Position numbers and translations under genes: made by a program
Shown here: positions 1 through 64,000 of the stretch, in pieces
Layout of the letters: each line of letters begins with the position of its first letter
Position numbering within the stretch: position 1 is the stretch's first letter
Assembly (NCBI RefSeq): GCF_040529045.1
Contig: NZ_CP131914.1
Span: 3,518,501 to 3,582,500 of the forward strand
DNA length: 64,000 bases
Origin: Xanthomonas indica
Lineage (GTDB): Bacteria > Pseudomonadota > Gammaproteobacteria > Xanthomonadales > Xanthomonadaceae
Direction of reading: 5' to 3'
The notes under the pieces: model-generated
Seen by the model: the letters and a program-made list of their open reading frames with translations, nothing else
Database searches by the model: none
Told to the model about the DNA's origin: nothing

Positions 1-2626
1 TCCGCGCAGCGACCTCTACGCCCTCGGCCTGATCCTGTACGAACTGCTCGCCGGACAAGTGCCCTTCGCCGGCGGCACCCTGTCCGAGACCCTGGCCCAG
101 CGCATGCTGCGCGAGCCGCCGCCGGTGGACCGGCTGCGCGCGGACGTGCCGGCCTGGCTGGTGCGGCTGCTGCAGCGGCTGCTGCGCCCGCAACCGCGCG
201 ACCGACTGCAGCACGCCGGCGAGGTGATCGCGGCGATCGAGCGCCGGCAACTGCCGCGCGACCGCCGGCGCTGGCGCCGGCTCGGCCTGGGCCTGGGCGC
301 GACCCTGGCGGGCGCCGCCCTGCTCGGTGCCGGCGTCTGGCAATGGCAGGCGCAACGCGCCAGCGCGCCGGCGCCGGTGGCGGCCGTGCAACCGCTGCCG
401 CGCCTGCTGGTGCTGCCGCTGGCCGGCGACCCGGAGAGCGCCGAACAACGCCTGGCGCTGGGGACCTGGCTGCGCGGCAGCCTTGGCGAAACGCTGACCG
501 TGGTCGACACCGACCGCACGCGCCAGGCCTTGCGCCAATACGACCCCACCGGCCAGGCGCCGCTGGACGTGGCGGCGCTGCGCCGGCTCGCCTCGGCACA
601 GCGCGTGCTGCAGCCGAGCCTGCAACGCCAGGGCAGCGGCTGGCGCCTGCAGGCGCTGCTGCATCCGGCCAGCGGCGCGTCGCAACACCTCGACGGACCG
701 ACCGCCGACGATCCGGCCGCGGCCTACGTCGCCTGGTTGCCGATCGCGTCCAGGGCGCTGCTCGCCGACGGCGCCACCCTGCCCGACGACCTGCCCGCGC
801 CCGCCGCGTTGCAGGCGTATGCGCGCGGCCTGGCGGCGCAGCAGCGCGACGACAGCGCGCAGGCGCTGCAGCAGTTCGCCGCGGCCAGTGCGCAGGCACC
901 GCAGTCTGCGCCGTTGCGCCTGGCCGAGGTGGTCGCGGCGCAGGCCATCGGCGAGGACCAGAAGGCACGCGAGGCGTTGAGCGCGCGCGTCGCCTCGGCG
1001 CCGGCGCGGCCGCGCACCCAGGCGCTGCTGGCGGCGCTGCGGCTGGAAGCCGAGGACGATCTCGCCGCCGCCGACCGCGCCTGGCAGGCCTTGGCCACGG
1101 CGCGGCCCGACGACAGCGTGGTGCAACTGCAGTTCGCGCGCGTCCAGGCGCAGGCCGGCCACCTGGACGTGGCACGCGATCGCCTGCGCGCGTTGGCGCA
1201 GCGCGATCCCGACGACCCGCGGCTATGGCTGGCGCTGGGCAAGCTGGCGATCCTCAGCGGCAACGCCGCCACCGCGGTGGACGACGACCTGCTGCGCGCG
1301 CAACTGCTGTTCCGCCGCGGCCGCGACCTCTATGGCGAGGCGGAAACCGTGAACGCGCTGGGCGTGGGCTATGGCCGCCTCGGCCTGGCGCAGCAGGCGC
1401 AGGCCCAGTACCTGCGCGCCGTGGAGCTGCGCCGGCAGGTCGGCAATCGCCGTGGCGTCGCCACCAGCCTGCGCAACCTGGCCGGCACGCTGAGCGTCGG
1501 CGGCGCCTTCGCCGACGCCGAACAGAAGCTGCGCCAGGCGCAGGCGCTGTACTCCGAACTGGGCGATCGCGACGGCCAGGCCGCCGCCGCCAACGAACTC
1601 GGCCTGCTGGCCGAAGAGCGCGGCGACTATCCGCAGGCGTTGCAGGCGTTCCGCGGCGCGCTGACGGCCTGGCGCGCGCTCGGCGATGCGCATGGGGTGG
1701 CCGAGACGCTCAACAACATCGGCTTCGCGCACTTCCAACTGGGCGACCTGGACAGCGCGCAGGCGTTCTGGGAACAGGCCGCGCGCGCCTATGCCGACCT
1801 CAACGACGCCACCGGCCGCGTGCGCACCGCGCAGAACCTGGGCCTGCTGGCCACCGCGCGCGGCCATTGGGCGCAGGCGCAGACCTTGCTGACCCAGGCG
1901 CTGCGCGAGGCCGAGCGCCACCAGATGCTCGAGGAAGTGGCGGTGAGCCGACGCAACCTGGCCGAACTGGCGTTCTGGCAAGGCCAGCGCGAGGTGGCGC
2001 TGACCGAACTGGACCAGGCGCAGCGGCTGTTCCAGCAGAGCCGCGACCAGCGCGGCCAGACCGACATCGCCCTGTTGCGCGCGCAGGTGTGGCTGGCGCT
2101 GGACGACCCGGCGCAGGCGCGGCTGGCGCTGCAGCAGGTGCAGCGGCAAGCGCCCGCCTCGGTGTCAAGCGAACAGCGCGCCAGTGCCGCGCTGCTGCAG
2201 GCGCAACTGGACGAGCGCGACGGCAACGCCGCCGCGGCCGCCGCGTCGCTGCGCCAGGCCGAGGCGCTGGCGCGCGCCAGCGGCGCCCGTCTGCTGCAAC
2301 TGCAGGTGCAGGTGCATGCGGCGCACGACGAACCCGCCCTGGCCGCGCTGGAGGGCGACGTCGCCCGCCTCGGCAATGCCGGGCTGCGCCTGCGCTATCT
2401 GCAGCAGGCGCTGCGCTACGGCGCGGCCGACCAGGTGGCGGCGCGCTACGCGCAGGCGCAGGCCCTGCTGCTGCGCGGCAGCCCGCTGTTCGCCGCCGCC
2501 CTGCACACGCAGGCCGCGCAGCGCCTGGAGGCGATTGGCGATCACGCCGCCGCGCAACGCGCGCGCCGCGCGGCGGCGCAGGCCGCCGAGGGGTCATCTG
2601 TCGCACACGCGGGCGCCACGCCATGA
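1..2626 (+). CDS. Ser/Thr protein kinase with TPR sensor region (5' end outside window)
   Basis: The reading frame is open from base 2, so the gene starts left of the window; 874 residues are visible. The first residues carry the kinase C-lobe motif SDLYALGLILYELL followed by QVPFAGG, which fits subdomains IX-X of a PknB/Stk-type kinase. The ATP-binding lobe and catalytic HRD/DFG motifs lie outside. After an Arg-rich stretch there is one membrane segment (LGLGLGATLAGAALLGAGVW, about 90 residues into the visible part), then a long Ala/Gln-rich helical region. In its middle third this has recognisable TPR units (for example NELGLLAEERGDYPQALQAF and NNIGFAHFQLGDLDSAQAFW). The topology suggests a cytoplasmic kinase tethered to a periplasmic TPR domain. 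The stop codon overlaps the start of the following histidine kinase by 4 bp (ATGA), so the two are probably translationally coupled. Substrate and ligand are unknown. Confidence 0.88.
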   Translation, partial: PRSDLYALGLILYELLAGQVPFAGGTLSETLAQRMLREPPPVDRLRADVPAWLVRLLQRLLRPQPRDRLQHAGEVIAAIERRQLPRDRRRWRRLGLGLGATLAGAALLGAGVWQWQAQRASAPAPVAAVQPLPRLLVLPLAGDPESAEQRLALGTWLRGSLGETLTVVDTDRTRQALRQYDPTGQAPLDVAALRRLASAQRVLQPSLQRQGSGWRLQALLHPASGASQHLDGPTADDPAAAYVAWLPIASRALLADGATLPDDLPAPAALQAYARGLAAQQRDDSAQALQQFAAASAQAPQSAPLRLAEVVAAQAIGEDQKAREALSARVASAPARPRTQALLAALRLEAEDDLAAADRAWQALATARPDDSVVQLQFARVQAQAGHLDVARDRLRALAQRDPDDPRLWLALGKLAILSGNAATAVDDDLLRAQLLFRRGRDLYGEAETVNALGVGYGRLGLAQQAQAQYLRAVELRRQVGNRRGVATSLRNLAGTLSVGGAFADAEQKLRQAQALYSELGDRDGQAAAANELGLLAEERGDYPQALQAFRGALTAWRALGDAHGVAETLNNIGFAHFQLGDLDSAQAFWEQAARAYADLNDATGRVRTAQNLGLLATARGHWAQAQTLLTQALREAERHQMLEEVAVSRRNLAELAFWQGQREVALTELDQAQRLFQQSRDQRGQTDIALLRAQVWLALDDPAQARLALQQVQRQAPASVSSEQRASAALLQAQLDERDGNAAAAAASLRQAEALARASGARLLQLQVQVHAAHDEPALAALEGDVARLGNAGLRLRYLQQALRYGAADQVAARYAQAQALLLRGSPLFAAALHTQAAQRLEAIGDHAAAQRARRAAAQAAEGSSVAHAGATP

Positions 2627-3336
2627 ACGACGTTGCGGCCGCCGAACGCTACCGCCTGCTGCTGCAGCGCCTGGAGGCCAACGAGCGCGAGTTCCGCCGC
2701 CTCGGCCGCGCCGTGGTCAAGGTCCAGGAAGACGAGCGCCGGCGCCTGGCGCGCGAGCTGCACGACGGCGTCGGCCAGAACCTCACCGTGCTCAAGCACC
2801 GTCTGGCGCAACTGGGCGCGGCGCTCGGCGCGGCCGACGCGGCGCTGCGTGCGCCGCTGGAGGACGCCATCCACCTGTGCACGCAGGCGCTGGAAGACAC
2901 CCGGCAGATGTCGCGGCTGCTGCGCCCGCCGATCCTCGACGACCTCGGACTGGAAGCGGCCCTGGGCTGGCTGGGCCGCAGCCAGTCCGCTGCCGGCGCC
3001 ACCCCGGTGACGGTCGAGATCGGCCCGCTGCCGGCGCTGGACGAAGCGCTGCAGACCCTGCTGTTCCGCAGCGCGCAGGAGGCGCTGACCAATGCGCTGA
3101 AGCACTCGGGTGCGCAGTCGGTGCTGCTGCGGCTGGTCGCCCGCGACGGCTGGGCGCAGCTGCAGGTGCTCGACGACGGCCGCGGCTGCGATCCGCAGCA
3201 GGCGCTGACAGCCGGCGGCAGCGGCCTGAGCGGCCTGCGCGAACGCCTGCGCCTGAGCGGCGGCAGCATCCGCCTGCAATCGTCGCCGGGCGAGGGCTGC
3301 TGCGTGCAGATCCGGGTCCCGCTGGAGGCCGATTGA
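2623..3336 (+). CDS. Cytosolic histidine kinase, HisKA_3 (NarX/LiaS-like) type
   Basis: A 237-residue protein. The start ATG at 2623 overlaps the stop of the Ser/Thr kinase gene. Residues 27-60 form a dimerisation/phosphoacceptor helix with ERRRLARELHDGVGQN, putting the predicted phosphorylated histidine at H47. The C-terminal half has an HATPase_c domain: N-box QEALTNALKHS, G1 DDGRGCD and G2 GLSGLRERL. There is no signal peptide, membrane segment or PAS/HAMP domain, so the protein has no evident sensor of its own. Given the coupling to an upstream receptor-like kinase, the likely arrangement is that the TPR-kinase supplies the signal (inference). The partner is almost certainly the NarL-type regulator 110 bp downstream. 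Confidence 0.92.
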   Translation: MNDVAAAERYRLLLQRLEANEREFRRLGRAVVKVQEDERRRLARELHDGVGQNLTVLKHRLAQLGAALGAADAALRAPLEDAIHLCTQALEDTRQMSRLLRPPILDDLGLEAALGWLGRSQSAAGATPVTVEIGPLPALDEALQTLLFRSAQEALTNALKHSGAQSVLLRLVARDGWAQLQVLDDGRGCDPQQALTAGGSGLSGLRERLRLSGGSIRLQSSPGEGCCVQIRVPLEAD

Positions 3337-3445
3337 ACGTCATCGCCCTGCCCCATCCTCGCACCCGCGCGGCCCTTCAGACGCGATCGGCATCGTCGCG
3401 GCCGGCGTCCGCCTGCGCCGATGCGCGCGACGGACGCGTACCGGC

Positions 3446-4093
3446 ATGAGTGCACCGATCCGCGTGCTCATCGCCGACGACCATACCCTGGTGCGCGAAA
3501 GCCTGGTCGCCGTGCTCGACGCGATCGACGGCATCCAGGTGGTGGCGCAGGCCGCCGACGGCATCGAGGCGCTGGCCAAGGCCGAGGCGACCAATCCGGA
3601 CGTGGCGATCGTGGACATCTCCATGCCGCGGCTCAACGGCATCGACGTGGTGCGGCGGCTGTGCGAGACCGTGCCGCTGGCGCGGATCCTGGTGCTGACC
3701 ATGCACGAGGAACACGAATACGTGCTGCACGCGGTGCGCGCCGGCGCCTCCGGCTACCTGCTCAAGGACAGCGCCAGCGCCGACCTGATCGCCGCGGTGC
3801 GCAACCTGCACGCCGGCCGCGGCCACTTCTCGCCGCAGGCGGCACAGGCGCTGGTGGCGCAAATGCAGCAGCCGCAGGCGCTGCCGCCCGACCCCTATCG
3901 CAGCCTGACCGCACGCGAGCGCGAGGTGTTCCACCTGATCGTGGAGGGCCGCACCACCAAGGAAATCGCGCGGGTGCTGCAGATCAGCGTCAAGACCGCC
4001 GAGAACCACCGCTTCCGCGTGCTCAACAAGCTGGGCATGCGCAATACCGCCGAACTGGTGCGCTACGCGGTCCGCCACGGCCTGCTCGACTGA
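3446..4093 (+). CDS. NarL/LuxR-family response regulator
   Basis: A 215-residue two-domain regulator. The receiver domain (about 1-120) has all key residues: D11, D12, phospho-acceptor D57 (IVDISMP), T85 and K107. Residues about 148-210 form a LuxR-type helix-turn-helix (SLTAREREVFHLIVEGRTTK then VSVKTAENHR-like recognition helix; here ISVKTAENHR). It follows the HisKA_3 kinase in the same orientation after a 109-bp gap, so it is the cognate regulator. Target genes cannot be read from the sequence. The 109-bp gap is large enough for a separate promoter, but none is obvious. Confidence 0.94.
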   Translation: MSAPIRVLIADDHTLVRESLVAVLDAIDGIQVVAQAADGIEALAKAEATNPDVAIVDISMPRLNGIDVVRRLCETVPLARILVLTMHEEHEYVLHAVRAGASGYLLKDSASADLIAAVRNLHAGRGHFSPQAAQALVAQMQQPQALPPDPYRSLTAREREVFHLIVEGRTTKEIARVLQISVKTAENHRFRVLNKLGMRNTAELVRYAVRHGLLD

Positions 4094-4196
4094 ACGGCGC
4101 CGCATAGCCGCGCCTTCGCCGCGGCTGCGCACACTCCATACGCCATAGTATCCTGGGAGCCTCGGCCGCGCCGCGGCCCTCGTCACGAGCGATCGC

Positions 4197-5981
4197 ATGA
4201 GCACCTATCAAGCCCCGTTGACCGATCTCCGCTTCGCGCTGCACGACGTGCTGCAGGTGGAGGCACTGTTCGCCCGCCTGGGCCATGCCGACGCCAACGC
4301 CGAACTGATCGACGCGGTGCTGGAGGAAGCGGCGCGCTTCACCGGCACCGTGCTGGCGCCGCTGAACCGGGTCGGCGACGAGCACGGTTGCACCCTGGAC
4401 AAGGCCACCGGCGCGGTCACCACCGCCCCCGGCTTCCGCGAGGCCTACCAGCAGTTCGCCGAGGGCGGCTGGACCGGGCTGACCGCCGCGGCCGAGTTCG
4501 GCGGCCAGGGCCTGCCGCACACGCTGGGCGTGCCGCTCAACGAGATGGTCAACGCCGCCAACCTGGCCTGGGGCAACTTCCCGCTGCTGTCGCACGGCGC
4601 CGTGGAGGCGCTCAAGCAGCACGGCGAGGCGTGGCAGCAGGAGGTGTTCCTGAAGCCGCTGGTGGACGGCCGCTGGACCGGCACCATGTGCCTGACCGAG
4701 CCGCATTGCGGTACTGACCTGGGCCTGCTCAAGACCCGCGCCGAACCCAACGCCGACGGCAGCTGGTCGGTCAGCGGCACCAAGATCTTCATCACCGCCG
4801 GCGAGCACGACTTCACCGACAACATCGTGCACCTGGTGCTGGCGCGGCTGCCGGACGCGCCGGCCGGCGCCAAGGGCATCTCGCTGCTGGTGGTGCCGAA
4901 GTTCAAGGTCGCCCGCGACGGCAGCGTCGGCGAGCGCAACGCGCTGCGCTGCGGCTCGCTGGAGCACAAGATGGGCATCCACGGCTCGTCCACCTGCGTG
5001 ATGAACTTCGACGGCGCGCAGGGCTACCTGGTCGGGCAGCCGCACAAGGGCCTGCAGGCCATGTTCACCATGATGAACACTGCGCGCCTGGGCGTCGGTC
5101 TGCAGGGCATCGGCCTGTCCGAGCGCGCGTATCAGAACGCGCTGCGCTACGCCCGCGAACGCCTGCAGTCGCGTTCGCTCAGCGGAGCCAAGCTGCCGGA
5201 GAAGCCGGCCGATCCGATCCTGGTGCATCCGGACGTGCGCCGCATGCTGCTGACGGTGAAGGCGCTGACCGAAGGCAGCCGCCTGCTGGCGCTGCACGCC
5301 GCGACCCTGATCGACATCGCGCACAGCGCGCAGGACCCGGCCGAGCGCGAGCAGGCCGACGTGCTGGTCAGCTTCCTCACCCCGATCTCCAAGGCCTGCC
5401 AGACCGAGTGGGCGGTGGAGAACACCTACCACGCGCTGCAGTGCTTCGGCGGCCACGGCTACATCCACGAACACGGCATGGAGCAGTTGGCCCGCGACGC
5501 GCGCATCACCACCCTCTACGAAGGCACCACCGGCATCCAGGCGCTGGACCTGATCGGGCGCAAGACCGCGTCCAGCCAGGGCGCCGGGCTGAAGCTGTTC
5601 CTGGCGCAGATCGAGGCCTTCCTGACCGAGCATGCCGACAACCCGGCCGTGGCCGAGTTCATCGCCCCGCTGCGCGAGAAGGCCGCCGAGTGGGCCACGC
5701 TGACCAAGCGCATCCTGCAGCGGGCCGCCGGCAATCCCGAGGAACTGGGCGCGGCCAGCTACGACTACGTGTTCTATTCCGGCTACGTGGTGCTGGCCTA
5801 CTGGTGGGCGCGCAGCGTCGCCGCGGCCGAGGCCTCGGCGCACGGCGAGGCGTTCAAGCAGTCCAAGCGCGAGACCGCGCGCTTCTACTACGCGCGTCTG
5901 CTGCCGCGCACGCTGACCCACGCTGCGGCCATCGACAGCGGCGCCGAGCCGCTGATGGCGCTGGCCGACGCGCAGTTCTGA
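4197..5981 (+). CDS. Acyl-CoA dehydrogenase (with acyl-CoA_dh C-terminal extension)
   Basis: A 594-residue flavoprotein that should catalyse FAD-dependent alpha,beta-dehydrogenation of an acyl-CoA, the first step of beta-oxidation. The N-terminal domain contains GGWTGLTAAAEFGGQGLPHT. The middle beta-domain has MCLTEPHCGTDLGLLKTRA and SGTKIFITAGEHD, the usual flavin-contact segments. The catalytic glutamate is in ARITTLYEGTTGIQALDL, at about E442. The extra C-terminal domain (about 470-590) is typical of the long bacterial subfamily that resembles E. coli AidB/human ACAD9-like proteins. It stands alone, without a visible thiolase or hydratase partner, so chain-length preference is unknown. Confidence 0.93.
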   Translation: MSTYQAPLTDLRFALHDVLQVEALFARLGHADANAELIDAVLEEAARFTGTVLAPLNRVGDEHGCTLDKATGAVTTAPGFREAYQQFAEGGWTGLTAAAEFGGQGLPHTLGVPLNEMVNAANLAWGNFPLLSHGAVEALKQHGEAWQQEVFLKPLVDGRWTGTMCLTEPHCGTDLGLLKTRAEPNADGSWSVSGTKIFITAGEHDFTDNIVHLVLARLPDAPAGAKGISLLVVPKFKVARDGSVGERNALRCGSLEHKMGIHGSSTCVMNFDGAQGYLVGQPHKGLQAMFTMMNTARLGVGLQGIGLSERAYQNALRYARERLQSRSLSGAKLPEKPADPILVHPDVRRMLLTVKALTEGSRLLALHAATLIDIAHSAQDPAEREQADVLVSFLTPISKACQTEWAVENTYHALQCFGGHGYIHEHGMEQLARDARITTLYEGTTGIQALDLIGRKTASSQGAGLKLFLAQIEAFLTEHADNPAVAEFIAPLREKAAEWATLTKRILQRAAGNPEELGAASYDYVFYSGYVVLAYWWARSVAAAEASAHGEAFKQSKRETARFYYARLLPRTLTHAAAIDSGAEPLMALADAQF

Positions 5982-6005
5982 GTCCGCACGCCTGCGTCCA
6001 CGCAG

Positions 6006-6038
6006 GCCGCCCCGGCACGCGCGCCGTGCCGGGGCGGC
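6006..6038 (+). terminator. Strong GC hairpin downstream of acyl-CoA dehydrogenase
   Basis: A perfect 13-bp inverted repeat (gccgccccggcac at 6006-6018 and gtgccggggcggc at 6026-6038, 7-nt loop) begins 25 bp after the stop codon. There is no T-tract, so it may be a 3' mRNA stabiliser or part of a Rho-dependent end rather than a classical intrinsic terminator. Confidence 0.5.
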
Positions 6039-6096
6039 ACCGCCGGTAGCGGCCGATACACAAACCGTCACCAATCGGGTATAAGCTGTTTTCCCG

Positions 6097-6756
6097 ATGG
6101 AGACAGACACAACAACGCTTGGTCTGATCGATACCGGGGCCTGCGGCGCCTCGGCCGCGGTCCCGTCGCCTGCGGCGTCCCCTTCCCACCTGCCTTCGGT
6201 CCGGCTGCTGTCGCTGGACGCGCACGGCCGCGTGCTGGACTGGATCAACTGGCAGGACGCCGCCTGCCTGTACGCGCGCGGCGCGGTCGCCTGGACCCTC
6301 GGCGAGCCGTGCCTGCACATCCATGGCGGCATCTGCCGCGCCAGCGGCGAGCGCAGCGTGCTGGAACTGCATCCGATCATCGCCGCGCGCGGCCACGCGC
6401 ATGCGCGTGCGCTCGATCCCACCCCGACCCTGACCAATACCGCGCTGTTCGCCCGCGATGCCCAGCTGTGCCTGTACTGCGGCCAGCAGTTCAGCCGCCC
6501 GCAACTGACCCGCGACCACGTGCTGCCGGTGTCCAAGGGCGGCCGCGACATCTGGGAGAACGTGGTCACCGCGTGCTTCCACTGCAATTCGCGCAAGGGC
6601 AACCGCACCCCGCAGCAGGCGTCGATGCCGCTGCTGGCGGTGCCGTACCGGCCGAGCTGGATCGAGCACCTGATCCTGTCCAACCGCAACATCCTGGCCG
6701 ACCAGATGTCGTTCCTGAAGGCGCAGTTGCCCAAGCGCTCGAAGCTGTCGTTGTAG
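6097..6756 (+). CDS. HNH endonuclease-family protein
   Basis: A 219-residue protein. The C-terminal half is an HNH nuclease fold with two zinc-binding CxxC pairs, C125-x2-C128 (LCLYCGQQF) and C160-x2-C163 (ACFHCNSRKGNRT). Between them is the catalytic-type TRDHVLPVSKGG (D140-H141), with an Asn in the following WENVV. This is the arrangement of the housekeeping HNH proteins widespread in proteobacteria rather than of a homing or restriction enzyme. The N-terminal 110 residues match no domain I know, and the first 35 are Ala/Pro-rich, so the true start could be further in. It is a single gene with no methylase or toxin partner. A stretch resembling a -10 element (tataag) lies at about 6082-6087. 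Confidence 0.85.
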   Translation: METDTTTLGLIDTGACGASAAVPSPAASPSHLPSVRLLSLDAHGRVLDWINWQDAACLYARGAVAWTLGEPCLHIHGGICRASGERSVLELHPIIAARGHAHARALDPTPTLTNTALFARDAQLCLYCGQQFSRPQLTRDHVLPVSKGGRDIWENVVTACFHCNSRKGNRTPQQASMPLLAVPYRPSWIEHLILSNRNILADQMSFLKAQLPKRSKLSL

Positions 6757-6861
6757 CGCGCGGCCTCACGCCGCCGTCACGCCCGCTGCGACGGATTGCC
6801 GCACCCCGGCCGAAACAGGCCATGCCTGCGCCCGCGACTGAACGGGTTGATTGCGCGTGCC

Positions 6862-6905
6862 CGGAATGGAGAGGAAAATGACAGGTCCGCTGAACCTCCA
6901 TTCCG
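6862..6905 (+). promoter_or_regulatory. Inverted repeat ending at the dxs start codon, overlapping an upstream ORF
   Basis: Two 10-bp arms (cggaatggag at 6862-6871 and ctccattccg at 6896-6905) form a perfect inverted repeat with a 24-nt loop. The right arm abuts the dxs ATG at 6906. The only Shine-Dalgarno-like sequence nearby, gagagga at about 6869-6875, straddles the left arm and loop. It is spaced for an out-of-frame ATG at 6878 that opens a 32-codon ORF running into dxs. The geometry suggests translational control of dxs (inference). Confidence 0.45.
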
Positions 6906-8819
6906 ATGATCGACCCCACCCGCTATCCGCGCCTCTCGCGCATCCAGGTCCCCGAAGAACTGCGTCGCTTCGATGAATCGGAGCTGCCGGCCATCGCCGA
7001 GGAACTGCGCGCCTTTCTGATCGAGTGCGTCGGCAAGAGCGGCGGCCATTTCGGCGCCGGGCTGGGCGTGATCGAGCTCACCGTGGCCCTGCACTACCTG
7101 TACGACACGCCGGTCGACCAGCTGGTGTGGGACGTGGGCCACCAGACCTATCCGCACAAGATCCTCACCGGGCGCCGCGACCGCATCCACACGGTCAAGC
7201 AGGCCGACGGCGTGGCGCCGTTCCCCAAGCGCGAGGAAAGCGCGTACGACACCTTCGGCGTCGGCCACTCCTCCACCTCCATCTCGGCGGCGCTGGGCAT
7301 GGCGGTGGCGCTGCAGCGCATGGGCGACGAGCGCAAGGTGGTGGCGGTGATCGGCGACGGCGCGATGACCGCCGGCATGGCCTACGAGGCGCTGAACCAC
7401 GCCGGCGGCATGGACCCGGAACCGAACCTGCTGGTGATCCTCAACGACAACCGCATGTCGATCTCCGAGGCGGTCGGCGGGGTCACCAAGATGCTGGGGC
7501 GGATGAGCGGCAGCAAGACCCTCAACGCCATCCGCGAGGGCGGCAAGAAGATCCTCGGCGACAAGAAGAGCAATCCCACCGCGCGCTTCGTGCGGCGCTG
7601 GGAAGAACACTGGAAGGGCATGTTCGTGCCGTCCACGCTGTTCGAGGAAATGGGCTTCCACTACACCGGCCCGATCGATGGCCACGACCTGCCGGCGCTG
7701 CTGGGCGCGCTGAAGACGCTCAAGACCCTGAAGGGTCCGCAGTTGCTGCACGTCATCACCACCAAGGGCAAGGGCTACGAACTGGCCGAAGGCGACCAGA
7801 TCGGCTACCACGCGGTGGGCCCGTTCGACCCGAGCAAGGGCCTGGTGGCCAAGCCGGGCGCCAAGGCGCCGACCTACACCGACGTGTTCGGCGACTGGAT
7901 CTGCGACATGGCCGCGGCCGAGCCGGCGCTGCTGGCGATCACCCCGGCGATGCGCGAAGGTTCCGGCCTGGTGCGCTTCAGCAAGGAGTACCCGCAGCGC
8001 TACTTCGACGTGGCCATCGCCGAGCAGCATGCGGTGACCCTGGCCGCGGGCATGGCCGTGCACGGCGCCAAGCCGGTGGTGGCGATCTATTCGACATTCC
8101 TGCAGCGCGGCTACGACCAGTTGGTCCACGACGTGGCGGTGCAGCAGCTCGACGTGCTGTTCGCGATCGACCGCGGCGGCGTAGTCGGCCCGGACGGCGC
8201 CACCCACGCCGGCAACCTGGACCTGAGCTTCCTGCGCTGCGTGCCGCACCTGGTGGTGATGGCACCGGCCGACGAAGCCGAGTGCCGGCAACTGCTCAGC
8301 ACCGGCCTGCGCCATCCCGGTCCGGCCGCGGTGCGCTACCCGCGCGGCACCGGCCCCGGGGTCGCCCCGGGCACCACCCTGGAGCCCTTGCCGATCGGCA
8401 AGGCCCAGCTGCGCGCGCAGGGCCACACGGTGGCGCTGCTGGCGTTCGGCGCGACCCTGGCGGCGGCCGAGCAGGTCGGCCGCGAACTCGGCCTGAGCGT
8501 GGTCAACATGCGCTTCGTCAAGCCGCTGGACCGCGCCTTGCTGCTGGAGCTTGCGCAGAGCCACGAGGGTTTCGTGACCATCGAGGACAACGTGGTGGCC
8601 GGCGGTGCCGGCTCCGGCGTGGCCGAACTGCTCAACGCCGAAGGCGTGCTGCGCCCGGTACTGCACCTGGGCCTGCCCGACGCGTTCCAGCATCACGCCA
8701 GCCGCGAGCAGCTGCTGGCCGAAGCCGGCATCGACGCCGCCGGCATCCGCGCCGCGGTGCTCAAGCGCTGGCCGCAGCTGGGCACGAACGCCAGCACACC
8801 GCGCACCGCGGCGGGCTGA
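6906..8819 (+). CDS. dxs: 1-deoxy-D-xylulose-5-phosphate synthase
   Basis: A 637-residue, full-length, thiamine-diphosphate-dependent enzyme. It condenses pyruvate and glyceraldehyde-3-phosphate to DXP, the entry to the MEP isoprenoid pathway and a precursor for thiamine and pyridoxal. The N-terminal domain has [17 protein letters not shown] and the diphosphate/Mg-binding [18 protein letters not shown] ending in LNDN. The pyrimidine-binding domain has [18 protein letters not shown] with the activating Glu. The transketolase C-domain follows. The start [13 protein letters not shown] agrees with Xanthomonas Dxs proteins as I remember them. It has no good SD of its own; see the inverted repeat just upstream. 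Confidence 0.97.
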
Positions 8820-8944
8820 CCGCCGCGGTCACCGTGACGGCACGCCGCTGCGTGCCGTACCTGCCTGCCTGCCTGCTTGCGCCGCTGCGCGGATCCGGAC
8901 GCGCCAGCGGCCGCATGGTCCGGTCACGACAGCCCGCGCACCGG

Positions 8945-10054
8945 CTAGGGCACAATCACCTCGTCACCGCGGGCACGCAACCGATCCAAGGGGCCGCCAG
9001 GCGCCTGCAGGGTCTGCATCGGCAATGCCGCGAAACTGGAGCGGTTCTGCACCAACGCCCGCTCGGCCGCCTGCAACCAGGCCGCCATTGCCCGCTCGCG
9101 CACATCGCCCAGCCCCAGCTTGCGCGCGATCGCCGCTTCGCCGACCGCGTCCAGACAGACCCGGTACTGATCGTTGGCGGGCAACGTGGCCAGCGTGTCC
9201 AGATCACCTTCGGACCAGGCGTTGGCGCGCTGGCGCATCGTCTCCAGGTCGCGATCGATGACCTGCAAAGTGCGCGCGAAGCACGCGCTGTCGTTCAACG
9301 AGGTCGCCCGGAATTCCTGCAGCGCGCGCTTGGCGTCGGGCACCCGGACCTCCACCACCACCGGCACGATCGGCACCTTGGCGCGCTTGGCCGCACGCTC
9401 GATCACCGGCTGCACGACGCTGCCCAGGCTCAGGCCAGATCTGCGCATCGCCGCTTCGTACAGTGCCTGCGCGGCGAACACCGGCCGCCAGCGCTCCACG
9501 CTGCCGTCGCGGCCCAGGTAGCGCGCCTTCAGCGGCAACCAGCGCGCATAAAGGTCCGGCGGCAGCACCTGCTGCAGCGTGCGGTCATCCGGATTGCGCC
9601 GCGCCTTCAGCAGGGACGGCAGCAGCAGCAGGCTGCGGAACATGCCCAGGCCGGAGTCCAGGGTGACGGTCGGCGCCGCGATCACCTGCTGCGATTGGGC
9701 GATCACCCGCTCCACCTCGGCCGATTCCCACTGCATGCGCCTGGGCAGCGGCGACACCGTGCCGAGGATCCACAGCACATGGTCGCCGCGGCGGACCTGC
9801 CACAGCCTCGGGCCGGGCTGGCGCCCGCTCACCAGCACCGCCTCCAGGTCGACCACCGCTGGACTGGTCGGGGCCGTGGCGCGCGGTGATGGCGACGCGG
9901 TCGGCAACGCGGTCTGCGCCCGTGCCGCCGGCACCGCGACCGCCAGCAACGCGGCCGCCAGGCACAGCAGCGTCCGCAACCGGTGCGCGACGCGTCGCCG
10001 TCCGGTTTTCGCGGGCAGCGTGTCTGCTCTGCCCCACGCCGATCGCGGCGGCAT
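8945..10054 (-). CDS. gumN: GumN, TraB/GumN-family exported protein
   Basis: A 369-residue protein. The start ATG (10052-10054) overlaps the stop of the cupin gene (TGATG), and an Arg-rich region then LLCLAAALLAVAVPAARAQ forms a signal peptide cleaved near residue 46. The mature part carries the family signature region LWQVRRGDHVLWILGTVSPLP. The broader TraB/Tiki family has a GxxH motif at this point; here it reads GTVS, so the usual metal-ligand histidine is not present. GumN is at the end of xanthan clusters but is not required for xanthan synthesis in X. campestris, as far as is known. Its function remains unclear. Confidence 0.85.
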   Translation of the reverse strand: MPPRSAWGRADTLPAKTGRRRVAHRLRTLLCLAAALLAVAVPAARAQTALPTASPSPRATAPTSPAVVDLEAVLVSGRQPGPRLWQVRRGDHVLWILGTVSPLPRRMQWESAEVERVIAQSQQVIAAPTVTLDSGLGMFRSLLLLPSLLKARRNPDDRTLQQVLPPDLYARWLPLKARYLGRDGSVERWRPVFAAQALYEAAMRRSGLSLGSVVQPVIERAAKRAKVPIVPVVVEVRVPDAKRALQEFRATSLNDSACFARTLQVIDRDLETMRQRANAWSEGDLDTLATLPANDQYRVCLDAVGEAAIARKLGLGDVRERAMAAWLQAAERALVQNRSSFAALPMQTLQAPGGPLDRLRARGDEVIVP

Positions 10055-10524
10055 CAGCCGTCCAGTCTGGGCAGATGCGCGGCCAGCGGATCGCTGTCGG
10101 CCAGCAATTCGAAGCGCTCCCACAGAAAGCCCGGCGCCACCACGCAGCGCACCAGGCAATAGTCGGCCAGCGGCCGCGCCGCCTGCCAGGTGCCGGCCGC
10201 GATCACCACCGAGGGCATGCCGCCGCGCTCGCTGGCATCGAGCCGGTAGCGCTGCAGGCCGTGGTGCGGGTCGAAGCCGAGCAGTTCCAGCGCACCGCCT
10301 TCTTCCCACTGCCAGGTCTCGTCGGCATCGATGCGGTGCCAGCGGCTGACCTCGCCGCGCTCCAGCAGGAAGCGGATCGCGGTGCAGGCCGGACGCAGCG
10401 TCTGCGCGTGCTGCACCATCAAGGCCGAGGTGTGCACACGCGCATAGCGTCCCCCTTCCGGGTGCGGCAACAGCGACAGGTCGCGCACCAGGGCGGCGAT
10501 TCGGAAGGCGGCGGCGCTGGACAT
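10054..10524 (-). CDS. Cupin, DUF985 (Cupin_5) family
   Basis: A 156-residue single-domain cupin. Recognisable segments are LSLLPHPEGGRYARVHTS near the N-terminus, then TAIRFLLERGEVSRWHRIDADETWQWEEGG, GTWQAARPLADYCLVRC and VAPGFLWERFELL, all typical of the DUF985 family. Biochemistry is poorly known; a sugar-epimerase-like fold is described for this family. It lies 75 bp after gumM and overlaps gumN by one base. It therefore sits inside the cluster where X. campestris and X. citri go directly from gumM to gumN as I recall. Whether it modifies exopolysaccharide precursors is unknown. Confidence 0.85.
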   Translation of the reverse strand: MSSAAAFRIAALVRDLSLLPHPEGGRYARVHTSALMVQHAQTLRPACTAIRFLLERGEVSRWHRIDADETWQWEEGGALELLGFDPHHGLQRYRLDASERGGMPSVVIAAGTWQAARPLADYCLVRCVVAPGFLWERFELLADSDPLAAHLPRLDG

Positions 10525-10599
10525 GGGTCCAGTCTAATCCCGCGGCGTGGCCGCGCGCATGTCAGGCGCCGCAATCCGCGCGGGCGGCGTCGGCCGCGG

Positions 10600-11391
10600 T
10601 CAGGCCAACGGCAGCGAGTCGCGTGCGGTCGCCGCAGGAGCCAGGCGCCGGCCGTGGCGCAGGCACAGCGCAAAGAACACCAGCAGGTCCCAGCTGTAGC
10701 GCTTGAGCAGGCGCCGCGGCTCGCGCAGCAGGCGGTAGATCCATTCCAGGCGCAGCCGACGCACCCAGGCCGGCGCGCGCTTGGCGGTGCCGGACAGGAA
10801 ATCCAGCAGCGCGCCCACACCGAATGCCAGCGGCACCTGCAGCTGCCCCGCCTGCTGCAGCAGCCAGCGCTCCTGCAGCGGATTGCCGAACGCCACCAGC
10901 AACACGTCGGCGCCGCTGGCGTTGACGCGTGCGGCCAGGCCCGTGCCGGCCGCGGCGAACTCGGCATAGCCGTCGCAGGTGCCGACCACCTGCTGCCCCA
11001 GCGTCTGCCGCAAGGTCTGTGCCGCGGCCTCGGCCACGCCGGGGCGGCCGCCGAGCAGGAAGAAGCGCAACGGACGCGGACTCTGCCGGCAGAGCGCCGG
11101 AATCAGGTCGGTGCCGTTGAGGTTGCCGGCGAAGCGGCGGCCGTGCACCAGCAGCGCGCCCAGGTCCATGCCGATGCCGTCGTTGACGATGCACACGCCC
11201 GGCGCCGCCAGGCGCGCGCGCAGAGCCTGGCACTGCACCACGAAGTTGGTGTTGGCGAAGAACACCTGGCGGCGCTCGCCGCGCGCCAGCGCCCGCAACA
11301 AGCTGGCGACGAAATCGGCTTCGGTACTGCGCAGGATCGGATAGCCGCCCAGCGCCAGCACCTCGCCCGTCGCGCGCTCACCAGAGGTCAT
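10600..11391 (-). CDS. gumM: GumM, xanthan beta-1,4-glucosyltransferase (GT26)
   Basis: 263 residues, WecG/TagA/CpsF family. GumM adds the second glucose from UDP-Glc to glucosyl-pyrophosphoryl-polyprenol, giving cellobiosyl lipid. Family motifs seen are FFANTNFVVQCQALRARL, the conserved IVNDGIGMDLGALL, RFAGNLNGTDLIPALC, and LVAFGNPLQERWL near the C-terminal basic/amphipathic membrane-binding tail. The chosen start (MTSGERATG, ATG 11389-11391) overlaps the end of gumL by 14 bp; longer starts would run further into gumL. Confidence 0.94.
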   Translation of the reverse strand: MTSGERATGEVLALGGYPILRSTEADFVASLLRALARGERRQVFFANTNFVVQCQALRARLAAPGVCIVNDGIGMDLGALLVHGRRFAGNLNGTDLIPALCRQSPRPLRFFLLGGRPGVAEAAAQTLRQTLGQQVVGTCDGYAEFAAAGTGLAARVNASGADVLLVAFGNPLQERWLLQQAGQLQVPLAFGVGALLDFLSGTAKRAPAWVRRLRLEWIYRLLREPRRLLKRYSWDLLVFFALCLRHGRRLAPAATARDSLPLA

Positions 11392-12169
11392 GCGGAAAGC
11401 TCTCCAGCAAGCCGCGCTGCACCGCGGCCAGGTCGAACACGGTATTGCCGCCCAGCGCCACGCATTCCTCCACCGTGTGCCCGGCATGCCAGCGGCTGCG
11501 GCCGGTGCCGTGATAGTAGTCGTCGTACTTGAAGCGGTCCTCGCCGTTGCCCCAGTCCAGGTACACCGAGGGCACGCCGTAGGCTTCGGCCAGGATCAGC
11601 CCGTGCAGGGAACTGGACACGATCAGGTCGGCGCCGAGCAGTTGTCGCACGAACGTGGCCGGCTGGCGGTTCGGCAACACCAGGTGATCCTTGTAGCCGG
11701 CGTACTTGTCCAGCGGTTCGTTGAAATGCGGCACCACCAGGAACGGTCGCCGTGCCGGCGCCGGCGCCAATGCCTCGCGCGGGAAGAACAGCGGCATCAG
11801 CAGGCCCGGATCGCCATAGACCTCCGGCACCTGCAGGCCGCGCTCGCGCAGGAAGGCGCGGGTCTTGGGTCCGCGCACGGCGCGCACGTCGAGCTGGCGG
11901 AAAGTGTGGCGGTCGGCAGGGATCTTGCCGTTGACGCCGCTGCCCCACACGGTGTCGCCATCGCGGGCGAAATGCAGCACCGAGCCGATCGCGATCAGCC
12001 GCGTGCGCTTGTCGCGCTTGTCCAGCAGGGTGCGGTCGCGCTGGCCGAGCACGTTGGAGACGATGATCTTGGACAGATGATCGCCGACGTTGATCTCGCC
12101 ATTCTTCGGCTTCCACCAGAACAGCGCCCGGCGCTCTTCGTAATCGATCCATTTTTGCAGAGTGGACAT
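11378..12169 (-). CDS. gumL: GumL, xanthan ketal pyruvyltransferase
   Basis: 263 residues, almost exactly the size of X. campestris GumL. It should transfer pyruvate from phosphoenolpyruvate to the terminal mannose of the xanthan repeat. It belongs to the polysaccharide pyruvyl transferase family: KNGEINVGDHLSKIIVSN near the N-terminus, VRGPKTRAFLRERG, VYGDPGLLMPLFF and VSSSLHGLILAEAYGVPSVYLDW. The start MSTLQKWIDYEERRALFWWKP is fixed by an excellent ribosome site, AAGGAGG, five bases upstream of the ATG. Confidence 0.95.
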   Translation of the reverse strand: MSTLQKWIDYEERRALFWWKPKNGEINVGDHLSKIIVSNVLGQRDRTLLDKRDKRTRLIAIGSVLHFARDGDTVWGSGVNGKIPADRHTFRQLDVRAVRGPKTRAFLRERGLQVPEVYGDPGLLMPLFFPREALAPAPARRPFLVVPHFNEPLDKYAGYKDHLVLPNRQPATFVRQLLGADLIVSSSLHGLILAEAYGVPSVYLDWGNGEDRFKYDDYYHGTGRSRWHAGHTVEECVALGGNTVFDLAAVQRGLLESFPHDLW

Positions 12170-12220
12170 CGGTCCTCCTTGGTTGCGCGGGGGTACGGCG
12201 AACACGCCGACGGCGTGTGC

Positions 12221-13408
12221 TCAGACCGCGCCGTCGGCGAACAGACGTGTCTCCGGATAGGCGGCCGGATCCAGCACCCGGTCGGTGGTGTCGGACCAGC
12301 TCAGGCACTGGCGATGGCGCACGTGCGGCGCCTGCAGCGCCTGCCCGATGGCGGCGACGATGGACGCCTCGTCGCCGGGGGTGTAGCCGAAGCGCGACGG
12401 ATAGCGGCCGACCACGGCATTCGGGCAGACCGCCGGCAGGCCGAAGAAGTCATACTGCAGCAGCTTCATCGAGCTGTCGGCCAGGTAGGCCGGCACCTGC
12501 TCGGACGCGTACGGCGCGATGCCGAAGCGGGCGTGCTTGATGTAGCGGATGGTCTCGGCGTGCTTCATCTCGCCGTACACCACCACGTTGTCGCCATAGC
12601 CCGGCGCGCGGCCCATGCCCGAGCCGATCACGTGGAAGGTGACCTGCGGGAAGGCGCGGCTGGCGGCGACGAAGAACGCGGGATCGAACAGCATCGAGCC
12701 CACCGCCACCGCATGGATGCCCTCGCCGTACGGCGAGGGGTCGCCGAGCGTGTGCAGGTCGTGGTCCACGCCGTGGCCGACGTGGTACACGTTGTCGCGA
12801 CTGGCGACCTCCTCGGCCATCGCCGGCGACACCAGCGCGATCACGTCCAGGCTCGGCGCCACGCGGTCGAACTCGCGCTCGATGTAGTCGGCGACGTTGA
12901 TCGTGCTCAAGCCGTCGGAGGCGCGATACACCTTGCGCGCGGTCGGGTTGATCCGCGCCGCCAGCGCGATGAACGCCACCGCGATGCCGCTCTCGAACAC
13001 GATCACGTCGGCCTCGCGGATCCAGCGGATCAGCGTCGCTGGCGCCCAGGCCGCATACAGCTTGAACATCAGGTCTTCCAGCGGCCGCAACCAGCGCCGC
13101 CGGGTGTTGAACGGATGCAGCGGCGCGCGCCACAGATAGCAGTCCACGCCGTTGTGGCGGACCACCTGGTTGGCGCTGGCGTCCAGCGGCAGGCGCAGAT
13201 CGCCCTTGAGTCGCGATAGCAGGCTGTAACGTAACGAGAAGAAGCGCGTGGGACCGCGCTTGGCCAGCTCGTCGGCGATGAAGTGGATGTTGGCGCGGCG
13301 CGGCGTTCGGTAATCGTGCGCCGACAGCACCAGGTAGCAGGGTGCACGGCCGCTAGCGGCCGCGGCCGGCGCAGACGCGGACAGCGTCGCTGCGGAAGAG
13401 TCGCTCAT
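12221..13408 (-). CDS. gumK: GumK, xanthan beta-1,2-glucuronosyltransferase (GT70)
   Basis: 395 residues, close to the 400 of X. campestris GumK. It transfers glucuronic acid from UDP-GlcA to the inner mannose on the lipid-linked trisaccharide. The N-domain begins with [20 protein letters not shown] after about 20 Ser/Ala-rich residues. The [11 protein letters not shown] segment contains the Asp that I recall as the catalytic base. The C-domain has [34 protein letters not shown] and [20 protein letters not shown], which bind the nucleotide. It is membrane-associated in the family. It lies 52 bp after gumJ and 51 bp before gumL. Confidence 0.96.
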
Positions 13409-13460
13409 GCCGTCGCTCCTATGCGGAATGGAAGAAGAAGAACACGCTGGCGCATCTCGC

Positions 13461-14963
13461 TCATCGCTTGCTCCGCGCCTGGCGCAGCAACGTGCGCATC
13501 TGCAGGATCGCCAGCACGTCGCGGCGGAACGCCGGCCACAGCGCGAACACCAGCAGGCCGGACAGCGCCATCGCCGCCGCGCCGACGACCAGCTGCAACC
13601 ACAACGACGCACCGCCCCAGTACTGCGCGGCGAAATAGGCGACGACGCCACAGACGCCGTAGCCGAGCACCGCGCGCAAGGCGTTGTTGAAGAGCTCCCA
13701 CGCCGGGATCTGCGGCGCGATGCGCGCGATCCAGATCACCGACAGCGGCCACATCACCAGCAGGCCCAGCGTATAGCCCACGGTCACGCCCATCACGCCC
13801 CACAGCGAGCCGGCGAAGATGCAGGCGATCAGCATCACCCGCCCCACCACCGAATACACCAGCTGCTGGCGCATCAGGCCCAGCGCCAGGAACACCCAGT
13901 AGGTGGCGTAGGACGCGGTCTGGAAGATGCCGCCGAGGGTCAGCACCTGGAACAGCGGCACGGCCGGCCGCCACTGTTCGCCCAGCACCAGCACGATCAG
14001 CGGCATCGCCAGCGCGCAGGCGAAGGAAAACAGCGCCACGATCAGGTGCACCATCACCGTCTGCCCGCGCAGCAGGAAGTTGCCGAAGCGCGGCGGGTCG
14101 TCCTGCAACTGCGACAGCACGGGCAGCGCCACCGAGGTGGCCGGTGCGTTGATCTGGTTCAGCGGCATCATCAGCAGCTGGAACGCACGGTTGTACAGGC
14201 CCAGCGCTTCGGCGCCGATGCGATGGCCGATGATCACCTGGCCGACATTGCGGCTGGCGTAGCCGAGCAGCTGCGCCGCCATCAGGTTCCAGCCGAAGCT
14301 CAGGAAGGTGCGCATCGGCGCGTCGCGCCGGTAGCCGCGCGGCAGCCAGCGCGCGCAGGCGCCGGCGATCAGCAGGTTGACCAGCGCCTGCACCACCTGC
14401 TGCCAGACCAGCGCCCAGTAACCGTAACCAGCCAGGGCCACGCCGACGCCGGCCAGCAGGCCCAGCACCTGTGCGCCGACGTCGCTCAGCGAGACCTGGC
14501 CGAAACGCAGCGCGCGGCTCAGGTGCGCGCGGTACTGCGTGGTCATGCCGTTGAGCAGGAAGGTCACCGCCAGCGCCTGGGAAATGCCGAGCAAGGCCGG
14601 CTCGCGGTAGAAGTGCGCGATCCACGACGAAGACAGGAACACCACGATCGCCAACAGCAGGCCGATGCCGCTGTTGATCCAGAACAGGTTGTCGCGCTGC
14701 TCGCGGCTGACGTGTTTGGCCTGGATCGCCGCCGAGGACAGGCCGAAGTCGCGCAGGATCTCGGCCATGCCAACGATCGCCGTCACCATCGCCATCAGGC
14801 CATAGTCGTAGGGCGTCAGCAGCCGCGCCAGCAGCACGATGCCGCCGAACTGCACCACCATCTTGGCCAGCTGCCCGGCCATGGTCACCGCCGCACCGCC
14901 GGCCGCGCGCGCGCCCAGCCCGGGTTGCGGCGCCGCCGGCCGCGGGGTCTCGGCGCTGCTCAT
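13461..14963 (-). CDS. gumJ: GumJ, lipid-linked repeat-unit flippase (Wzx)
   Basis: A 500-residue integral membrane protein of the polysaccharide transporter/MOP superfamily with about 10-12 predicted hydrophobic helices. It should move the completed pentasaccharide-PP-polyprenol from the cytoplasmic to the periplasmic face. Typical family segments include [35 protein letters not shown] and LFWINSGIG. The ATG at 14963 overlaps the gumI stop (ATGA). Confidence 0.94.
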
Positions 14964-16009
14964 GCGCCCTCCCCGCGGCCTGCGGTCAGCGCCTGCAGAT
15001 AACTGCGGTAATGCTGCAGGCCGATCCCGTTCCAGTCACGCCGCGACAGGTCCGGCACGGCATCGGCCGGCAACTGCTGCGCCTGCGCCAGGGCCTGCGC
15101 GAGTTGCGCTGCATCCAGCTCGCCGCGGTACAGCTGCACCCACTGCGCGCCGACCTCGTCGGCGATGGCGGCATTGGCCTCGCTCCATGGCGCCAGCACC
15201 GGACGCGCCAGCGACAGCGCCAGCAGCAGGGTGCCGGAGTTGTGCATCTGCCGGTACGGCAGCACCACCAGTTCGGCCTCGCCGACCTCCTGCGCCAGCA
15301 CCGCGTCCTCCACATACTGCAGCCGTGCGCTGATCCGCGGATCCTCGGCACAGGCGCGCTCGACCACACCGCGGATCTGCGCGTCGATCGGATTGCCGGC
15401 GATGCGCAGGCTGAGCTGCGGATCGGGTAGCGCCTGCAGGGTCGCGATCAGCGTCTCCACGCCCTTGTACGGGCGCAACAGCCCGAAATGCAGCAGGCGC
15501 CCGGGCACGCGCGGCGGTTGCGGCAGCGGCGCGTACCAGTCGCGGTAGTGGCCGTGCAGGATGGTGTCGGTGGCCGGCGCGCGCGCGGGCGTGGTCGCGT
15601 TGATGCGGATCCAGCGCGCGGTCTGGCGGTCGATCCAGCGCAGCAGCAGGCGTTCGCGCCAGCCCTTGTCCTCGTGCGGCGCCACGTTGTGCAAGGTGCG
15701 CACCAACGGCACGCCGGCCAGGCGCAGGCGCAGCAGCAACAGCGCGACGCAGACCTGCTTGGCCAGCGTGCCGAGCGCGGTGCGATGCCGCAGCAGGTAC
15801 TCCGGCCAATGCAGGTGCAGCACGTCGTAGCGCGACAGCAGCGCCGCACGCATCGAAAAGAAGCGCAGTTGCACCTGCGGCGGCAGCGCCGCGTAGAGCT
15901 GGGTGAGGTAGGGATTGGTGGTCGCGGTCGGGCGCTCGGTGGACAGCAGCACGGTGACTGCCGGCGCGGCCTGCTGCACCGCGCCGTGGCGCTGACTCTC
16001 GCCGCTCAT
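14960..16009 (-). CDS. gumI: GumI, xanthan beta-mannosyltransferase (GT94)
   Basis: 349 residues, the same length as X. campestris GumI as I recall. It should add the terminal mannose from GDP-Man to the glucuronyl residue. Seen: TNPYLTQLYAALP near the N-terminus, YDVLHLHWPEYLLR, VPLVRTLHNVAPHEDKGW, LLHFGLLRPYKGVETLI and LVVLPYRQMHNSGTLLLALS. These give a GT-B fold with the C-terminal donor site. It is joined to both neighbours by 4-bp ATGA overlaps (gumH/gumI and gumI/gumJ). Confidence 0.93.
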   Translation of the reverse strand: MSGESQRHGAVQQAAPAVTVLLSTERPTATTNPYLTQLYAALPPQVQLRFFSMRAALLSRYDVLHLHWPEYLLRHRTALGTLAKQVCVALLLLRLRLAGVPLVRTLHNVAPHEDKGWRERLLLRWIDRQTARWIRINATTPARAPATDTILHGHYRDWYAPLPQPPRVPGRLLHFGLLRPYKGVETLIATLQALPDPQLSLRIAGNPIDAQIRGVVERACAEDPRISARLQYVEDAVLAQEVGEAELVVLPYRQMHNSGTLLLALSLARPVLAPWSEANAAIADEVGAQWVQLYRGELDAAQLAQALAQAQQLPADAVPDLSRRDWNGIGLQHYRSYLQALTAGRGEGA

Positions 16010-17139
16010 CGGCCGCCCTCCGCGCCGCCCAGCGCCAGGCGGTACTCGTCCAGATAGGCGCCGACCACGCGGTCCCAGTCGTAGCGATGCGCATAGGCCA
16101 TCGCCGCGTCGCGCTGTGCGGCGAAATCCGCGTCGGTGCCGGCGGCGAAGGCGCGCACCGTGGCCGCGGCCGCCTGCGGGTCGGCCGGATCGACCAGTAC
16201 GCCCTGCCCCGACTCGCGGTGCAGGCGCGCAAACGGCGGGATGTCGCTGAGGATCGGCAGCAGCCCGGCACTCATCGCTTCCACCGCGGCCAGGCCGAAG
16301 CCCTCGTGCCGCGACAGGCACACGAAGTACTGCGCACTGCCGAGCAACTGCGCCAGTTGCGCCTGGGTCGGCGCCACCTGCAGGCGTACCCGCTGCTGCA
16401 GGCCGCGCTCGGCGATCGCCTGCTGCAGGTCGGCCACGCTGAAGTCGTATTCGCGCCCGGCCACGATCAGCTGCCAGGCCGGATCCTGAGCAGCCAGCGC
16501 GCGCACCAGGTCCAGGGTCTCCAGCAGGCCCTTGTTGACCGACCAGCGCCCGAAGTAGATCAGCGTGCGTCCGGGCGTGGCGCTGCCCTGCCCGGCGAAC
16601 TTGTCCACGTCCACCCCGTTCTCGATCACCCGCAGCCGCTGCGGCGCGACCACCTGCGAGAACAGCCGGCCATCGTTCTCGCTGGTCGCCACCACCCGCG
16701 CGTACGCGAGCGCCGAGGCGCGGGTGAGGGTCTTGAACCAGAGCATCTTCAGGCGCGAGGCGTAGGTGGTATGGAAGAAACCGCCATGGGTGGACACGAT
16801 CATCGGCACACGGTGCAGCGGCCGGGTCAGGGCCAGGAAGTCGTAGAAGAAATCGATGCCGTGCACGTGCAGCAGATCGGCGCCGCGCACCGCCGCCAGC
16901 ACCGACGGCGCCAGCGGATAGCGCGAGGAGCCGCGGTACGGCAAGCGCACGATCGGCACGCCCTGGTGCGTGTCGCGCGGGGTCAGGCGCTGCTGCGGAT
17001 CGGTGAACACCCGCTCCAGGCTCACCACCTCGACCTGGTCCTGGCCCTGCTGCAGATGGCGGCGCGCGATGTTCAGCACCACCTCCTCCATGCCGCCCAC
17101 CGACGGATGGAACTGGCGCACCACATGCACCACCTTCAT
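16006..17139 (-). CDS. gumH: GumH, xanthan alpha-1,3-mannosyltransferase (GT4)
   Basis: 377 residues (about 380 in X. campestris). It adds the inner mannose from GDP-Man to cellobiosyl-PP-lipid. The GT4 signature is clear: HPSVGGMEEVVLNIARR near the N-terminus, ADLLHVHGIDFFYDF, STHGGFFHTTYASRLK, LIYFGRWSVNKG and RHEGFGLAAVEAMSAGLLP with the EX7E pair. The start MKVVHVVRQF at 17139 overlaps the gumF stop. In better-known clusters gumG would stand between gumF and gumH; here the two overlap directly. Confidence 0.95.
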   Translation of the reverse strand: MKVVHVVRQFHPSVGGMEEVVLNIARRHLQQGQDQVEVVSLERVFTDPQQRLTPRDTHQGVPIVRLPYRGSSRYPLAPSVLAAVRGADLLHVHGIDFFYDFLALTRPLHRVPMIVSTHGGFFHTTYASRLKMLWFKTLTRASALAYARVVATSENDGRLFSQVVAPQRLRVIENGVDVDKFAGQGSATPGRTLIYFGRWSVNKGLLETLDLVRALAAQDPAWQLIVAGREYDFSVADLQQAIAERGLQQRVRLQVAPTQAQLAQLLGSAQYFVCLSRHEGFGLAAVEAMSAGLLPILSDIPPFARLHRESGQGVLVDPADPQAAAATVRAFAAGTDADFAAQRDAAMAYAHRYDWDRVVGAYLDEYRLALGGAEGGR

Positions 17140-18233
17140 GCCGTCGCTCCTGCGGCCGCGCTGCGGCGCACGCCGATCATCCACGGCGCGACCCGCACCA
17201 GCACCGCGCGCATCGGCACGCTGGCCAGCACCGCCAGCACGCTCACCGACACCGCCCAGGCCGGTCCCCAGGCATCGCCGCGAACCAGGCCGGTACGGGC
17301 GGCGACGCCGGCCATCACCGAGAACAGCAAGGTGTGCGTGCACAGGATCAGCAAGGTGTTGCGTCCGATCCACTGCAGCCAGGCCCAGTGCTGCACAAGC
17401 CCGGCGACGCACAGTGCCATGGCGCTGCCGAGCAGGCTGGCGGCGAGGAAGCCCAGCGGGGAATCGCCGAACTTGAGCATGTTCACGTCGACGCGGCCGT
17501 TGTGCCAGGCGATCGCGAACCAGGCCGCACCCAGCAGCACCGCCGCCAGCGCATTGCCGCCCGGCCGCGCCGGCCACCAGTGCGCCCGCGTCGCCGCCAG
17601 CGCGCCGATCGCGAAGAAGCACAGCGCCACCGGCAACACATCCAGCGAGAACGGCAGGCGCATGTCCTGCCCCGGAAACCAGCAGGCCCAGCCCCAGGCC
17701 AGCGGCAGCGACAACCCGGCCAGGGCCGGCACCGACAGCGTCCGGCGCAGGGCCAGGTACGCCAGCGTGGTCACGAACAGCGCCGGCAGGAACCACAGCG
17801 CCGGCATCACGTAGAGCTTGGGGCCGATGCCGCTGACCAGGCCCAGCAGCGGCTCCCACCACGGCCGGTCGCCCCACAGTTGCGCCTTGCTGCCGATATG
17901 CCGGGTCAGCATCCAGTACGCGTAGGCGACGAAGAAGAATGCCACGTACGGCAGCAGCAGGCTGCGCGCCAGCTTGCCGACCGTGGCCAGGGTCAGCGGG
18001 CGATTGCCGAAGGCTTCGCCGACCCAGCCCGACAACAGGAAGAACATCGGCACGTGGAAGCTGTAGGCCAGGATCACGTAGGCATGCGGAATGCCCTTGG
18101 CATGGCCGAACACCACCAGCAGGATCGCCAGCGCCTTGGCCGCATCGATGCGTGCATCGCGCGGCGCCCCCGTGCGTGCGCTGCGCGCCTGCGCCGGCAC
18201 GGACGCGGAAACGGCCGTGGCGGGGGCGCTCAT
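17136..18233 (-). CDS. gumF: GumF, xanthan O-acetyltransferase (membrane acyltransferase family 3)
   Basis: 365 residues with about 10 hydrophobic helices. Acyltransferase_3 features are RDARIDAAKALAILLVVFGHAKG at the start (R/D and the catalytic-type GHAKG), then YSFHVPMFFLLSGW. By position (directly after gumE) and length it corresponds to GumF, which acetylates the inner mannose in X. campestris. No second copy (gumG) is present. I cannot exclude that the retained gene is functionally a GumG, or acts on both mannoses. Confidence 0.92.
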   Translation of the reverse strand: MSAPATAVSASVPAQARSARTGAPRDARIDAAKALAILLVVFGHAKGIPHAYVILAYSFHVPMFFLLSGWVGEAFGNRPLTLATVGKLARSLLLPYVAFFFVAYAYWMLTRHIGSKAQLWGDRPWWEPLLGLVSGIGPKLYVMPALWFLPALFVTTLAYLALRRTLSVPALAGLSLPLAWGWACWFPGQDMRLPFSLDVLPVALCFFAIGALAATRAHWWPARPGGNALAAVLLGAAWFAIAWHNGRVDVNMLKFGDSPLGFLAASLLGSAMALCVAGLVQHWAWLQWIGRNTLLILCTHTLLFSVMAGVAARTGLVRGDAWGPAWAVSVSVLAVLASVPMRAVLVRVAPWMIGVRRSAAAGATA

Positions 18234-19510
18234 GCCGGCACCGCCGGAATGCGCGCGGCCGGCGCCGTCGGTGCCGCGGGCAGCGCCGGTGCATCGCGCA
18301 GGCGCGGTGTCATCTGCCACAGGCAACCGCACACGAACCACCACAGCGCCGCGGTCTTGATCGAGAAGTAGCCGTTGGAGACCAGCAGGCTCAGCGAGAA
18401 CGCAAAGATCAGCAGGTTCTTGAACAACTGCCCTTCGATGGTGCGCATCAGCATCGCGAACGAATAGGCCAGCAGGAACGCCAGCACCAGCAGCACCGAC
18501 TGCGAGGAGATGAAGTAGGCGATGCCGCTGTCGAAGTAGCGGTACGGCTGGTCCATGTCCAGCCCCATCCACGCATCGGCGCTCATCCTGCGGATCGAAT
18601 CGACGGTGAAGAACACCCGCCCCAGCGTGGTGTCCTCGTAGCTCTGGATGCCCGAGGCCCACACCAGCAGCCACGCACCGCCCATCACCGCGAAGAAGAT
18701 CAAAAAGCCCAGGCGCTGGTCCATGCGCAGCAGCAACGGGCTCAGCAGCGCCATCATCACGCAGGTACCGGCGGCCAGGCGCCCGTCCGAGGCCACGATC
18801 AGGAAGCCGATCATCGCCACCGACGCGACGATCGCCCACGGCCGCATCCAGCGCCAGAAGGTCAGCAGGATGGCGGTGAAGAAGATGATGAAGTTGCCCA
18901 TCGTCACCGGCTCGATGAACACCGAGGAGGCGCGTGGCAGGTTCGACGACGGCAGGAAGTTGCGTGCGCCCGGGCGTGTCGCGCTGACGAACAGATTGCT
19001 GTCCTGGTTCCAGAAGCTCGACGCGCTGGCGCCGCGCGCATTGACGAAATAGCTCTTGGGGTTGACCACGTCGCCGTAGACCTTGGGCAGCGCCAGTTCG
19101 AACACCGCCACCAGCGACACCAGCAGCGCCATGCGCACGAACATGCGCGGCAACGAGCCGGTATAGGCGGCACCGAGCAGCAGGAAGGCAAACGGAATCA
19201 AGGCATCGCGGAAGAACTTCGGATCCAGCGACCAGGCCATGAACAGGCGCACCAGCATCAGCAGCGCCAGCAAGGCGATCCCGGTGAACACCATCGCCAT
19301 GCGCTTGCGGTCCAGCGCGCGCAGGCCGAGCAGGAAGCAGGCGGCATAGACCGCCAGTTCCACCACATAGGTCATCGCCGGGCTGACCCGGAACACCTTG
19401 GCGTTGATCACCGCCAGCACGAAGTTGTAGCCGATGGCGAACAGCAGCACGAGCTCGATCAGCAGGTTGCGGCGCTGCTCGCGCAGCGGCATGGCCGGCG
19501 CACTCAGCAT
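18230..19510 (-). CDS. gumE: GumE, xanthan polymerase (Wzy)
   Basis: 426 residues from the ATG at 19510 (MLSAPAMPLREQRRN); a start at the second Met (19492) is equally possible. It is a multispanning protein of about 11-12 helices with a large non-membrane loop in the middle containing FWNQDSNLFVSATRPGARN and SSNLPRASSVFIEPVTMGN, typical of GumE/Wzy. It should join pentasaccharide units in the periplasm. The C-terminal 30 residues are Ala/Pro-rich. It overlaps gumF by 4 bp and follows gumD after 178 bp. Confidence 0.92.
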   Translation of the reverse strand: MLSAPAMPLREQRRNLLIELVLLFAIGYNFVLAVINAKVFRVSPAMTYVVELAVYAACFLLGLRALDRKRMAMVFTGIALLALLMLVRLFMAWSLDPKFFRDALIPFAFLLLGAAYTGSLPRMFVRMALLVSLVAVFELALPKVYGDVVNPKSYFVNARGASASSFWNQDSNLFVSATRPGARNFLPSSNLPRASSVFIEPVTMGNFIIFFTAILLTFWRWMRPWAIVASVAMIGFLIVASDGRLAAGTCVMMALLSPLLLRMDQRLGFLIFFAVMGGAWLLVWASGIQSYEDTTLGRVFFTVDSIRRMSADAWMGLDMDQPYRYFDSGIAYFISSQSVLLVLAFLLAYSFAMLMRTIEGQLFKNLLIFAFSLSLLVSNGYFSIKTAALWWFVCGCLWQMTPRLRDAPALPAAPTAPAARIPAVPA

Positions 19511-19688
19511 GCGTACCTCGCTGCGATGGCGGCGCAGCGCGCGCCGCCCCTGCGGTGGACCGGCGCCAGGCACGGCGCCGGCGTGCGGCGCGCGATGCCG
19601 TTCGGCGTACGCAGGGCTGGAACGACGGCGACGCGGGGGCGACGCCGGCGCTGCTCACGGTCGGCGGGAAGAAAACGCATCGGGCGCA

Positions 19689-21149
19689 TCAGTAGGCGGT
19701 CTTCTGCCCGAGCACCTTGAACGCGGTCAGCACGATGATCCGCGTGTCCAGCCACAACGACCAGCGGCGGATGTAGTCCAGGTCGTACTGGATGCGCTTC
19801 TTCATCGTGCGCAGCTCCGGGGTCTCGCCGCGGAAGCCGTTGACCTGCGCCCAGCCGGTGATGCCAGGCTTGACGTAATGCCGCTGCATGTAGTGGTTGA
19901 TCAGCTTCTCGTAGTGGGTGTTGTGCTGCGCCGCGTGCGGACGCGGCCCCACCACCGACATGCTGCCGCCGAGCACGTTGAACAGCTGCGGCAACTCGTC
20001 CAGGCTGGTGCGGCGCAGGAACGCGCCGAAGCGGGTCACCCGGCTGTCGCCGCGCGTGGCCTGCACCACCACCTCGCTGGGCTCCTGCTGCACGCGCATG
20101 GAGCGGAACTTGTACATGTAGAACTCGCGCCCGCCCAGGCCGTGGCGGCGCTGGCGGAAGAACACCGGGCCCGGCGAGCTCAGCTTCACGCCCACCGCGA
20201 TCGCCAGCATCAGCGGCCACAGCATGGCCAGCGCGGCCAGGGCCACCAGCTTGTCCTGCAGCGCCTTGGCGACCACGAAGTAGGTGTTGCGATCCACCCC
20301 GCCCTGGCGCAGGTTGATCACCGGCACGTTGCCGATCTGGTCGCCGGACTGGTTGAGCATGCCGAAGTCGAACAGGTCCGGGATCAGCCGGACCTGGATC
20401 GGATAACGGTCCATGCGCTGCAGCAGCTGCTTGATGTGGTCGCGCTCGCCCAGCGGCAGCGAGATCCACACCTGCTCGACCTGGTGGTCGTCAAGGTAGT
20501 CGATCAGCGCGTCCGCGGTGCCCTCTCCGAGGCACTGCAGCCTCTGCGGATGGTCGGCCACCGACAGGTCGTAGTCGCTGCTGAAATAGCCCACCACCTG
20601 CATGCCCACCCAGGGGTTGCGGCTCAGGTAGTTGTGGATCTTCACCACCGGATGGCGCAGGCCGACCACCACCACCCGCTGCACGTCCACGCCTTCGGAG
20701 CGCAGGCGGTTGAGCACGCCGCGCACCACCGTGCGCGAGAGCAGCAGCGTCGCCAGGCTGGTGACGAACCAGGTGCCGATCCACAGCCGCGAGACCTGCT
20801 GGCCGAACTGCACCACGAAGGCGTGCACCGCGAACAGCGCGAACACGCCGCCGCAGGCCAGGCTCAGCACTAGCATCTCGCGCAGCAGGCCACGCCCGCG
20901 CCAGCTGCGGTACAGCGGGAACAGCGCGAAGCAGATCACCGCGTACAGCAGGGTGGTGCCGATCGCCACCCGATACGCCGGTTCCGGCATCCAGGTGCCG
21001 AACAGCAACCGGTGGGTCAGCAAGGCGCCGCCGACCATGACGGTCAGGTCGGACACGCGCAACAGGATGTCTGCCGCGGCCGCGTACTTGGACAGCATGC
21101 GCGGCGAGGAGGTCGTATAGGTGGCGCTACTCAGGTCTGCCAAAAGCAT
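19689..21149 (-). CDS. gumD: GumD, undecaprenyl-phosphate glucose-1-phosphate transferase
   Basis: 486 residues (484 in X. campestris). It starts xanthan assembly by putting Glc-1-P from UDP-Glc on polyprenyl phosphate. The start [17 protein letters not shown] matches the known protein. Four N-terminal helices come first, then a Rossmann-like middle domain ([20 protein letters not shown]). The C-terminal catalytic PNPT domain has [48 protein letters not shown] and [13 protein letters not shown]. An in-frame extension of 16 residues upstream exists but lacks support. Confidence 0.97.
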
Positions 21150-21460
21150 GATCGGGATTCCTATCCAAACCCGGTCGATCGGCATGCGGGGGAACATGCG
21201 ACGCCGCCGGGCCTCGATTTCGCCTGCCTGTGGACCGCTGCGGCGCCTCCCTCGCCGACCCCAGGTCCACGGCAGCCCGTGACTACTTCAACAGAAGAAC
21301 GTCTTCGTACAACCGCGCTGGAAAATAATGGAGCACCTCATTGCCTAGCTGAACCACGAATCACCTCACTGAAGACTGTGCGTCGAACCGATGCCGATGT
21401 GTGCGTTGTGGCACGCGCTCGCGCACTGCGCGGTGCGGCGCGCCATGGCGCTGCGACATC
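21150..21460 (-). other. gumC-gumD intergenic region (311 bp), no gene
   Basis: No convincing ORF. This is the largest gap inside the gum cluster and is visibly less GC-rich in its middle (about 21280-21390). It could hold an internal promoter or a long gumD leader, but I cannot place -35/-10 boxes with confidence. Confidence 0.5.
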
Positions 21461-22897
21461 TCATGCCGAGGCCGCCGCCGCGGCTTCGGCTTCGCGGATG
21501 AAGTAGCGCACCAGCGCCACCGCTACCGCCAGGAACAGGCCGAACACGAAGGCCAGCGCCAGGCCGAGCAGCTTCTTCGGCGAGCTCGGCTTGCCCGGCA
21601 CATCGGCGCGGTCGACGATCGAAATGTTGTTGGTGCCCACGTTGCCGACCACGCCGATCTCCTTGTAGCGCTGCAGCAGCGCGTCGTAGAGCTGGCGGTT
21701 GGTATCGGCCTCGCGGCGCAGCATGGTGTAGCGGATGCTGCGGGTCTGCAGGTCCAGTTCGTCGTTCTTCAGGGCCGCGATGCGGTCGCTGAGCAGCGTC
21801 TCCTGCTGCCGCGCCGCCTCATAGTCGTTCTTCAGCGCGCTGCGGATATTGGCGATCTCGTTGGCGATCTGCCGCTTGGTCTCGGCGATCTGGTTCTGCA
21901 GGCGCTGCATTTCCGGGTAACCGGGCTGGAACGTGGCCAGCTTCTGCTGGTAGTCGGCGGTCAGCTTGGCCTGTTCGGTGCGCAGGCTCTGGATCAGCGG
22001 ACTGCTGACCACCTGCGGCAGGCCCATGCCGTCGCCGATGCCGGCCTGGCGCCAGGCCGCCTCGGCCTTGATCCGCGCATCCTGTGCCGCGGCCAGGCGC
22101 ACATTCAGCTCGCTCATGTTCTGCGTCGGCAGCGACGGCTTGTCCTCGCCCATCGACACGATCTGTTCCTGGCTGGAATAGTCGACCGCGTTCTTCTCCG
22201 ACTCCTCGACCTTGTCGCGCAGCTGCGCCAGGCGTTCGGACAGGTAGCGCGCAGCGAAGGAAGACGCCTGCAGGCGGCGTTCCTGGGTCGAGGCGATGAA
22301 CATCTTGGCGTAGGTGTTGGCCACGCGCGTGGCCAGCACGCGATCGGGGGAATCGAAGTTGATCCGCACCAGGCGCGAATCGCGGACCGGCTCGATGGTC
22401 AAGGCATCCAGCACCGGGCCGACCAGCGCATTCTCGGCCGCCGCGGCACGTGCCTGCGGCGTCGGCGCACGCCCGTCGCCGTTGTCCTGCAGCTTCTCCA
22501 GGGCTTCGTCGACCAGCGGCTTGAACGCCGGGGCCTCGGTCAGCTTGGCCTCGCGGATCACCTGCCGCGCCAGCGAACGGCTGCCGAGCAGTTCGTACTG
22601 GGTCTGGTAGAAGTCGCGATCCTGCGGCGATTCCACCGGCATCAGGTTGGCGACGTTGGCGACGTTGAGCGATTCGCGCTCGATCTGCAGCACGCTGGTG
22701 GCGCGGTACTTCGGCGTCATCAGCAGGATCACCAGCAGCGCCAGCAGCACTACGGCTCCGGTGATGCCGACGATCAGCCAACGCTGCCGGTACAGCGCAT
22801 TCCAGTAATCCAGCAGGCCGATGTCGGCCGGGCTCAGCGGGGCGCCCACGGGACGCGCATGCGACGCGGAGGCGGGAGGCAAGGTGGAGGCGCTCAT
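21461..22897 (-). CDS. gumC: GumC, polysaccharide co-polymerase (Wzc-like, no kinase domain)
   Basis: 478 residues. Helix 1 (about 41-60, LIVGITGAVVLLALLVILLM) and a second helix near the C-terminus (LLGLALAFVFGLFLAVAVALV) enclose a long periplasmic region. This carries Wzz features (TPKYRATSVLQIERES) and coiled coils (about 190-380). KPSSPKKLLGLALAFVFG just before helix 2 is the Pro-rich PCP motif. There is no Walker A tyrosine-kinase domain, as in known Xanthomonas GumC. It controls chain length and links polymerase to the GumB channel. The ATG overlaps the gumB stop by 4 bp. Confidence 0.95.
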   Translation of the reverse strand: MSASTLPPASASHARPVGAPLSPADIGLLDYWNALYRQRWLIVGITGAVVLLALLVILLMTPKYRATSVLQIERESLNVANVANLMPVESPQDRDFYQTQYELLGSRSLARQVIREAKLTEAPAFKPLVDEALEKLQDNGDGRAPTPQARAAAAENALVGPVLDALTIEPVRDSRLVRINFDSPDRVLATRVANTYAKMFIASTQERRLQASSFAARYLSERLAQLRDKVEESEKNAVDYSSQEQIVSMGEDKPSLPTQNMSELNVRLAAAQDARIKAEAAWRQAGIGDGMGLPQVVSSPLIQSLRTEQAKLTADYQQKLATFQPGYPEMQRLQNQIAETKRQIANEIANIRSALKNDYEAARQQETLLSDRIAALKNDELDLQTRSIRYTMLRREADTNRQLYDALLQRYKEIGVVGNVGTNNISIVDRADVPGKPSSPKKLLGLALAFVFGLFLAVAVALVRYFIREAEAAAAASA

Positions 22898-23586
22898 CGG
22901 TAGGCCCTCCAGACCATCACGAACGGGGTCAGTTGCACCACGGTGCGCAGCAGCACCAGCGCATCGGAGCGGTACACCACCACGATGTCGCCGCCGTAGA
23001 TCGCCGGGTCGGGCGCGGCACCCTTCTGGATATCGCGCAGGTCGAAACGCGCCAGCATCTTCTGTCCGCCGACGGTGCGGAACACCACCACGTTGCCGCG
23101 GCTGGCCACATCGCTGACGCCCTTGCCCAGCGCCAGTGCCTGCTGCAGGGTCAGCGCCGAGCCCTGGATGGGATAGATGCCCGGCTCGCTGACCGCGCCA
23201 GTGACCGTGACCCGGTTGCCGGTGAACTCGTCGACCAGCACCGACACCTGCGGGTTCTGCAGATAGCCGTTGCGGTAGCGATCGGCGATCTCCTTCTGCA
23301 GGGCGTTGACGCTGGAGCCGGCGGCCTTGACGTCGCCGATCAGCGGCAGCGAGATGCGGCCCTCATTGTCCACCCGCACCTGGCGCTCCAGGTCGTCGAC
23401 CTGGAACACCTTGACCGTGAGCAGGTCGCCCGGGCCAAGCAGGTATTCCGGCTTGCCCATGGACGCGGCAAGCGGATCGCCCGGCGGCAGATCCGACCGC
23501 ATTGCCGGCCCGCTGTTGCATGCCGACAGCAGCGCCAGGCAGAAAAGGGCCAGCGCCCAATGGAAGGTCACGGAGAGTTTACCCAT
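22894..23586 (-). CDS. gumB: GumB, outer-membrane polysaccharide export lipoprotein (OPX, Wza-like)
   Basis: 230 residues; first gene of the gum operon. The signal peptide ends in a lipobox L20-S21-A22-C23. The polysaccharide export (PES) domain follows (YLLGPGDLLTVKVFQVDDLE, NEGRISLPLIGDV, then GNRVTVTGAVSEPGIYPI), and the C-terminal segment VVVYRSDALVLLRTVVQLTPF lies where Wza forms its export helix. The chosen start, MGKLSVTFHW at 23586, gives a normal signal peptide; an upstream in-frame extension of 30 residues is Arg-rich and unlikely. Confidence 0.95.
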   Translation of the reverse strand: MGKLSVTFHWALALFCLALLSACNSGPAMRSDLPPGDPLAASMGKPEYLLGPGDLLTVKVFQVDDLERQVRVDNEGRISLPLIGDVKAAGSSVNALQKEIADRYRNGYLQNPQVSVLVDEFTGNRVTVTGAVSEPGIYPIQGSALTLQQALALGKGVSDVASRGNVVVFRTVGGQKMLARFDLRDIQKGAAPDPAIYGGDIVVVYRSDALVLLRTVVQLTPFVMVWRAYR

Positions 23587-24120
23587 GCGCGATGCTGATG
23601 CCCTCTGTCGATTGGTTTTCGAAGCGCCGCACTCGCCCAGCCGGCCAGGGTTCCGTCCCGGCCGGAGGATGATCACGGTGTCAATTCCTGCCCGGGACGA
23701 ATGGCCCTGGCCAACAGCGAAGCTTCGTGTTGCAACGCACTATGGCACAGCCATCTGCCGTCACCAAGGCGTTACCCGACATTTTTTTGACGCAGTAACA
23801 GGAGGGTTCAACTACATGTCCAGCGATTCAGCCTAGCAAGCATCCGTGAACGTTCCATCCACGTGATGTTAACGTGACCAATGTCAATGCATTGACGCTG
23901 CATCGCTCCCAGTTCTGGCGCGGCTTTGCGCTCCCGCGAGGCGGTCCCGGTGCGCCGGAATGGCGCACTCCCGCGGATTTTGTCTACGGCGACGCGCTCG
24001 GCCCCCGACCGGATGTTACAGATCGCCCTGTGTGGCGCCGCCGGCACGAATCGGGCAGCCGCATCTGATCCGCATGCCCGTTCACCGGCCGCGCGTCCGC
24101 CGGCCATCCAGCGCGGCCCG
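23587..24120 (-). promoter_or_regulatory. Upstream region of the gum operon
   Basis: About 530 bp without a supported gene between gumB and the tRNA-Pro terminator. It is clearly less GC-rich near 23700-23890 and should hold the main gum promoter, as in other xanthomonads. A leftward TTGACA hexamer is at 23882-23887 and gttaac at 23868-23873, but no convincing -10 lies at standard spacing, so the transcription start is not assigned. Confidence 0.5.
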
Positions 24121-24157
24121 AATAAAGAAAAAGGCCCATGTCGCGGACATGGGCCTT
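24121..24157 (-). terminator. Intrinsic terminator after tRNA-Pro
   Basis: A perfect 12-bp stem (aaggcccatgtc at 24131-24142 with gacatgggcctt at 24146-24157, loop gcg) is followed on the minus strand by a T-rich tract (TTTTTCTTTATT). It ends transcription of the tRNA/ihfA side and insulates gum. Confidence 0.9.
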
Positions 24158-24164
24158 CGAAAGA

Positions 24165-24241
24165 TGGTCGGGGTAGCCGGATTCGAACCGACGACCACTA
24201 GTCCCCCAGACTAGTGCGCTACCAGGCTGCGCTATACCCCG
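24165..24241 (-). tRNA. tRNA-Pro (anticodon GGG)
   Basis: A 77-nt cloverleaf on the minus strand with encoded CCA (24165-24167). The acceptor arm is CGGGGTA/TACCCCG, the anticodon stem CTAGT/ACTAG with loop CTGGGGG gives GGG, and the T arm contains GGTTCGAATCC. It lies between merR-ihfA and the gum cluster, a conserved Xanthomonas position. Confidence 0.97.
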
Positions 24242-24341
24242 GTGTGTTGCGTCTCCGCCGTCGTGGCGGACCCGCCTTGCGGCGAGCTGGCGATTATAGC
24301 GGGTTTGCGGCGGCCATTCCTAGCGGCAGCGGCGGCGCCAC

Positions 24342-24698
24342 TCAGCGCCGCAGCAATTGCAGGACTTCTTCCAGCTCCTGCCGCACCTGCTTGATGATCT
24401 GGTTGCTCAGCGCCGATTCCTGGCGGGCGCCCTCGCCTTCCAGGCGCAACCGCGCGCCGCCGATCGTATAGCCCTGTTCGTACAGCAGGCTGCGGATCTG
24501 CCGCACCATCAGCACGTCGTGGCGTTGGTAGTAGCGTCGGTTGCCGCGGCGCTTGACCGGTTCCAGGCTGGGGAATTCGGTTTCCCAATAGCGCAGCACG
24601 TGCGGCTTGACGTCGCACAGCTCGCTGACCTCACCGATGGTGAAGTAGCGCTTGGCCGGAATCGGCGGAAGTTCGCGGTTACTGCCCGGGTCCAGCAT
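24342..24698 (-). CDS. MerR-family transcriptional regulator
   Basis: 118 residues. The N-terminal winged helix ([20 protein letters not shown] then [19 protein letters not shown]) is followed by a short dimerisation helix with [22 protein letters not shown]. There are no cysteines in the C-terminus of the metal-sensing type, so no ligand can be named. Short MerR proteins of this kind follow ihfA in many gammaproteobacteria. The start lies inside the end of ihfA (20-bp overlap), so the two are co-translated. Confidence 0.93.
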
Positions 24699-24978
24699 AT
24701 GCCTCCACTCGCTCCTTGAGCTTCTGTCCGGGGCGGAAGGTCACCACCGTCCGCGCCGAAATCGGGATCTCTTCGCCGGTCTTGGGATTGCGGCCGGGCC
24801 GTTGGTTCTTGCGGCGCAGGTCGAAGTTGCCGAAACCGGACAGCTTCACCTGCCGCCCCTGCTCCAGCGCATCGCGCAGCACGTCGAAGAACGCATCGAC
24901 GAATTCCTTGGCCTCGCGCTTGTTCAGCCCGACTTCGTCGAACAACCGCTCGGCCATTTCCGCTTTGGTCAACGCCAT
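24679..24978 (-). CDS. ihfA: Integration host factor subunit alpha
   Basis: 99 residues, normal length. It begins [20 protein letters not shown], has [19 protein letters not shown] and [19 protein letters not shown] with the DNA-intercalating proline on the beta-arm, and ends at 24679. It bends DNA as a heterodimer with IhfB. It follows pheT by 23 bp in the classical pheST-ihfA order. Confidence 0.98.
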
Positions 24979-25001
24979 TGCCCTGCTATCCCCTGTCCTT
25001 C

Positions 25002-27380
25002 TCAACCACGCATCCGCGCGTCGTGTTCCCGCGCCAGCGCGGCCACCGCATCGGCGACCACCGCCTCCACGTCGCGGTCTGTCAGAGTGCGCGTGTTGTC
25101 CTGCAAAATCAAGCCCATAGCGAGACTCTTGCAACCAGCCTCGACCCCCGCGCCAACGTAGCGGTCGAACAGCACCACCTCGCGCAGCAAGGGTCCCACC
25201 GCCGCGCGCACGCTGCGCGCCAGCGCCGCCCAGCTCACCGCGTCCGGCACCACGAAGGCCAGGTCGCGGCGCACCGACGGGTACCGCGACAGCTCGGCGG
25301 CACGCGGCAGGGCGCGCGCGGCCAGCGGCGCCAGGTCCAGCTCGAATGCCAGCACATCGACGTCGATCTGCATCGCCTGCAGCAGCCGCGGGTGCAGCTG
25401 GCCGATCCAGCCGATCCTCACGTCGTCGCGATAGACGTCGGCCGAGCGGGTCGGATGCGCGAACGGATGCGTCGACGGGCGGTAGTCCAGACGAGCGCCG
25501 GATGCCGCAGCCAAGGCCTCCAGGTCGCCCTTGAGGTCGTGGAAGTCGACCTTGCGCGCCGGCAGGCCCCACTGCAGGGCATCGGCATCACCACACACCG
25601 CGGCCGCCACCCGCTGGGTCTCGATCGGCGCGGCGCCGGCCTGCGCTGCCGCGGCGAACGCCTTGCCCAGCTCGAACAGGCGCACGCGCCCGGCCTGGCG
25701 CGCGGCGTTGCGACCCAGCGCGGCCACCAGCCCCGGCAACAGCGACGGACGCATCACTGCCAGCTCGGCGCTGAGCGGATTGGCCAGCGCCACGCGCCCG
25801 TCGTGCAGGCCCCATTGGTCCAGCAGCGCGGCATCGACGAAGGCGTAGTTGATGGTGTCCAGCAGGTCGCGGGCCAGCAGCTGCCGGCGCACGCTGCGCT
25901 CGTCCAGCTGGGTCTCGCTGTCCATGGCGATGCGGGTGGCGCCGCCGGGCAAGGTGGTCGGCAGGCGGTCGTAGCCGTGAATGCGCGCCAGTTCCTCGAT
26001 CAGGTCCTCTTCGATGGCGATGTCGAAGCGACGGCTCGGCGCGGTGACCTGCCAGCCATCGGCCGCGGCGGCCACGTCCATGCCCAGCGCGCGCAGGATG
26101 CGCTCCACGTCGGCATCGGCGATCTCGATGCCGAGCACGCGCAGGATGCGCGCGCGGCGCAACGCGATCGGCGCCGGCGTCGGCAGGAACGCCGGCAACT
26201 CGGCCTCGACCACCGGACCGGCACGCCCGCCGGCCAGCTCTAGCACCAATCGCGTGGCCAGTTCCAGCGCGTGCCGCGGCAGCGCCGGGTCCACGCCGCG
26301 CTCGAAGCGGTGGCCGGCATCGGTGTGCAGGCCGAGCTTGCGGCCGCGGCCCATGATCGCCGCCGGGGCGAAATGCGCGGCTTCCAGGAACACGTGCCGG
26401 GTGGTCTCGGTGACGCGGGTGGCGTGGCCGCCCATCAGCCCGGCCAGTGCCACCGGCCGATCGGCGTCGGTGACCAGCAGGAAGCCCGGATCCAGCGCGG
26501 CCTCGCGGCCATCGAGCAGGGTCAGGGTCTCGCCGGCGCGTGCGTGACGCACGCCGATCGGACCCTGCAACGTCTCCAGGTCGAAGGCATGCATCGGCTG
26601 CCCCAGTTCCAGCATCACGTACTGGGTGATGTCCACCAGCAGCGACACCGGACGCACGCCGCTGCGGCGCAGGCGCTCGGCCATCCACAGCGGCGTCTTC
26701 GCCGCCGGATCCAGGTCCTCGACCACGCGGCCGCAGTAACGCGGCGCATCGGCGCCCGCCTCCAGCGTCACCGGCAGCGTGCGCTCGCTGCTCACCGCGG
26801 CCGGCGTTACCACCAGCGGCAGCACGTCGCTGCCGCAGGCCGCGGCCACGTCGTAGGCGATGCCGCGCACGCCGAAGCAATCGGCGCGGTTGGGGGTGAG
26901 CTTGATCTCGATGCTGGCGTCGGGCAGGCCCAGATACTCGGTCAGCGCCTGGCCGATCGGCGCATCGTCGGGCAGTTCGAACAGGCCGGACGCGTCGCTG
27001 TCCAGGCCCAGTTCCTTGGCCGAGCAGAGCATGCCGTTGGACGCGACCCCACGCAGCTTGGCAGGCTTGATCGCGATGCCGCCGACCTGGGCGCCGACCA
27101 GCGCCAGCGGCGCGACCAGTCCTGCGCGCGCATTCGGCGCGCCGCAGACGATCTGCAGCAGCTCGCCCTGCCCGGCATCGACCCGGCACACCTGCAGCCG
27201 GTCGGCCTCGGGATGCGGCGCCGCCTCGACGATCCGCGCCACCACCACCTGCTGCAGGCCGTCGCCGAGCGGCACGACCTCCTCGACCTCAAGGCCGATG
27301 GCGGTCAGGGTCGCGGTGAGCTGCTCACGCGAGGCCTGGGTCGGAACGTGGCTGCGCAGCCAGTTTTCGCTGAATTTCAT
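25002..27380 (-). CDS. pheT: Phenylalanyl-tRNA synthetase beta subunit
   Basis: 792 residues, full-length. Domains in order: N-terminal [14 protein letters not shown], tRNA-binding OB-like domain (about 40-150), B3/B4 editing domain (about 210-390), B5 (about 400-475) with [15 protein letters not shown] before it, the catalytic-like core, and the C-terminal FDX-ACB anticodon-binding domain ([18 protein letters not shown]). It forms an alpha2-beta2 enzyme with PheS. Confidence 0.98.
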
Positions 27381-27387
27381 TGGGGAG

Positions 27388-27495
27388 CCGGGATTGGGAA
27401 TTCGGGATTGGGGATTCGTAAGAGCGGGTCAAGCGAGATCCGGAAGCAGCGTGGACCCGCTTTCGCGAATCCCCAATCCCGAATCCCGAATCCCC
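27388..27495. repeat. Long inverted repeat of GGGATTC units between pheT and pheS
   Basis: Left arm 27389-27429 (ccgggattgggaattcggga...gagcgggtc) and right arm 27453-27494 (gacccgctttcgcgaatccc...) are nearly complementary over about 40 bases with a 23-base loop. The arms are built from gggattcggga/ggggattcg units. This looks like an intergenic palindromic (REP/BIME-like) element; a single-arm copy is at 29483-29507. In the polycistronic mRNA it would be a very stable hairpin between pheS and pheT. Confidence 0.8.
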
Positions 27496-27499
27496 GCCC

Positions 27500-28507
<1,008 letters not shown>

Positions 28508-28594
28508 TCACTGCTCCGGCCGAACCGCGGCCACCGTGTCCCGCCGATGCGGGACCTCACACCTACCCGGCGGGCATCCCGCATCGGGACGCCC

Positions 28595-28683
28595 AAAAAC
28601 GCAAAAGGGGAAGGACTTGCGCCCTTCCCCCTGCATGCCTGCGATTGCTCCCGCCGAAACCCCGCACATGGACGTGCGGGTTT
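28595..28683 (-). promoter_or_regulatory. Attenuator-like leader of pheS-pheT-ihfA
   Basis: On the minus strand two hairpins precede pheS. The first pairs 28674-28683 (gtgcgggttt) with 28657-28667 (one bulged base). The second is a terminator: ggggaagg 28607-28614 with ccttcccc 28623-28630, followed by T-runs at 28603-28606 and 28595-28599. A 42-codon ORF (28508-28636) starts just before the terminator and contains SFPFCVF, but its Phe codons come from the T-tract itself. Evidence for a Phe leader peptide is therefore weak. Confidence 0.6.
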
Positions 28684-28699
28684 CTGCGGGGACTCGCAC

Positions 28700-29059
28700 T
28701 TATGCCGCCAGCGCGCCCTTCGCCTTCTCCGCCAGGGCGGCAAAGCCCTGCGCGTCGTGCACGGCGATGTCCGCCAGCACCTTGCGGTCGAGGGTGATGC
28801 CGGCCTTGAGTAGGCCGTTCATGAAGCGGCTGTAGCTCATGCCGTTGATGCGGGCCGCCGCATTGATGCGGGTGATCCACAGCGAACGGAAATTGCGCTT
28901 CTTCTGCTTGCGGCCGATGTAGGCGTACTGCTGCGCCTTGATCACCGCCTGCTTGGCGACGCGGAAGACCTTGCGACGGGCGTTGTAGTAGCCCTTGGCG
29001 AGGTTCAGAACTTTCTTGTGACGACGGCGCGCCTGGACGCCACGCTTGACTCGAGCCAT
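28700..29059 (-). CDS. rplT: 50S ribosomal protein L20
   Basis: 119 residues: [20 protein letters not shown] at the start, then [17 protein letters not shown] and [17 protein letters not shown], all conserved. L20 is an early 23S-binding assembly protein. It stands in the classical infC-rpmI-rplT order, 10 bp after rpmI. Confidence 0.99.
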
Positions 29060-29069
29060 GGTTCAGTCC

Positions 29070-29267
29070 TCAGAGGTAGGGAAGCATACGATCCAGACGG
29101 CCTGCGTCCTCGGCACGGACGTGGTTCGTCTGCCGCAGGTTGCGCTTCCGCTTGGTCGCTTTCTTGGTGAGGATGTGGCTACGGTTGGCGTGGCCGGCCT
29201 TGTACTTGCCGGAGGCGGTCTTGCGGAAACGCTTGGCCGCCGCCCGGTTGGTCTTGATCTTGGGCAT
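29070..29267 (-). CDS. rpmI: 50S ribosomal protein L35
   Basis: 65 residues, very basic, [20 protein letters not shown] at the start and [16 protein letters not shown] in the middle. Normal length for the family. It follows infC after an unusually long 375-bp spacer. Confidence 0.99.
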
Positions 29268-29642
29268 TGCAATGTCCTTGATGGTGTTTTGTCACTGGTC
29301 AGGGCGGTGGCTGCGCCACACTTTCCGTCCGTGCCCTTACCGGCTTGTAAGCCCTTGATCCAATGAGGATCCGGGCGGGTCCTGTTGCCGCGCGAGCGGC
29401 AAACCCGATGAACTGGGCCGCGCATTATGCCAGGGCTTGGAATGCCTTGCAAATCATGCAGTTCGACTGGCGCTTGCGCGCCGGGATTCGGGATTCGGGA
29501 TTCGGGAAGACTGCGCGACGAGTGGCCACGCCGCACCCTCGCAGCAGCGCTGCGCTAGGAGGTCAGAAGGGACTGGGCACAGGGACCGGGAAACCGCGCC
29601 CTCACCTGCGGCGGGGCGCGATCCTGGGCTGCGCTCCGCGGA
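29268..29642 (-). other. infC-rpmI intergenic region (375 bp), leader and repeat, no gene
   Basis: No ORF resembles a protein. It contains a single-arm GGGATTC repeat (29483-29507) and, nearer rpmI, a minus-strand hairpin TTGCCGC/GCGGCAA (about 29383-29400). This could be part of an L20-type autoregulatory leader, which in other gammaproteobacteria controls rpmI-rplT. The leader role is inference. Confidence 0.5.
29483..29507. repeat. Tandem GGGATTC units (single arm of the 27388 repeat)
   Basis: Three gggattc units in a row (29483-29507). They are the same words as in the arms of the pheT-pheS inverted repeat, here without an opposing arm. Confidence 0.75.
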
Positions 29643-30167
29643 TCAGCGCTTCTTCGGCGCGATCATCATCACCATCTGCCGGCCTTCCAGGCGCGGGCGC
29701 GATTCGATGACGATGTCCTCGCCCAGGTCGGCCTCGATCCGCGCGGCCATTTCGCGACCGAGCTCCTGATGGCTCATCTCGCGACCGCGGAAGCGGATGT
29801 TGACCTTGACCTTGTCGCCCTCTTCGAGGAAGCGGCGCATGTTGCGCAGCTTGATCTGGTAATCGCCCTCGTCCGTGACCGGACGGAACTTGATTTCCTT
29901 GATCTCGACCTGCTTGGTCTTTTTCTTGGCTTCGTTGGCCTTCTTCTGCTGCTCGAACTTGAACTTGCCGAAGTCCATGATCTTGCAGACCGGCGGGTCG
30001 GCCTGCGGCTGGATCTCGACCAGATCCAGACCGTCTTCCTCGGCCATCGCCAGCGCTTCGTCGCGGCTCAACACGCCAACCATCTCGCCGTCTGCGCCGA
30101 TCACGCGCACGCGCGGCACGCGGATCTCTTGGTTCTTGCGGTTCTGTTTGTTGTCAGGGGTACTGAT
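29643..30167 (-). CDS. infC: Translation initiation factor IF-3, ATC start codon
   Basis: 174 residues if started at the ATC codon 30165-30167, which gives (M)[18 protein letters not shown], the N-terminus I remember from other Xanthomonas IF-3 proteins. A start at the GTG 30117-30119 would remove the first N-terminal-domain residues. The ATC has a good SD (GGGAG, 30176-30180) eight bases upstream. Conserved parts: [39 protein letters not shown] and [20 protein letters not shown]. Rare AUU/AUC-type starts are how IF-3 autoregulates its own translation in E. coli, so the same control is expected. Confidence 0.96.
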
Positions 30168-30192
30168 GTTGCAATCTCCCAGGGGAATCGGA

Positions 30193-30223
30193 CTGGCGCG
30201 AACGGAGGCTCCGTCCGCGCCAG
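30193..30223 (-). promoter_or_regulatory. Hairpin between thrS and infC
   Basis: A 14-bp stem (ctggcgcgaacgga 30193-30206 with tccgtccgcgccag 30210-30223, one G-U pair on the minus-strand RNA, loop ggc) ends 13 bases before the infC SD. There is no T-tract, so it is more likely an RNA processing or translational element than a terminator. Confidence 0.6.
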
Positions 30224-30230
30224 GGTGGTG

Positions 30231-32135
30231 TCACGCCAACTGCTCGGCGCGCAGCCGGTCGGCGAAGGCGGCGACCGACATGGTGCCCAGATCCTCCCCC
30301 GATCGCGTGCGGACCGCAATCGCGCCGTTTTCCGTCTCGCGGTCGCCCGCCACCAACAGGTACGGCACCCGCTGCAGCGTGTGTTCGCGAATCTTATAGC
30401 CGATTTTTTCGTTCCGCAAATCGGCCTCGATGCGGAAGCCTTGATTTGCAAGGAGTTTCCGCACGTTGTCTACATAGTCTGCCTGAGCATCGGTGATGTT
30501 CATGACCACGGCCTGCACCGGCGCCAGCCAGGCCGGGAACATGCCGGCATGGTGCTCGATCAGGATGCCGATGAACCGCTCCATCGAGCCGACGATGGCC
30601 CGGTGCAGCATCACCGGATGCTTCTTCTGGCTGTGCTCGTCCACGTACTCGGCGCCGAGGCGGCCGGGCATCATGAAATCCACCTGCATGGTGCCGAGCT
30701 GCCAGGTGCGGCCGATCGCGTCCTTCAGGTGGTACTCGATCTTCGGGCCGTAGAAGGCGCCCTCGCCCGGCAGCTCCTTCCACTCCACCCCGCAGGCGCC
30801 GAGCGCGGCGCGCAGCGCAGCCTCGGCCTTGTCCCAGGTCGCGTCGTCGCCGAGGCGCTTTTCCGGGCGCAAGGCGATCTTGATCTGGATGTCGTCGAAG
30901 CCGAAGTCGCCGTACACCTTCAGCGCCTGCTGGTGGAAGGCGGTGACCTCGGCCTCGATCTGCTGCTCGGTGCAGAAGATGTGGCCGTCGTCCTGGGTGA
31001 AGCCGCGCACACGCAGGATGCCGTGCAGCGCGCCGGACGGCTCGTTGCGGTGGCAGGCGCCGAACTCGCCGTAGCGGATCGGCAGGTCGCGGTAGCTGTG
31101 CAGGCCCTGGTTGAACACCTGCACGTGACCCGGGCAGTTCATCGGCTTGACCGCGTAGGTGCGCTTCTCCGACTCGGTGAAGAACATGTTGTCCTGGTAG
31201 TTGTCCCAGTGGCCGGACTTCTGCCACAGCGACACGTCCAGAATCTGCGGGCAGCGCACCTCGCCGTAGCCGCTGTCGCGGTAGACCTTGCGCATGTACT
31301 GCTCGACCACCTGCCAGATCGACCAGCCCTTGGGGTGCCAGAACACCAGGCCCGGACCCTCTTCCTGCAGGTGGAACAGGTCCTGCTGCTTGCCGATCTT
31401 GCGGTGGTCGCGCTTGTCGGCCTCTTCCATGCGCAGGATGTAGGCCTCGAGCTGCTTCTTGTCGGCCCAAGCGGTGCCGTAGATGCGCTGCAGCTGCTCG
31501 TTCTTGGCGTCGCCGCGCCAGTAGGCGCCGGAGATGCGGGTCAGCTTGAACGCCTTGAGGAAGCGCGTGTTTGGCACGTGCGGGCCGCGGCACATGTCCA
31601 CGTATTCCTGGTGGTAGTACAGGCCCATCGCGGTGACGTCGTCGGGCATGTCCTCGATCAAGCGCAGCTTGTAGTCCTCGCCGCGCTGCTTGAACAGGTC
31701 GATCACCTCGGCGCGCGGAGTGACCTTCTTGATCACGTCGTAGTCCTGCGCGATCAGTTCCTGCATGCGCTTCTCGATCGCTGCCAGGTCCTCGGGGGTG
31801 AACGGGCGCTCGCTGTAGATGTCGTAGTAGAAGCCCTCGGCGATGACCGGGCCGATCACCATCTTGACCTCGGGATACAGCTGCTTGACCGCGTGGCCGA
31901 CCAGGTGCGCGCAGGAGTGGCGGATGATCTCCACGCCCTCGGCGTCCTTGGCGGTGATCAGGCGCAGGCTGGCGTCGTGGTCGATGACGTCGCAGGCGTC
32001 GACCAGGCGGCCGTCGACCTGGCCGGCAATGGTGGCCTTGGCCAGGCCGGGACCGATGGACTGGGCCACGTCCATGGGGCTGACGGGATGTTCGAATTCG
32101 CGGCGGCTGCCGTCGGGGAGCGTGATCGTGATCAT
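30231..32135 (-). CDS. thrS: Threonyl-tRNA synthetase
   Basis: 634 residues from ATG 32135 ([19 protein letters not shown]). Domains: TGS (1-60), editing N2 domain (about 65-225) with [15 protein letters not shown], the HxxxH/C editing motif region, the class II catalytic core ([20 protein letters not shown] holding the zinc Cys, then [13 protein letters not shown] and [20 protein letters not shown], and [16 protein letters not shown]), and the C-terminal anticodon-binding domain. It charges tRNA-Thr and hydrolyses Ser-tRNA-Thr. It begins the thrS-infC-rpmI-rplT-pheST-ihfA series. A leader peptide and terminator-like hairpin upstream suggest Thr attenuation. Confidence 0.98.
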
Positions 32136-32205
32136 GGGTGTCGGAGGAAAGGGAAACGGTGGGACGGCGTCCACGCCACCGTGGTGGCAGTCGCGACTGG
32201 GCGCG

Positions 32206-32235
32206 GGACAGAAAGAAGGCGCCACAAGGGCGCCT
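32206..32235 (-). terminator. Terminator-like hairpin in the thrS leader
   Basis: The stem aggcgcc (32217-32223) with ggcgcct (32229-32235), loop acaag, is followed on the minus strand by TTCTTTCT. It lies about 80 bp before the thrS ATG and 24 bp after a Thr-rich leader ORF, the arrangement of a transcription attenuator. Confidence 0.6.
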
Positions 32236-32259
32236 GCTCGGACAGCCTTGGGCGGGAAC

Positions 32260-32286
32260 TCACGCGAGGGCAGTGGTAGTGCTCAT
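32260..32286 (-). CDS. Putative threonine leader peptide for thrS
   Basis: A nine-codon ORF reading MSTTTALA (ACT ACC ACT in the middle), located 124 bp upstream of the thrS start and directly before the terminator-like hairpin. Three consecutive Thr codons in front of the gene for Thr-tRNA ligase fit ribosome-mediated attenuation. The SD is weak, and a competing antiterminator is only partly visible (caagg/ccttg), so this is a proposal. Confidence 0.5.
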
Positions 32287-32484
32287 GTCGCACGCTCGGC
32301 CGGCGTCGCCGCGGGCCACCCATGTCCGGATCAGATAGTGGGCAGATAGTAAACCAAAAGCGACCGATTGGTCACGGGCAAGGCTGGCGCGGCCCGGGAC
32401 GTGCCGTTACCGGACACCGCTGGCGTCGTTGGCGCGCCTCCAATCTCGCTGCGCCGCAGCAAGAGCTGCAGCGGCCGCCGTGGC

Positions 32485-33549
32485 ATGCTGGGCATTCGCT
32501 TTCTCCGCATCGGACGCGCCGTCATCAAAGGCAAGGCCACATCGCTGGACATCGCCTACCTGGCAGGCGTGTCGCAACCCACCGTCTCGCGCGCCCTGCG
32601 CGGCAGCCCGGCCGTCAACGAGCAGACCCGGCGCAAGATCCTGGCGATCGCGCGCGAGCTGAACTACAAGGTCGACAAGCACGCCTCCAGCCTGCGCCTG
32701 CGCAATGCCGGCACCCTGGCGCTGCTGTTCTTCGAAGACCCGACCACCGACGACTCGCTGATCAACCCGTTCTTCCACTCGATGCTGGGGTCGATCACCC
32801 GCGCCTGCGCCCGTCATGGCTACGACTTGCTGGTGTCGTTCCAGCAACTGTCGGACAACTGGCGCGCCGACTACGGCGACAGCCAGAAGGCCGATGGGCT
32901 GATCCTGCTCGGCTACGGCGACTACCTGCAGGCGCAGCAGCGGCTGCAGCACCTGGTCGACCAGGGCACCCATTTCGTGCGCTGGGGCGCGGTGCTGCCC
33001 GGGCAGCCGGGAGTGTCGATCGGCAGCGACAACTTCCAGGGCGGCCACGACATCACCGCGCACCTGCTGGCGCAGGGCCGCCGTCGCATCGCCTTCCTCG
33101 GCGACGCCTCCAACCATTACCCCGAATTCCTGGAACGCTACCGCGGCCATCTGCAGGCGCTGCGCGCGGCCGGCGCCGACGCCACGCCGGCACTGCAGGT
33201 CGATGCGATCACCACCGAACAGTCCGGCTACGAGGCGGCCCTGGCCCTGCTCGGCGGCGGCGAGCGTTTCGATGCGCTGTTCGCCGCCAGCGACCTGATC
33301 GCGATCGGCGCGTTGAAGGCCTTGCGCGAGCACGGCCTGCGCGTGCCCGAGGACGTGGCCCTGGCCGGCTTCGACGATATCCCGGTCGCCGCCAGCGTCG
33401 ATCCGGCGCTGTCGACGGTGCAGCAGGACACCAAGCTGGCCGGTGCGGTGCTGGTGGACACCTTGCTGGCGCAGATCGCCGGGCAGCCGGTGAGCAGCCG
33501 CACCCTGCCGGTCACGCTGGCGCTGCGCGGCTCCTCGCTGCGCAGCTGA
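32485..33549 (+). CDS. LacI-family regulator of the maltodextrin locus
   Basis: 354 residues from the ATG at 32485; an in-frame ATG-like start at 32368 would add 39 Arg/Gly-rich residues and is unlikely. The helix-turn-helix is TSLDIAYLAGVSQPTVSRAL, hinge helix NYKVDKHASSLRLRNAG, then a periplasmic-binding-protein-like sensor domain (TLALLFFEDPTTDD, VSIGSDNFQGGHDIT, RRRIAFLGDAS, DALFAASDLIAIGALKAL, VALAGFDDIPVA). It stands at the edge of a starch/maltodextrin gene group. Three copies of a 14-bp near-palindrome upstream of those genes are the best candidates for its operators (inference). The inducer is probably maltose or a maltooligosaccharide. Confidence 0.9.
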   Translation: MLGIRFLRIGRAVIKGKATSLDIAYLAGVSQPTVSRALRGSPAVNEQTRRKILAIARELNYKVDKHASSLRLRNAGTLALLFFEDPTTDDSLINPFFHSMLGSITRACARHGYDLLVSFQQLSDNWRADYGDSQKADGLILLGYGDYLQAQQRLQHLVDQGTHFVRWGAVLPGQPGVSIGSDNFQGGHDITAHLLAQGRRRIAFLGDASNHYPEFLERYRGHLQALRAAGADATPALQVDAITTEQSGYEAALALLGGGERFDALFAASDLIAIGALKALREHGLRVPEDVALAGFDDIPVAASVDPALSTVQQDTKLAGAVLVDTLLAQIAGQPVSSRTLPVTLALRGSSLRS

Positions 33550-33650
33550 CGCGGTCGATTTGGGTCACGGCAGCGCCCCCGGCGCTCAGCGGGCCGGGGC
33601 ATCAAGACCGTGACGCAGGCGCGGGGACGCAGCGCCAGCCCCCGCCGCGC

Positions 33651-35336
33651 TCAGGGCGCCGGCGCGACGCCGTCCTTGGCCGCCATCAGCCAGCGCAGCC
33701 GCGCGCGCAGGTCCGGGCGCACGATCGGCGCATCGGACAGGAACACGCGCACGCCGTGTGCCGGCACCTCGGCGCGCAACGCATGGGACACCTCGGTGGC
33801 GCTGCCGTCGAAGCCGTCGTGCCAGGTGCCGGGCTGCAGGTAGCGGCGCACCTCCAGCGTGCGTGGCGCGTCGCTCTTGTTCAGCAGCACCAGCGCGGTC
33901 TGGGTGCTGCCCGCGTGCTGGAACACCCGGTAGAACACCGCCTCGTCGCCGGACAACTGCAGGTCGAGCTGCAGGCCGCGCTGCAGCGCCGGGCTGCGCT
34001 GGCGCAGCGTGGCGATGCGCCGCAGCGGCGCGAAGATCGGGCTGGACGGGGCGGCATCCACCCGCTCCTGGCCGAAGTAGTTGCGGTTGCCGGCATGCTC
34101 CGCGCGGCCACGCATGAAGCCGGTCTCCGAGCCGTAGTAGATCACCGGGATGCCGCGCGCGGTGAACAGCCAGTTGTGCGCGTCGATGAAACCGGCGTCG
34201 CTGGCGTCCAGTCGCGCCATGTCGTGGTTGTCGTAGAAGGTCATCAGCTCGTACGGATTGGCGTACGGGCCGCGCTCCAGGTACAGCGCCGGCTGCAGCG
34301 TCTCGTAGCCGCGCCGGGCGTGGCCGAACGTCGCCGCCAGCGCCTGCTTGAGCGGGAAATCCAGCACGCTGACGCCGGCGTTGCCGGCCCAGGTGTGGCC
34401 GGCGATCTTGTGCGCGTTGTAGTCGAAGTCCTCGCCGAACATGAACATGCCCGGGCGCTGCGCGCGGATGCGGCGCACGAACTCGTGCCAGAAGCTGTCC
34501 GGCATCCAGCCGATGGTGTCGATGCGGAACGCGTCGGCGCCCTGCCCCAGCCATTGCGAGTAGGCGCCGACCAGATACTCCATCACCGCCGGGTTGCGCT
34601 CATTGAAATCGGACAATTGCGCCAGGTTGCCGCTGGTGTTGTAGAACGCGTGCAGCGGGTTGTGCGCCGGGTCGAGCCTGGACGGCGGCAGGTTCTGGTG
34701 ATCGGCGATGAGCTTGCCGTCGCGGTCGAACACCTGGCCGAACATCGGCTGGCGCTTGGGCATGGTCCAGGCCGGCGAGCCGTGGTTGCCGACGATGTCC
34801 AGCACCACCTTCAGCTGCTGCGCGTGCATCGCCTGGGTGAAGCCGGCGAAATCCAGGCCCGGGCTCGGCAGATGCTCGTCGAGCTTGTAGAAGTTGACGC
34901 CCCAGTAGCCGTGGTAGCCGGTCTTGCCGCGGTCGCTCAGCGAGCTGCCCCAGGTGATCGGCTTGCCGCCGGTGAAGGCCTCGTCCGGGTTGTCGACGAT
35001 CGGGGTGATCCACACCGCGCCGAACCCCAGGTCGCGGATGTAGCCGGCGTTGTCGACCACGCCCTTGAAGTCGCCGCCGAGGTAGCCGATGTTGTCGCTC
35101 TCGCCCGGCGGCGCCGGGATCGGGATGTCGAAGGTGCGATGCGCGCCGCCCTGGTCACGATGATCGTTGCCCGGGTCGCCGTTGACGAAGCGATCGGTGA
35201 CCACGAAATACACCGCCTCGCTGGCAAACGGCTCCAGCGTGCCGTAGAACTCCTCCTGCGCCGGCGCCTGGGCCTGCGCCGATGCAGCGCAGGCACCCAG
35301 CAGGGCCAGCGCCAACAGCGACATCCGATCGATCAT
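33651..35336 (-). CDS. Exported alpha-amylase / cyclomaltodextrinase-like GH13 enzyme
   Basis: 561 residues. An N-terminal export signal (MIDRMSLLALALLGACAASAQA) contains a possible lipobox L13-G14-A15-C16, so it may be a lipoprotein. GH13 barrel: AVYFVVTDRFVNGDP at the start, DLGFGAVWITPIVDNP, VVLDIVGNHGSPAW, DAFRIDTIGW with nucleophile D273, FGEDFDYNAHKI with acid/base E302, and FYDNHDMARLD with D372. A beta-sandwich C-terminal domain follows. It should cut starch or long maltodextrins in the periplasm or at the surface. The ATG overlaps the stop of the MFS transporter gene (ATGA). Confidence 0.92.
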   Translation of the reverse strand: MIDRMSLLALALLGACAASAQAQAPAQEEFYGTLEPFASEAVYFVVTDRFVNGDPGNDHRDQGGAHRTFDIPIPAPPGESDNIGYLGGDFKGVVDNAGYIRDLGFGAVWITPIVDNPDEAFTGGKPITWGSSLSDRGKTGYHGYWGVNFYKLDEHLPSPGLDFAGFTQAMHAQQLKVVLDIVGNHGSPAWTMPKRQPMFGQVFDRDGKLIADHQNLPPSRLDPAHNPLHAFYNTSGNLAQLSDFNERNPAVMEYLVGAYSQWLGQGADAFRIDTIGWMPDSFWHEFVRRIRAQRPGMFMFGEDFDYNAHKIAGHTWAGNAGVSVLDFPLKQALAATFGHARRGYETLQPALYLERGPYANPYELMTFYDNHDMARLDASDAGFIDAHNWLFTARGIPVIYYGSETGFMRGRAEHAGNRNYFGQERVDAAPSSPIFAPLRRIATLRQRSPALQRGLQLDLQLSGDEAVFYRVFQHAGSTQTALVLLNKSDAPRTLEVRRYLQPGTWHDGFDGSATEVSHALRAEVPAHGVRVFLSDAPIVRPDLRARLRWLMAAKDGVAPAP

Positions 35337-36805
35337 GCATTCGCTCCCGAATCCGACGGCACCCACAGCACGCACAGCGCCGCCACCAGCAGGCTGCCGC
35401 CGCCGATCGCCAGCGCGTACAGCGGCCGGCCGCCGAGCCAGTGCGTGAGCACGAAGCCCAGCACGCTGACCGCGACCAACTGCGGGATCACGATGAAGAA
35501 ATTGAAAATGCCCATGTACACGCCCATCTTCGCCGCCGGCACACTGTCCGACAGCAAGGCGTAGGGCAGCGACAGGATCGAGGCCCAGGCGAAGCCCACG
35601 CCGACCATCGACAGCAGCAGCCACTGCGGATCGCGGATCCACAGGAACGACAGCAGGCCGGCCGCGCCCAGGCACAGGTTGAGCAGATGGCTCATGCGCA
35701 GCCCACAGGCGCGCACTAGCAGCGGAATGGCGATCGCGGCCAGTGCGGCGAAGCCGTTGTAGGCGGCGAACAGCACGCCGACCCAGTTTGCCCCGTCGTT
35801 GTAGGCGGCCGAGGTCGCATCGTGGGTGCCGTAGTGGGTCTGGGTGACCGCGGCGGTGGTATAGATCCACATCGCGAACAGGGCGAACCAGGAGAAAAAC
35901 TGCACCCAGGCCAGGCGCCGCATCGCCTGCGGCATGGTCTGCAGATCGCAGACGATGGACGCCAGCATGTGCCCACGGCGCAGGCGCGGCGCCATGCCCT
36001 GCAGCACGCCGTAGCCGAGGCACAGCCCGGCCAGCACGTAGAGCATGCGATCGCCATCGCTGAAGGCGATGGCCACCGCCCCGGCGATGCCCACCGCGCA
36101 CCACAGCGCAGCGGCGCCATCGACACGGCGCGGTTGCGCCGCCGTGGCGACGTCGCAGCCGTGCAGGTCCTCGGGTGGATACTCGCGGGTGCGCAGCACG
36201 GTCCAGCCGATGGACAGGAACAACACCGCGCCGCCGAGATAGAACGCGTAGCGCACCGTTGCCGGCACCTCGCCGGGAGCGGCGGTGTTGCTCACGCCCC
36301 AATGCGCCAACAGCCACGGCAGCATGCTCGCCACCACCGCGCCGACGCCGATGAAGAAGCTCTGCATCGCATAGCCGCTGGCGCGCTGGCGCGGCGGCAG
36401 CTGGTCGCCGACGAACGCACGGAACGGCTCCATCGAGATGTTGATCGAGGCGTCGAGCACCCACAGCATCCCGGCCGCTACCCACAGCGCCGGCGAGTTC
36501 GGCATCACCAGCAAGGCGAGCGTGGTGAACAGCGCGCCGACCATGAAGTACGGCCGACGCCGGCCGAAGCGGTTCCAGGTGCGGTCGGACAGGTAACCGA
36601 CGATGGGCTGCACGATCAGGCCGGTCAGCGGTGCGGCGATCCACAGTCCCGGCACCTGCTCCATGTCCGCGCCCAGGGTCTGGAAGATGCGGCTGGCATT
36701 GGCGTTCTGCAGGGCGAAGCCGAACTGGATGCCCAGGAAACCGAAACACATGTTCCAGATCTGCCAGAACGACAGCGCCGGCTTGGCGCGGGCCACGTCC
36801 CTCAT
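35333..36805 (-). CDS. MFS sugar transporter (probable maltose/maltodextrin carrier)
   Basis: 490 residues with 12 predicted helices. It is of the GPH/SLC45 sucrose-maltose carrier type: SFWQIWNMCFGFLGIQFGFAL at the start, GYLSDRTWNRFGRRRPYFMV as the loop 2-3 signature, and MEPFRAFVGDQLPPRQRASG after helix 4. It has a good SD (GGAGG, 7 bases before the ATG) and overlaps both neighbours by 4 bp, so it forms one operon with the six-hairpin protein and the amylase. Substrate is inferred from context only; it would carry sugar from periplasm to cytoplasm. Confidence 0.9.
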   Translation of the reverse strand: MRDVARAKPALSFWQIWNMCFGFLGIQFGFALQNANASRIFQTLGADMEQVPGLWIAAPLTGLIVQPIVGYLSDRTWNRFGRRRPYFMVGALFTTLALLVMPNSPALWVAAGMLWVLDASINISMEPFRAFVGDQLPPRQRASGYAMQSFFIGVGAVVASMLPWLLAHWGVSNTAAPGEVPATVRYAFYLGGAVLFLSIGWTVLRTREYPPEDLHGCDVATAAQPRRVDGAAALWCAVGIAGAVAIAFSDGDRMLYVLAGLCLGYGVLQGMAPRLRRGHMLASIVCDLQTMPQAMRRLAWVQFFSWFALFAMWIYTTAAVTQTHYGTHDATSAAYNDGANWVGVLFAAYNGFAALAAIAIPLLVRACGLRMSHLLNLCLGAAGLLSFLWIRDPQWLLLSMVGVGFAWASILSLPYALLSDSVPAAKMGVYMGIFNFFIVIPQLVAVSVLGFVLTHWLGGRPLYALAIGGGSLLVAALCVLWVPSDSGANA

Positions 36806-39003
36806 GGGCGACCTCCAGCAGCGCCGATCGGCGCGATCAACAGTGCGGCGACGTCGGCGGCATTGACCACGCCATCGGCGCCGCCCTGCCCTCCTGTGTA
36901 GCGCGCGAAGTGCTGCAGCGCACTCATGTTCGCCGCCGGCACCAGCCGTGCGCGACAGCGCTGCCCGGCCTGCAGCGTGAACACCGCAGCAGTGGAGGTC
37001 TGCTCGCCCACGCTGTGCGGCATCACCAGCGGCTGCGTCTGCGGTGGCGCCGCGCCGCACTGCACCTGCAGGCGCTTGACCGCCGCGGTGACACCAGTGT
37101 TGATCGGGCCATGTGCATTGACGTAGCGCAGGCTCAGCCGGTACGCGCCATCGCGCGGCGCCGTCCACGTCCAGGCGTCGGCACCGTCCACGCGCGCAAC
37201 GTCGCCGACGCAGACGGTGGGACTGTGCAGCGCTTCCCAACGCGTCCCGCGCCGGGTCAGGCTCAGGCACTGCACGCGCTCGGACAGCGGCAGCAGCGCG
37301 CCGTCGGCATTCCCGGTGTGCGCCTGCCCATCGACATACAGCACTGTGTCCGCGGCCGCCTGCACGCGCCAGCCTTGCGCTTCGCGCCGCACCTGCGGTG
37401 CCGACGGTGCCAGCGGCGCGAAGGCGTCTTCGGCCGTCAGCATCTGCAGGGGTGCGCTGCCGCTTTGGTGCGGCACCAGGTCGACGGTGGTCACGCCGTC
37501 CTGACGCCGGGTCTTGCCGGCAATCAGCAGATCGCCCTGCAACTGCGCCGGCCGCCGCAGCACGATGCGCCGGTCCTGCAGCTGCAACGCGATTTCCTGG
37601 CGCTCGCCGAACAGCAGCGGCACCAGGCTGGTCGGCAACTTGGGCAGCACGCGGCCGTCGTCCTCCACGCCGAACACGCCCTCGATCACCATCGCCAGGT
37701 AGCCGGCCACCGACCAGAGTTGCCGGGGCGAATTGACCACCGGGCCGCTGAGCGGACCGTCGTCGACATGCGCGGCCTGGCTCAGGAACTCGTAGTTCTC
37801 CATGTTCGAGCCGGCCAGCGCGGCACCGCGCAGCAGCGAGCGCACTTCCAGGTCGATGCGCGCACTGTCGTCGGTGTGCCGCGCCGCGCGTAGCGCATAG
37901 GCGCTGACGAACGGCCAGATCGCCCGGTTGTGGTAGATCGGCACCTCGCGCTGCTGCGGCCACACCACCGGGCTGCCCGCCTCCACCGCGGGATAGCGCG
38001 CCAGCGCCTGGCGCGCGCGCTCGGGCGGCAGCACGTCGGCCAGCACCGCCAGCGACAGGCCCAGCAGATCGTAGCGTTCGTAGCGCACCGGGTGCTCGGC
38101 CGTGCCGATGTAGCTGACGTAGCTGCCGCGGTCCTCGCGCCAGAAGCGCTGCGCGATCGCCTGGCGCAGCGCATCGGCCCAGCCGGCGTAGCGCATGGCC
38201 GCCTGCGTGTCGCCCTGCTCCCGCGCCAGGCGCTCGCCCAGGCGCAGCGCCTGGTAGTGCAGCACGTTGGTCGACAGCGCGAAGGAACTGGCGATGAAGC
38301 CGACGTCCTCGCGGGTCCAGGCCGGATAGGTCTGCTCGCGCCAGTCCAGGAACGAGGTCTCGCCACGGTACAGGCCGATGCGCGGGTCGAACGCAAACGC
38401 GCGGTCCTGCGCCAGCGTGGCGGCAAGCGCGGCGCGGGTGTCGGCGGCGAAGCCCGGTTCGTCCAGCAGGTGTCGTGCGGCCAGGAACCACACCACGCGA
38501 TCGCTGCTCACCGGCCAACTGCCGCCGGAGCCGGTGTCCTGCGCCACGAACAGCCCCGGCAGCGCGTCGGCGCCACGCATCGGCGACAGCTTGAAGCGCA
38601 GCGAGCGCCGCGTGCGCTCCGGATCCAGCCGCGCCAGGGCCAGGTCCGCGGCATAGCTGACGTCGCGGGTCCACACATAGGGCCAGCGCTCGCCGGTCTG
38701 GTAGCAATCGCACGGCAACGGCTTGCCGTGATCGAACGCCGGGTCGCGGATCGCCTGCACTTGGTCGTCGCGCAACTCCTGCTGCGCCAGCGCGAACAGC
38801 GCATCGAACAGCGGACTGTCGGTCTCGCTGCGCAGTGGCTGTGCCGGCACCGTGCGCATGCCCTGCGCGGCGTGCAGCACGAAGCCGCCGTCGGCCGTGG
38901 CCTCGGCCTGCGCGGTCTGGCCACGCCATTGCAATGACGTCTGTCCAGCAGACGCCGACGCCGCAGCACCCAAGGTGGCGGCCAAGCAGATCATCTTCAG
39001 CAT
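36802..39003 (-). CDS. Periplasmic six-hairpin glycosidase-like protein
   Basis: 733 residues with a signal peptide (MLKMICLAATLGAAASASAG). The central part (about 90-470) looks like an (alpha/alpha)6-barrel of the GH15/GH63-like superfamily: YQTGERWPYVWTRDVSYAAD, SPMRGADALPGLFVAQDTG, REDVGFIASSFALSTN, IYHNRAIWPFVSAYAL and LSQAAHVDDGPLSGPVVNSP. A beta-sandwich C-terminal half follows. I do not recognise the exact family or a proven activity; debranching or exo-glucosidase action on maltodextrin is plausible from its operon partners. It is divergent from the GH97 gene, with one operator copy between them. Confidence 0.85.
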   Translation of the reverse strand: MLKMICLAATLGAAASASAGQTSLQWRGQTAQAEATADGGFVLHAAQGMRTVPAQPLRSETDSPLFDALFALAQQELRDDQVQAIRDPAFDHGKPLPCDCYQTGERWPYVWTRDVSYAADLALARLDPERTRRSLRFKLSPMRGADALPGLFVAQDTGSGGSWPVSSDRVVWFLAARHLLDEPGFAADTRAALAATLAQDRAFAFDPRIGLYRGETSFLDWREQTYPAWTREDVGFIASSFALSTNVLHYQALRLGERLAREQGDTQAAMRYAGWADALRQAIAQRFWREDRGSYVSYIGTAEHPVRYERYDLLGLSLAVLADVLPPERARQALARYPAVEAGSPVVWPQQREVPIYHNRAIWPFVSAYALRAARHTDDSARIDLEVRSLLRGAALAGSNMENYEFLSQAAHVDDGPLSGPVVNSPRQLWSVAGYLAMVIEGVFGVEDDGRVLPKLPTSLVPLLFGERQEIALQLQDRRIVLRRPAQLQGDLLIAGKTRRQDGVTTVDLVPHQSGSAPLQMLTAEDAFAPLAPSAPQVRREAQGWRVQAAADTVLYVDGQAHTGNADGALLPLSERVQCLSLTRRGTRWEALHSPTVCVGDVARVDGADAWTWTAPRDGAYRLSLRYVNAHGPINTGVTAAVKRLQVQCGAAPPQTQPLVMPHSVGEQTSTAAVFTLQAGQRCRARLVPAANMSALQHFARYTGGQGGADGVVNAADVAALLIAPIGAAGGRP

Positions 39004-39155
39004 CGAAGCGGCAGACCGGCTCGCACCGATCGACCTCCCTCCCTCTTTGCCTGCATGGTGGAAGCGCAGGCCGGCATGCCGGCGCTACGGTCGCCGCCTC
39101 CGCATCGCGGGGCGCTGCGGACATGGTAGACGGGCGGCACCGCGGCGCGTGCAGT

Positions 39156-39169
39156 TGCATACGTATTCA
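39156..39169. promoter_or_regulatory. Predicted LacI-type operator, copy 1
   Basis: TGCATACGTATTCA, an imperfect palindrome centred on TACGTA. It lies in the 240-bp divergent region between the six-hairpin gene and the GH97 gene, 75 bp before the GH97 start. A possible -10 for GH97 (tatagt, 39205-39210) is downstream. The same 14 bases occur at 41695-41708 (reversed) and 47132-47145. Confidence 0.75.
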
Positions 39170-39243
39170 TCGCGCAGGCCGCGGGCCGCAAGGAAACGCC
39201 TGGCTATAGTCGTTGTGGTGCCACGGTCGCCTTGGGAGGGGAG

Positions 39244-41351
39244 ATGCCGCTGCCGCTTCACGTTTTGTCGCAACTGCGTCCGACGCTGCGCCTAGCGTCG
39301 CTGCTGGCGGGCGCATTGTTGTGCGCCGCAGCACAGCTGCACGCCGCGCCGCAGACCGTGGCCAGCGTCGATTCGCCGGGCAAAGTCCTGCAGGTCTCGC
39401 TGCAACTGGACGACGGCCGCCCCAGCTACCGCGTGCTGCGCCTGGGCGAACCCGTGGTCGGCGACTCGCGGCTCGGCTTCCAGTTGCGCGACGGCAGCCT
39501 GGACCGCGGCCTGGCCGTGCTGGATCAACGCAGCCGCAGCGTCGACGAGACCTGGGAACAACCCTGGGGCGAGCGTCGCTACGTGCGCAATCACTACAAC
39601 GAGTTGCGCGTGGAGCTGGGCGAGCGCGGCGGCCGCCAGCGCCGCTTCGCGGTGGTGTTCCGCGTCTACGACGACGGGCTCGGCTTCCGCTACAGCTTCC
39701 CGCGACAGGCCGGCATGCAGGAAGCCATCGTCGACGAGGAACTGACCGAGTTCGACATCGTCCCCGAGGCGACCGCCTGGTGGATTCCCGCCGGCGGCAC
39801 CATCCACTACGAGTATCTGTATCGGCACACGCCGCTGCGCGAGGTGCCGCTGGCGCACACGCCGTTCACCTGCGCAGCCAGGACGGCCTGCACCTGGCCA
39901 TCCACGAAGCCGCCCTGGTCGACTACGCCGGCATGTGGCTGCGCCGCGGCGAAGGACAGCGCCTGCACGCGCAATTGTCGCCGTCGGCAGAAGGCTGGAA
40001 GGTCCGCCGCGCCCTGCCCTTCGACTCGCCGTGGCGGACGTTGCAGATCAGCGACACCGCCGGCGGCCTGGTCGACTCCAACCTGATCCTCAACCTCAAC
40101 GAACCCAACGCGCTGGGCGACGTGAGCTGGGTGCACCCGGCCAAGTACGTGGGCGTGTGGTGGTCGATGCATCTGAACCAGGAAACCTGGGCGCGCGGCC
40201 CCAAGCATGCCGCCACCACCGCCAATACCCGCCGCTACATCGATTTTGCCGCGGCGCACGGCTTCCGTGGCGTGCTGGTGGAAGGCTGGAACCCAGGCTG
40301 GGACGGCAACTGGGGCGGCAACGGATACGACTTCGACTTCACCCGCCCCACCGCGGACTTCGACATCGCCGCGCTCAGCGCCTATGCGGCGAAGAAGGGC
40401 GTGCACCTGATCGGCCACCACGAGACCGGCTGCGCGGTGGAGCACTATGAAGACCAGCTCGATGCGGCACTGGACCTGTACGCGCGGCTAGGCGTGGACA
40501 CCTTCAAGACCGGCTACGTCTGCGAGGACGGCCAGGTGGACCGGCGCAATCCGGCTGGCGGCCCGTTGTGGCGCGAATGGCACGACGGCCAGTTCATGGC
40601 CCGGCATCATCTGAAGGTGGTGCAGGAGGCGGCCAAGCGCCACCTCTCGGTCAATGCCCACGAGCCGATCAAGGACACCGGCCTGCGCCGCACCTATCCA
40701 AACTGGCTTTCGCGTGAAGGCGCGCGCGGGATGGAGTACAACGCCTGGGGCGAACCGCCGAATCCGCCGGAGCACGAAGTCGATCTGGTGTTCACGCGGA
40801 TGCTGGCCGGTCCGATGGACTACACGCCCGGCATCCTCAGCCTGAAGGGCCGCGGCGGGCGCGCGATTCCGAGCACGCTGGCGCGGCAACTGGCGCTGTA
40901 CGTGACCCTGTACAGCCCGATCCAGATGGCGGCCGACCTGCCCGAGCACTATCTACAGCACCGCGACGCCTTCCGCTTCATCGAGGACGTGGCGGTGGAC
41001 TGGGACGACAGCCGCGTGCTCGACGGCGAGATCGGCGATTACGTCACCATCGTGCGCAAGGATCGCCACAGCCGCGACTGGTTCCTCGGCAGCATCACCG
41101 ACGCGCATGGCCGCGTGCTGCCGATCGCGCTGGGCTTCCTCGAGCCGGGCGTGCGCTACCGTGCCGAGATCTACCGCGACGGCGATGCCGCCGACTACCA
41201 GCACAACCCGTTCGACTTCGTGCGCGAGCAGCGCGTCGTCACCAGCGCCGATCAACTGCAGGTGAAACTGGCGCCCGGCGGCGGCCAGGCGATCCGTTTC
41301 GTCCCGCTGGATCCCGCTCCGAACTCCGCCGGCACGGCCGCATCGCGCTAG
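39244..41351 (+). pseudogene. GH97 alpha-glucosidase, interrupted by a 1-nt frameshift
   Basis: The first part is read from ATG 39244 (SD GGGAGG just upstream): a signal peptide (LLAGALLCAAAQLHA), then the GH97 N-domain up to PLAHTPFT. After codon 209 (ACC, 39868-39870) the frame shifts. The rest, LRSQDGLHLAIHEAALVDYAG onward, continues in the +2 frame to the stop at 41351. One missing base (probably a C in accctgcgc) would restore 702 residues, normal for GH97. Family motifs after the break: AKYVGVWWSMHL, GFRGVLVEGWNPGWD, IGHHETGC, NAHEPIKDTGLRRTYPNW and REGARGMEYNAWG. As given, translation ends at 40086 after 280 residues. It could be a sequencing or assembly error, because both parts look under selection. 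Confidence 0.88.
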
Positions 41352-41664
41352 CGCACTCCCTGTGCGCAGGCCGCCGCCGGCGACACACCGGCGGCGGCGG
41401 CGCTCGGTGCCTGGTCACCTCCTGCTGCACCCGGCGCCGCACTGCCGCGCACGAACAGAAAGCGTCGGCGCGCGCGACATCGGCATTGGCGTCGGCAGGC
41501 GTTATCGCCCCGCTCGGTCACGCCGGGCCAGACTTACGCCTGCATGCATCGCGGCATCGCCTGCCGCACGGCATTCGCGCGTGCGCGATGGCGACATCGG
41601 CTGCACGACGCCTGCACGTTCCGGTCGGCACCGGCATAGCGCCGGGCGCACGACAGTGCGATCC

Positions 41665-41678
41665 TGAAAGCGCTTCCA
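41665..41678. promoter_or_regulatory. Second LacI-type palindrome upstream of the receptor
   Basis: TGAAAGCGCTTCCA, a palindrome centred on AGCGCT, of the form many LacI/GalR proteins bind. It is 17 bp upstream of the TACGTA-type operator, so two regulators may act at this promoter. Seen only once in the window. Confidence 0.5.
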
Positions 41679-41694
41679 ATGCGATGCACGCCAG

Positions 41695-41708
41695 TGAATA
41701 CGTATGCA
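41695..41708. promoter_or_regulatory. Predicted LacI-type operator, copy 2
   Basis: TGAATACGTATGCA, the exact reverse complement of the copies at 39156 and 47132, located 134 bp upstream of the receptor ATG. Confidence 0.78.
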
Positions 41709-41842
41709 GCGGGCGTTCGCAACCAGGCCGCGTGTCTACCATACAGCGCAATCGCGACACCGCCCTGCGGCTGCGCGACACGCACATCCGGCCGCCTCGC
41801 CGGTTCAGACATTCGCAAGACAACATTGCCTGGGAGGGGAAA

Positions 41843-44593
41843 ATGTTGAACCACAAGCGCAACGCGCTGACGCTGGCGCTGGCCGTCGCGATGACGCCGA
41901 TGCTGGCCGCCGCACAATCCGATACCACCGCCGCCACGTCCGCCAATCCGGTCACCGAACTGGACAAGGTCCAGGTGACCGGCATTCGCCGCGGCATCGA
42001 GAACGCCATCGCGGTCAAGCAGGACGCCACGTCCATCGTCGAGGCGATCTCGGCCGAGGACATCGGCAAGCTGCCGGACGTGAGCATCGCCGAATCGCTC
42101 GGCCGCCTGCCCGGCCTGGCCGCGCAGCGTGTCGCCGGCCGCGCCCAGGTGATCAGCGTGCGCGGCCTGTCGCCCGACTTCGCCACCACCCTGCTCAATG
42201 GCCGCGAAGTGGTCAGCACCGGCGACAACCGCAGCGTCGAGTTCGACCAGTACCCCTCGGAGCTGGTCAACGGCGTGACCGTGTACAAGACGCCCGATGC
42301 CGGCCTGGTCGGCCAGGGCCTGTCCGGCACCATCGACATGCAGACCGTGCGCCCGCTGAGCTTCCCGGACCGGGTGATCGCGATCAGTGGCCGCCTGCAG
42401 AAGAGCTCGCTCGGCAAGGCCGCCGATGTCGACGCCTTCGGCAACCGCTTCAGCGCCAGCTACATCGACCAGTTCCTGGACAACACCCTGGGCTTCTCGA
42501 TCGGCTATGCCCACAGCGACATGCCGATCCAGGAAAACCAGGTCGGCCTGTACGAGCCGTGGACCACGCAGAACACCGACAACGGCAGCCGTCCCGGCGT
42601 CGCCCCGGGCACCTACTTCTCCGATGGCATCAAGGCGCTGCGCCGCACCGGCAACAACAAGCGCGACGGCCTGATGGCGACCGTGCAGTTCCGTCCGTCC
42701 AGCAGCTGGACCAGCACCTTGGACGCGTTCCACACCGAAGCCGAGCAGATCGATACCGCCAACCAGTTCGAGGTCAATCTCAGCAACTTCAACGGCGGCT
42801 ACACGCCCGGCCTGCTGATCACCAATCCGCAGGTCGACGCCAGCGGCAGCTTCACCGGCGGTACCGCCAGCGGCGTGTATCCGCTGGTGCGCGGCATGTA
42901 CAACAAGCGCAAGGACAAGATCGACGCGTTCGGCTGGAACAACGCGTTCAACCTCGGCAGCGTGCGCCTGATGGCCGACCTGAACTACTCCAAGGCGACC
43001 CGCAAGGAACTGAACCTGGAGAACAACCTGCAGCTGGTGCCGATGCCGCAGCTGGACACGGTCGGTCTCGTGGTCAAGCCCAACGGCTTCTCGCAGATCA
43101 CGCCGGGCCGCGACTACTCCAATCCGAACGACCTGTTCCTGACCAACACCATCTACGGTTCCGGCTACGGCAAGGTGCCGGAGGTCGAGGACCGCCTGAA
43201 GGGCGGCCGCCTGGCGGCGACTCTGCCGGCGCCGCAGGCGCTGACCTGGTTCTCGGACATCGACGTGGGTGTGAACTACGCCGACCGGCGCAAGCAGAAG
43301 ACCCAGGCCGAGGGCAACATCCTGCTCGGCGCGCAGGGCGACACCAGCATCGCCAGCGACCTGCAGTACGACCCGGTCAACCTGGGCTTCGCCGGCATCG
43401 GCACGATCCCCGCCTGGAACGTGCCGGCGGCGGTCGCGCGCTACATGAGCTTCAACCCGGTCACCAACCTGGACTATCTGATCCCGAAGTCGTGGACCGT
43501 GCAGGAGAAGATCACCACGGCCTGGCTCCGCGCCAACATCAACACCGACATCGGCGAGGTAGGAGTGCGCGGCAACATCGGCGTGCAGTTGCAGCATGCC
43601 GACCAGAGCTCGCAGTCCAGCTACTTCGACCAGTCCCGCCCGGCAGGCCAGAACGTGCTGCCGATCGATGCCGGCAAGACCTACAACGACTGGCTGCCGA
43701 GCCTCAATCTGGCCTTCCTGTTCCCGCACCAGCAGACCCTGCGCTTCGCCGCGGCCAAGCAGGTGGCGCGGCCGCGCGTGGACCAGATGCGCGCCGGCCT
43801 GGACTTCGGCGTCGACACCTCCACCGGCAAGCCCGGTGGCAGCGGCGGCAATCCCCTGCTCGACCCGTGGCGCGCCAACGCGCTGGACCTGTCGTACGAA
43901 AAATACTTCGGCGAGAAGGCCTACGTGGCGGCCGCGGTGTTCTACAAGGACCTGAAGAGCTACATCTATACGCAGTCGCGCGACGACTACGACTTTTCCG
44001 CCCTGCTCGCCAGCTATGTGCGCCCGCCGGGCATGACCGTACCGGTGCAGACCACCGGCACCTTCTCCTCGCCACAGAACGGCAAGGGCGGCACCCTGCG
44101 CGGCCTGGAGCTGACCGCCTCGCTGCCGCTGGACATGTTCACCGACAGCCTGCGCGGCTTCGGCGTGCAGGCCAGCGCGACCTTCAACGACAGCGACATC
44201 AAGATCCTCGATCCCGAAAGCGCCTCCAGCGTCGGCTCGGATCCGATCAGCCTGCCCGGCCTGTCCAAGCACGTGTACAACTTCACGGCCTACTACGAGC
44301 GCAACGGCTTCGAGGCCCGGGTCAGCCAGCGGCGGCGTTCGGACTTCATCGGCGAGATCGGCAACTTCAACGGCAACCGCACGCTGCGCTACGTGGTCGG
44401 CGAAAACGTCACCGACGCACAGGTCAGCTACACCTTCGCCGACGGCAGCACCCTGGCCGGGCTGAGCCTGCTGCTGCAGGCGAGCAACCTGAGCAACTCG
44501 CCCTACCGCACGTACGCCGGCACCAAGGACCGCCCGCTGGAATACGTCGAATGGGGGCGCACCTACATGCTGGGCGTGAACTACAAGTTCTGA
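41843..44593 (+). CDS. TonB-dependent receptor for maltodextrins (probable)
   Basis: 916 residues. Signal peptide MLNHKRNALTLALAVAMTP ending near LAAAQ. TonB-box region at about TELDKVQVTGIRRGIENAIA, plug domain (QDATSIVEAISAEDIGKLPD, VSIAESLGRLPGLAAQR, VISVRGLSPDFATTLLNGRE), then a 22-strand-type barrel ending in the usual aromatic residue (LGVNYKF). This class resembles MalA of Caulobacter and maltose-inducible Xanthomonas receptors. The SD is tgggagggga. It would import maltodextrins across the outer membrane. It is monocistronic, with an intrinsic terminator 23 bp after the stop. Confidence 0.93.
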   Translation: MLNHKRNALTLALAVAMTPMLAAAQSDTTAATSANPVTELDKVQVTGIRRGIENAIAVKQDATSIVEAISAEDIGKLPDVSIAESLGRLPGLAAQRVAGRAQVISVRGLSPDFATTLLNGREVVSTGDNRSVEFDQYPSELVNGVTVYKTPDAGLVGQGLSGTIDMQTVRPLSFPDRVIAISGRLQKSSLGKAADVDAFGNRFSASYIDQFLDNTLGFSIGYAHSDMPIQENQVGLYEPWTTQNTDNGSRPGVAPGTYFSDGIKALRRTGNNKRDGLMATVQFRPSSSWTSTLDAFHTEAEQIDTANQFEVNLSNFNGGYTPGLLITNPQVDASGSFTGGTASGVYPLVRGMYNKRKDKIDAFGWNNAFNLGSVRLMADLNYSKATRKELNLENNLQLVPMPQLDTVGLVVKPNGFSQITPGRDYSNPNDLFLTNTIYGSGYGKVPEVEDRLKGGRLAATLPAPQALTWFSDIDVGVNYADRRKQKTQAEGNILLGAQGDTSIASDLQYDPVNLGFAGIGTIPAWNVPAAVARYMSFNPVTNLDYLIPKSWTVQEKITTAWLRANINTDIGEVGVRGNIGVQLQHADQSSQSSYFDQSRPAGQNVLPIDAGKTYNDWLPSLNLAFLFPHQQTLRFAAAKQVARPRVDQMRAGLDFGVDTSTGKPGGSGGNPLLDPWRANALDLSYEKYFGEKAYVAAAVFYKDLKSYIYTQSRDDYDFSALLASYVRPPGMTVPVQTTGTFSSPQNGKGGTLRGLELTASLPLDMFTDSLRGFGVQASATFNDSDIKILDPESASSVGSDPISLPGLSKHVYNFTAYYERNGFEARVSQRRRSDFIGEIGNFNGNRTLRYVVGENVTDAQVSYTFADGSTLAGLSLLLQASNLSNSPYRTYAGTKDRPLEYVEWGRTYMLGVNYKF

Positions 44594-44616
44594 GGCCCGC
44601 GTAGCGGCTGCAACCG

Positions 44617-44647
44617 ACGCCCGCCGGCGCACCCGGCGGGCGTTTTT
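44617..44647 (+). terminator. Intrinsic terminator of the receptor gene
   Basis: An 11-bp perfect stem (acgcccgccgg 44617-44627 with ccggcgggcgt 44633-44643, loop cgcac) is followed by TTTTT. Confidence 0.93.
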
Positions 44648-45429
44648 CGTTGGACGGGTGCCGGATGCGGTGGTGTCGACTGGCGCGACGCAAAGATGCG
44701 CACGGTTGAAAGGAGGATCGCGCAGCCGCGTGGGGTCTTTTTTGCCGAATGAGATAAAGCTGAGCGGCCTGTAGGGCACCTATCGACCCTCTCGTGTGCC
44801 GGGAAGCACCATGCCAGCACATCCGAGTCGGCACTCCGGACCGACCAGCCTGATCTCACTCCGAGGAGCGGGACCGTGACGAGGCGGTGCAGGGCGGCGG
44901 ATCGAAGTCGACCACGCCACTGTCAACGCAGGCTTGCAGCCAGAAGGCCACGGGAGCGCGCAACCGTTCGCGCGGTGAGGAAAGGTGGCATCTCGGATCG
45001 GAGCGGTGCGCGAACGTCGTGACGGCGCTGCGCGGCTCGCCGGCGTAGCGATCATGACGGATTCGCGTTGAATGACCGGCGCCTGGCAACGCGGCGGAGT
45101 GGAACTGCCTGTCGTGGAGACCAGCAAGGCCAGTCTCCCGACCGGTTTTCAGTTTCCCGGAAATCGCTGCTATCGGCGACGACGCGTGCACTAGTGCCCC
45201 GGCGCTGCAATTGCCAGGATCGCGGCCAGCGCGATGTGCCACTCCCAGGTGCTGGCTCTGCTGATCGACCAGCGCTGCTTGCTCGGACGCCAGCATCGTC
45301 GCCGCGCACATACGGCCTCATCCGGCGCGAGGCACGCCGGGCCATCGGTTGATCGCCCGGCACTCTTTGCGATGTCGCAACCGCATCGTCCGCGATGCGG
45401 CATGTCCCTCGACAGCGCTCGGCCTGCGC
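44648..45429. other. 780-bp region without recognisable gene
   Basis: Short ORFs occur in several frames (for example 44856-45311 minus), but none has a convincing start, codon use or protein similarity that I recognise. GC content is lower than in the flanking genes. It may be the remains of a lost gene between the receptor and the alpha-glucosidase. Confidence 0.5.
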
Positions 45430-47040
45430 TCACGCGCCCTGCAGGCACACCATTGCGTAGCCAGGCAGACGCAAGCGCTCGCCGATGGCCCCAGGCTCCA
45501 CACCCGGTACCTCCAGCGCTTGCCAAGCGCCATCCGGCACCGCCACGTCAACGGCCTCGGCAGATAAGTTGAACGCCAGCAGCAAGGTTTGCGCGGCGTG
45601 GCGACGTTCGAACATCAGCACGGGCTCGGCGGTCTCGTGGAATACGATGTCGCCCTCGCGCAGCGCCGGATGGTGCTTGCGCCAAGCCAGGAACCGACGG
45701 ATCGCATGCAGGACCGACTGCGGGTCGGCCTCCTGAGCCGCCACCGATTGCGCGCGGTGCGCCGGTGCAACCGGCAGCCAGGGCGTACCGCTGCTGAAGC
45801 CGGCCTGCTCGCCGGCGTCCCACGGCAGCGGTGTCCGGCATCCATCGCGGCCCTTGAAGTTCGGCCAGAACGCGATGCCATAGGGATCCTGCAACGCCTC
45901 GAACGGCACCTCGGCCTCGCCCAGGCCCAGCTCTTCGCCCTGGTAGAGGCAGACCGAGCCACGGAGCGAGCACAGCATCGCGATCAGCAGGCGCGCGAAG
46001 GCCGGTGTCTCGGCACCCTGCCCCCAGCGCGTCACCGCGCGTTGCACGTCGTGGTTGGAAATCGCCCAGCACGGCCAGCCTTCGGTCATCGCCGCTTCCA
46101 GGCGCGAGACCGTCTCGCGGATGTAGGCGGCGCTGAAATCGTCGGTCAGCAGTTCGAAGCTGTAGCCCATGTGCAGGTGACCGGCGCGCGTGTACTCGGC
46201 CGTGGTCGCCAGCGAATCCTCCGACGAGATCTCGCCCAGGCTCACCGTCCCCGGATAGCGGTCGAGCAAGCTGCGCAGCTTCTGCAGGAACGGCAGATTC
46301 TCCGCCTGCGTATTGTTGTAGTAGTGATACTGGAACGCGTACGGGTTATCCGGGCTGAAGCCGCGGCCGACGCGCTTTTCCGGCGGCTTGGGCGGGTTGT
46401 CGCGCAGTTGCGGATCGTGGAAGCAGAAATTGATCGCATCCAGCCGGAAGCCGTCCACGCCGCGCGCCAGCCAGAACTCCACGTTGTCCAGCGTCGCCTG
46501 CTGCACCTGCGGATTGTGGAAGTTCAGATCCGGCTGCGAGGCCAGGAAGTTATGCAGGTAATACTGCCCGCGGCGCGGCTCCCACTGCCACGCCACACCG
46601 CCGAAGATCGACAGCCAGTTGTTCGGCGGCGTCCCATCCTCGCGCGCATCGGCCCACACGTACCAATCGGCCTTGGGATTGTCGCGGCTCTGCCGGCTCT
46701 CCTTGAACCAGTCGTGCTCCACCGAGGTATGGCTGAGCACCTGGTCGATCATCACCTTCAGGCCCAGCGCATGCGCCTTGGCCAGCAAGGCATCGAAGTC
46801 GGCCATGGTGCCGAACAGCGGATCGACCTCGCGGTAATCGGCGATGTCGTAGCCGAAATCGGCCATCGGCGACTTGAAGAACGGCGAGATCCAGATTGCA
46901 TCGACGCCCAATGCCGCGATGTAGTCCAGCTTGCGCACGATGCCCGGCAGGTCGCCGATACCGTCGCCGTTGGCGTCGAGGAAGCTACGCGGATAGATCT
47001 GATAGATGACGGCACCGCGCCACCATGGAGCCTGAGACAT
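45430..47040 (-). CDS. xgtA: Alpha-glucosidase, GH13 (XgtA-like, glucosyl-transferring)
   Basis: 536 residues from ATG 47038-47040 (MSQAPWWRGAVIYQIYPRSF), with no signal peptide, so cytoplasmic. It is very close to X. campestris XgtA as I remember it. GH13 residues: nucleophile D201 (DGFRLDAINF), acid/base E270 (SLGEISSEDS) and D331 (AISNHDVQR). Also AIWISPFFKSPMADFGYDIA. XgtA hydrolyses maltooligosaccharides and isomaltose-type substrates and transfers glucose to alcohols and phenols; here it would process imported maltodextrin to glucose. Operator copy 3 lies 92 bp before the start. The SD is a GGGGGC-type run. Confidence 0.94.
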   Translation of the reverse strand: MSQAPWWRGAVIYQIYPRSFLDANGDGIGDLPGIVRKLDYIAALGVDAIWISPFFKSPMADFGYDIADYREVDPLFGTMADFDALLAKAHALGLKVMIDQVLSHTSVEHDWFKESRQSRDNPKADWYVWADAREDGTPPNNWLSIFGGVAWQWEPRRGQYYLHNFLASQPDLNFHNPQVQQATLDNVEFWLARGVDGFRLDAINFCFHDPQLRDNPPKPPEKRVGRGFSPDNPYAFQYHYYNNTQAENLPFLQKLRSLLDRYPGTVSLGEISSEDSLATTAEYTRAGHLHMGYSFELLTDDFSAAYIRETVSRLEAAMTEGWPCWAISNHDVQRAVTRWGQGAETPAFARLLIAMLCSLRGSVCLYQGEELGLGEAEVPFEALQDPYGIAFWPNFKGRDGCRTPLPWDAGEQAGFSSGTPWLPVAPAHRAQSVAAQEADPQSVLHAIRRFLAWRKHHPALREGDIVFHETAEPVLMFERRHAAQTLLLAFNLSAEAVDVAVPDGAWQALEVPGVEPGAIGERLRLPGYAMVCLQGA

Positions 47041-47131
47041 GCAACGCCCCCTTCGGGCAGAGATCACGCGTGCGGCAGGCACGCGAAACGCTGCGTTAGA
47101 GTAGCGTTGATGCAGGAATATGAGTCACGCC

Positions 47132-47145
47132 TGCATACGTATTCA
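47132..47145. promoter_or_regulatory. Predicted LacI-type operator, copy 3
   Basis: TGCATACGTATTCA, identical to 39156-39169, lying 92 bp upstream of the alpha-glucosidase start codon. Confidence 0.78.
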
Positions 47146-47462
47146 GCACAAGGACAGCACCAGAAATGACGCTAAAACCTTGCACCGACTCTTATACAAA
47201 AATCCAACCAAGAAATCCGACAGCGTTTGAAACTATAAAACCACCCATCACTTACCAGAAAATTCAATATACACTCAACATTGAAATAGATTCTGAGTAA
47301 ATCGAATCTAATTAGTGAAAATTCGGCACTGAAAATTATGCACCGCTTGAGAGCATCAATCGTAACCCTTGACTACCTACGGCAGCCGATCTTTGGCCCG
47401 TAAAACGTTCAGTAGGCGCTGCTACTGCCAGACATGGCCACTCTGCGGTGCAAGATACAAAT
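47146..47462. other. AT-rich border region between the maltodextrin locus and the T4SS
   Basis: About 320 bp with clearly lower GC than anything else in the window (many A/T runs between 47161 and 47340) and no ORF of note. It has a 7-bp inverted repeat tagattc/gaatcta (47287-47293, 47304-47310) that, read leftward, is followed by TTTC and may weakly terminate the T4SS operon. Compositionally this is the left boundary of the secretion island. Confidence 0.55.
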
Positions 47463-47939
47463 TCAATACTTCTTAAAGAAAGGCCTCGTGCACTCAGTGA
47501 ATTTAACAAAACATTGAGATCCAGTTCTCTTACTACACGCCTCGGATGCCAGCTCACCAGCTTCCCTTTCATCTTTCGCCGCAATAATACTGCTCCCAAC
47601 GCCCTTAGCTGGATTCGCTATAGCGACACATTGGTTAAAATATGTCATTTTGACAGAGCAATCACTCACTCCCACCGCATGACATTTATCCAAAGCGTCT
47701 TGGACTGCATCATCTTTACTAAACTTCCCAACAGAACTCCACCCTTCCTGACCTGCGTCAGACATCACTATCGCACCCCAGGTTTTAATCCATTCACCAG
47801 TGGGACGAGCGGGAGCAGAATCCTCATCAGGAAGACATTGGGCACTACCTGCTTGAACCCCACCTGGACATCGAGTCTGGGCAAAGCAGCTCCCAGATAA
47901 CGTCAGGAGAAATAAGAAAACAGCAGAAAAGAGCCTCAT
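47463..47939 (-). CDS. Exported Cys-rich DUF4189 protein at the end of the T4SS operon
   Basis: 158 residues from ATG 47937-47939 with SD GAGG; an in-frame GTG at 47951 overlapping the virB6 stop would add 4 residues. The signal peptide is MRLFSAVFLFLLTLSGSCFAQ. The mature protein has eight cysteines and the DUF4189 pattern (GAIVMSDAGQEGWSSVGK, DALDKCHAVGVSDCSV, YFNQCVAIA, EACSKRTGSQC), so it is probably a disulfide-stabilised periplasmic protein. Lower GC than its neighbours. Role unknown: a T4SS accessory or an immunity-type protein are both possible. Confidence 0.85.
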   Translation of the reverse strand: MRLFSAVFLFLLTLSGSCFAQTRCPGGVQAGSAQCLPDEDSAPARPTGEWIKTWGAIVMSDAGQEGWSSVGKFSKDDAVQDALDKCHAVGVSDCSVKMTYFNQCVAIANPAKGVGSSIIAAKDEREAGELASEACSKRTGSQCFVKFTECTRPFFKKY

Positions 47940-47947
47940 AAAAGTCC

Positions 47948-49039
47948 TCACACTCTATTATCGTAAGCACCGCGACTACCGGGCTGTGCCACTTGAGTTG
48001 AAGGCTCAGCGCCCCTATTCATTGTATTCACTGTAGAAGTTGTCGCGTTAGTGCTTACGTTACTATTGGTTGCAGGCGCTTGGGGCGTATAAGGCCGACC
48101 GGAAGCCGGATCCCTACCAACCTGTCCCAAGCCCGAATACGGCGAGAACTGGCCGAGCGTGCCCTGGAAGAACGCAGCCGCCATCGGCGGTGCCGTGATG
48201 ATCAGCGTGCTCAACACCAAGCCGATTCCTCCTTGTTGCAGCGCCATGCTGCTGACGCCTTCGCCTGTCCCGTTGGACGCAGCCCATGTGGCGAGAAAAC
48301 CCGCTCCCACTGCCGCGATGACTTTCGTTGCAAGACCAACAGTGAAGCTCAGGACCGCCAGCGAGAAGACCGTCCCGATTCCGTACATCAGCCACTTCTG
48401 GAACAGAGACTTGGTGACATCAAATAGCAGGCACAGGATGAACAAGGGCCCAAAGCCGATGAATAGCGCCATTGCCAGCTTGTTCAGCAGCAACAGCGAA
48501 CCACCGACAACGCCAGGCCCGGCCATGCCAAGGCCGGTGAAAAGCCGCGCGCGATCCTTCTCTTTTTCCCGCTCGGCATTGCCCGCAGTGTTGATCTGAT
48601 CGATGCTGGTCATGGCCACCTGCATCAGCGCGAGATTCTTATCGATCGCGGCGTAGGGGCTCTCGGAGCTGCCGGTCACGGTCTTCACGATCGCACTGCT
48701 GAGCCCGTCGGTCAGCCTCCAGTAGAGCCCGTCCATCGCCGCATCACCGGTTGTCGCTCCAGGCCTGGCAGCGGACACCATGCTCATGGCCACGCCGATG
48801 ATCAACGCGGCGCGTAGCGAGGTCACCACCAGTTCCATGGCCGATTCGCGCGACTGCCCGGTTGCGACTCGATAGCCCTTCAACAGGATCCACAGCGTCA
48901 ACGCACTCATCGCGGTCACGGTGACCCACCACGACATGCGGATGAGCAGCGACCATTGGAAATAGTCGATCTCATCGCGCAGAAAGTTGTTGATGAGCGT
49001 AAAAAACGCGTAGTTGCTGAAACTATCGAGAAATCCCAT
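47948..49039 (-). CDS. virB6: VirB6, T4SS inner-membrane channel component
   Basis: 363 residues with about 6-7 hydrophobic helices, typical of TrbL/VirB6: SALTLWILLKGYRVATGQSR after helix 1, VVGGSLLLLNKLAMALFIGFGPLFILCLLF in separate helices, KWLMYGIGTVFSLAVLSFTV. The C-terminal tail (about 310-363) is Asn/Thr-rich and polar. The SD GGAG is 6 bases before ATG 49039. It follows virB5 after 78 bp. Confidence 0.92.
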   Translation of the reverse strand: MGFLDSFSNYAFFTLINNFLRDEIDYFQWSLLIRMSWWVTVTAMSALTLWILLKGYRVATGQSRESAMELVVTSLRAALIIGVAMSMVSAARPGATTGDAAMDGLYWRLTDGLSSAIVKTVTGSSESPYAAIDKNLALMQVAMTSIDQINTAGNAEREKEKDRARLFTGLGMAGPGVVGGSLLLLNKLAMALFIGFGPLFILCLLFDVTKSLFQKWLMYGIGTVFSLAVLSFTVGLATKVIAAVGAGFLATWAASNGTGEGVSSMALQQGGIGLVLSTLIITAPPMAAAFFQGTLGQFSPYSGLGQVGRDPASGRPYTPQAPATNSNVSTNATTSTVNTMNRGAEPSTQVAQPGSRGAYDNRV

Positions 49040-49117
49040 GACCGCTCCGTAACGCAGACGCTCATCGCTGAGCTGCTTTTTGCTGATCGATTCCTTTCAA
49101 TGAATCGGGCAGCGTGG

Positions 49118-49909
49118 TTAATCTTCGATGCTCAATTGCTTGAAGCCATCAGGCCGATTTGACTTGGCCAGTTGCAGGGCTCCGCCCATCACAGCGCCAC
49201 CGACCAGCTTGCTTGCGAAATCGCTCAATCCCGAAAACCCTTCGAACAAACCGCCACCGCCCGTCGTCGTGGCGGACGGTGCCTTCTTGCCGTTCATCGC
49301 CGCCCAGGCACCGGCCGACTGCACCTGATTCAGATACGACAGCCGCTTCTCGTAGGCGAACATCGCCGCCTCCGTCTGCTGCCGGTCGATGTCCATCAGC
49401 GCCTTGAGCGCGATCAGCTTATTGGTGTTGTCCTCCAACATGCCGATTTGCTCGGGCTTGATGCTTTGGCGTTCCTTTTCGATATCACGCAACCGCTGCA
49501 ACCGCTTCTCGGTGATGTCGTACATCGCCACCATGTAGTTGTATTGGGAATTGCGCGTACGCTGAATCAGCTCGCAGGTCTGCTGCTGCTCAGTCGATAC
49601 GGACGTTCCTGCTGTGGTACTGGCGCAATCGGACACTCCATAGTTGTCGTCGACTTTCTGGAGTTTCTCCTTGGGCTTCTCCACCTCTTCGCCACTCGGC
49701 TTTTCACCCGTCGTTTTGGTGATGAGATTCGCCTTGCGAATCTCTTCCAGCTTATCGTTCAGCTTATTGGTGTTCTGTTCGTTGGCTCTGATTTGCTTAT
49801 CATCCACCACTTTCCACTGCGCAAGTGCAGTAACTGGCAGGAACGCGCACGTGGCAACGGCAGCAGCGACAGCAAGTCGAACACCAGAGTTTTTCACGAT
49901 CTTTTTCAT
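49118..49909 (-). CDS. virB5: VirB5, T4SS minor pilus subunit
   Basis: 263 residues from ATG 49907-49909 (SD GAGG, 7 bases upstream). The signal peptide is MKKIVKNSGVRLAVAAAVAT, ending near VTALAQ. It has a long, strongly helical region (about 45-210) with SQYNYMVAMYDITEKRLQRL and two cysteines flanking TTAGTSVSTEQQQ, then a Gly-rich hydrophobic C-terminus. This matches VirB5-type proteins by position and pattern; sequence similarity to model VirB5 is low in this family. Confidence 0.86.
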   Translation of the reverse strand: MKKIVKNSGVRLAVAAAVATCAFLPVTALAQWKVVDDKQIRANEQNTNKLNDKLEEIRKANLITKTTGEKPSGEEVEKPKEKLQKVDDNYGVSDCASTTAGTSVSTEQQQTCELIQRTRNSQYNYMVAMYDITEKRLQRLRDIEKERQSIKPEQIGMLEDNTNKLIALKALMDIDRQQTEAAMFAYEKRLSYLNQVQSAGAWAAMNGKKAPSATTTGGGGLFEGFSGLSDFASKLVGGAVMGGALQLAKSNRPDGFKQLSIED

Positions 49910-49965
49910 AAACACCTCAACTAAGAGCTTTGAGAACACTGCCATGGATGACCCGGGCAACGCAG

Positions 49966-52437
49966 TCAGCTGACCGCCGCCGCCCCCCGATTATCCGAAG
50001 ACACCGACCTCGCCGGGCCCGCTTTTCCGGAACCCTTGCGCCGTGCATAGAACTCGCTCAACCACTGTTCGGGCGTCAGATCGTCCGGCGCGACGCCGTA
50101 CTCCTTGGCCTTGCGCTCCAACACCTGGTGCATGATCTCGATATTGTCGGTCGACGCCGAGATGACCGACAGCGCATCGTCCATGCCGCGCAGATTGAGC
50201 TGGCACACCGACGACCCGTGGCCCTGCTTGACCAGGAAGCAACGCGAGCGCTCGTCCAGGCTGACCACCACCTGGTACTCGGCCTCGGTGAGCTTGAGGC
50301 CGTCCATGTAGTCTTCCTTGCTGGCGTTGGGATTGGGCAGCAGGATCATGGTCGCGGTCTGTTCGACCAGCGCCGCGGAGATGTCGCTGGCGAGCGCATC
50401 TTCCGGGCTCTGGGTGGCGAAGATGCCCAGGCCGTTCTGCTTTCGGATGGTCTTCTGCTTGTTCTTGGCGAACTCCTTCAGGCCACCCTTGCCGTCAAGG
50501 ATCTTCCAGAACTCGTCCATCACGTAGATCAGCGGCCGGCCGTCGATCAGGGCCTCCAGCCTATGCAGCAGGTAGTTGATGACCGGAACGCGCACTTCCG
50601 GGTTGTCGATGACGTCGGTGTAGTCGAAGCCGATGATGCTGGCCTTTTCCAGGTCGATCGTATCGACCGGATTGTCGAACACCCAGCCATGCGAGTTGCC
50701 GGCGGTCCACTTGCGCATGCGTGCGTACAGGCCGTCGTCACCCATGTTGGGCAGGCTCTTGCGGAAATTGGTCATGCTGCGCAGGTGCATCGGCGTATCC
50801 AGCATGCCTTCCACGCCGCGGAAGATATCCTCCTCCTCGCGCGAGGTGTACTCGACTTTGCCGGCCAGGACCTTGATGAGGTCGGCCAGGAACTGCACGT
50901 TCGCCTCGGTGCGCTCGCATTGAAACGGGTTGAAGCCGGTGGGCTTGCCGTTTTCCAGCGCCAGGTAGTTGCCACCGCAGGCGCGCACGAAGATCTCGGC
51001 ACCGCGATCCTTGTCGAAGAAGAAGATGGTCGGGATCGGATCGAACTTCTGCACCTGGCTGAGCAGGAAGTTGATCAACGCGGTCTTACCGGTACCCGAC
51101 TTGCCGATCACCATGGTGTTGGCAATCGCCTTTTCGCCCAGCGAGTTCTCCGCCGGATGCGTGGCGTGGAAATTGAAGTAGTACGGCTGGCCGTTGGTGG
51201 TCTGCAGGGTGGTGACGCACTCGCCCCACGGATTGTTTTCGCGCTTGCCCTGAGCGAAGTTGTGCAGCGGCGACAGGCCAAGGAAGTTCAGCGAGCTGAC
51301 ACTGGCGATCCGCGTGCGGTAGCGCCAGTTGCCTGGCAACTGGGCATAGAAGGAGGACGCGACCGCCAGATCCTCCTTGGTCGAGACGAAACCGGCGTTG
51401 GACAACTCCGCGCGCGTGGTGGCCACCTGCTGCGCAAGCTTTTCCTGGGTATCGGCGTAGACCGCGATGGTGAAGTGGTACTCGCCCAGCACGAAATTGC
51501 CCGACGACAGCTGGTCCATCGCCAGGTCCAGCTCGTGGATCTGGCTCACCGCCTTGTCGCCGGAGGACACCATCATGCCCTTGGTGCGGTCGAGCACCTT
51601 CAGCGCATCGTGCCGGCCCATCGGGCTGAAGGAGTGGGTCACCACGTACTCGAAGTCGAGATACTTCAAGCCATTGAGAATGCCGGGATAGGTTCCGTCG
51701 GTGTATTCCTTGATGTTCAGAATGGCACCGAAGTGATTGATGCCCTCGGGCGTCTTGATCACGAAGTCGCCGGTCTTGTTGGCGAACATGTGCTTGCTGA
51801 CCGGCAGATAGGCGGGCACCGGGGCCTGCAACACGGGCACCGGCTCGTCGATGCGGTTGATCAGATAGCCGAAGAACTCCAGCGCCTCGGAGAACACCAC
51901 GCCATTGCTGGCCTCGTACATGCTCAACCGGTAGGGCGAATAGTCCTTCAGCACGGCTTCGACGTTGCCGGCGAGCTCGAGCACCTTGGCGATCGCCTGG
52001 TCCTGCTCGGACTGCAACTGCGGAATGCTCGACGACTTGTCCATGAGACGCTTACCCGTCACCACGGGGCGATAGATCATGGTCATGTACAGCTCGTTCT
52101 GCATGATCTTCTGCGAGGACAAGGTGCCGTAGTACTGGTCCGACAGGTCCTGGTTGAACGCCTGCTTGAACTTGCCGGAGGTCTTGATGCGGCGGCGGCG
52201 GCGCACGTCGTGCACCCAGAACGCCACATTGGCGAAATCGGGGGCGCGCAGCGTCTGCAGCATGCGATTGAAGGTGTTGTGCCGGTGTTCGATCTCCCAC
52301 TCTTCGCGGCCCACGAACGGAAGCCCGCCCAGGTGCCAGACCAGCATGAAATCTCCTCCCGTCGTCTTCAGCACGGACGGCGCCACATGCGTGGAGATGG
52401 AGATGAACTCGCTGATCGAAGTATCCGGGATGAACAT
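49966..52437 (-). CDS. virB4: VirB4, T4SS ATPase
   Basis: 823 residues from ATG 52437 (MFIPDTSISEFIS); the SD is weak, and upstream in-frame codons lack a better one. The N-terminal domain (about 1-420) is followed by the RecA-like domain: Walker A GKSGTGKT at 445-452, IFFFDKDRGAEIFVRACGG, Walker B-like GRPLIYVMDEFWKIL, and IFATQSPEDALASDIS. It energises pilus assembly and substrate transfer at the base of the channel. Confidence 0.96.
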   Translation of the reverse strand: MFIPDTSISEFISISTHVAPSVLKTTGGDFMLVWHLGGLPFVGREEWEIEHRHNTFNRMLQTLRAPDFANVAFWVHDVRRRRRIKTSGKFKQAFNQDLSDQYYGTLSSQKIMQNELYMTMIYRPVVTGKRLMDKSSSIPQLQSEQDQAIAKVLELAGNVEAVLKDYSPYRLSMYEASNGVVFSEALEFFGYLINRIDEPVPVLQAPVPAYLPVSKHMFANKTGDFVIKTPEGINHFGAILNIKEYTDGTYPGILNGLKYLDFEYVVTHSFSPMGRHDALKVLDRTKGMMVSSGDKAVSQIHELDLAMDQLSSGNFVLGEYHFTIAVYADTQEKLAQQVATTRAELSNAGFVSTKEDLAVASSFYAQLPGNWRYRTRIASVSSLNFLGLSPLHNFAQGKRENNPWGECVTTLQTTNGQPYYFNFHATHPAENSLGEKAIANTMVIGKSGTGKTALINFLLSQVQKFDPIPTIFFFDKDRGAEIFVRACGGNYLALENGKPTGFNPFQCERTEANVQFLADLIKVLAGKVEYTSREEEDIFRGVEGMLDTPMHLRSMTNFRKSLPNMGDDGLYARMRKWTAGNSHGWVFDNPVDTIDLEKASIIGFDYTDVIDNPEVRVPVINYLLHRLEALIDGRPLIYVMDEFWKILDGKGGLKEFAKNKQKTIRKQNGLGIFATQSPEDALASDISAALVEQTATMILLPNPNASKEDYMDGLKLTEAEYQVVVSLDERSRCFLVKQGHGSSVCQLNLRGMDDALSVISASTDNIEIMHQVLERKAKEYGVAPDDLTPEQWLSEFYARRKGSGKAGPARSVSSDNRGAAAVS

Positions 52438-52474
52438 AGGGGAATAACTCAGAATCCGTTTCGTCTTGCCAAGG

Positions 52475-52578
52475 CCCGGTGCGCATGCACCGGGAACCGC
52501 CGACCGCGCTCGTAGCTGCAACGCGCCGACACGAAAAACCGAACAACCCCATGCACGACTTCAGCGTCGTGCATGGGG
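52475..52578 (-). promoter_or_regulatory. Two perfect hairpins between virB3 and virB4
   Basis: Hairpin A: cccggtgc (52475-52482)/gcaccggg (52487-52494). Hairpin B: ccccatgcacgac (52547-52559)/gtcgtgcatgggg (52566-52578), 13 bp with a 6-base loop. Neither has a T-tract. In the 166-bp virB3-virB4 spacer they may stabilise or process the mRNA, or lower downstream expression. Confidence 0.7.
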
Positions 52579-52603
52579 CCGAGACCCGGTGCCCGGTTCC
52601 AAG

Positions 52604-52915
52604 CTAGCGCTTGGCACCCGGCACGTCTTTCCTGTACTCATTCGGCGAGAACACCCACATGCCGGAATAACGCTGCAGGTTGCGCACGCGCATCCTCATC
52701 ATCCAGCGCAACCCCAACATGCGGAAGATCATCTCGTCCCGCTTGGTCATCTGCTGCATGACGAAGACGATGACGGGAATGAGCAGCAGCAGCCACATAT
52801 CAAAATAGATACCCATCAGGAAGCCGCCGCCCGCACCGATGAAGAACGGGATGTACGGCACCCCGAAGAACATCGCCGGCCGGGTGCAGCCCCGGAAAAG
52901 TACGTTCTTATGCAT
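52604..52915 (-). CDS. virB3: VirB3, T4SS inner-membrane protein
   Basis: 103 residues; MHKNVLFRGCTRPAMFFGVP at the start is characteristic of VirB3, followed by one or two hydrophobic helices (YIPFFIGAGGGFLMGIYFD, LLLLIPVIVFVMQQMTKRD). The start overlaps the virB2 stop by 8 bp. Confidence 0.95.
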   Translation of the reverse strand: MHKNVLFRGCTRPAMFFGVPYIPFFIGAGGGFLMGIYFDMWLLLLIPVIVFVMQQMTKRDEMIFRMLGLRWMMRMRVRNLQRYSGMWVFSPNEYRKDVPGAKR

Positions 52916-53303
52916 AGTGCAGGACGTGCTGGATCATCTGAATCGCGGCGGTGGCCTTGCACTCCGTCTGGCCGGTATCGCCGATCAGCATCTTGGCCAG
53001 CTGACCCGCCGCGCCGATCAGCACGCCACCCAGCAGCACCGGCGCCACTTCGGCAACGCGCTTGTGCGCGAACGCGATCTGGTAGCCGGCGAAGACGACC
53101 GCGATGGTTACCACGACGACCGAGGCCATGTTCAGGATGTTGTTGGTCTTGCCGAGGAAGCCGCACACCTTCTGGTCGGCGCCGGCATAGTCCTGCGCCA
53201 TCGCAAAGCTCGACGCGAGCAGAGCCACGGTGAACAACGCCGCCTGCAGCGCCGCCTTACCGACGACCTTGGCGTTCGACTTCAACTGATTGTTCTTGAA
53301 CAT
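52908..53303 (-). CDS. virB2: VirB2, T4SS major pilin
   Basis: 131 residues. A long signal sequence (about 1-37, FTVALLASSFAMAQ) and two hydrophobic helices joined by a short basic loop (NMASVVVVTIAVVFAGYQIA FAHKR, then VLLGGVLIGAAGQLAKML), the VirB2 fold. The mature N-terminus contains two cysteines (one in KVCGF, one near TECKA), which could form a disulfide. The start is MFKNNQLKSN at 53303. Confidence 0.95.
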   Translation of the reverse strand: MFKNNQLKSNAKVVGKAALQAALFTVALLASSFAMAQDYAGADQKVCGFLGKTNNILNMASVVVVTIAVVFAGYQIAFAHKRVAEVAPVLLGGVLIGAAGQLAKMLIGDTGQTECKATAAIQMIQHVLHYA

Positions 53304-53376
53304 CGTGAGTATCTCCTTGACTGGAAAACAGGGGGTGATCAAAAAGCCACTTGCATGGCCGCGCTACTGCATCTGG

Positions 53377-54261
53377 CTAGAATACGAAGGCCCCGTCGCC
53401 AGACGTCGGCGGCGGCGTACTTGAGCCAGGAACGGCCGCTCCCGCCACGGCCTGGGGCGCGTGTGCGGCAACGTGCGGAGCTGGGGGCGCCCCGCCACCT
53501 GCAGGAACCGCCACTCCTTTGCCGGCGCCTGTAGGTCGTATCACATAGAGATCAGCATCTGTCGCTGTCGGCTGTGCCGTCGCGGCCGCCACTGCGCCAG
53601 CGGTCTGCGGCGCCGGCGCCGCAACGGCAGCTTGGGGACGCATCGATGGCTGGCCTTGCGCAGCGAGCCCGTTGGCAAGTCGATCGGCCGCCGAGTCGAT
53701 GCGCCGCGACACGATCGAATCGACTTCGCGCACCGCTGCGGCCTTCGCCGAATCGGTGACCATGCGCCGCACGCCGCCCGCCGGGATCACCGGGATCGCG
53801 CCCGCGGTGGACACGGCAAGCGCCCTGCCCTGATTGATTGACGCATAGACCTTCTGCACGTAGCCGTGCCGATACCCGGTCTCGAAGTTGCCGGAGTAGT
53901 AGCAACTGAACGACTTGCCCCAGTTGCCACCGGAACGGCTGTAGCACTCGGCCAGGATCCTGGACGCGGCCTGCAGATTCGGACAGGTCTTGAACGCCTT
54001 TTCGTAGGTATCCAGACCGTACTTGATCAGGTTGTAGCGGTTGACCTGGCCCAGGCCAAGGGAAAAATTGTAGCCCTTCTCCTCCAGCATCCGCGCCGTG
54101 GCGACGGCCTCGGACAGGTTCTGCGGCTGGCGCACCAGGCGCCCACCAACCACCCCGATCGCGAACGGATTGTGCGACGACTCGACGCGCACAACGTGCT
54201 GCATGACTTCAGCCGGAACCGCCATTTCGGGACAGCTCAGTAGTTCCATGCCTGGCAACAT
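53377..54261 (-). CDS. virB1: VirB1, T4SS lytic transglycosylase
   Basis: 294 residues. The SLT domain (about 10-150) has catalytic Glu E27 in QHVVRVESSHNPFAIGV, then YNFSLGLGQVNRYN and CYYSGNF. There is no classical signal peptide in the first 20 residues, so export is by an unknown route, or the start is further on (second ATG at 54249). The C-terminal half (about 200-294) is Pro/Ala-rich and looks disordered. It cuts peptidoglycan locally for channel assembly. Confidence 0.93.
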   Translation of the reverse strand: MLPGMELLSCPEMAVPAEVMQHVVRVESSHNPFAIGVVGGRLVRQPQNLSEAVATARMLEEKGYNFSLGLGQVNRYNLIKYGLDTYEKAFKTCPNLQAASRILAECYSRSGGNWGKSFSCYYSGNFETGYRHGYVQKVYASINQGRALAVSTAGAIPVIPAGGVRRMVTDSAKAAAVREVDSIVSRRIDSAADRLANGLAAQGQPSMRPQAAVAAPAPQTAGAVAAATAQPTATDADLYVIRPTGAGKGVAVPAGGGAPPAPHVAAHAPQAVAGAAVPGSSTPPPTSGDGAFVF

Positions 54262-54395
54262 GCCGTGGTTACTCCTTATGCATCGGCGTCGTGGTCAATC
54301 GCCCAGAACGCCGCAGATGTCGCAAATCAATCGTGTTGGAAGAAAAATTCAAAGTCAATTGGCGGATTTCCGCCTTGTCACTTCAATGAACATAT

Positions 54396-55439
54396 TCACC
54401 CTCCACCCGAATGCGTGCGCTCCGGATCGAAATCGATACCGGTGATATAGCGCCGGCCCGCGTGCGATTTGATATGGACAACGATGTCGATGGTCATCAT
54501 CAGCAAGCGCTTGATGACGGCGAACTCCAGACCCGACCCTTCGGCCGAAGCCTTGACCATCAGCGCCAACTGGTCCCAGGTCTGCCCGATGCTGCCAGCA
54601 TGGCAACTGGTGATGGAACCCGGATGACCGGAGGCGCAGTTGCGAATGAAGTAGAACGACTCGTCGCCGCGCAGCTCGGCCAGGATGATGCGGTCAGGCT
54701 TCATGCGCAGGCAGGCTTCCATGCAGCTCTTCGCGGTGACATTGCTCGTGCTTTGTCCACCTTTCGAATAGAGCAAATGCACGGAATTGGGCTGACTGAT
54801 GAAGAGTTCGCGTGCATCCTCGATCGTCACCAGCCGCTCTTCGTGCGGGATGTGATTCACCAACGATTTCATGAAGGTGGTCTTGCCGCTACCGGTGGCA
54901 CCGGCGACGACGATGTTCTTCTTGAACAGCACCGCCTTCTTGAAGAATTCAGCGTAATCGCGCTGCCGCCGCAACTCGAGCAGTTCGCGGTCCTGCTCGC
55001 TGAGTCCCGACTGCACTTCCAGGATCTCCTGGAAGAAACCGTCTTCCTTGTACTGCTCCAGCGTCTTGGTGTGCTTGGACGGCAGTCGGATGGTGATGGA
55101 CACCTTGCCGGCGTCGCACGCCGGCGGGATCACGAACTGCGCGCGCTGCCCGGTGGGAAAGGTCAGCGACACCACCGGATCGGCATCGGTGATGCGCTGG
55201 CCGGTATTGCTCTCGTTGACCACCGCCGTGCAGAACTGCCGCGCGCGGTCGAAGGTCAGCGACGGAATGTCCATCCGCTGCCAGCCACGCAGGGTCTCCA
55301 GGTACAACTCGCCGGGACGGTTGATGCAGATTTCCGTCACTTCCGGCGAGTTCAGGTATTCCAGGATGCCCAGCACCGAGTACTGGTAATCCAGGAAATC
55401 CGTGGAGATCTGCGCGGTCGGGGAGTCGTCGAACGTCAC
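54396..55439 (-). CDS. virB11: VirB11, T4SS hexameric ATPase
   Basis: 347 residues from a GTG start (55437-55439), 19 bp after virB10; the SD is weak. The N-terminal domain is followed by Walker A GATGSGKT at 180-187, an Asp box (VTIEDARELF), EACLRMKPDRIILAELRGDE (Walker B), and FIRNCASGHPGSITSCHAGS (His box). It is the traffic ATPase that switches between pilus assembly and secretion. Confidence 0.96.
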   Translation of the reverse strand: MTFDDSPTAQISTDFLDYQYSVLGILEYLNSPEVTEICINRPGELYLETLRGWQRMDIPSLTFDRARQFCTAVVNESNTGQRITDADPVVSLTFPTGQRAQFVIPPACDAGKVSITIRLPSKHTKTLEQYKEDGFFQEILEVQSGLSEQDRELLELRRQRDYAEFFKKAVLFKKNIVVAGATGSGKTTFMKSLVNHIPHEERLVTIEDARELFISQPNSVHLLYSKGGQSTSNVTAKSCMEACLRMKPDRIILAELRGDESFYFIRNCASGHPGSITSCHAGSIGQTWDQLALMVKASAEGSGLEFAVIKRLLMMTIDIVVHIKSHAGRRYITGIDFDPERTHSGGG

Positions 55440-55458
55440 GTCGCTGTCTCGTTCTCGG

Positions 55459-56640
55459 TCAACGCGGCAACACGGCCGTGAAGTCGACGTCCTTGGCCAC
55501 GTAGACGTTCACGATGGTGCCCTGGTTGATGGTCACGGTGGCGGGACGGCGACGATCCAGTGCCTGGTCGGCCAGACGCTGGATGGACTGCGCCGTGTTG
55601 CTCTCGAACGGCTGCTCGGTGACGATGCCGGAATTGAGGCCGGTGGTGGTGGTCTTCGGACCGTGCTCGGCCGCCGCCCACTTGAAGGCGTCGCTGAGCA
55701 TGCTGATCATCAGCGCGGACGAAATGCGGCTCGCCCAGTGCGCGTTGTACTGGCCCGGATGGCCGGCGCTGCCGAGATTGTCGACACCAGGACCGATCAG
55801 GGTGACATCGATGCCGGTCGGGGTGGTGATGCGATCCCAGACGACCTGCATGCGCGGGCCGGTCGGCTCCGCGGAACCGTACTGGCCGAGGATCTTCGAT
55901 CCCTTCGGCAGCAACAGGCGGCGGCCGTTGATGGAGTAGACCGGCTCGGTGATGATGCAGGAGGTGAAGCCCGGGAAATCGGTGATGATCCGGGTCTCCA
56001 GCACGCAGCGGATGTAAGTACCGCGCACCAGCAGACCGTCCGGGTTGGCGATCGGCTTGGCGGAGGTCTCCTGATCCTGCTGCTGCGGCGCACCGCCGCC
56101 CTGCTCCTGCCCTGGCAGCATGCCACCAAGTCCCTGGCCACCGGCATCCTGCTGCAGGCCGGCCATGCGCCGCTCCAGCAAGGACGGCCCACGCTCCTGC
56201 CGCGGCGCGGACTGCATCTGCGCATCGGTATCGGTCGGCATCGGCGGCAACGGCGGCAGACTCGGCTGCTCGGCCAGCGGCACCGGCTCGGCCGGCTGCA
56301 CCGGCGGCGGCGCCGCGGTCTGCGGCAACGCAGGCGCGACCACCGCTTCCTGACGCGGCTTCGGCGCTGGCTCGGGTGTGCTGCTGCCGCTCACCAGCCA
56401 GAAGATCGCCAGGATCAGCAGCGCCGCGATACCGGCCAGGAACACCAGCGCCTTGCGATTGAGCTTCTTCAGGTCGCTGGAGCGCAGCACCGGCTCATTG
56501 GCGTCCAGATCCGGATCGGCAGTCTGCTGCTGGCGCGCGAAATAGGGATTCTCGCGCGGCGCATCGTCCGCATTCGGATTGCGCGGCTGACCGTGATCGC
56601 GGCCGTAGTTTTCGTCAGACGGAGGTAGATTCGAGTTCAC
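55459..56640 (-). CDS. virB10: VirB10, T4SS core complex protein
   Basis: 393 residues from a GTG start that overlaps the virB9 stop (GTGA). Layout: cytoplasmic N-terminus (1-62), one helix (about 63-84, ALVFLAGIAALLILAIFWLV), a Pro-rich periplasmic linker (about 86-170), and the TrbI C-domain (about 195-393: LLVRGTYIRCVLETRIITDF, PVYSINGRRLLLPKGSKILG). The C-domain inserts into the outer membrane with VirB7 and VirB9. Confidence 0.96.
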   Translation of the reverse strand: MNSNLPPSDENYGRDHGQPRNPNADDAPRENPYFARQQQTADPDLDANEPVLRSSDLKKLNRKALVFLAGIAALLILAIFWLVSGSSTPEPAPKPRQEAVVAPALPQTAAPPPVQPAEPVPLAEQPSLPPLPPMPTDTDAQMQSAPRQERGPSLLERRMAGLQQDAGGQGLGGMLPGQEQGGGAPQQQDQETSAKPIANPDGLLVRGTYIRCVLETRIITDFPGFTSCIITEPVYSINGRRLLLPKGSKILGQYGSAEPTGPRMQVVWDRITTPTGIDVTLIGPGVDNLGSAGHPGQYNAHWASRISSALMISMLSDAFKWAAAEHGPKTTTTGLNSGIVTEQPFESNTAQSIQRLADQALDRRRPATVTINQGTIVNVYVAKDVDFTAVLPR

Positions 56641-57398
56641 TTTTGCTTGTTCCTACGCAAGCCGACAACATTCTTGCCGTGGCGGATGACCAGGAAGGGA
56701 TAGGTCCCGTGGACAATCAGGGTATTGCCCTCGACTGTGGTGTTGACCAGGAAATCCTCATCGCTTTCCTTCTCGCGGCCGAACACGGCCGGGAAATTGC
56801 CTGTCGGGAAACGCGTCAGATCCATTTTGATATAGGTGAACTTGCCATCGTCGTAGACGCTGCTCGGCACGATCCACATTTGCTTGGAGCGCGTGGAATA
56901 GTCGTAGTCGAAGTAGTAATGACGATCCTTGGTCAGGCGCGTGTCGAGCTGCGACTGATCCTTCACCTCATCGCTCGCGGCGGCGAAGCTGGTGTCCTTC
57001 GGATAGGTGAAGGTCACCTTGTACTGCACGCCGGCCTGCTTGGCCTGCTCCAGCCGCTGCCAATCCGTGGCCACCACCTTCAGTTCCAGGATGTAGGAAT
57101 GGGTGGCGGTGCGGATCATCATGTTGGTGTCGACGTCGACGTTCTTCGGCTTCAGATAGAAGACGTTCTCGCGACGGCTGAGTTCCCAGCCACTGGTGAA
57201 ACCGGTGCTGTAATCGAGGATCTTCTCGTTCGGGCTCAGTTCGATCTGGGTGGTGATGCCCAGGCCGGTACGCACCTGATAGATCTTGTCAGGCTCGTAC
57301 TCGTACTGCTGGACCACCTGGGCCGACGCGATCGGCGCGAACAGGCCCAGAGCCAGCAACGCACTATGCGCCGCACCGGTTTTCGTCAGGAAACTCAT
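56637..57398 (-). CDS. virB9: VirB9, T4SS core complex protein
   Basis: 253 residues. The signal peptide (about 1-26) ends in APIASAQ. The N-domain (YQVRTGLGITTQIELSPNEK, then DVDTNMMIRTATHSYILELKV) and the C-domain (DYDYSTRSKQMWIVPSSVYD, KFTYIKMDLTRFPTGNFPAV, HGTYPFLVIRHGKNVVGLRR) are normal for CagX/VirB9. 4-bp overlaps join virB8-virB9 and virB9-virB10. Confidence 0.97.
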   Translation of the reverse strand: MSFLTKTGAAHSALLALGLFAPIASAQVVQQYEYEPDKIYQVRTGLGITTQIELSPNEKILDYSTGFTSGWELSRRENVFYLKPKNVDVDTNMMIRTATHSYILELKVVATDWQRLEQAKQAGVQYKVTFTYPKDTSFAAASDEVKDQSQLDTRLTKDRHYYFDYDYSTRSKQMWIVPSSVYDDGKFTYIKMDLTRFPTGNFPAVFGREKESDEDFLVNTTVEGNTLIVHGTYPFLVIRHGKNVVGLRRNKQK

Positions 57399-58405
57399 CG
57401 AACGTTCGCTCCATTACCATTGTGCTGAGGTGCAACGTTGGGTGCAGGGGGCGCAGTAGCGGGCTGCGTCCCTGGATAGACCGGCGCGCCGCCCGGGCTG
57501 GCCATCGGCGCCTGCTGCGGGACCGGCATCGTGCCGCCAGCGCCCGGCGCCATCGGCTGGGCCGGCATCTGCTGCATCGGCACTTGTCCTGCAGCTCCCG
57601 GCATCTGCGCGGCCGCCGGCTGCTGAACCGCGCCAGCGGCAGGCGTCTGTACGGCGGACGATGGCGGAACCGGCATGGCCGAGTAGTCGTTGTCGACCCG
57701 GTAATCGGTCACCTGGAACCCGAGCGGATTCTGCACCCGCAGTTCGTCTTCCATGGCCAGGTTGCTGTTGTAACGGAAGCCCATGATGGCGAACTTGTTG
57801 TCGAGCAGCGTGGACTGCCCGGTCTTCTTGTCGTAGATGCTGCGCTGGAAGCGCACGTTCGCACCGTTGTAGGGCTTGCCGCCGCCACCGAGCAGCGAGA
57901 TGCTCAGGATCTTGACCCGAATCGAGCGTGCCTTGCCGTAGGTGTAGTACGGCGCCGACGGATTGTTCGGCGCGTGCAGATTGAAATACTCGGCCCCTAC
58001 CGAGGTATTGCGCGGCGCCATCGAGAACACCGTATTCCAGTCGTTGAGCCCCATCATCTCCGAGTCGTAGGACTCACGCGCAGTGATGAAGCGCGCCACG
58101 TTGCTCCTGGCCAAGGCTTCGCTGTTGGTGACACTCTGCACATCGCCGCTGTTGCGCAGCACCGAGATCGTGGACGTGCCGGTGTACGCATCCGCCATCA
58201 CCAGATACGGCACTTTCTCCTTCAACGGCAGCATGTAGTAATACCCGCCGCCGAGCAGCAGGCACATGATGATGGCGGCGAACGCGATCCACCACGCACG
58301 GCGCTCGCTGCGGCGCGCCAGATCAGCGATGCTGATTTCGTAATTGACCGCCTTCGCTACCGCTTTGTTGACGTTTTCGCTTTCGACCGGCTTTTTACCG
58401 AACAT
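57395..58405 (-). CDS. virB8: VirB8, T4SS inner-membrane assembly factor with a long Pro/Gln-rich tail
   Basis: 336 residues. Short cytoplasmic part, helix (about 38-58, WWIAFAAIIMCLLLGGGYYY), and the NTF2-like periplasmic VirB8 domain (about 70-240: ESYDSEMMGLNDWNTVFSMA, YTYGKARSIRVKILSISLL, NPLGFQVTDYRVDNDYS). The final about 90 residues are Pro/Gln/Met/Ala-rich and probably disordered, longer than in model VirB8 proteins. Start ATG 58403-58405. Confidence 0.95.
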   Translation of the reverse strand: MFGKKPVESENVNKAVAKAVNYEISIADLARRSERRAWWIAFAAIIMCLLLGGGYYYMLPLKEKVPYLVMADAYTGTSTISVLRNSGDVQSVTNSEALARSNVARFITARESYDSEMMGLNDWNTVFSMAPRNTSVGAEYFNLHAPNNPSAPYYTYGKARSIRVKILSISLLGGGGKPYNGANVRFQRSIYDKKTGQSTLLDNKFAIMGFRYNSNLAMEDELRVQNPLGFQVTDYRVDNDYSAMPVPPSSAVQTPAAGAVQQPAAAQMPGAAGQVPMQQMPAQPMAPGAGGTMPVPQQAPMASPGGAPVYPGTQPATAPPAPNVAPQHNGNGANVR

Positions 58406-58466
58406 CAGACTTCACCAGGTTTCGTAATGTGGCTGCCGGCGTGCAGCATGCACGCCGACGGTGACG

Positions 58467-58904
58467 TCACTTCGTGCTGCCGCTTGCCGCCGGCGCACCG
58501 CTCACCGACGACGACGGCTGCACCAGGATGCGATTTCCCGCGGCAGTCACGCTCAGCCCTTCCTGCGCATAGACCACGCTCAGTTCGGCGACCGCCTGCT
58601 GGATGCTGGTGGTGTTGATCTTGGCGACCGGCGCATACAGCGTGTAGTCGGACTGGATGCCGTAGGACAGCTGCATGTTCGAGTCCTTGGCCCAGCGCTC
58701 GAGCATCGTCTTCAGCGTGCCGTCCATCGGGATCGCCTGGTACACGTAAGACGAGTACAGCGGGATCTCCATGGTCGACTCGGAGAAACGATTGACCGGC
58801 TTCCACTTGCCACGGAAGTCGGGCGCGGGCCTGGTTGCACAGGCGCTCAACAGCGCGACGGCACTCAACGTAGCGATCAGCCGAAACATATGCGTTCTTT
58901 TCAC
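58467..58904 (-). CDS. virB7: VirB7, T4SS outer-membrane lipoprotein with C-terminal N0-like domain
   Basis: 145 residues from the GTG at 58902-58904, which has an SD (AGAGG, 5 bases upstream) and overlaps the stop of a small upstream ORF (GTGA). The ATG at 58887-58889 would give 140 residues. The lipobox LLSAC puts the lipidated Cys at 22 (17 from the ATG). After it come DFRGKWKPVNRFSE, which binds VirB9, and a folded domain (YVYQAIPMDGTLKTMLERWA, SDYTLYAPVAKINTTSIQQA, YAQEGLSVTAAGNRILVQP). That domain is the N0-like fold described for the X. citri protein. Model VirB7 proteins are much shorter (about 45-60 residues). Confidence 0.93.
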   Translation of the reverse strand: MKRTHMFRLIATLSAVALLSACATRPAPDFRGKWKPVNRFSESTMEIPLYSSYVYQAIPMDGTLKTMLERWAKDSNMQLSYGIQSDYTLYAPVAKINTTSIQQAVAELSVVYAQEGLSVTAAGNRILVQPSSSVSGAPAASGSTK

Positions 58905-59119
58905 GCGAGCCTCTGAATTGCGGAAACGTATTGAGAGCGGGCGGCGCGCAAGCGGCCCACTGCTGGATGGCGAAGTTCGACGCGACGACGCGACACGCGC
59001 GTCGCGAGGAGGAAGGCACCGGAAACGGCGCAGGCGCAGATCCACGGCAGGCGACGGAAGACGTCCGAAGCCGCGCGATCAGCGCCGATGAAAACGGAAT
59101 TTGACAGCAAACCTTCCAT
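58901..59119 (-). CDS. Small unknown ORF between virD4 and virB7
   Basis: 72 codons. The ATG at 59117-59119 has a good SD (AAGGGG, 5 bases upstream). The protein has one predicted hydrophobic helix (LPWICACAVSGAFLLATRV), then an Arg-rich tail. Its stop overlaps the virB7 GTG (GTGA). I recognise no family, and it could be a chance ORF; the SD and coupling are the arguments for it. Without it, the 400 bp between virD4 and virB7 hold only the presumed virB promoter. Confidence 0.4.
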   Translation of the reverse strand: MEGLLSNSVFIGADRAASDVFRRLPWICACAVSGAFLLATRVSRRRVELRHPAVGRLRAARSQYVSAIQRLA

Positions 59120-59289
59120 GTCACCCCTTACGTGCGCCTGTTCGACCCACGCCCCTGTTCCTGTTTTGTTACCAACGCACCGCCATGCTCGCGAGAATGT
59201 GCCGCAGGGGCCAGTCCACGTCAAGCATTTGGCAAAAAAACGTTCAATTGATGACTAAGCCCAAAAAATAGGTGTTTTTCGTCACATTT

Positions 59290-60963
59290 TTAGACCGACA
59301 GCGTCGGAATGTCGACTTTCGGACGCAGCCGCGCAGTGAAGTGGCGATCCTTGTAGTACTTGATCTTGTCGCACTTCACCGGATGCGGAATGCCCTCGTA
59401 CAAGAACACTTCCTGGTCGTTCCCCATCGCCTTCAACTCTTGCGGCAGCATCAGCGCCCGCTTCTCCTCCGACACGCTCCGGGTCACATCCTTGCCGCGC
59501 GTGACGTTCTTCTTGCGGAAAGTGGTGTAGCCGAGCATCTCGGAGTAGTCATTGGCATCCTGCTGCTCGCGCGGAGCGTAGAGAATCTGCAGTGCATGAT
59601 TCGTGATGATGGTCCGCGAGATGTCCTTGCCATAGGTGGCATCGAGCTGTGCCATGCTCTGGATGATCGGCAGAAGGCGGACATTGTAGCCAGCCATATA
59701 TGACACTGCCGAGGCGATGATGTCGACCTTGCCGATCGCGGTGAACTCGTCCATCAGCAGCAGGCACTGGTACTTCAAGGCCGGATTGCTCTTGGGCAGC
59801 TCCTTGGTGTTGAGGTTGATGATCTGGCTGAAGAACAGGTTGATGATCAGGCGGCTCTCGGCCAGCTTGTTGGGCTGGATGCCGATGTAGATCGTCATCT
59901 TCTTCTTGCGCAGGTCGGTCAGCAGGAAATCGTTGTCGCTGGTGGCCGCGTCCAGCACCGGGTTGATCCAGGCGTTGAGCGGCTCCTTGAGCGTGCCCAT
60001 GATCGAGGCGAAGGTCTCGTCCGCCTGCGACAGCAGGTTGGAGAACGCCGACTTGGCGTTGCCGCTGAGGAAGCGCCGCTCCGACAGCGACTTCAGGTAC
60101 TTCTTCAGGTCGGTGCCGTCGCCGGAAGACAGGCGGTAGATCGCGCCCAGCGTCGGCGTGCCGAGACCGCCGGGGAAGCCGATGTTGCGCTCGTCGTCCC
60201 AGTTCTCGAACAGGTACAGCGAGAACGCCATGAACGCGTTGCGCGCCTGGCTGACCCAGAACTTCTGGTCGTCGGAGCCGTCCGGATACAGCATGGCGGC
60301 GATGCTCATCAGGTCCGAGACGCGGAACGCCGGGTCGTCGGAGACGTAGCTGAGCGGATTCCAGCGATGCGTGCGGCGGTCCTCGGCGAAGGGATTGAAC
60401 AGGAACACCTCCTGGCCCTGGCTGGCGCGCCAGCCGCTGGTCAGATCGAAGTTCTCCTGCTTGATGTCCAGGACCACCACCGATTCCTGGTACTCGAGCA
60501 GGTTCGGAATGACCACGCCGACGCCCTTGCCCGACCGGGTCGGGGCCGCCAGGATCACGAACTGCTGGCCGCTGAGGCGCACCAGCTTGCCGCGGAACTT
60601 GCCGACCACGATGCCGTCGCCGCTGGTCTTGAACAGCCCGTGCCTGGACAGGTCGGCCGCGCCGGCGAAACGCGCGTCGCCGTGCAGGCTGCGCTTGGCC
60701 GGCTTGAACATCAGCACCAGGATCAGCAGCGCCACGAGGCCGGGCAAGCCGAAGCCGAGGTAGCCGGCCCACTTGATCTTGCCGACGTAGGGGGCCACCT
60801 CCGGCAAGCCGATGGCGTGCACGTACTGGTAGTAGGTGCCAAGCCCGAACATCCGCGTGTCCAGCTTCAGCAGCAGCAGGACCAGGTAGCCGGACAGGAA
60901 GTAGCCGCAGACGGCCGTGAGCACGACGACGAACGCCGCCGCAACGAGTTTACGATTCGACAA
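59290..60963 (-). CDS. virD4: VirD4, T4SS coupling ATPase (TTG start)
   Basis: 557 residues. The frame is closed by a TAG six bases upstream of the TTG at 60961-60963, and no Met occurs before residue 38. The TTG has a strong SD (GGGAGG, 7 bases away), so it is the start. Two N-terminal helices (about 8-32, 60-85), then Walker A APTRSGKG (K146), RWNPLSYVSDDPAFRVSDL, and Walker B YQCLLLMDEFTAIGK. It recruits effectors; in Xanthomonas it binds the XVIPCD tail of toxins. It is transcribed separately from virB7-6 or at some distance. Confidence 0.96.
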   Translation of the reverse strand: MSNRKLVAAAFVVVLTAVCGYFLSGYLVLLLLKLDTRMFGLGTYYQYVHAIGLPEVAPYVGKIKWAGYLGFGLPGLVALLILVLMFKPAKRSLHGDARFAGAADLSRHGLFKTSGDGIVVGKFRGKLVRLSGQQFVILAAPTRSGKGVGVVIPNLLEYQESVVVLDIKQENFDLTSGWRASQGQEVFLFNPFAEDRRTHRWNPLSYVSDDPAFRVSDLMSIAAMLYPDGSDDQKFWVSQARNAFMAFSLYLFENWDDERNIGFPGGLGTPTLGAIYRLSSGDGTDLKKYLKSLSERRFLSGNAKSAFSNLLSQADETFASIMGTLKEPLNAWINPVLDAATSDNDFLLTDLRKKKMTIYIGIQPNKLAESRLIINLFFSQIINLNTKELPKSNPALKYQCLLLMDEFTAIGKVDIIASAVSYMAGYNVRLLPIIQSMAQLDATYGKDISRTIITNHALQILYAPREQQDANDYSEMLGYTTFRKKNVTRGKDVTRSVSEEKRALMLPQELKAMGNDQEVFLYEGIPHPVKCDKIKYYKDRHFTARLRPKVDIPTLSV

Positions 60964-61205
60964 GCCCTATCCTCCCTGATCCATCTGGCGAATATTCTAG
61001 AGCGAGTTCCGCGCTTTGCGACGGGCCACGTCGGCGGCCCGTGCGACGAGATGGAGCGCCTGCAAGCGCGGCGGCCGAAGACGGCGCAAGGCAGGCACGC
61101 GACCCACCCCCAGCACGATGACCCGATGGCCAAGCCCATGGCACCGGCCCGCCTCGCCCGGTCGTCCAGGCGGGCCCGCACCTCCCTTGACCCGTATGGC
61201 GCGTT

Positions 61206-61463
61206 CTAGCGACGCTGCCGCGTGCTCGGCTTGTGCCGCGACGGTTTCCTTTCCGCGCTGACCGCATCCCGATCGCGCTCGACCAGGGTATCCAGGAAGA
61301 CCCGTGCCTCGTCCCAGGACATGTCGTGCGGATCCACGCGCGCACCGCCGTCGGTGGTGACCGTATAGCCCACCACGTTGGCCGGGCTGTATTCCGGCTC
61401 CCGGGTCAACGCCACGAGCTGGTAGCGTCCTTTGACTTGCACCGTATGATGGTATTCCACCAT
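61206..61463 (-). CDS. Small conserved hypothetical protein
   Basis: 85 residues, ATG 61461-61463 with SD AGGAGG 8 bases upstream. It starts MVEYHHTVQVKGRYQLVALT, a short beta-rich stretch, followed by an acidic helix (DPHDMSWDEARVFLDTLVER) and a basic Arg/Lys tail. I do not recognise a domain. It lies between virD4 and tRNA-Val in the same orientation as both. Confidence 0.75.
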   Translation of the reverse strand: MVEYHHTVQVKGRYQLVALTREPEYSPANVVGYTVTTDGGARVDPHDMSWDEARVFLDTLVERDRDAVSAERKPSRHKPSTRQRR

Positions 61464-61568
61464 GCGCCTGGCCTCCTCGCCTGATCGTCCGCTCGGATGC
61501 TAAAGCAAGCGTGGCTGCGCGGCCAGCGACGTCCTGCGGGGCGTCGTCGGCAGCCGCAGCGCGGACAC

Positions 61569-61592
61569 AAAAAAGCCGGCTTCCGCCGGCTT
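61569..61592 (-). terminator. Intrinsic terminator of tRNA-Val
   Basis: An 8-bp stem (aagccggc 61573-61580 with gccggctt 61585-61592, loop ttcc) is followed on the minus strand by TTTTTTGTG. Confidence 0.88.
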
Positions 61593-61622
61593 CGTCGTTT
61601 CCACGCACGCCTTTTCGCGTCG

Positions 61623-61697
61623 TGGTGGGCGGTACAGGGTTCGAACCTGTGACCCCTACCATGTCAAGGTAGTGCTCTACCGCTGAGCTAACCGCCC
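61623..61697 (-). tRNA. tRNA-Val (anticodon GAC)
   Basis: A 75-nt cloverleaf with encoded CCA (61623-61625). Acceptor GGGCGGT/ACCGCCC, anticodon arm CTACC-TTGACAT-GGTAG (GAC), T arm with GGTTCGAACCC. Such tRNA genes are common integration sites; I looked for a second copy of its 3' end near the T4SS left border and saw none. Confidence 0.97.
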
Positions 61698-61795
61698 CTC
61701 TCTGCCGCGGCACACCGCTGCAGGGGCGCGAATCTTAGCCCACCTGACGGACAAGAACAATACCCACCGCGTTGTCGGCCACCGCGGCGGCCTGC

Positions 61796-63826
<2,031 letters not shown>

Positions 63827-63973
63827 GCACAAGCCTCAAGGTGAAGAGCGAGACCGACCGTGTCGGCCGACCCCGCGCCGGGGAGATTTCCTACATGGGA
63901 ACGCACAACCCCCTCATTCAAGCCCTGCCGCCCCGCCGCGAGACTGGCGACCTCGCACCGGGAGACGACGGAC

Positions 63974-64000
63974 ATGCGGAACGCTGCGCTGAAAGGCTAC
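63974..64000 (+). CDS. Possible start of a gene continuing beyond the right edge
   Basis: ATG at 63974 with a gggag sequence about 10 bases upstream opens a frame MRNAALKGY that stays open to the window end. Only nine codons are visible, so neither the product nor its reality can be judged. It is divergent from uvrB. Confidence 0.25.

Follow-up and report, generated by a model that had tools for sequence, protein, structure and literature searches.

A probable threonine-codon transcription attenuator ahead of thrS in Xanthomonas indica and its relatives

The thrS gene, encoding threonyl-tRNA synthetase (ThrRS), is the textbook example of translational autoregulation by an operator that mimics tRNA. 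Leader peptides are familiar from two other systems: the pheST operon of E. coli is controlled by a leader-peptide attenuator whose peptide, PheM, is longer than the one described here and contains several Phe codons, whilst thrL, the leader of the thr operon (Rfam Thr_leader), controls biosynthesis and carries a long Thr/Ile run. Lopatovskaya et al. (2010) reportedly dealt with attenuation at amino acid and aminoacyl-tRNA operons, and may already list thrS. In E. coli thrS, a hairpin recognised by ThrRS interrupts the ribosome-binding site (RBS) and ThrRS binding blocks translation of the gene (PMC3858243). Models of the trp and his attenuators comprise a switch between II:III and III:IV pairing, ribosome stalling on regulatory codons and a hairpin I:II (PMC1183508). 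The titles and opening lines of abstracts among the top literature matches held no description of a thrS leader peptide in the order Xanthomonadales.

The window, that is, the whole 64,000-nucleotide stretch of Xanthomonas indica DNA analysed here, contains a thrS gene whose product gave one full-length match in its own genome by protein search. The next ORFs downstream encode IF3, L35, L20 and PheS domains (infC, rpmI, rplT and pheS), and the upstream neighbour of the leader is a divergent LacI-family gene. The original prediction placed thrS under the control of a Thr leader peptide and attenuator, and conservation of the Thr codons together with covariation of terminator and antiterminator lends support to this: a ribosome-mediated transcription attenuator very probably sets transcription of thrS (and its operon) according to the charging of Thr-tRNA(Thr). 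The parts of the locus are as follows, with the ORF, the Thr conservation, P1, the terminator, the antiterminator covariation and the spacing all read from comparison with relatives.

32346..32351, minus strand: candidate -10 element TACTAT of a presumed leader promoter, at -65 to the leader ATG
32317..32321, minus strand: candidate Shine-Dalgarno (SD) sequence GGGTG (AGGTG in most relatives), 5' of P1, from alignments and 16S rRNA complementarity
32298..32317, minus strand: hairpin P1, GGCC-C-GCG-(GCGA)-CGC-C-GGCC, between SD and AUG, from covariation
32287..32297, minus strand: conserved linker GAGCGTGCGAC leading up to the leader ATG, from 79 distinct leaders
32260..32286, minus strand: leader ORF MSTTTALA, ATGAGCACTACCACTGCCCTCGCGTGA, starting 151 nt before the thrS ATG
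32272..32280, minus strand: putative regulatory codons ACT ACC ACT (Thr 3-5), with Thr conserved at codon 3
32241..32254, minus strand: region 2, predicted 5' strand of the antiterminator, CGCCCAAGG, pairing with 32229-32225 and 32223-32220
32217..32235, minus strand: terminator hairpin (regions 3:4) AGGCGCC-CTTGT-GGCGCCT, from a terminator scan
32209..32216, minus strand: T-rich tract TCTTTCTG following the terminator stem, with six T among 10 nt
30231..32135, minus strand: thrS, the gene predicted to be regulated, with its ATG at 32135 and Pfam domains TGS, tRNA_SAD, tRNA-synt_2b and HGTP_anticodon

With the E. coli thrS operator this locus shares the gene and a hairpin that interrupts an RBS, but here the hairpin precedes a leader ORF and no Thr anticodon stands in its loop, and the predicted control acts on transcription. 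Like E. coli pheST, it is an aminoacyl-tRNA synthetase operon with a short leader of cognate codons, a terminator and an antiterminator; unlike pheM, the leaders have 5-9 codons (16 in one case) with one to three Thr, no 1:2 pairing and an RBS split by a hairpin. Thr codons, predicted ribosome stalling and a terminator before the gene recall thrL, from which the locus differs in having no long Thr/Ile run, in serving a synthetase gene and in the absence of any Rfam match to the window leader. A II:III versus III:IV switch with stalling on regulatory codons is predicted as in the trp and his models, whereas a hairpin I:II was not detected. The principle, classic leader-peptide attenuation, is known; neither Rfam nor the titles and abstract openings of the top literature matches showed its use at this gene, its distribution across an order, the split RBS or the lack of a 1:2 hairpin.

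At gathering score, an Rfam 15 scan of the window returned two tRNAs only, with no T-box or other family, and in 32100-32450 up to E 10 the sole match was suhB (15.1 bits against a gathering score of 41). Inspection by eye revealed a strong terminator-like hairpin GGGGAAGG..CCTTCCCCTTTTGCGTTTTT at ~28607-28630 (minus strand) between rplT and pheS, where no Phe-codon leader was noticed. In other loci, also picked by eye, the leader region of thrS is immediately preceded by a tRNA-Val(GAC) gene (12/12 checked: L176, L180, L181, L183, L184, L187-L189, L193, L197, L198 and L047).

A ThrRS protein search yielded 591 relatives, of which the 80 best loci were kept, almost all of them bearing titles of Xanthomonadaceae genera. 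A leader ORF precedes thrS in all 80 and in the window. As an anchor requiring AC at the start of codon 3 would force Thr, an anchor free of Thr was used as well: it gave the ORF again in these 80 loci, left the start codon unchanged in 80/80 of the second, model-selected set described below, and codon 3 remained Thr in both sets (80/80 and 81/81). Median identity to the window across these loci is 0.88 for the 52-nt leader module; for the last 52 nt before thrS it is 0.58, the value also obtained with shuffled sequence (0.58). R1, a covariance model of the module, finds one strong match in the genome of the window (75.6 bits; next 17.4) and, at E 0.01, hits 258 of 397 genomes from the order. 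Among the matches listed, the strong ones fall in families f1 and f12, plus one in f3 (G055), and among the non-matches listed the only genomes of the window's family are G321 and G331. All 80 fetched loci scoring at least 40 bits (L085-L164) have thrS downstream and none of nine fetched at 28 bits or below (L165-L173) does; weak matches in G150, G238 and G269 also lie at thrS. Of the 161 leaders considered below, 80 were selected by ThrRS and are independent of the motif; 80 others are not, since they were chosen by R1, which was built on MSTT-type leaders.

An automatic test for an ORF with two Thr in four codons and a terminator after it was passed by 68/80 ThrRS-selected loci (1.8/80 in dinucleotide shuffles), by 70/80 model-selected loci (shuffles 1.4) and by 20/28 loci from other families and odd members of the order (shuffles 1.0). 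Failures thus number 12/80 and 8/28 in the first and last of these sets. Amongst the eight, G321 keeps the terminator with no leader ORF visible, neither element is seen in G090, L178 carries the Thr ORF MQTRHFPT with no terminator called and L201 is the second ThrRS gene of G238. Because the ORF is conserved in 80/80 loci and 68/80 pass against 1.8 in shuffles, the leader module is more than chance; the window alone would be just suggestive.

The ORF with three Thr codons that the original prediction placed at 32260-32286 ahead of thrS is present as stated, and reads ATG-AGC-ACT-ACC-ACT-GCC-CTC-GCG-TGA (32286-32260, minus strand). When compared in relatives, as had been proposed, its Thr codons proved to be conserved: codon 3 is Thr in 161/161 leaders, ThrRS-selected and model-selected alike, and amongst 138 distinct leaders is ACT in 128, ACG in nine and ACC in one. 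ACT makes up 3.4% of the Thr codons in 79 thrS genes, and codon 2 varies amongst leaders (Ser, Asp, Ala, Arg, Thr, Glu or Gln). Taken together, the universal Thr at codon 3, the rarity of ACT in thrS and the variability of codon 2 point to selection acting on Thr, in most leaders as a rare Thr codon. Codon 4 is Thr in 118 of the 138 distinct leaders; in 11 it encodes Arg (CGA/CGC). ORF length is 5-9 codons in 160/161 leaders and 16 in L009, and three Thr codons are present in 92, two in 61 and one in eight. In unrelated leaders, namely L137, L139, L143, L152, L158-L163, L177, L179 and most of the second type described below (type B, MTR..), a CGA Arg codon recurs directly after the first Thr codon, giving Thr-CGA(-Thr). 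CGA accounts for 0.7% of Arg codons in the 79 thrS genes, and its recurrence possibly reflects a slow codon that paces the ribosome.

The leader SD had been described as weak. The weak GAG close to the ATG is probably not the sequence used; a likelier SD is GGGTG/AGGTG at 32321-32317, across the conserved hairpin P1 from the start codon, judged by its complementarity to 16S rRNA. The assignment is suggested by L187/L188 (family f11), which have GAGGTGGCACATG without the hairpin and with AGGTGG 3 nt from the ATG. P1 itself was analysed in alignments of 50 and 55 chosen leaders (A1 and A2). In A2 all seven pairs show compensatory change and 95.0% of cells are paired, and the observed covariation was reached by 0/500 shuffles on four measures and by 1/500 on a fifth; in 50 Xanthomonadaceae leaders alone covariation was no higher than in shuffles, P1 included. 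The P1 loop is a GNRA in 32/55 A2 sequences. From P1 to the ATG the linker GAGYGTGYGAC is almost invariant, GTG at -7..-5 and GAC at -3..-1 being identical in 79 distinct leaders; no structural partner was found for it, and it could be a polymerase pause or initiation element. RNAalifold on the 50 Xanthomonadaceae leaders offered a three-way junction of P1 with helices GGU:ACC (AGGTG with the Thr codons) and GUGC:GCAC (around the ATG), but these two helices were rejected on adding Rhodanobacteraceae-type leaders, 74.4% and 80.5% of cells being paired with none and one compensated pair, respectively.

On the terminator, the predicted 7-bp G+C-rich stem and following tract were found at 32235-32217 and in TCTTTCTG. 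The stem has six G-C pairs and a loop of five, and begins 24 nt after the leader stop codon; a scan of the 1.1-kb region gave two terminator-like sites against 0.4 expected from shuffles. In 160/161 leaders the stop codon is followed by a hairpin of 5 bp or more, answering the proposal that the stem be looked for in related genomes. At least five T occur in the 10 nt after it in 127/161 and four T in 17, counts that are lowered in several rows by A-T pairs extending the stem. In 11/80 ThrRS-selected loci the ORF is kept but the scan called no T-tract terminator behind it (L009, L010, L012-L014, L017, L027, L069, L071, L079 and L080; six are Xanthomonas: L009, L010, L012-L014 and L027), and all but L009 of these have a weaker hairpin without a T-tract. 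Attenuation may have been eroded at such loci; more broadly, the exceptions (no terminator call, failed test or single Thr) may be eroded switches, or the ORF may have a further role.

The antiterminator, originally described as only partly visible, is complete as CGCCCAAGG with CCUUG-GGCG. The pairing was read from the duplex and fold of L001, whose sequence here is that of the window; this duplex reaches z -1.71 (p 0.06), and 23% of single leaders are at p < 0.05. Across 65 representatives (159 leaders reduced at 80% similarity, with statistics that ignore phylogeny), sequence downstream of the stop codon pairs with the loop and neighbouring arm of the terminator at a mean z of -1.01 relative to shuffles (Wilcoxon p 1.8e-9). 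Partners were then swapped amongst 61 dissimilar leaders, leaving out L007, L018, L154 and L199, where the terminator lies less than 12 nt after the stop. Matched partners gave -16.60 kcal/mol versus -14.57 (sd 0.30) for swapped ones, a difference reached in 0/20000 permutations overall, in 0/20000 for loci to L164 (n 46) and in 77/20000 for those from L174 (n 15). Region 1 with 3, the leader RBS with 2 or 3 and a downstream control were all negative. Without the first 4 nt of the 3' arm the signal was weak and not significant (1373/20000), so the antiterminator would extend from the loop into the 3' arm. Region 2 and terminator change in step, from CAAGG/CCTTG in the window to CGAGG/CCTCG, CCAGG/CCTGG and ACCGG/CCGGT. 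These results point to a covarying antiterminator that competes with the terminator across families, and the stem and competitor sought in relatives are both conserved in this sense. The same approach gave no 1:2 hairpin (region 1 with region 2, matched -9.13 versus swapped -9.11 kcal/mol, z -0.1), and the 200-nt leader fold of the window is as stable as shuffles (z -0.21).

The distance from stop codon to loop centre has a median of 36 nt (sd 4.6) and no correlation with ORF length (rho 0.19, p 0.15). The median start of region 2 is 8 nt from the first base of the stop codon; in 50/61 leaders it starts no more than 12 nt from the stop codon, the reach of a ribosome there. Folding with a stalled ribosome, proposed as a check, gave a divided answer: pairing fell from a median of -16.8 to -9.5 kcal/mol, with 51/61 leaders losing at least 3, but the loss on moving the modelled ribosome from Thr codon to stop was not larger than with shuffled spacers (-6.9 vs -6.2 kcal/mol, p 0.15). 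Since the masked-fold loss does not exceed that of shuffled spacers, the geometry is at most compatible with the mechanism.

From these parts we infer a promoter, leader translation, stalling, masking by the ribosome, termination and a threonine response. Transcription would start ~53 nt before the leader ATG; best-scoring -10-like hexamers lie at -70..-61 in 52/81 loci (a raw count without shuffled baseline), and a strict sigma-70 scan of the window leader region gave no match. A ribosome would load on the SD across P1 and translate the eight codons. With ample Thr-tRNA it would arrive at the stop codon and cover region 2, allowing the 3:4 terminator to form before thrS. With scarce Thr-tRNA it would stall at codons 3-5 and leave region 2 free to pair with the loop of the terminator and the beginning of its 3' arm, so that RNA polymerase would proceed into thrS. 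These bacteria would probably, then, sense charged threonine tRNA through a stalled ribosome rather than by the protein-binding control of E. coli, given that a Thr-codon ORF, a terminator and a competing fold lie before thrS in most Xanthomonas relatives examined. Against an attenuator stand the few Thr codons, the absence of a 1:2 hairpin and single-leader duplex tests that are mostly not significant.

Because 1:2 pairing is absent, loss of leader translation is predicted to cause read-through rather than super-attenuation, and an untranslated leader may read through by default. A tentative and rather doubtful extension is a three-segment attenuator with an inverted default, in which only a ribosome that has initiated across SD-hairpin-AUG and stands at the stop codon permits termination. 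Were this true, the basal level would depend on the split RBS, which occurs in both of the unrelated leader types, and Thr-tRNA charging and initiation capacity alike would be signalled by the switch to a gene cluster with IF3 (infC) among its products.

The missing region 1 with region 2 pairing (z -0.1) would also suit an attenuator whose signal is the capacity for translation initiation or the overall pace of translation, with the Thr codons minor and an untranslated leader reading through, as would the conserved split RBS and linker, the single Thr codon in 8/161 leaders and the recurrence of rare CGA in type B and ACG-CGA-ACT leaders. We regard this as improbable: codon 3 is kept as Thr in 161/161 leaders though other codons change, and unrelated leaders of other families are Thr-rich too (MCQQATTTTTP and MRTTTMAIH). 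Autogenous control as in E. coli, with ThrRS binding a tRNA-mimicking leader hairpin to block translation and the ORF incidental, strikes us as very improbable. The E. coli thrS RBS is interrupted by a ThrRS-recognised hairpin and the leader-ORF RBS here is likewise split by a covarying one; however, the Thr anticodons CGU, GGU and UGU are absent from the P1 loops (0/55 in A2 and 0/50 in A1), the region next to the thrS start is at the shuffled baseline (0.58) whilst the module stands at 0.88, and the Thr codons, terminator and antiterminator would be left unexplained. That an upstream ORF without any regulatory role simply adjoins a terminator belonging to the preceding gene or tRNA is scarcely credible, for although tRNA-Val lies just upstream in 12/12 loci picked by eye and terminators precede thrS in 63/107 other gammaproteobacteria, the upstream neighbour in the window is the divergent LacI-family gene, and conservation of the Thr codon goes hand in hand with that of the antiterminator and of the spacing from stop to terminator.

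Threonine attenuation, the reading we favour, would also extend to leaders unrelated in sequence. Type B leaders (MTR..) have the form GGAG-YCGTA-[GTTC GAAC GAAC]-ACGATCACC-ATG-ACG-CGA (L175, L176, L180, L181, L183, L184, L189 and L311-L331), with compensatory changes GTCC/GGAC and GCCC/GGGC seen by eye in the hairpin. A model of this type, R2, matches 21/397 genomes (one in f1, G331; three in f2; nine in f3; eight in f12), with thrS downstream in 20/21, the remaining match (L329) being at a contig end. Exchange or retention of leader types is suggested as the explanation for its spread over f1, f2, f3 and f12. Judged by their sequences, what the two types share is the SD-hairpin-AUG arrangement, Thr early in a short ORF, and a terminator. 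Further Thr leaders with terminators occur in other families of the order (L192, L193, L194, L195, L196, L198 and L199), and Thr-rich leaders of other sequence include MCQQATTTTTP, MTRTTQLITRTID and MRTTTMAIH.

In a survey of the class, ThrRS matches were found in 176/185 genomes, three of them of the window's family. The 107 loci taken from elsewhere in the class (27 plus 80 in order of ThrRS score, G482 being left out at a contig end) gave 10 passes of the ORF and terminator test (shuffles 3.2) and one of its strict form (shuffles 0.4), and the sampled thrS genes of other gammaproteobacteria thus appear mostly to be without such a leader. A few distant leaders may exist elsewhere in the class, as the loose-form count exceeds its shuffles. 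The strict pass, L278 (G502, from another family of the class), has MTPRTQEITLPAF and a terminator 22 nt before thrS, and is a possible Thr leader outside the order.

If these readings are correct, most of an order appears to control thrS by transcription attenuation on a minimal leader. With leaders of down to five codons, little would seem to be needed for attenuation, and since leaders of two unrelated types carry a covarying hairpin that separates SD from AUG, how initiation proceeds on structured ribosome-binding sites becomes a concrete question.
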